Source of the DNA: Clostridiales bacterium
GTDB taxonomy: Bacteria > Bacillota > Clostridia > Oscillospirales > Oscillospiraceae
Length of the DNA stretch: 17,499 nt
Direction of reading: 5' to 3'
Assembly: GCA_021199695.1 (NCBI GenBank)
Contig: JAJQHP010000146.1
Location: 1-17,499, forward strand
The notes beneath the pieces were generated by a model that saw nothing but the letters and a program-made list of their open reading frames with translations, was not told the origin of the DNA and searched no databases. Every line of letters starts with the position of its first letter. Position 1 is the first letter of the stretch. The translations under genes were made by a program, and so were the position numbers. Below, piece by piece: positions 1 through 17,499 of this stretch.

Positions 1-1433
1 CTGCCGCTGGTGATGGTGGCGATTTTGGAGAACGTGCCGCCGGAGGTCTTGCGGTAGACATAATATCCGGAGGCTCCACTTACCTTGCTCCACTTTACCG
101 TCACACCCGCAGAGGCGTTGGACAGGGTGACGGAGGGGGTGACCAAATTGTATGTAATATTCACGCCTGTAGAATTATAGCTGCTGATGTACGCACCTGT
201 CGGTGAAATACACCGTACTGTATAATAGTAGGTAGTTCCATATGTGACCGCGGTATCCGTGTAGCTGGTAGAGAATGTGTCTGCCAGCTTCTTCCATGTA
301 CCGTCGCTGCCCGTTTTGCGGAATACACGATACAGGAGTGCCCCGGTAACCTCTTTCCACGTTATTTTTACCCCAGAAGAGGTATTCGTTGCGCCGGACA
401 GGGTCGGTGTGGCAAGAACATTGCGCGTGCTGCTGTCTGCAAGGTCAATAAAGGTGAACCCATTCTGATTTGCATAGGTTTCCGCAGCAGTACCTGTATA
501 GCCATAGATGGTAAAGCCGCTTATCGCAGTGTATGTTTTTTTAGAGCTGGAGTAGGTATACCCAAAGGCATAGCTGTCGATGGTGGTGATGCTGTCGGGA
601 ATGACTACAGCGGTCAGACTGGTGCAGTTGACAAAGGTGTCGTTTTCGATGGAACGGGTGACGGAATCGCTGGCAACGGAGATTCCGTCCTCGCTAGCGA
701 CCGAGATTCCGTCCTCACTGGCAACGCTGATGGACGCCTCAGACGCGGACGAATCTTCTTCTGAAAAATCAACCAGGCTCAACTTGGGGCAGTTGCGGAA
801 TGCATTCTCTCCGATGTAAGTCACGCTGTCGGGAATGCTTACATATTCCAGGTTGTTGCACTCATAAAAAGCGTATTCACCGATATAGGTCGTGCCCTCA
901 GGGATCGTCACGCTGGCCAAGCTGTCGCATTCCTCAAACGCACCATATCCGATCGTCGTGACGCTGCTCGGAATGGAGACGCTGACCATATTTTCACATC
1001 CATAAAATGCGCCCTCGCCAAGAGAGGTGATGCGATCCGGAATGGTCACATCGACCAATCCGGCACAGCCGTGGAAAACAGAGTCTCCAATTTCTGTGAC
1101 GCCGTCCGGAAGAAAGTCAAGGCTGGTCAGGCTGTAGCAGAGACTAAATGCTCCACCGCCGATGGAGGTGACGCTGTCAGGAAGCGTGACGTCTGCCAGT
1201 TTTTTACATCCGTGGAACATATAGCCACTGATGCTGGTTATGCTGTCCGGGATGGTCACGCTTTCCAGCCCACTATGTTCAAAAGCAGCCCAGCCAATCG
1301 AAATAACGCTGTCCGGGATGGTAATGGTGGACAGGCTGGTACAATATGAGAAAGCATAGTCATCAATATACTGTACGCCGCTGCTGATGGTCACATCAGT
1401 CAAACCTGTGCAGTTAAAAAAGCTCTTGGCCTG
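1..1433 (-). pseudogene. Out-of-frame C-terminal part of the BspA-like LRR protein (LRRs, then Fn3-like domains; runs off the window)
   Basis: This is the continuation of the LRR gene at 1400-2905, read one frame over. I translated codons at positions divisible by 3 and found no stop from about 1424 down to position 3. In reading order it encodes further 23-residue LRR_5 repeats (to about 560), a BspA-type end segment (TIYGYTGTAAETYA, about 477-517), and two fibronectin-III-like domains. The first Fn3-like domain carries ITWKEV and YYYTVR. The second carries VTVKWSKV and GYYVYRKTSGGTF and is cut by the window edge. Without the frameshift the protein would exceed 970 residues. Within the LRRs lies a Ser/Asp/Glu-rich insert with 8-residue repeats (670-741). 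Either this is a true disrupted gene or one base was lost in sequencing. No good start codon and ribosome site precede it, so separate expression is unlikely. Confidence 0.8.
670..741. repeat. Three tandem 24-bp units inside the LRR gene
   Basis: Units are 670-693, 694-717 and 718-741. The first two share GAGATTCCGTCCTC exactly and the third is diverged. On the coding (minus) strand they give 8-residue repeats around SVASEDGI, forming a Ser/Asp/Glu-rich insert that interrupts the regular 23-residue LRR period. The unit is a multiple of three, so changes in copy number would keep the reading frame. Confidence 0.75.
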
Positions 1434-2905
1434 ATTTCCTCCACATTGCCTGGAATGGTGATGCTGGTCAGGCCAGTGCACCCCTGAAATGCGTAATCGC
1501 CAATTTTCGTCACCCCGCTGCCAATGGATACGCTGGTCAACAGAGAACAGCCGGAAAACGTATTGCTGCCGATGGACGTCACGGTATCTGGGACAGTATA
1601 CGACCCGCCTCTGCCTGCGGGATAGATGCGTATGGTGGTTTTTTCCTTATTGTACACAATTCCGTCCTCGGAGCAGAACTGACTGTTCTCCGGGTCCACA
1701 GTAATCTGTGTCAAGCTGGTACAGCCGCCGAATGCCGATCCATCGATCCCGGTGACATTGCTGCCGATGGTGATGCCGGTCAGCCCGGTGCAATTTTCAA
1801 ACGCTCCATACCCAATACTCGTTACGCTGTCAGGAATGGCGACACTGCTCAGCCCGGTGCAGCCGGAAAATGTGTAGTCACTGATCAAGGTAAGATTGTT
1901 GCTAATGGTCACGCTGGTCAGTCCGGTACAGTTGCCAAACGCCCAAGATTCGACAGAGGTGACGCTATCCGGGATGACAACACTGGTCAGACTGGTGCAG
2001 TCATAAAAGGCATACTTACCGATGTCAGTCACTCCACTGGGAATAGTCACCTTTGTCAGACTGGTACATTCGTTGAATGCAGATCTACCAATAGAGGTCA
2101 CGCTGCTCGGAATGGTCACACTGATCAGACTGGTACAATTGGAAAAGAGGCCCTCCCCGATGGTGGTGACGCCGCTACCAATGGTCGCTTTGGTCAACCC
2201 ACTGCAATACTGAAATACACCATATCCAAAGGTGGTCACGCTGCCGGGAATGGTCACCGTGGACAGGCTTTCACAGTAATTAAAGGCATACAAACCTATA
2301 CTGGCGACGTCGCTGCCGAAGGTTACATTTGCCAGATTATCACACATATTGAAAGCGAGATCTCCAATATGTGTCACCCCGTCATCGATCACGACAGATG
2401 TAATGGAATGGCGGTATCGATACCATGGAGTTGGTTCATCGTCACCGGAAACGCCGTCCGTCATTTCCCCTGTCCCAGAAATGGTCAGCACTCCGTCCTC
2501 GTCCAGCACCCAGGTCAAATTATCCCCGCAGGTGCCGCTGGCCACCACGTCGCTGACTGTGGCAATGTCCTCCTCGGCCACGACGGCAACCTCATCGTTA
2601 TCGGCGTCCTCAACGCCTGTGGCCTCGCCTGTTTCCTCCGCCTCGGAGGGCTCGTCCTCCTCTGCCTCCTCAACGACAGAGGATTCAGGAGATGTCTCCT
2701 GAGCCTCGTCTGCTGTGGTATCGTCCGTCGTGACTTCCTCTACAGCAGTTTCGTCCACTGCGGTTTCCTCCGCTGTTGCCTCGTCCGCTTCCTCCACAAC
2801 GAAGGTCTCCTCCTCGACCTCTGCGCCCAAGGCCGTGGCCGGGAGCAGGGGGAGCAGGAGGGCCAGAGAGAGCAACAATGCGGTGATTCTTTTGACTCTT
2901 TCCAT
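1400..2905 (-). CDS. BspA-like secreted leucine-rich-repeat (LRR_5) protein, prematurely ended by a frameshift
   Basis: A 501-residue ORF. Residues 1-28 form a signal peptide: basic MERVKR, then a Leu-rich core ending ATALGA. Residues 29-120 are a very acidic Glu/Thr/Ala/Val linker. Around 123-148 is the SGTCGDNLTW/GVLTISGTG module that commonly starts Clostridia BspA proteins. About 13 LRR_5 repeats of 23 residues run from about 168 to the end, with the core I-G-x-x-A-F-x-x-C-x-x-L-x-x-V-x-I-P. BspA-like LRR proteins are cell-surface adhesins or binding proteins; the ligand here is unknown. The start has AAAGGGTG (2913-2920) 7 nt upstream and a clear promoter. The last 11 residues (RPRAFLTAQV region) leave the LRR pattern because one base is missing near 1433; the original frame continues in 1-1433. 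There is no sortase motif or SLH domain in what is visible. GC is visibly lower than in the plus-strand cluster. Confidence 0.88.
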   Translation of the reverse strand: MERVKRITALLLSLALLLPLLPATALGAEVEEETFVVEEADEATAEETAVDETAVEEVTTDDTTADEAQETSPESSVVEEAEEDEPSEAEETGEATGVEDADNDEVAVVAEEDIATVSDVVASGTCGDNLTWVLDEDGVLTISGTGEMTDGVSGDDEPTPWYRYRHSITSVVIDDGVTHIGDLAFNMCDNLANVTFGSDVASIGLYAFNYCESLSTVTIPGSVTTFGYGVFQYCSGLTKATIGSGVTTIGEGLFSNCTSLISVTIPSSVTSIGRSAFNECTSLTKVTIPSGVTDIGKYAFYDCTSLTSVVIPDSVTSVESWAFGNCTGLTSVTISNNLTLISDYTFSGCTGLSSVAIPDSVTSIGYGAFENCTGLTGITIGSNVTGIDGSAFGGCTSLTQITVDPENSQFCSEDGIVYNKEKTTIRIYPAGRGGSYTVPDTVTSIGSNTFSGCSLLTSVSIGSGVTKIGDYAFQGCTGLTSITIPGNVEEIRPRAFLTAQV

Positions 2906-2959
2906 GCTTTTACACCCTTTCTGAAACGGCTGTCAGGTATTTCCCGTTCCGATCATTTT

Positions 2960-2987
2960 ATTATACGGAACCCCCGGACGATTTCAA
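2960..2987 (-). promoter_or_regulatory. Sigma-A-type promoter of the LRR gene
   Basis: On the minus strand: TTGAAA (2982-2987), 16-bp spacer, TATAAT (2960-2965). Transcription would start near 2953, giving a leader of about 48 nt before the ATG at 2905. The -10 is a perfect consensus. Confidence 0.7.
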
Positions 2988-3060
2988 CCGGTATGTCATA
3001 ACTGGTAGCTGATTTGTAAAAATTAGCAGTTGACATCCGCTCCAAACTGTGCTCACGGCG

Positions 3061-3108
3061 CAAAACCGGGGCCGGACTCCCCTTCGGGATGGCCCGGCCC
3101 CGGTCTTT
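3061..3108 (-). terminator. Intrinsic terminator after the M23/SpoIIQ-like gene
   Basis: A perfect 11-bp GC-rich stem, ACCGGGGCCGG (3065-3075) with CCGGCCCCGGT (3094-3104), and an 18-nt loop. On the minus strand it is followed by TTTT (3062-3065), and on the plus strand by CTTTT (3105-3109). It lies 25-65 nt past the M23 stop codon. The T run is short, so efficiency is uncertain. The rest of 2906-3128 holds only the LRR promoter and leader. Confidence 0.65.
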
Positions 3109-3128
3109 TCGGAGATCGATTTGGAAAA

Positions 3129-4004
3129 TTAACCCAGATATTCCATGGGGTCCACCAGCACGCCGTCCTTCTTCACGGCGAAGTGGAGCCAGCCGCCCTC
3201 GTTGCTCTCTCCGGCGGCAGTCTCCCCCACAGCGCCGATGACTTGCCCCGCGGAGACCTTGTCCCCCTGCCGGACGGCCACCTCCTCAGACAGATTGCCG
3301 TAAATGGTCATCAGTCCGTCCCCGTGGTTGAGGGTGATGACGGTCCCCAGGAGGGGGTCGCTCTCCACGGAAAGCACCTCCCCGTCCAGGGCGGCGTAGA
3401 CCTCCTCTCCCACCTCGGCGGCCAGGTCCACCCCGTTGTGGGTGCGCCAGTCCTCCAGGGCAGCGTTATAGGTCAGCTCGCTGTCAGAGAAAGCGGCCAC
3501 AGCCTCCCCGGAGACGGGGGCGGTAAAGCCGTCCTCCTCCGTCTCCGCCGTCTGGACCGCTTCCTCCGCCACAGCCTCCGCTACCGGCTCCGTCTCCGTC
3601 TGGACGGTTTCCGCCGCCGGTTCCGCCGTCGCCCCGGTCTCCTGGCTCTCCTGAACCGGCTCCTGGGCGGCGGCCTCCTCTGCGGCGGCGTCGGCGATCT
3701 CCCGGGCCGTCTCGTCCTCAGCTTCCGGCTCCGGTTCCCCGGACTCGGCCAGCGCGTCCGCCGTCTGTTCGGCGTCCTCCTGTCCGTCCTCTGTGGCTTC
3801 GTTCTCTGTCTCCGGCTCTACCTCTACCTCCGCCGGGGCGTTGGCGGCGACGGAGGGGGTCTCCGTCTCCAGCTCCTGACCGGCCAGCCACCAGAGATAG
3901 TACCCGGAGCCGCCGATGGCAAGGACACACAGCAAAAGCACCATGTAGAAGCCCTTGCCCAGGAGAAAATCGCCCACCCGGCGCACAAATGGTTTCTTCT
4001 TCAT
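3129..4004 (-). CDS. spoIIQ: SpoIIQ-like membrane protein with degenerate M23 (LytM) peptidase domain
   Basis: 291 residues. There is a basic N-terminus, one membrane segment (about 20-40), a long acidic Glu/Ala/Thr linker (about 45-158), and an M23 domain (about 160-290). The zinc ligands of the family are present: H189 and D193 in HNGVD, and H274 in WLHF. The two other conserved histidines are replaced: Y-x-H-L reads YGNL (N237), and the first His of HxH is W272. SpoIIQ is the forespore-membrane half of the SpoIIQ-SpoIIIAH channel of engulfment. The single N-terminal anchor, the length close to B. subtilis SpoIIQ and the LMTIYGNLSE-V-x-Q-GDKV stretch fit that family. Here it would bind zinc but probably not cut peptidoglycan. 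The ATG has GGAGG (4014-4018) 9 nt upstream. A candidate forespore-sigma promoter sits just upstream. The usual neighbours spoIID and spoIIID are not here, so a general M23 scaffold protein remains possible. Confidence 0.72.
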   Translation of the reverse strand: MKKKPFVRRVGDFLLGKGFYMVLLLCVLAIGGSGYYLWWLAGQELETETPSVAANAPAEVEVEPETENEATEDGQEDAEQTADALAESGEPEPEAEDETAREIADAAAEEAAAQEPVQESQETGATAEPAAETVQTETEPVAEAVAEEAVQTAETEEDGFTAPVSGEAVAAFSDSELTYNAALEDWRTHNGVDLAAEVGEEVYAALDGEVLSVESDPLLGTVITLNHGDGLMTIYGNLSEEVAVRQGDKVSAGQVIGAVGETAAGESNEGGWLHFAVKKDGVLVDPMEYLG

Positions 4005-4024
4005 GTGAAAACACCTCCGAACCT

Positions 4025-4054
4025 CAGTATCACCGGGTCCGAAGGCGTTTATTC
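4025..4054 (-). promoter_or_regulatory. Candidate sigma-F/G (forespore) promoter for the SpoIIQ-like gene
   Basis: On the minus strand: GAATA (4050-4054), 15-bp spacer, GGTGATACTG (4025-4034). The -10 matches the sigma-F consensus GGNRANAHTR at every position. The -35 matches GYWTA at 4 of 5. It overlaps the HAD stop codon and would give a very short leader (about 14 nt) with the ribosome site at its 5' end. Short degenerate motifs can arise by chance, but B. subtilis spoIIQ is a known sigma-F gene. Confidence 0.45.
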
Positions 4055-4724
4055 ACAGCGTTTCCAATTTTTGCTCCGACAGCCAGCTTTGCAGCCCGGT
4101 CAGATTTGGGGCAATATGTACATGAGGCGCGGAGGAAAAGGCGGCGGCGGGGGTGGTCCCGTTGCAGACGGCGGCGAAGTCCAGCCCCGCCCGGCGGGCG
4201 GTCTCTGCGTCGATGAGGGTGTCCCCCACGAACAGCACCGCCTCCCGCCGGAGGCCCAGCCGCTCCAGGGCCAGGAGCGCCCCCTCCGGGTCGGGCTTGG
4301 GCCGGTGAATGCCCTCCCCGCCGATGCACAGGCTCAACCGGTCGGACAGGCCGTAGTGGTCAAAGCCTCGCTGGATGGTGGCTCTCCGCTTGGTGCTCAC
4401 CACCGCCACCCGGACGCCCCCGGCGTTGAGCCAGTCCAGCAGCTCCACCGCCCCGGGGAACAGCCGGGTCTGGGACACCTGGAGGGGGTCAGCGATGCGG
4501 ACGTAGCGCCTGCGAAATTCCGCCCGACGGTCCGTGTCCCCGTCCCCGGAGAGCAGGGTGTAGGCGTCCTCCAGCGTCATGCCGATGGTGCGGCGCACCG
4601 CCTCCCCGTCGGGCCGGGGCAGACCCATCTCCTCAAAGGCCCCGTAAAACCCCGCCTGGATGCACTCGGTAGCGTCCCCCAGGGTGTAGTCAAAGTCAAA
4701 GAAAACGCCCTCATAAAAGGCCAT
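4053..4724 (-). CDS. HAD-superfamily phosphatase (phosphoglycolate phosphatase / beta-phosphoglucomutase-like, HAD-IA)
   Basis: 223 residues with all four HAD motifs. Motif I is DFDYT (D10 nucleophile, D12). Motif II is VVST (around 108-111). Motif III is K143 in RPKPDP. Motif IV is VGDTLID (D168, D172). The alpha-helical cap lies at about 16-85, as in the HAD-IA subfamily, which dephosphorylates small metabolites or nucleotides in the cytosol. The exact substrate cannot be read from the sequence. Of two nearby ATGs I chose 4722-4724, because GGGGAGGGG (4731-4739) is then well spaced; the ATG at 4728-4730 would lie almost on top of it. The gene has its own promoter (4747-4775). It ends 48 nt before the SpoIIQ-like gene, so read-through into that gene is possible. 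Confidence 0.88.
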   Translation of the reverse strand: MAFYEGVFFDFDYTLGDATECIQAGFYGAFEEMGLPRPDGEAVRRTIGMTLEDAYTLLSGDGDTDRRAEFRRRYVRIADPLQVSQTRLFPGAVELLDWLNAGGVRVAVVSTKRRATIQRGFDHYGLSDRLSLCIGGEGIHRPKPDPEGALLALERLGLRREAVLFVGDTLIDAETARRAGLDFAAVCNGTTPAAAFSSAPHVHIAPNLTGLQSWLSEQKLETL

Positions 4725-4746
4725 GGTCATCCCCTCCCCGGCTCCT

Positions 4747-4775
4747 ATGATACCGGGGGCGGGGAGGGTTGTCAA
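4747..4775 (-). promoter_or_regulatory. Sigma-A-type promoter of the HAD gene
   Basis: On the minus strand: TTGACA (4770-4775), 17-bp spacer, TATCAT (4747-4752). Transcription would start near 4740, just before the ribosome site, giving a leader of only about 16 nt. Confidence 0.65.
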
Positions 4776-4840
4776 GCGGGGCGGAGCCGAATTTGCACAG
4801 ATGCCTTTTTCCAAATGGAGCAGCTTTCCGGTTGACAACC
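4767..4840. repeat. Imperfect 13-bp inverted repeat across the divergent promoters
   Basis: Left arm GGTTGTCAAGCGG (4767-4779), right arm CCGGTTGACAACC (4828-4840); 12 of 13 bases pair. Each arm contains the -35 box of one of the two divergent promoters. Part of the match is forced because both -35 boxes are TTGACA, but the flanking AACC and CGG also match. It could be a shared operator; no regulator gene is visible nearby. Confidence 0.45.
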
Positions 4841-4860
4841 GCCCCGGGGACGGATAAGAT
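4832..4860 (+). promoter_or_regulatory. Sigma-A-type promoter of the surface-polymer cluster
   Basis: TTGACA (4832-4837), 17-bp spacer, TAAGAT (4855-4860). Start of transcription near 4867, with a leader of about 42 nt before the ATG at 4909. It is the best candidate to drive the whole plus-strand cluster. Confidence 0.7.
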
Positions 4861-4908
4861 AGGGTACAAATAAGCGGCAGACCGCCGGACGAGAGGGGGA
4901 CAGGGTTT

Positions 4909-6066
4909 ATGAAACAGATGCTGCTTGCCGTTGCGAAGTGGGGGATGAGCCTGCTGTACCTGCTGTTCCGTCCCCTGCGGGTGCGCAACAAGGTGGTCAT
5001 GCTCTCCCGGGAGTCGGACACGCCTCCCATCGACTTCGTCCTGCTCCGCCAGGAGCTGGCCCGCATCGCCCCGGAGACAGAGGTGGTCATGCTCTGCCGG
5101 AAGCAGACCCGCCGGACGAACCCCGTCACCTATTGCCTCTTCCTTATTCGCAACCTGTATCACATCGCCACCGCCTCCGTGGCGGTGACGGACACCTACT
5201 CCATCCCCCTGTGCGTGCTGCGCCACAAGCCGGAGCTGAAGATCGTCCAGATCTGGCACGCCGTGGGGGCGGTGAAGCAGTTCTCCTATCAGTGCCTGGA
5301 CCGGCCGGGGGGACATTCCTCCGCTATGGCAAAACAGATGGCCATGCACCGGAACTATGACTACATCCTCTGCCCCAGTGAAGCGACCCGACACATTTAC
5401 GCCCAGGCCTTCGACGCCCCGGAGGAGCGCATCCTGCCCCTGGGGATGCCCCGTATCGACTATATCCAGCGCCCTGACCCGGACATCCGGGAGCGGTATC
5501 TGGCTCAGCGGCCCCAGCTCCGGGGGAAAAAGCTGGCCCTGTATCTCCCCACCTTCCGGGAAGGGGTGGACGAGGGAGTGCGGGCCATGGTGGAGGCGGC
5601 GGCCGACCGGCCGGAGGTCGCCCTGCTGGTCAAGCCCCATCCGCTCTCTCAATTCCAGCTGTCGGAACAGAACCGGACAGTCCGGGGCTGGTCTACCTAT
5701 GATCTGATGAAGGTGTGCGACGCGGTGATCACCGATTACTCCGCCGCCTCCCTGGAGGCCAGCCTGCTCCACAAGCCGGTATACTTCTACCTGTTCGACA
5801 AGGAGCGGTATGTGGAAGATCAGGGGCTGAACATCGACCCGGAGCAGGAGCTGCCCCTGGCCTGCTTCCGCCGGGCGGATCAGCTGCTGGAATCGGTGGC
5901 CCTGGGGGACTATGACCTGGCGGCCCTGGAGGACTTCCGGGCCAGATACATCGAGACGGCGGACCGGAACAACACCGCCGACATCGGGGCGTTTCTCTGC
6001 ACCCTTCTCCCGGAGCGGTTCCGGCCGTCTCCGGCAGAGCGCGCGGGGGAGCGCACCGCGCCATAA
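4909..6066 (+). CDS. TagB/TagF-type CDP-glycerol glycerophosphotransferase
   Basis: 385 residues, CDP-glycerol:poly(glycerophosphate) glycerophosphotransferase family. These peripheral membrane enzymes move glycerol phosphate from CDP-glycerol onto a lipid-linked teichoic acid precursor or growing chain. Visible motifs in order are: a hydrophobic, basic N-terminus (1-25); QIWHAVGA (114-121) for the family's QxWHG region with H117; GMPRID (179-184); LPTFRE (213-218); KPHP (242-245); ITDYSAASLEA (274-284); and VYFYLFD with YVEDQG. The length fits a TagB-like primase better than the much longer two-domain TagF polymerase. The tagD gene follows and supplies its donor. Ribosome site GAGGGGG lies about 10 nt before the ATG. 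Substrate chain and primer are not knowable from sequence. The 166 nt to tagD contain a promoter and no clear terminator. Confidence 0.88.
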   Translation: MKQMLLAVAKWGMSLLYLLFRPLRVRNKVVMLSRESDTPPIDFVLLRQELARIAPETEVVMLCRKQTRRTNPVTYCLFLIRNLYHIATASVAVTDTYSIPLCVLRHKPELKIVQIWHAVGAVKQFSYQCLDRPGGHSSAMAKQMAMHRNYDYILCPSEATRHIYAQAFDAPEERILPLGMPRIDYIQRPDPDIRERYLAQRPQLRGKKLALYLPTFREGVDEGVRAMVEAAADRPEVALLVKPHPLSQFQLSEQNRTVRGWSTYDLMKVCDAVITDYSAASLEASLLHKPVYFYLFDKERYVEDQGLNIDPEQELPLACFRRADQLLESVALGDYDLAALEDFRARYIETADRNNTADIGAFLCTLLPERFRPSPAERAGERTAP

Positions 6067-6161
6067 CGGGCAAAGCAGATCAAGGGGGCGGCGGCTCCCT
6101 TTTCTGCTGTGGCAGGGGACAGGGACCTGCCGCCGGGAAACCTTACAAATGCGGGAAAGCA

Positions 6162-6190
6162 TTGCATCATGGAGAAAATTGTGGTATGAT
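6162..6190 (+). promoter_or_regulatory. Internal promoter before tagD
   Basis: TTGCAT (6162-6167), 17-bp spacer, TATGAT (6185-6190), with GG upstream of the -10 rather than a full TGn. It is in a locally AT-richer stretch. Start near 6197, leader about 36 nt. It would let tagD and downstream genes be transcribed apart from the TagB-like gene. Confidence 0.55.
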
Positions 6191-6232
6191 AATGCGTGTT
6201 TTCATGGATACCGATCACGGAGGCATACAGCT

Positions 6233-6622
6233 ATGAAAAAAGTCATCACTTATGGCACCTATGACCTGCTCCACTACGGGCATATCAATCTCCTCAGAAG
6301 GGCCAGAGCCCTGGGGGATTACCTCATCGTGGCCCTCTCCACCGATGAGTTCAACTGGAACGAGAAGCAGAAAAAGTGCTATTTCAGCTATGAGCAGCGC
6401 AAACAGCTGCTGGAGGCGGTGCGATATGTGGACCTGGTCATCCCCGAGACCTGCTGGGAACAGAAGGCCTCTGATGTAAAGGAATTCCGGGTGGATACCT
6501 TTGTCATGGGGGACGACTGGAAGGGACAGTTTGACTTTCTCAGCGACCTGTGCGAGGTGGTCTATCTGCCCCGCACGCCGGAGATCTCATCCTCTCAAAT
6601 CAAGCAGGACCTGGGCCGGTAA
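6233..6622 (+). CDS. tagD: Glycerol-3-phosphate cytidylyltransferase TagD
   Basis: 129 residues, the same length as B. subtilis TagD. It makes CDP-glycerol from CTP and sn-glycerol 3-phosphate, the donor used by TagB/TagF enzymes in the cytosol. Nucleotidyltransferase signatures are complete: YGTYDLLHYGH at residues 7-17 with the HxGH motif at 14-17, the R-Y-V-D and MGDDWKG regions (around 64-67 and 94-100), and ISSSQIK near the end (family ISSTxIK). The ATG at 6233 has CGGAGG (about 6218-6223) 9 nt upstream; an in-frame ATG far upstream lies inside the preceding gene in another frame and is not used. The next gene starts 18 nt after the stop. Confidence 0.95.
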   Translation: MKKVITYGTYDLLHYGHINLLRRARALGDYLIVALSTDEFNWNEKQKKCYFSYEQRKQLLEAVRYVDLVIPETCWEQKASDVKEFRVDTFVMGDDWKGQFDFLSDLCEVVYLPRTPEISSSQIKQDLGR

Positions 6623-6640
6623 GAGAAAAGCGAGGACAGG

Positions 6641-9600
6641 ATGGATTCAAGAGAGAGAATGAAGCGCAGGCAGAACAACCTGGGCTGGCTGCTGTACCTG
6701 GCGTCGGCAGTCTTCTGGGCAATGAACTGTTTCCGCAGCAAACGGATTGTTATGGCGGGGTATACCTTTGCCTCGGTCATTGTGTTTCCCGGTATGCTGT
6801 TCCTCATGGGGCGGGAGTCCCGGGGAAAGGACCGGCGGGGGCTGATCTCCTCCGGTGTGGGAATGATCCTCCTGGGATATGCGCAAAAGGTGCTGCTGTT
6901 CTGGTGCGAGACGCTGGCGGGACGGGAGCCGGGGTTCTACCCCTTCTCTACCACCGGCGCGCCCTGGCTGTTCCTGGTGGGAGGCGTCTGCCTGATCTTG
7001 ACGGGCGTAGTACCCCAAAGAGACTGGATGAAAAAATGGCTCCTGCCCCTGACGGTGGTCATCGGCCTGGCGGCGGGGCTGATCAAGCCTGTCACCAATT
7101 TCCTGTGCCTGTCCCGGCTGGCGGTGTATCTGCCCTTCTTTGTGCTGGGCCGCACCATGGAGGACGAAAAGCTGGCCCGGTGGTGCCGCGCCAGATCCAG
7201 CAAGCTGCCCTCTCTGCTGCTGGTTGGCGGATGGGCGGTGGCGTGCGTCCTGCTGCGGGGCTATTGGAAAAATCTGCGGGCGCTCATCGACGGGAACACC
7301 TGGTACGACGGCGTGGCGGGATTGCCCGCGACCTGGGCTGGTATCCTGGCCCGGCTGGCTTTCTATGTCCTGGCGGCAGGACTGATCTGTGCAGTGTGGA
7401 CGCTGACCCCGGACTGGAAGGTGCCGCTGTTCTCTGACCAGGGAAAGCGGTGGAAGTCCGGCTATTTCTGGTTCTCGCCGCTGATTTATGTGCTGGTGCT
7501 GCCCTTGGGGAACAAGCTCTCTCTGACAGGGGTCGCCGTGAGCGGTGCGTTGTGTGTACTGGCCGGGCTGGCGGCGCCCAGTCGCCTGGCGAACCGGCTT
7601 CCCAGCCTGTGCCTGAATGTGGCGTCTCGCCTGGACAGAGAGGAACGCCCGGTCCGCGCCCTGGGCCGGAAGCGTTTCTGGCAGCGACACCGGTGGGGTC
7701 TGAAAATGACCGCCCTGTTCACCGTCCTCTTTCTGGTGGTGGCGGTGGCCTACGTCTACCCCTTTACCTTCAACGGGAAATCTCTGGTCTGGTCCACCGA
7801 CGGCCTGGATCAGCAGTTCCCCGGGATGCTCTACTTCAAAGAGTATGTGATGAGCGGGATCAACAGCCTGCTGGAGACCGGCGTGCTCCACTTCCCTGAG
7901 TGGGATTTCACCCTGGGCTTCGGAATGTCCCCCCTGGACGTGATCCGGCGGGAGCCGTTTATGCTGCTGAGCCTGCTGGGCAATGAGGAGACGATGGAGA
8001 TCATCGCGGACATCACGGTGATCCTCCGCCTGTATGTCTGCGGTCTGGTGTTCATCTGGTTCTGCGCCACCCTGGGCAAGCGGGAGAAGCTGCTCATCCT
8101 GGCGGGGGCGCTGGCCTACGTCTGCTCCGGCTACGCCATCTTTGTCGCCGCCCGACAGCCTTTTTTCACCACCGTCCTGATGACCTATGGGGTGCTGACC
8201 CTCATCGGGGCGGAGCGGTTCATCCGGCAGCGGAAGTGCGGCGTGTTCGTGCTGGCGGTCTTTTTGCAGTGCTTTTCCGGATACTACTCCGCCTATGTCA
8301 ACGGCGTGATCCTGGCGATCTACCTGCTCATCCGGCTGTTCTGCCTCCACGGGAAAAAGGCGGGGAGGGTCCTCTCCGAGATCGTGAAGCTGATCGGCCT
8401 TTATGCCTGGGGCGCGGCCATGGCCGCCTGCACCCTCCTGCCCGGGATACTGAGCTTTGCCGACTCTGCCCGAAGCGGCGATGGGACGGAATTCAGCGTC
8501 TTTTACAGCAACAGCTACTACTCCGGGCTGCTGGACGGCCTGAACCTGGAGTTCAGCTTCATCGGCTCCTGGACCCATATCAGCATGGCGGCGCTGGCCT
8601 GGCTGGCCTGTATCCTGCTGTTCCGGCGGAAGGGGAAGGAGCTCCGTCCCCTGAAAGCGGGGCTGATCGTCTGCTGTGTGGGTATCTGCCTGCCCATCTT
8701 CGGCCTGGCCACCAACGGCTTCTCCTATGTGTCCAACCGCTGGGGCTATGCCTTCTGCCTGCTGGTGGCCTATATCCTGGTGGAGATGCTGCCGGAGCTG
8801 GCGGCCCTGACCCGCCGGGACAGGCTGGTACTGACCGGAGGCACGGTGGCCTACTGCGCCGTCTGCGCCACCCAGAGCGACGCCACCAAGCTGGTAGCCC
8901 TCGGGCTGGTGACTATGGCGGTGACCATGCTGGTGCTGATCCTGCTGGACGAGTCGGGGCTGAAACGGGGACAGCGGATCGGGGTGCTGACCCTGGTCAC
9001 GGTGTACACGGTCATGCTCAATGTGTCCAGCTCCCTGTTGCCGGAGGGCGGAGACTATGTGTCTCAGTTCATATACGCCGGAGAGACCTACAGCACTATG
9101 TGCGGCCTGATGGGCGACGCCCTGTCCACGGAGACGCTGTCGGAGGACGACTCTTTCTACCGCATCGATCAGGACTCTCCGCAGTATAATCAGGCCAGCG
9201 CGCTGGATTTTAACGGCACAAACTCCTATTACAGCGTCATCCCTTCGGGGATCAGCGAATATTTTGCGGACGTCTGCCTGAGCAGCCAGTCCCACACCTT
9301 CTGCGTCCGCAATCTGGACGAGCGCTCTGCTCTGATGGCTCTGGCCAGTGTGAAGTATTACGTCTCCTCCAAGGAGACGCGAGTCCCCTACGGCTTTGAG
9401 GCGGTGGAGTCGGTGGAGAGCGAGGACGGGGAGAAGACGGTGACGGTGTACGAGAACCGGAACGCCCTGCCCCTGGGCTATACCTACACCAGCTATGTCA
9501 CCCAGGAGGAGTACGAGGCCATGACCCCCCTGGAGCGGCAGCAGGTGATGCTGGAGAGCGCAGTGATCGGCGTGGATACCGACCTGCTGGAGCACGATGA

Positions 9601-10381
9601 GGAGACCTACACCGAGGAACGGACTGAGGTCAGGGTGAAGTCCAGCGACGGCCTGACCCTGGATCAGGAGGCAAAGACCATCTCCGCAGAGAGCGACGGC
9701 AGCAGCATCAAGCTGTCCTTTCAGGGGGAGGCCAACTGCGAGACCTATCTGGTGATCTCCGGGCTGGAATTTGCCAACCAGAGCAGCTCCGCGACCTGCG
9801 AGATCCGCTGCAAGGGGAAGGGCAACAGTGAAATGGCCACCCTCCGGGGCAAGACCCAGAGCTATTACTTTGAAAAGGACGCGGTGGTGTTCAATCTGGG
9901 CTACAGCGAGGAGGGCCAGACCAGCTGCACGCTGACCTTCGAGACGGCGCTGAATGCGGTTTATGACGACATCTATGTGGTCTGCATCCCCATGGATGAG
10001 ATGGACAGCCAGGTAGACGCCCTCCGGGAGGTCGTGCTGGAGAACGTGGTGGAGGACGGCGACCGGATCACCGGGACGATCTCCCTGGAGGACAGCCGTC
10101 TGCTGACCTTCTCCGTTCCCTACGCCGAGGGCTGGAGCGTCTATGTCAACGGTGAGGAGGCCGAGCTGCTCGAGGTCAACGTCATGTACTGCGGCGTCCT
10201 GCTGGAGCCGGGGGAGTATGAGATCGAGCTGCGATATGAGCAGCCGGGAACATCCACAGGGCTGCTGATCTCCGCCGTCGCAGTGATCGCCATTCTGCCG
10301 GTGGCCCTGGTGCGCGGAGCGCTGAGACGGCGGAAACAGGTCAAACCAAAGCAAAGCCCGGCGGAGAGCGGCACAACCTGA
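6641..10381 (+). CDS. YfhO-family GT-C membrane protein with an N-terminal degenerate acyltransferase-3-like membrane region (fusion)
   Basis: 1246 residues, about 350 more than typical YfhO proteins. Residues about 10-340 are a first block of about nine membrane segments. Stretches such as LSRLAVYLPFFVLGRTM (157-173) look like the fucose 4-O-acetylase / acyltransferase-3 family, but the catalytic His expected near the first membrane segment is absent, so enzyme activity is doubtful. Residues about 350-800 are the YfhO GT-C core, with YPFTFNGKSLVWSTDGLDQQ (373-392) in the first outer loop, including the Asp pair 387/390 in DGLDQ, followed by many membrane segments. About 800-1210 is a large external soluble part, and a final membrane helix (about 1214-1235) ends in a basic tail. 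YfhO-type proteins transfer sugars from undecaprenyl phosphate to teichoic acids outside the membrane. Start ATG 6641 has GAGG upstream; ATG 6659 is an alternative. The downstream GT2 and SMR genes supply matching steps. Confidence 0.8.
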   Translation: MDSRERMKRRQNNLGWLLYLASAVFWAMNCFRSKRIVMAGYTFASVIVFPGMLFLMGRESRGKDRRGLISSGVGMILLGYAQKVLLFWCETLAGREPGFYPFSTTGAPWLFLVGGVCLILTGVVPQRDWMKKWLLPLTVVIGLAAGLIKPVTNFLCLSRLAVYLPFFVLGRTMEDEKLARWCRARSSKLPSLLLVGGWAVACVLLRGYWKNLRALIDGNTWYDGVAGLPATWAGILARLAFYVLAAGLICAVWTLTPDWKVPLFSDQGKRWKSGYFWFSPLIYVLVLPLGNKLSLTGVAVSGALCVLAGLAAPSRLANRLPSLCLNVASRLDREERPVRALGRKRFWQRHRWGLKMTALFTVLFLVVAVAYVYPFTFNGKSLVWSTDGLDQQFPGMLYFKEYVMSGINSLLETGVLHFPEWDFTLGFGMSPLDVIRREPFMLLSLLGNEETMEIIADITVILRLYVCGLVFIWFCATLGKREKLLILAGALAYVCSGYAIFVAARQPFFTTVLMTYGVLTLIGAERFIRQRKCGVFVLAVFLQCFSGYYSAYVNGVILAIYLLIRLFCLHGKKAGRVLSEIVKLIGLYAWGAAMAACTLLPGILSFADSARSGDGTEFSVFYSNSYYSGLLDGLNLEFSFIGSWTHISMAALAWLACILLFRRKGKELRPLKAGLIVCCVGICLPIFGLATNGFSYVSNRWGYAFCLLVAYILVEMLPELAALTRRDRLVLTGGTVAYCAVCATQSDATKLVALGLVTMAVTMLVLILLDESGLKRGQRIGVLTLVTVYTVMLNVSSSLLPEGGDYVSQFIYAGETYSTMCGLMGDALSTETLSEDDSFYRIDQDSPQYNQASALDFNGTNSYYSVIPSGISEYFADVCLSSQSHTFCVRNLDERSALMALASVKYYVSSKETRVPYGFEAVESVESEDGEKTVTVYENRNALPLGYTYTSYVTQEEYEAMTPLERQQVMLESAVIGVDTDLLEHDEETYTEERTEVRVKSSDGLTLDQEAKTISAESDGSSIKLSFQGEANCETYLVISGLEFANQSSSATCEIRCKGKGNSEMATLRGKTQSYYFEKDAVVFNLGYSEEGQTSCTLTFETALNAVYDDIYVVCIPMDEMDSQVDALREVVLENVVEDGDRITGTISLEDSRLLTFSVPYAEGWSVYVNGEEAELLEVNVMYCGVLLEPGEYEIELRYEQPGTSTGLLISAVAVIAILPVALVRGALRRRKQVKPKQSPAESGTT

Positions 10382-10439
10382 GAGAGGCCGGTCTGCGCTG
10401 TCGAATGTAAAAGAATGAGAGATATGGAGGTAATGTGAA

Positions 10440-11579
10440 ATGATCCCCTTCAATCGTCCGCCCTATACGGGCAAAGAGCTGGACTATATGGCCCAGGCGG
10501 TGCTGGTCAACCACAAGCTGTGCGGCGACGGCCCGTTTACGAAACAGTGTCACGCTCTGCTGGAGCAGCAGACGGGCAGCCCCAGAGTGCTGCTGACCAC
10601 CTCCGACTCCGACGCCCTGGAGATGGCCGCCCTGCTGTGCGAGCTCAAGCCCGGGGACGAGGTCATTATGCCCTCCTACACCTTCTGCTCCACCGCTAAC
10701 GCTTTCGTCCTCCAGGGCGCTGTGCCGGTGTTCGTGGATGTCCGGCCGGACACCATGAACATTGACGAGACCAAGATCGAGGCGGCCATCACCGACCGGA
10801 CCCGGGTCATCTGCGCTGTCCACTATGCGGGCATTGGCTGCGAGATGGACACGATCATGAACATCGCTCACCGCCACGGGCTGCTGGTGGTAGAGGACGC
10901 CGCCCAGGGCGTCATGGCCAGCTATAAGGGCCGGGCCCTGGGAAGCATCGGCGACTTTGGCTGCTTCTCCTTCCATGAGACGAAGAACTACTCCATGGGA
11001 GAGGGGGGCGCCGTCCTGGTGAACCGCCCGGAGCTGGTGGAAAAGGCGGAGACCATCCGGGAGAAGGGCACCAACCGCTCCCGCTTCCTCCGGGGACAGG
11101 TGGACAAGTATACCTGGGTGGAATACGGCTCCTCTTACCTCCCCAGCGACATCAACGCCGCCCACCTGCTGGCCCAGCTGGAGATGGCGGACGAGATCAA
11201 CCGGGACCGGCTGGATTCCTGGCACTACTATGAGGAGGGGCTGGCTCCTCTGCGGGACGCGGGGAAGCTCCGTTTCCTGGAGCCTCCCGCCGAGTGTGCC
11301 CACAACGCCCATATGTTCGCCATCCGGGTGAAGGACCTGGAGGAGCGGACTGCCCTGACCTCCTTCCTCAAGGAGCGTGACATCACCGTCTCCTTCCACT
11401 ATGTCCCTCTGCACAGCTCCCCTGCCGGACGGAAGTTTGGCCGGTTCCACGGGGAGAACGTCTATACCGACCGGGAGAGCGACCGGCTCACCCGTCTGCC
11501 CATGTACTACGGCCTGAGCCGGGCGGAGCAGGATCAGGTGATTGACGCCATTTTCGACTTCTTCGGCCAGAAACGGTAA
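10440..11579 (+). CDS. wecE: dTDP-4-amino-4,6-dideoxygalactose transaminase WecE (RffA)
   Basis: 379 residues, DegT/DnrJ/EryC1/StrS aminotransferase. It converts dTDP-4-keto-6-deoxyglucose plus glutamate to dTDP-4-amino-4,6-dideoxygalactose (dTDP-Fuc4N) in the cytosol. It follows enterobacterial WecE closely throughout: MIPFNRPP start, KLCGDGPFT, GDEVIMPSYTF (72-82), DTMNIDETKIEAAITD (104-119), VEDAAQGVM (151-159, the Asp that holds the PLP ring nitrogen), FSFHETKNY with the PLP lysine K182, REKGTNRS, RGQVDKYTW and FHYVPLH. The match across specificity regions makes WecE more likely than another sugar aminotransferase. The sugar-nucleotide steps that feed it (RmlA, RmlB) are not in the window. 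GGAGG (10426-10430) lies 9 nt before the ATG; 58 nt separate it from the previous gene with no promoter visible. Confidence 0.92.
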   Translation: MIPFNRPPYTGKELDYMAQAVLVNHKLCGDGPFTKQCHALLEQQTGSPRVLLTTSDSDALEMAALLCELKPGDEVIMPSYTFCSTANAFVLQGAVPVFVDVRPDTMNIDETKIEAAITDRTRVICAVHYAGIGCEMDTIMNIAHRHGLLVVEDAAQGVMASYKGRALGSIGDFGCFSFHETKNYSMGEGGAVLVNRPELVEKAETIREKGTNRSRFLRGQVDKYTWVEYGSSYLPSDINAAHLLAQLEMADEINRDRLDSWHYYEEGLAPLRDAGKLRFLEPPAECAHNAHMFAIRVKDLEERTALTSFLKERDITVSFHYVPLHSSPAGRKFGRFHGENVYTDRESDRLTRLPMYYGLSRAEQDQVIDAIFDFFGQKR

Positions 11580-11595
11580 GAGGGCGGAGACGGAG

Positions 11596-12834
11596 ATGGA
11601 AGAAAGAGTGGGTATGTCCATCACAGCGGAGGAGCGGGAGAGACGGATAGGGACCATGCTCTCCTGCCTCCTGGGATCGCTGCTGTTTTTCCTGGCTTTT
11701 TACTCCACCTACCATCTGCTGGCCGAGGTGGATGCCAGTGATTTCACGGTCCATTTGGGCTGGGCGGATGAGTTTAACAAGTGGACGCTGCTCCGGGCGC
11801 TGCTTACGGGCAGCGATCGGCTGTGGCACGCCTTTGTCTGGCTGTTGAATCGGCTGGGGGTGGAGCTTGTCTATGCCGGATGTCTGGTGACGGCGGGCGC
11901 GATCGAGGCGGTCTATCTCATCTACAATGCCCTGCTGAAAGAAATGCTCCAATGGCTCGACCGGCGGATCATCCCCGTGTCCTCCCTGATCCTGTGTCTG
12001 GTGTCGTCCATCTATATGCCCTGGTATGATACCCACATATACGCGGGACAGGGCTCTCCCAACATCTGGCACAATCCCACCCAGCTGATGGTCCGGCCCT
12101 TCGCTCTGATCGCCTTCTGGATGACGGTGCGCATCTATCGCCGTCTGCGGGAGGGAGAGGGCTGGCCCTCCCGGGCCTTTGAGAGCAAGGGGGAGGTCGT
12201 GGCCTACGCTTTCGTCCTGATGCTGACGGTGTGGGCCAAGCCCTCCTTTGTCCAGGCGTTTATCCCGGGACTGGCGATTTTGATGATCGTGGATCTGATC
12301 CGCAGCCGGGGAAAGGCGTTCCTGTTCTGTTTCAAGGTCGCCTGCGCCTATATCCCGGCGGCGGCGCTGGTGCTGATGAACTTCCTGTCCAACTTCGGCT
12401 CGGACTCCGGAAACGGCATTGAGATCGCCTTGCTGGATGTGTGGTCCCACAGCACGGACAATATCCCATTCTCCTTCCTGCTGCTGTTTGCCTTCCCCCT
12501 GTTTGTGTTTATCGTGGATTGGAAGCGGCTGCTGTTCAGCGTGGAGGGCCAGCTCTCCCTGTCCGACCTGGCGGTGGCCGTGGGGATGAAGGCGACCCTG
12601 GCAGAGACGGGGAGCCGCCGCTATCACGGCAACCTGAGCTGGAGCTACGGCCTGGCGGCAGTCTTTGTGTGGTTTATTGCTCTGAGAAGCTTCCTGGAGC
12701 TGATGTTTGGCAACCGGCTGACCGGGAAAAAGTATACGGCGGTGGCCGTAGTGGGCTGGACGCTGCTGTTCCTGCATCTGCTGACCGGCATCCTCTACTA
12801 TATCAAAATTGTCTCCGGCGAGATCCTGTTCTGA
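11596..12834 (+). CDS. Polytopic membrane protein of unknown family, possible GT-C-type transferase or polymer-handling protein
   Basis: 412 residues with about nine or ten hydrophobic segments. I do not recognise the family. A conspicuous outward loop reads IYAGQGSPNIWHNPTQLMVRP, rich in aromatic and polar residues, and an earlier loop after the first helix carries D/E residues (EVDASDF, WADEF). Both are of the kind seen at the active face of GT-C glycosyltransferases, but this is only suggestive. A soluble stretch lies before the last two helices. I chose ATG 11596 because GGAG (11586-11589) is 6 nt upstream; an ATG at 11542 would overlap wecE and has no ribosome site, and ATG 11614 is another option. 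It sits between wecE and the GT2, so a role in placing the amino sugar, or in recognising its lipid carrier, is plausible. Confidence 0.8.
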   Translation: MEERVGMSITAEERERRIGTMLSCLLGSLLFFLAFYSTYHLLAEVDASDFTVHLGWADEFNKWTLLRALLTGSDRLWHAFVWLLNRLGVELVYAGCLVTAGAIEAVYLIYNALLKEMLQWLDRRIIPVSSLILCLVSSIYMPWYDTHIYAGQGSPNIWHNPTQLMVRPFALIAFWMTVRIYRRLREGEGWPSRAFESKGEVVAYAFVLMLTVWAKPSFVQAFIPGLAILMIVDLIRSRGKAFLFCFKVACAYIPAAALVLMNFLSNFGSDSGNGIEIALLDVWSHSTDNIPFSFLLLFAFPLFVFIVDWKRLLFSVEGQLSLSDLAVAVGMKATLAETGSRRYHGNLSWSYGLAAVFVWFIALRSFLELMFGNRLTGKKYTAVAVVGWTLLFLHLLTGILYYIKIVSGEILF

Positions 12835-12863
12835 GCGTGCCGGAGGAGAGTGAGCGTGATTTG

Positions 12864-13829
12864 ATGGAAGAAGTTCAACTGATCAGCTTTGTCATCCCCT
12901 GCTATAACAGCGAGGGCTCTGTCTCCCTGGTCATTCAGGAGATCCGGGAGGTGGTGGCCCAGCGCCCGGAGTATGACTACGAGGTGGTGGCGGTGAACGA
13001 CTGCTCCCCCGACCATGTGCTGGACGTTCTGATTGCCGAGGCCCAGGCGGACCGGAAGGTGAAGGTGATCGACCTGGCCAAGAACGGCGGTCGGCACAAT
13101 GCCCTGATGGCGGGGTATCATGTGGCGGAGGGGGAATTTGTGGTCTGCATAGACGATGATTGCCAGTGCCCCCTGGACCGGTTCTGGGATCTGCTGGCTC
13201 CCCTGGAGCGGGGAGATGCGGATGTGGCCTTCGCCAAGTATGGGAAAAAGCAGCAGAGCGGACTGAAAAATCTGGGGAGCTGGTTCAACGACGTGGGCTC
13301 TACCTGGCTGATGGACAAGCCCAGGGATCTGCACTTCTCCAACTTCGCGGTGATGCGCCGGTTCATCCGGGACGAGGTCATCCGCTATGACAACCCCTAT
13401 GCCTACGTCTCCGGGCTGATGTTCCGGGCCTCCTCCCGGGTGGTGAACGTCCCCATGGAGGACCGGGCGCGGACCATCGGCACCAGCAACTACACCCTGC
13501 GCAAGTCCATTCAGCTGCTGGTCAATTCGTTCACCTCCTTCTCCATCAAGCCCCTGCGGCTGGCCACCTCGGTGGGCGTGATCTGTGCGCTGATCGGCTT
13601 CCTCTATGGGGTGGTCGTCATCATTCAGCGGCTGATTCAGCCCGTCTATGCGGCGGGGTACAGCTCCATTATGGCGGTGCTGCTGTTTATCGGCGGCATG
13701 ATCATGATCCTGCTGGGCATCATCGGGGAGTATATCGGCCGCATCTATATCTGTATCAACAAGGCTCCCCAGTATGTGGTACGGAAAACCTACAACGTGG
13801 AAAAAGACACGCCTGCGGAGGTTCGATAA
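12864..13829 (+). CDS. Polyprenyl-phosphate glycosyltransferase, GT2 (GtrB/CsbB/ArnC type)
   Basis: 321 residues. Residues 1-230 are a GT-A domain: VIPCYNSE (10-17), VNDCSPD (44-50), KNGGRHNALMAGY (73-85) and the metal-binding DDD (97-99) in CIDDDCQCP. A GTSNYTLRK motif (206-214) matches the family's G-x-S-x-Y region. Two C-terminal membrane helices (about 233-257 and 268-292) carry the typical short loop. Family members load a sugar from a nucleotide donor onto undecaprenyl phosphate on the inner membrane face. In this context the donor is plausibly the WecE-derived dTDP-amino sugar, as ArnC uses an amino sugar, but specificity is inferred. The ATG at 12864 has GGAGGAG (12842-12848) somewhat far upstream (15 nt); a TTG one codon earlier is possible. 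The next gene starts 1 nt after the stop. Confidence 0.9.
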   Translation: MEEVQLISFVIPCYNSEGSVSLVIQEIREVVAQRPEYDYEVVAVNDCSPDHVLDVLIAEAQADRKVKVIDLAKNGGRHNALMAGYHVAEGEFVVCIDDDCQCPLDRFWDLLAPLERGDADVAFAKYGKKQQSGLKNLGSWFNDVGSTWLMDKPRDLHFSNFAVMRRFIRDEVIRYDNPYAYVSGLMFRASSRVVNVPMEDRARTIGTSNYTLRKSIQLLVNSFTSFSIKPLRLATSVGVICALIGFLYGVVVIIQRLIQPVYAAGYSSIMAVLLFIGGMIMILLGIIGEYIGRIYICINKAPQYVVRKTYNVEKDTPAEVR

Positions 13830-13830
13830 C

Positions 13831-15018
13831 ATGAAAAAAATCCTGATTTTGGGCGCTGGAATCTATCAGGTGCCCCTCATCGTCAAGGCCAGGGAGATGG
13901 GCTATTATACCATCGTGGCCAGTATTCCCGGCAACTACCCCGGCTTCCAGTACGCTGACAAGGTGTATTATGTAAACACCACCGACCAGGAAAAGCTGCT
14001 GGAAATCGCCCGGGAGGAGGGCATCAGCGGCGTCTGTGTCAGCGGTACTGACGTATGTGTCCCCGCTCAGGGATACCTCTGCGACCGGCTGGGGCTCACC
14101 GGTCCCACTGAGGCGGCCGCCCGCCGGGCCCAGGACAAGCGGCTGATGAAGCAGGCGTTTCTGGCCAACGGAGTGCGCACCGCCCGGTGCGCCTATGTGG
14201 ACATCGACAACAGTAATCCGGTGGACATCTGCGAAGAGATCGGCTATCCGGTGATCTTCAAGGCGGTGGACTCCTCCGGCAGCCGGGGCATCACCCGGGT
14301 CAACGGCCCGGAGGATATCCCCTATGCCTGGCAGGAGGCGAAGAACAACACCCGTTCTGACAAGTACCTGATCGAGAAGTATCTGGTAGGCCGGGAGTTC
14401 GGTGCCCAGGCCTGCGTCTGGCACGGGGAGATCCAGTTCGTGCTGCCCCACGGAGACTATGTGTTCCAGGGGGATACCGGGGTGCCCATCGGCCATTTTG
14501 CCCCCTATGAGATCGACGAGGAGATCATCGCTGACTGCAAGGAGCAGACCCGGCTGGCCATCCAGGCCCTGGGCATCGACAACTGCGCCATCAACGCGGA
14601 CTTCATCCTCTGCGACGGCAAGACCTACGTGCTGGAGATCGGCGCCCGGGCGGGAGCCACCGGCCTGGTGGAGCTGACCAGCCTGTACTACGGCTTTGAC
14701 TACAACGAGAAGATCCTCCAGATCAATATGGGGGAGGATGTGGACTTTACCCCGGTGCTGGAAAAGCCCCAGGCCAACGTGGAGATGGTGTTCTGCGCGG
14801 AAAAGACCGGCGTGGTACGGTCCATCGACACGGCCGGCGTGGAGCCGGACCCCCGTATCGTCAGCCTGTCCTTCGATGTGGAGCCGGGCGAAAAGGTGCG
14901 GAAGTTCCGCAAGGGCCCGGATCGGTTCGGCATGATCATCACCGTGGGGGACACGGTGGACGAGGCCAAGTCGGTCATGGAGCGGGCCATGTCCCAGGTG
15001 AAGGTCACCATCGACTGA
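13831..15018 (+). CDS. ATP-grasp carboxylate-amine ligase family protein
   Basis: 395 residues. An N-terminal pre-ATP-grasp Rossmann-like domain (ILILGAGIYQVPLI, 4-17) is followed by an ATP-grasp domain at about 100-300. Visible are DKRLMK (102-107), FKAVDSSGSRGI (143-154) with K144 and the glycine-rich loop, IEKYLVGREF (181-190), the metal-site region NADF (255-258), and VLEIGAR (267-273) with E269 and R273. The usual E-x-N-x-R metal motif reads E-I-G-A-R, a variant I associate with ATP-grasp proteins of capsule-type clusters. Family members join a carboxylate to an amine through an acyl phosphate. Next to wecE the amine could be the 4-amino group of Fuc4N, with an amino acid or another acid attached; this is inference. 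The true start is ATG 13831, GGAGG 9 nt upstream. Confidence 0.85.
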   Translation: MKKILILGAGIYQVPLIVKAREMGYYTIVASIPGNYPGFQYADKVYYVNTTDQEKLLEIAREEGISGVCVSGTDVCVPAQGYLCDRLGLTGPTEAAARRAQDKRLMKQAFLANGVRTARCAYVDIDNSNPVDICEEIGYPVIFKAVDSSGSRGITRVNGPEDIPYAWQEAKNNTRSDKYLIEKYLVGREFGAQACVWHGEIQFVLPHGDYVFQGDTGVPIGHFAPYEIDEEIIADCKEQTRLAIQALGIDNCAINADFILCDGKTYVLEIGARAGATGLVELTSLYYGFDYNEKILQINMGEDVDFTPVLEKPQANVEMVFCAEKTGVVRSIDTAGVEPDPRIVSLSFDVEPGEKVRKFRKGPDRFGMIITVGDTVDEAKSVMERAMSQVKVTID

Positions 15019-15033
15019 CGGAGGGGAGAGAGT

Positions 15034-16347
15034 ATGTCTTACGCCACCGACCGAAAGATCGAGCCGCTGCTCATGGCGGCGACTCTGGCTACCCTGGAGA
15101 AAAAGCCGCCCCGGGACCTGAAAAAGACCAAGGCGAAGCAGGACGAGCGTATTCATGCGCTCATGGTCCGGGCCTATGAGATCCCCTTTTACCGGGCCCG
15201 GTTCGAGGCCACCGGCACCACGCCGGAGGACTATCACACCGCCGCCGATCTGTACAAGTTCCCCCTCCTGACCAAGGAGGAGCTGCGGGACTGGACGGAC
15301 CGGGAGCTGGCGGAGCACCCGGAGAAATACCGGGACTGGCACGTCAATCCCACCAGCGGCTCCACCGGACTGCCTCTGAAAACCCTGTTCTCCCCCCGGG
15401 AGAACGCCGCCGCCCAGGCCAACTGGATGCGGGTGCTGATGATGGGGGGCTTTATCCCCGTCGTCCACAAGAACCTCCACCGTCCCAACTCCCTCCACAC
15501 CACCACCGGAGGCAAAAAGTCCCTGATGGCCAGGCTGGTGGATACCCGGTGGAAGGAGATGTCCGATTCCATCAAGAACCGTATCCCCAGCGAGCAGCTG
15601 CTCCGGGAGATCAACGACTACAAGCCTTATTTCCTCTACACCCACAAAAACGTCCTGGTGCGGGTGGCCAAGTACGCCAAGGAGAACAACCTCTACCTGT
15701 GGCAGCCCAAGCTGTACGCCCCCATCAGCGAGATGCTGGACAGCCAGTCCGAGCGGCTGCTGCTGGAGATGTTCGGCCCCGGCCTGCTCAACGCCTATGG
15801 CCTGTCTGAGGTGGGCAGCTGCGCCACCCGGCTCCCGGGCAGCAGGGAGTTTGTGGTCAACAACGACACCCACGTCATCAACATCTATGACGACGACGGC
15901 AACCCGGCGGACAACGGCATGGCGGCGGTGACTCCTCTGTTCAAAACCGACCTGCCCCTCATCAACTACACCACCCGGGACCGGATGGAGAGCTACCGGA
16001 AGGAGGGCATCCGCTTTATCACCGCCATCCTGGGCCGGATGAACGATGTCATCCGCCATAAGGACGGCTCCGTGACCGAGTGGGGCAACATCGAGGTGGT
16101 GGTGAACTATGCCACCAATCTGGACATCGTCCAGAGCCGGTTTATCCAGGAGAGCTATGACCGAATTCGTATCCAGCTGGTCAAGGACCCGGCTTCCACT
16201 CTGAGCGATGAGGAGATCGAACGGCGGTATACCGAGCTGTTCGCCCCGGTGCTCAACCATGAGTTCCAATTCGAATATGAGTGGCTGGAGGAGATCCCCG
16301 CCGACCCCAACGGCAAGCTGCGTATGATCGTGTGCAATATTTCGTGA
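15034..16347 (+). CDS. PaaK/CapK-type adenylate-forming enzyme
   Basis: 437 residues, phenylacetate-CoA ligase / coenzyme F390 synthetase / CapK family. Core motifs are intact: the phosphate loop TSGSTGLPLK (107-116), YGLSE (255-259), YTTRD (312-316) with the ribose-binding Asp, GRMNDVI (334-340), and a C-terminal NGKLR lysine (K428) as in the A10 motif. Such enzymes activate a carboxylic acid as an acyl-AMP, then pass it to CoA or another acceptor. CapK-like members are common in capsule and polymer clusters, where their exact role is poorly known. Here it might activate the acid that decorates the WecE amino sugar, acting with the ATP-grasp protein or the hexapeptide acyltransferase. GGAGGGG lies about 8-10 nt before the ATG; 15 nt follow the ATP-grasp gene, so the two are surely co-transcribed. 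Confidence 0.88.
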   Translation: MSYATDRKIEPLLMAATLATLEKKPPRDLKKTKAKQDERIHALMVRAYEIPFYRARFEATGTTPEDYHTAADLYKFPLLTKEELRDWTDRELAEHPEKYRDWHVNPTSGSTGLPLKTLFSPRENAAAQANWMRVLMMGGFIPVVHKNLHRPNSLHTTTGGKKSLMARLVDTRWKEMSDSIKNRIPSEQLLREINDYKPYFLYTHKNVLVRVAKYAKENNLYLWQPKLYAPISEMLDSQSERLLLEMFGPGLLNAYGLSEVGSCATRLPGSREFVVNNDTHVINIYDDDGNPADNGMAAVTPLFKTDLPLINYTTRDRMESYRKEGIRFITAILGRMNDVIRHKDGSVTEWGNIEVVVNYATNLDIVQSRFIQESYDRIRIQLVKDPASTLSDEEIERRYTELFAPVLNHEFQFEYEWLEEIPADPNGKLRMIVCNIS

Positions 16348-16351
16348 CAAT

Positions 16352-16369
16352 GGGAGGCGCCCAGTCTTG
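16352..16369 (+). promoter_or_regulatory. Ribosome site that sets a TTG start
   Basis: GGGAGG (16352-16357) is followed after 9 nt by TTG (16367-16369). No in-frame ATG lies between it and residue 15 of the following gene, and the nearby ATG at 16350 is in another frame. TTG starts often lower translation. Confidence 0.7.
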
Positions 16370-16726
16370 ATCGATCAATTCTTATCCAAAAAGCGCAATC
16401 TGTACCTGATGGTGGCTTTCGTCATCTTTATCGAGAGCCTGAGCACGGCGATGCTCAAGGTGGCGGGCCAGTATCCCACGATGTCCTTTCAGTTCTGCCT
16501 GTTCTATGTGATATCGGTGGGCATCTTCGGCGTGGACGCCATCTGCTGGCAGCTGATGCTGGAGCGGATGCCCCTGGGGACCGCCTATATGCGAAAGGGC
16601 GGGACCTATGTCCTGTTCTTCTTCTGGGCGGTGGTGCTGTTCCACGAGACGATCACGGTCCAGAACATCATCGGTATGGGTATTATTATTTTGGGAATGG
16701 TGGTGAGTATGTCCGATGACCATTAG
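16367..16726 (+). CDS. SMR/EamA-type small membrane protein, first of a pair (ArnE/F-like flippase subunit)
   Basis: 119 residues, four membrane helices, TTG start. In helix 1, E23 and K31 are eight residues apart (E-S-L-S-T-A-M-L-K), the same spacing as E14 and K22 of EmrE, so the membrane Glu of SMR transporters is kept. The loop before helix 3 (GTAYMRKGGTYV) replaces the drug-exporter Y-A-x-W-x-G motif, which argues against a multidrug pump. In ArnE/ArnF, paired SMR-like proteins flip undecaprenyl-phosphate-aminoarabinose. The location after an ArnC-like GT2 and the overlap with the next gene support a similar flippase role here. Confidence 0.82.
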   Translation: MIDQFLSKKRNLYLMVAFVIFIESLSTAMLKVAGQYPTMSFQFCLFYVISVGIFGVDAICWQLMLERMPLGTAYMRKGGTYVLFFFWAVVLFHETITVQNIIGMGIIILGMVVSMSDDH

Positions 16727-17099
16727 CTATCTGTATGCCATGGGCTCCGTGCTGGTGGCCGTGGTGGGGCAGCTCCTGCTGAAAACCGAAGCGGGCAGGG
16801 AGCACGCCTCCTTCCTGGGAAAATACCTGAACGTCAGGGTCATATCCGCCTATGTGCTGATGGTAGTCTCCCTTTTCCTCAACGCCCTGGCGTTGCGGGA
16901 TCTGCCCCTGTCGGTGCTGCCCTGCATCACCTCCACCAGTTTTATCTGGATCATTATCCTGTCCGCCGTCTGCTTCAAGGAGAAGCCCACCGTGAAAAAG
17001 GTGGCGGGAGCCCTGCTTATTATTGTGGGCATCATCGTCTCCCGGGTGGATTTTCAGGAGCTGTCGGCGGCCATCGGTCTGACGGCATTGGGAGGCTGA
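16716..17099 (+). CDS. SMR/EamA-type small membrane protein, second of a pair (ArnE/F-like flippase subunit)
   Basis: 127 residues with four membrane helices. It overlaps the first SMR gene by 11 nt, which suggests translational coupling and a fixed ratio of the two proteins. Helix 1 has V-A-V-V-G-Q-L-L-L-K: the Lys (K23) is kept, but the site of the SMR Glu is Ala (A15). The GQLLLK form is typical of ArnE-like subunits. The ribosome site before ATG 16716 is weak, which fits coupling. Helix 3/4 (FIWIIILSAVCFKEKPTVKK, IIVGIIVS) matches the EamA pattern of a charged loop followed by a glycine-containing last helix. Confidence 0.83.
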   Translation: MTISYLYAMGSVLVAVVGQLLLKTEAGREHASFLGKYLNVRVISAYVLMVVSLFLNALALRDLPLSVLPCITSTSFIWIIILSAVCFKEKPTVKKVAGALLIIVGIIVSRVDFQELSAAIGLTALGG

Positions 17100-17103
17100 G
17101 AGA

Positions 17104-17499
17104 ATGAAAAATGCGATTCAACGTCTGGTGCAGATGGTCTTCGGACTGACCCTGTTTGAGCTGCCCGGCCTGAACAAGCTACGGATCTGGGCCTATCGGG
17201 CGGTGTTCGACATCGGCCCCAACCCCCGCTACATCTCCAACCATGTTACCATCCTTCTGGGCCACCGCCGGACGGGGGAGAGCAAGACCCCGGAGACGAA
17301 GCCCCACACCATCAAGATCGGTGCCCGGGTGGGCCTGTCCGCCAACGTACAGATCGACTATGTGGGCGGTGTGGTCATCGGAGACGACGTGTGGTTCTCT
17401 GAGGGGGCCAAGGTGCTGACCCATGACCACAATCTCGGCCCGGAGCGGGTGGAGCTGAAGCCGGAGAGCATGCCGGTCTCCCACCTGATCGTAGGGGAC
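17104..17499 (+). CDS. Left-handed beta-helix (hexapeptide) acetyl/acyltransferase, N-terminal part
   Basis: At least 132 residues; cut by the window end and open throughout. An amphipathic N-terminal segment (1-35) precedes hexapeptide-repeat sequence (about 69-105): IKIGARVGLSANVQID, VVIGDDVWFSEGAKVLT. These repeats are followed by THDHN (106-110), which holds the His expected to activate the acceptor, and a later IVGD start of another coil. Family members acetylate sugar hydroxyls or amines from acetyl-CoA. Here it may O- or N-acetylate the deoxy amino sugar or the polymer. ATG 17104 has GGAGG (17091-17095) 8 nt upstream, inside the end of the previous gene; the intergenic gap is 4 nt. Confidence 0.85.
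   Translation, partial: MKNAIQRLVQMVFGLTLFELPGLNKLRIWAYRAVFDIGPNPRYISNHVTILLGHRRTGESKTPETKPHTIKIGARVGLSANVQIDYVGGVVIGDDVWFSEGAKVLTHDHNLGPERVELKPESMPVSHLIVGD

Follow-up and report, generated by a model that had tools for sequence, protein, structure and literature searches.

A clostridial gene run predicted to build, acylate and flip a Fuc4N surface decoration

The window, the whole 17,499-nt stretch analysed, is the entire contig C58 of a 1.5 Mb assembly that is 68% complete. From 4909 to 17499 it carries a run of genes, all on the + strand and separated by small gaps or overlapping. ORF positions and family profile searches confirmed that the genes listed in an earlier, sequence-only reading are real and lie in the order given there. 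This order recurs within the source genus, and for the ten genes that were compared, the hexapeptide gene not among them, dN was lower than dS, some dS values being near or above 1 and hence saturated. Recurrence of the order and dN < dS argue that the cluster did not arise by chance. The genus sample comprises 27 WecE-bearing loci, with 32 genomes for the TagD count; gene calling in these loci used codon scores learned from the genes of the window and missed the WecE of L050 (tblastn match 77%). The sample outside the genus comprises 75 loci, 56 anchored on PaaK and 19 on WecE, the latter chosen without PaaK.

The run opens with two teichoic-type genes, both lineage-specific neighbours. A TagB-like glycerophosphotransferase (4909..6066, +; PF04464, 151.7 bits) falls short of the TarB equivalog NF041711 (137.2 of 500 bits), and an orthologue-like gene adjoins a TagF-like pair in other genomes of the genus. 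The TagD glycerol-3-phosphate cytidylyltransferase (6233..6622, +) exceeds the equivalog cut-off of TIGR01518 (203.7 against 165.4 bits) and is present in 28 of 32 genus genomes.

WecE, a dTDP-4-amino-4,6-dideoxygalactose transaminase (10440..11579, +), scores above the curated cut-offs of NF008687 (605.9/375 bits) and TIGR02379 (593.6/434.85 bits) and matches PDB 4piw with 528.6 bits. The curated models thus bear out, at family level, the proposal that it makes dTDP-Fuc4N. RmlA and RmlB, for which the sequence-only reading advised a check, are probably missing from the window through the end of the contig. Both follow the hexapeptide gene in L044, the nearest relative, and score above curated cut-offs there. 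A second contig of the source genome, C100, begins inside RmlB at the position that matches L044 synteny, and L044 spans the gap, which measures 1,922 bases there. We therefore rejected absence of the two genes: by synteny both probably lie in an assembly gap 3' of the window. The source assembly holds RmlB as a fragment only, and a profile search of it found no RmlA above cut-off. L044 and the matching RmlB fragment thus make their presence likely, and their adjacency is limited, RmlA adjoining just 9 and RmlB 7 of the 27 genus loci.

Two enzymes of carboxylate activation follow further along. The ATP-grasp carboxylate-amine ligase (13831..15018, +) has a LAL_C2 domain (52.6 bits; Pfam cut-off 29.4), matches PDB 4dim with 231.5 bits and retains 98 residues conserved in at least 95% of 42 proteins. 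The PaaK-like adenylate-forming enzyme (15034..16347, +) matches phenylacetate-CoA ligases in the PDB (best E 3.7e-22) and keeps TSGSxG and GKLR invariant in 31 sequences; it lies far below the TIGR02155 equivalog cut-off (51.2/646.3). The last gene encodes a hexapeptide acyltransferase (17104..17499, +), of which the contig end leaves 132 of about 190 residues. Its full-length relative in L044 (3302-3871, 190 aa) matches three models, WcaF, WbbJ and maltose O-acetyltransferase, each with a score under the cut-off.

The sequence-only reading also likened the membrane components to systems that load, flip and transfer a sugar, and by family matches the GT2, the SMR pair and YfhO do look like such a system. 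The GT2 (12858..13829, +; its start may lie about 20 bases upstream) is an ArnC-like polyprenyl-phosphate sugar transferase; its nearest models are PgfS (156 bits) and ArnC (142 bits), both below cut-offs, and its relatives with solved structures are sll0501 and ArnC. D99-D101 is conserved in at least 95% of 50 proteins. By these relatives and the Asp motif it is a predicted GT-A transferase of the polyprenyl-phosphate type. The YfhO-type membrane glycosyltransferase (6641..10381, +) matches PF09586 over residues 361-1211 of 1246 (299.3 bits; cut-off 28.5) and the PgfM model below its cut-off, and D387 is conserved in at least 95% of 35 proteins. At its N terminus the protein has a further membrane domain, roughly residues 1-345; residues 1-360 have no Pfam match, and the domain is a gene of its own in three genomes.

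Between GT2 and YfhO in function would stand two SMR-like proteins, SMR1 (16367..16726, +) and SMR2 (16716..17099, +). Both are nearest to ArnF and ArnE, though far under the cut-offs of NF002816 and NF011625 (SMR1, 35.6/99 for ArnF and 27/92 bits; SMR2, 27.4/99 for ArnF and 26.3/92 bits). The two adjacent proteins show opposite Lys/Arg bias, judged by eye for the window pair from K/R positions and hydrophobic stretches: positive charge sits at the N terminus of SMR1 and mainly in loops 1 and 3 of SMR2. The K/R positions of SMR1 and one Glu are conserved in at least 90% of 23 sequences. Lipid-transporting SMR proteins often have Asn where SMR1 keeps Glu, according to the excerpted text of PMC9574504. 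This Glu and the weak ArnE/ArnF scores count against the predicted role of the pair as a lipid flippase. A Pfam scan listed no GtrA match among the window proteins.

The remaining gene encodes an accessory polytopic membrane protein (11614..12834, +) that matches no family in Pfam or the curated models. D43 and H47 are invariant in 35 relatives; it occurs in 8 of the 27 genus loci and is doubled in L047 and L052. Profile comparison found no relation between it and the YfhO N-terminal domain. A GT-C-like accessory protein and an acyltransferase-3-like N-terminal domain were guesses from sequence, and we claim neither.

The order YfhO-WecE-GT2-ATP-grasp-PaaK-SMR-SMR holds through the genus, except at two loci (L062 and L067) that lack the ATP-grasp although sequence is present there. 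Parts of the set also occur in Lachnospiraceae and Eggerthellaceae. In Coprococcus catus (L173) YfhO, RmlB, RmlA, SMR1, SMR2, PaaK, WecE, GT2 and ATP-grasp lie on one strand, which makes this named species a place to test the module. Among 391 genomes of the class, the only other one bearing PaaK (G531) has WecE-RmlAB-YfhO-GT2 on another contig. Outside the genus, WecE and YfhO each lie near 12 of the 56 PaaK loci. Paired SMR genes accompany 8 of the 19 WecE loci, none of the 28 PaaK loci where WecE, GT2 and ATP-grasp are all missing, and 0 of 14 PF04464-anchored loci of the genus; PaaK is near none of the 19 WecE loci. This last count, the two genus loci without the ATP-grasp, those 28 PaaK loci and the 50 outside PaaK loci without an SMR pair (below) speak against the module. 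Gut clostridia appear to carry a portable gene set for building an amino sugar, attaching acids to it, flipping it and decorating a surface polymer.

The sequences show to which families most of the enzymes belong, which positions are conserved, how the genes are ordered, that the module is naturally absent in places and that SMR form co-segregates with acyltransferase (see below); from them we infer each reaction on this substrate, which acyl groups are added and in what order, flipping and the acceptor. We consider it probable that the set is a Fuc4N module of the following kind. RmlA and RmlB would supply dTDP-4-keto-6-deoxyglucose, which WecE would convert to dTDP-Fuc4N. The ATP-grasp enzyme would join the amine of the sugar to a carboxylic acid (probably an amino acid), and the PaaK-like enzyme would activate a further acid. 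GT2 would place the sugar on polyprenyl phosphate, and the SMR proteins, as an antiparallel pair, would flip the lipid-linked sugar. In the window's form the hexapeptide acyltransferase would add another acyl group, probably before flipping, with the SMR pair matched to it. YfhO would finally transfer the sugar outside, where wall teichoic acid is our best guess for a possible acceptor.

The same system might instead serve a capsular polysaccharide, a glycolipid or a protein, a reading we take seriously while expecting it somewhat sooner to fail than to hold. It draws on the matches of YfhO and GT2 to models of the Streptococcus glycosyltransferases PgfM and PgfS, on the C. catus locus, where a second GT2 and a gene for UDP-galactopyranose mutase come next, and on the Fuc4N genes predicted in a capsule locus of Clostridium butyricum (excerpts of PMC12342839). 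Against it, the recurrent polymer-type neighbours in the genus are TagB and TagD.

These neighbours led the sequence-only reading to a single glycerol-phosphate teichoic pathway in which TagB, TagD and the Fuc4N decoration genes form one functional cluster. TagD adjoins 18 and TagB 9 of the 27 genus loci, TagB-like genes lie near 3 of the 56 outside PaaK loci (0 of the 19 WecE loci), a TagF-like pair lies on contig C193 of the source genome, and PMC8035078 describes YfhO proteins of Bacillus and Listeria that decorate LTA or WTA. However, five of the 27 genus loci have upstream sequence with neither gene (three more are cut there), and TagD is near 0 of the 75 outside loci (0/56 and 0/19). In two genus genomes some 8.1 kb of the module is absent, and gene order points to the same absence in a third, while teichoic-type genes are kept; G163, G165 and G160 have no module but retain PF04464 genes and TagD. 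Conversely, G134 (98% complete) has the module and no TagD match, which argues against a glycerol-phosphate acceptor in that genome. Because homologs occur mainly without teichoic genes, the outcome the sequence-only reading had itself named as refuting, the joined cluster does not stand; the outside counts, the module-free genomes and the adjacency counts exclude TagB and TagD from the core, and we regard a single pathway as unlikely.

PaaK and ATP-grasp families act on many substrates, and the other module genes (WecE, GT2 and ATP-grasp alike) are missing from 28 of the 56 outside PaaK loci. It is nevertheless quite improbable that the two enzymes simply adjoin the sugar genes and make a free small molecule, for example a dipeptide or an N-acyl amino acid: every one of the 25 outside PaaK loci that have the GT2 (at least 200 bits; 25/56) has the ATP-grasp as well, both enzymes keep a fixed position in the genus, after GT2 and before the SMR genes, and ATP-grasps lie near 6 of the 19 WecE loci.

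The Fuc4N module resembles several known systems. CsbB/GtcA/YfhO teichoic glycosylation in Bacillus subtilis, Listeria and Staphylococcus aureus likewise uses a polyprenyl-phosphate GT2 and a YfhO-type transferase, with a small flippase in the place that the SMR pair would fill (PMC8035078). An SMR flippase is not wholly new for YfhO systems, an idea we dropped: the excerpted sources describe GtcA as homologous to SMR transporters (PMC5836110) and count SMR proteins as a third class among these flippases (PMC7389260). Unlike those systems, for which the excerpts name Gal, Glc and GlcNAc, the window has an adjacent SMR gene pair with no listed GtrA match, synthesis genes for a predicted amino-dideoxy sugar, and two carboxylate-activating enzymes, everything in one gene run. 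The enterobacterial Arn (Ara4N) system (ArnC, ArnE/ArnF, ArnT) shares a 4-amino sugar, an ArnC-like GT2 and an SMR pair, but the window would use Fuc4N from a dTDP sugar, has YfhO in place of ArnT, adds ATP-grasp and PaaK, and has SMR proteins under the ArnE/ArnF cut-offs. By curated models the nucleotide sugar is that of the enterobacterial common antigen pathway (RmlA, RmlB, WecE); in contrast to that pathway, no Wzx or Wzy is listed among the window proteins scanned (one membrane protein being without a family), and the sugar would be loaded singly on polyprenyl phosphate. The predicted cluster of C. butyricum, likewise a clostridium, also has genes for dTDP-Fuc4N close to genes of teichoic type; its capsule locus has a TagGH-like transporter, and the excerpts of PMC12342839 do not name an SMR pair, YfhO, ATP-grasp or PaaK. 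A search with narrow terms, covering mostly non-subscription literature, returned, among the matches listed, no title that describes this gene set and no occurrence of the sugar's name; PMC12826051, in the part available, names YfhO and WecE for separate systems. If the proposed scheme is true, gut clostridia gain a route to acylated surface Fuc4N readable by host immunity and phages, and the parts of YfhO systems come to include paired SMR genes and enzymes that activate carboxylates.

The SMR pair exists in two forms, A and B, and the window carries form A. One form is found only together with the hexapeptide acyltransferase, at odds with the PaaK tree. This sequence pattern, a new observation, suggests that flippase and acyltransferase are exchanged as one cassette. 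Their co-segregation offers a testable case of how small flippases choose a lipid-linked sugar. More speculatively, and in our view doubtfully, the set could be a portable gut-clostridial surface module whose amino sugar bears swappable amino-acid and acid caps. Exchange of the flippase pair with the last acyltransferase would then mean that flippase alleles read the sugar decoration, giving an antigenic switch for teichoic-type polymers with a D-alanylation-like role in surface charge. Outside the genus the SMR pair is missing from 50 of the 56 PaaK loci. By eye, a few of these have a flippase-like protein beside PaaK.

We consider it fairly likely that the genes for YfhO, WecE, GT2, ATP-grasp, a PaaK-like enzyme and two SMR proteins form a module for the synthesis, acylation, flipping and transfer of Fuc4N. 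The genes listed in the sequence-only reading are all present on the plus strand of contig C58, which is the entire window (17,499 bases) and belongs to a 1.5-Mb, 68% complete assembly, as confirmed by gene calls and family searches. WecE and TagD score above curated cut-offs; for the TagB-like, PaaK-like, GT2 and SMR proteins, which are related to named members, scores stay under the equivalog cut-offs of those members. On the minus strand lie two BspA-type leucine-rich repeat proteins (3-2905), one of which looks, by eye, to have a signal-like N terminus, and an M23 peptidase-domain protein (3129-4004) that adjoins the cluster.

WecE is present in 27 of 32 genomes of the genus and in 23 of the 26 good ones. 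At the WecE loci of the 26 other genomes and the window (n = 27, on our gene calls), YfhO is invariably present, and GT2 is found at 24 (the other three are cut by contig ends), PaaK at 22 (five cut), ATP-grasp of either of two types at 21 (four cut, two without) and the SMR pair at 21 (five cut, one without; 22 if a separate contig of G046 is counted). A family-less membrane protein occurs at 8/27 loci and the hexapeptide acyltransferase gene at 5/27. The family-less gene is doubled in tandem at L047 and L052, and the WecE reading frame is in pieces at L052 and L069, by assembly error or a real break. The second ATP-grasp type, ~27% identical, occupies the same module place in L043/L063 and the L054-L060 group, where it either replaces or accompanies the window's type. 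L059 is 82% identical to the window in PaaK, 63% in GT2 and 69% in WecE, a mismatch that suggests further recombination within the module.

No RmlA over the cut-off was found in the window's own incomplete genome (1.5 Mb, 68% complete), and its RmlB consists of a contig-edge fragment (C100), plus one low-scoring relative. The locus of the nearest relative, G156 (L044), aligns with window positions 4813 to 17499 at 90.5% and with C100 from base 1 at 92.8%, leaving a gap of 1,922 bases of L044 that, by gene calls, contain the remaining hexapeptide gene sequence, RmlA and the greater part of RmlB. This RmlA and RmlB pass TIGR01207 (466.1/360.65) and TIGR01181 (494.9/365.1). It is therefore very probable that the window's gene run includes the genes that supply the dTDP sugar. 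Across the genus WecE loci, RmlA lies downstream in 9/27 and RmlB in 7/27; several others have downstream sequence without either.

The sequence-only reading had joined the teichoic-type neighbors to the Fuc4N genes. TagD lies beside 18 of the 27 genus WecE loci and TagB beside nine, one of these without TagD; five loci having upstream sequence carry neither, and three are cut there. A strict link between module and TagD is opposed by G134 (98% complete), in which the module is present and no TagD match was found. In genomes of the genus other than the window's, the TagB-like gene adjoins a TagF-like pair, with a LytR-CpsA-Psr gene alongside in G134, and 14 genus loci centered on PF04464 genes, a rough, unmatched control, gave no match to SMR, WecE or GT2. 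TagB-like genes (120-131 bits) also lie near PaaK in other clostridial loci (L177, L186 and L188, the last two titled Lachnospiraceae).

Three genomes, G165, G163 and G160, are missing WecE and retain TagD and several PF04464 genes; polymer-type genes therefore exist without the module. The G165 locus (L228) aligns with that of G155 (L066) as far as base 2532 and resumes at 2603; between the two aligned parts L066 carries 8,134 extra bases, with the remainder of the YfhO gene and the genes for WecE, GT2, ATP-grasp, PaaK and the SMR pair. The G163 locus (L230) has the same pattern (8,142 bases); that of G160 (L229) was compared by gene order only. The YfhO N-terminal domain persists in all three as a 349-aa gene for a standalone membrane protein (L228, 1498-2547; same places in L229 and L230). 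This protein is retained at sites that have no module, shares 75-81% identity with the fused YfhO N-domain of that clade and has a dN/dS of 0.21-0.26 among the three genomes. We infer that the module was lost, not gained, there. G150 (100% complete) has no match for WecE, YfhO or TagD.

Of the 22 loci in the genus that have PaaK and the SMR pair, five carry the hexapeptide gene. In the SMR tree a branch (100/99) separates these five from all others; well-supported branches of the PaaK tree require at least three changes. In the clearest case, G157, PaaK and WecE are 97% and 94% identical to the window's, SMR1 and SMR2 54% and 48%, and RmlA comes straight after SMR2, the hexapeptide gene being absent. 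SMR matches occur at 29 of the 80 loci from named genomes (the best 80 of 156 PaaK relatives), many sharing genomes with the 22-locus set: all five with the hexapeptide gene have the window's SMR form (A), and 23 of the 24 without it have form B, the remaining one, L164 (Eggerthellaceae), scoring almost equally with the two forms (134 and 132 bits). Our reading, limited by close linkage and by resting on about three tree changes, is that SMR1, SMR2 and the acyltransferase were swapped as a single cassette; such joint exchange suggests that the acyl group goes on before flipping.

Conserved positions include WecE K182, GT2 D99-D101, YfhO D387, PaaK GKLR and ATP-grasp K145/E270/R274 (numbering from base 13828). 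Their roles, which we take from their families, are consistent with active module enzymes. The acids attached, their order and the target polymer are presumed parts of the scheme. Positive charges lie chiefly at the N terminus of SMR1 and in the first and third loops of SMR2; this pattern agrees with the opposite charge placement expected of paired SMRs (PMC9574504). SMR1 retains Glu where lipid SMRs often carry Asn, which argues against a simple ArnE/F assignment.

No paper on this gene set was found among those searched, which is not proof of absence. Excerpts describe Gram-positive systems that use plain sugars and flippases of the GtrA or Wzx type (PMC8035078), a Clostridium butyricum capsule predicted to contain Fuc4N, with TagGH (PMC12342839), and GtcA as related to SMR transporters, with SMR proteins named as a flippase class (PMC5836110, PMC7389260). 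These SMR precedents and the G134 result slightly lower our confidence in the Fuc4N module.

PaaK-like proteins occur in 3/150 sampled family genomes (E up to 1e-20; all of this genus) and 2/391 class genomes (E up to 1e-30), own genome included in both; the other class genome, G531, has PaaK and its ATP-grasp together on one contig and WecE with GT2, RmlA, RmlB and YfhO on another. WecE (E up to 1e-90) occurs in 34/391, own included. Among the best 80 of 156 PaaK relatives in named genomes, 56 were judged outside the genus, many on short contigs, so that absences are soft. Nearby were ATP-grasp of two types (300 bits or more) at 28/56, GT2 (200 bits or more) at 25, all with ATP-grasp, WecE and YfhO at 12 each, the SMR pair at six, RmlA and TagB-like genes at three each, and TagD at none. 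The 28 loci with none of ATP-grasp, GT2 and WecE also lack any SMR match. Coprococcus catus (L173) carries YfhO, RmlB, RmlA, SMR1, SMR2, PaaK, WecE, GT2 and ATP-grasp on a single strand. Around WecE at 19 outside loci (the 16 best-scoring of 33 outside matches and three more), we found GT2-family matches (40 bits or more) at 15, the SMR pair at eight, ATP-grasp at six, RmlA at five and YfhO at three; PaaK and TagB or TagD were at 0/19. The PaaK relatives of L146-L169, except L160, L164 and L166, lack nearby WecE, strong GT2 or ATP-grasp matches and are mostly titled Lachnospiraceae; in L148 a UDP-galactopyranose-mutase-like gene adjoins PaaK, by eye.
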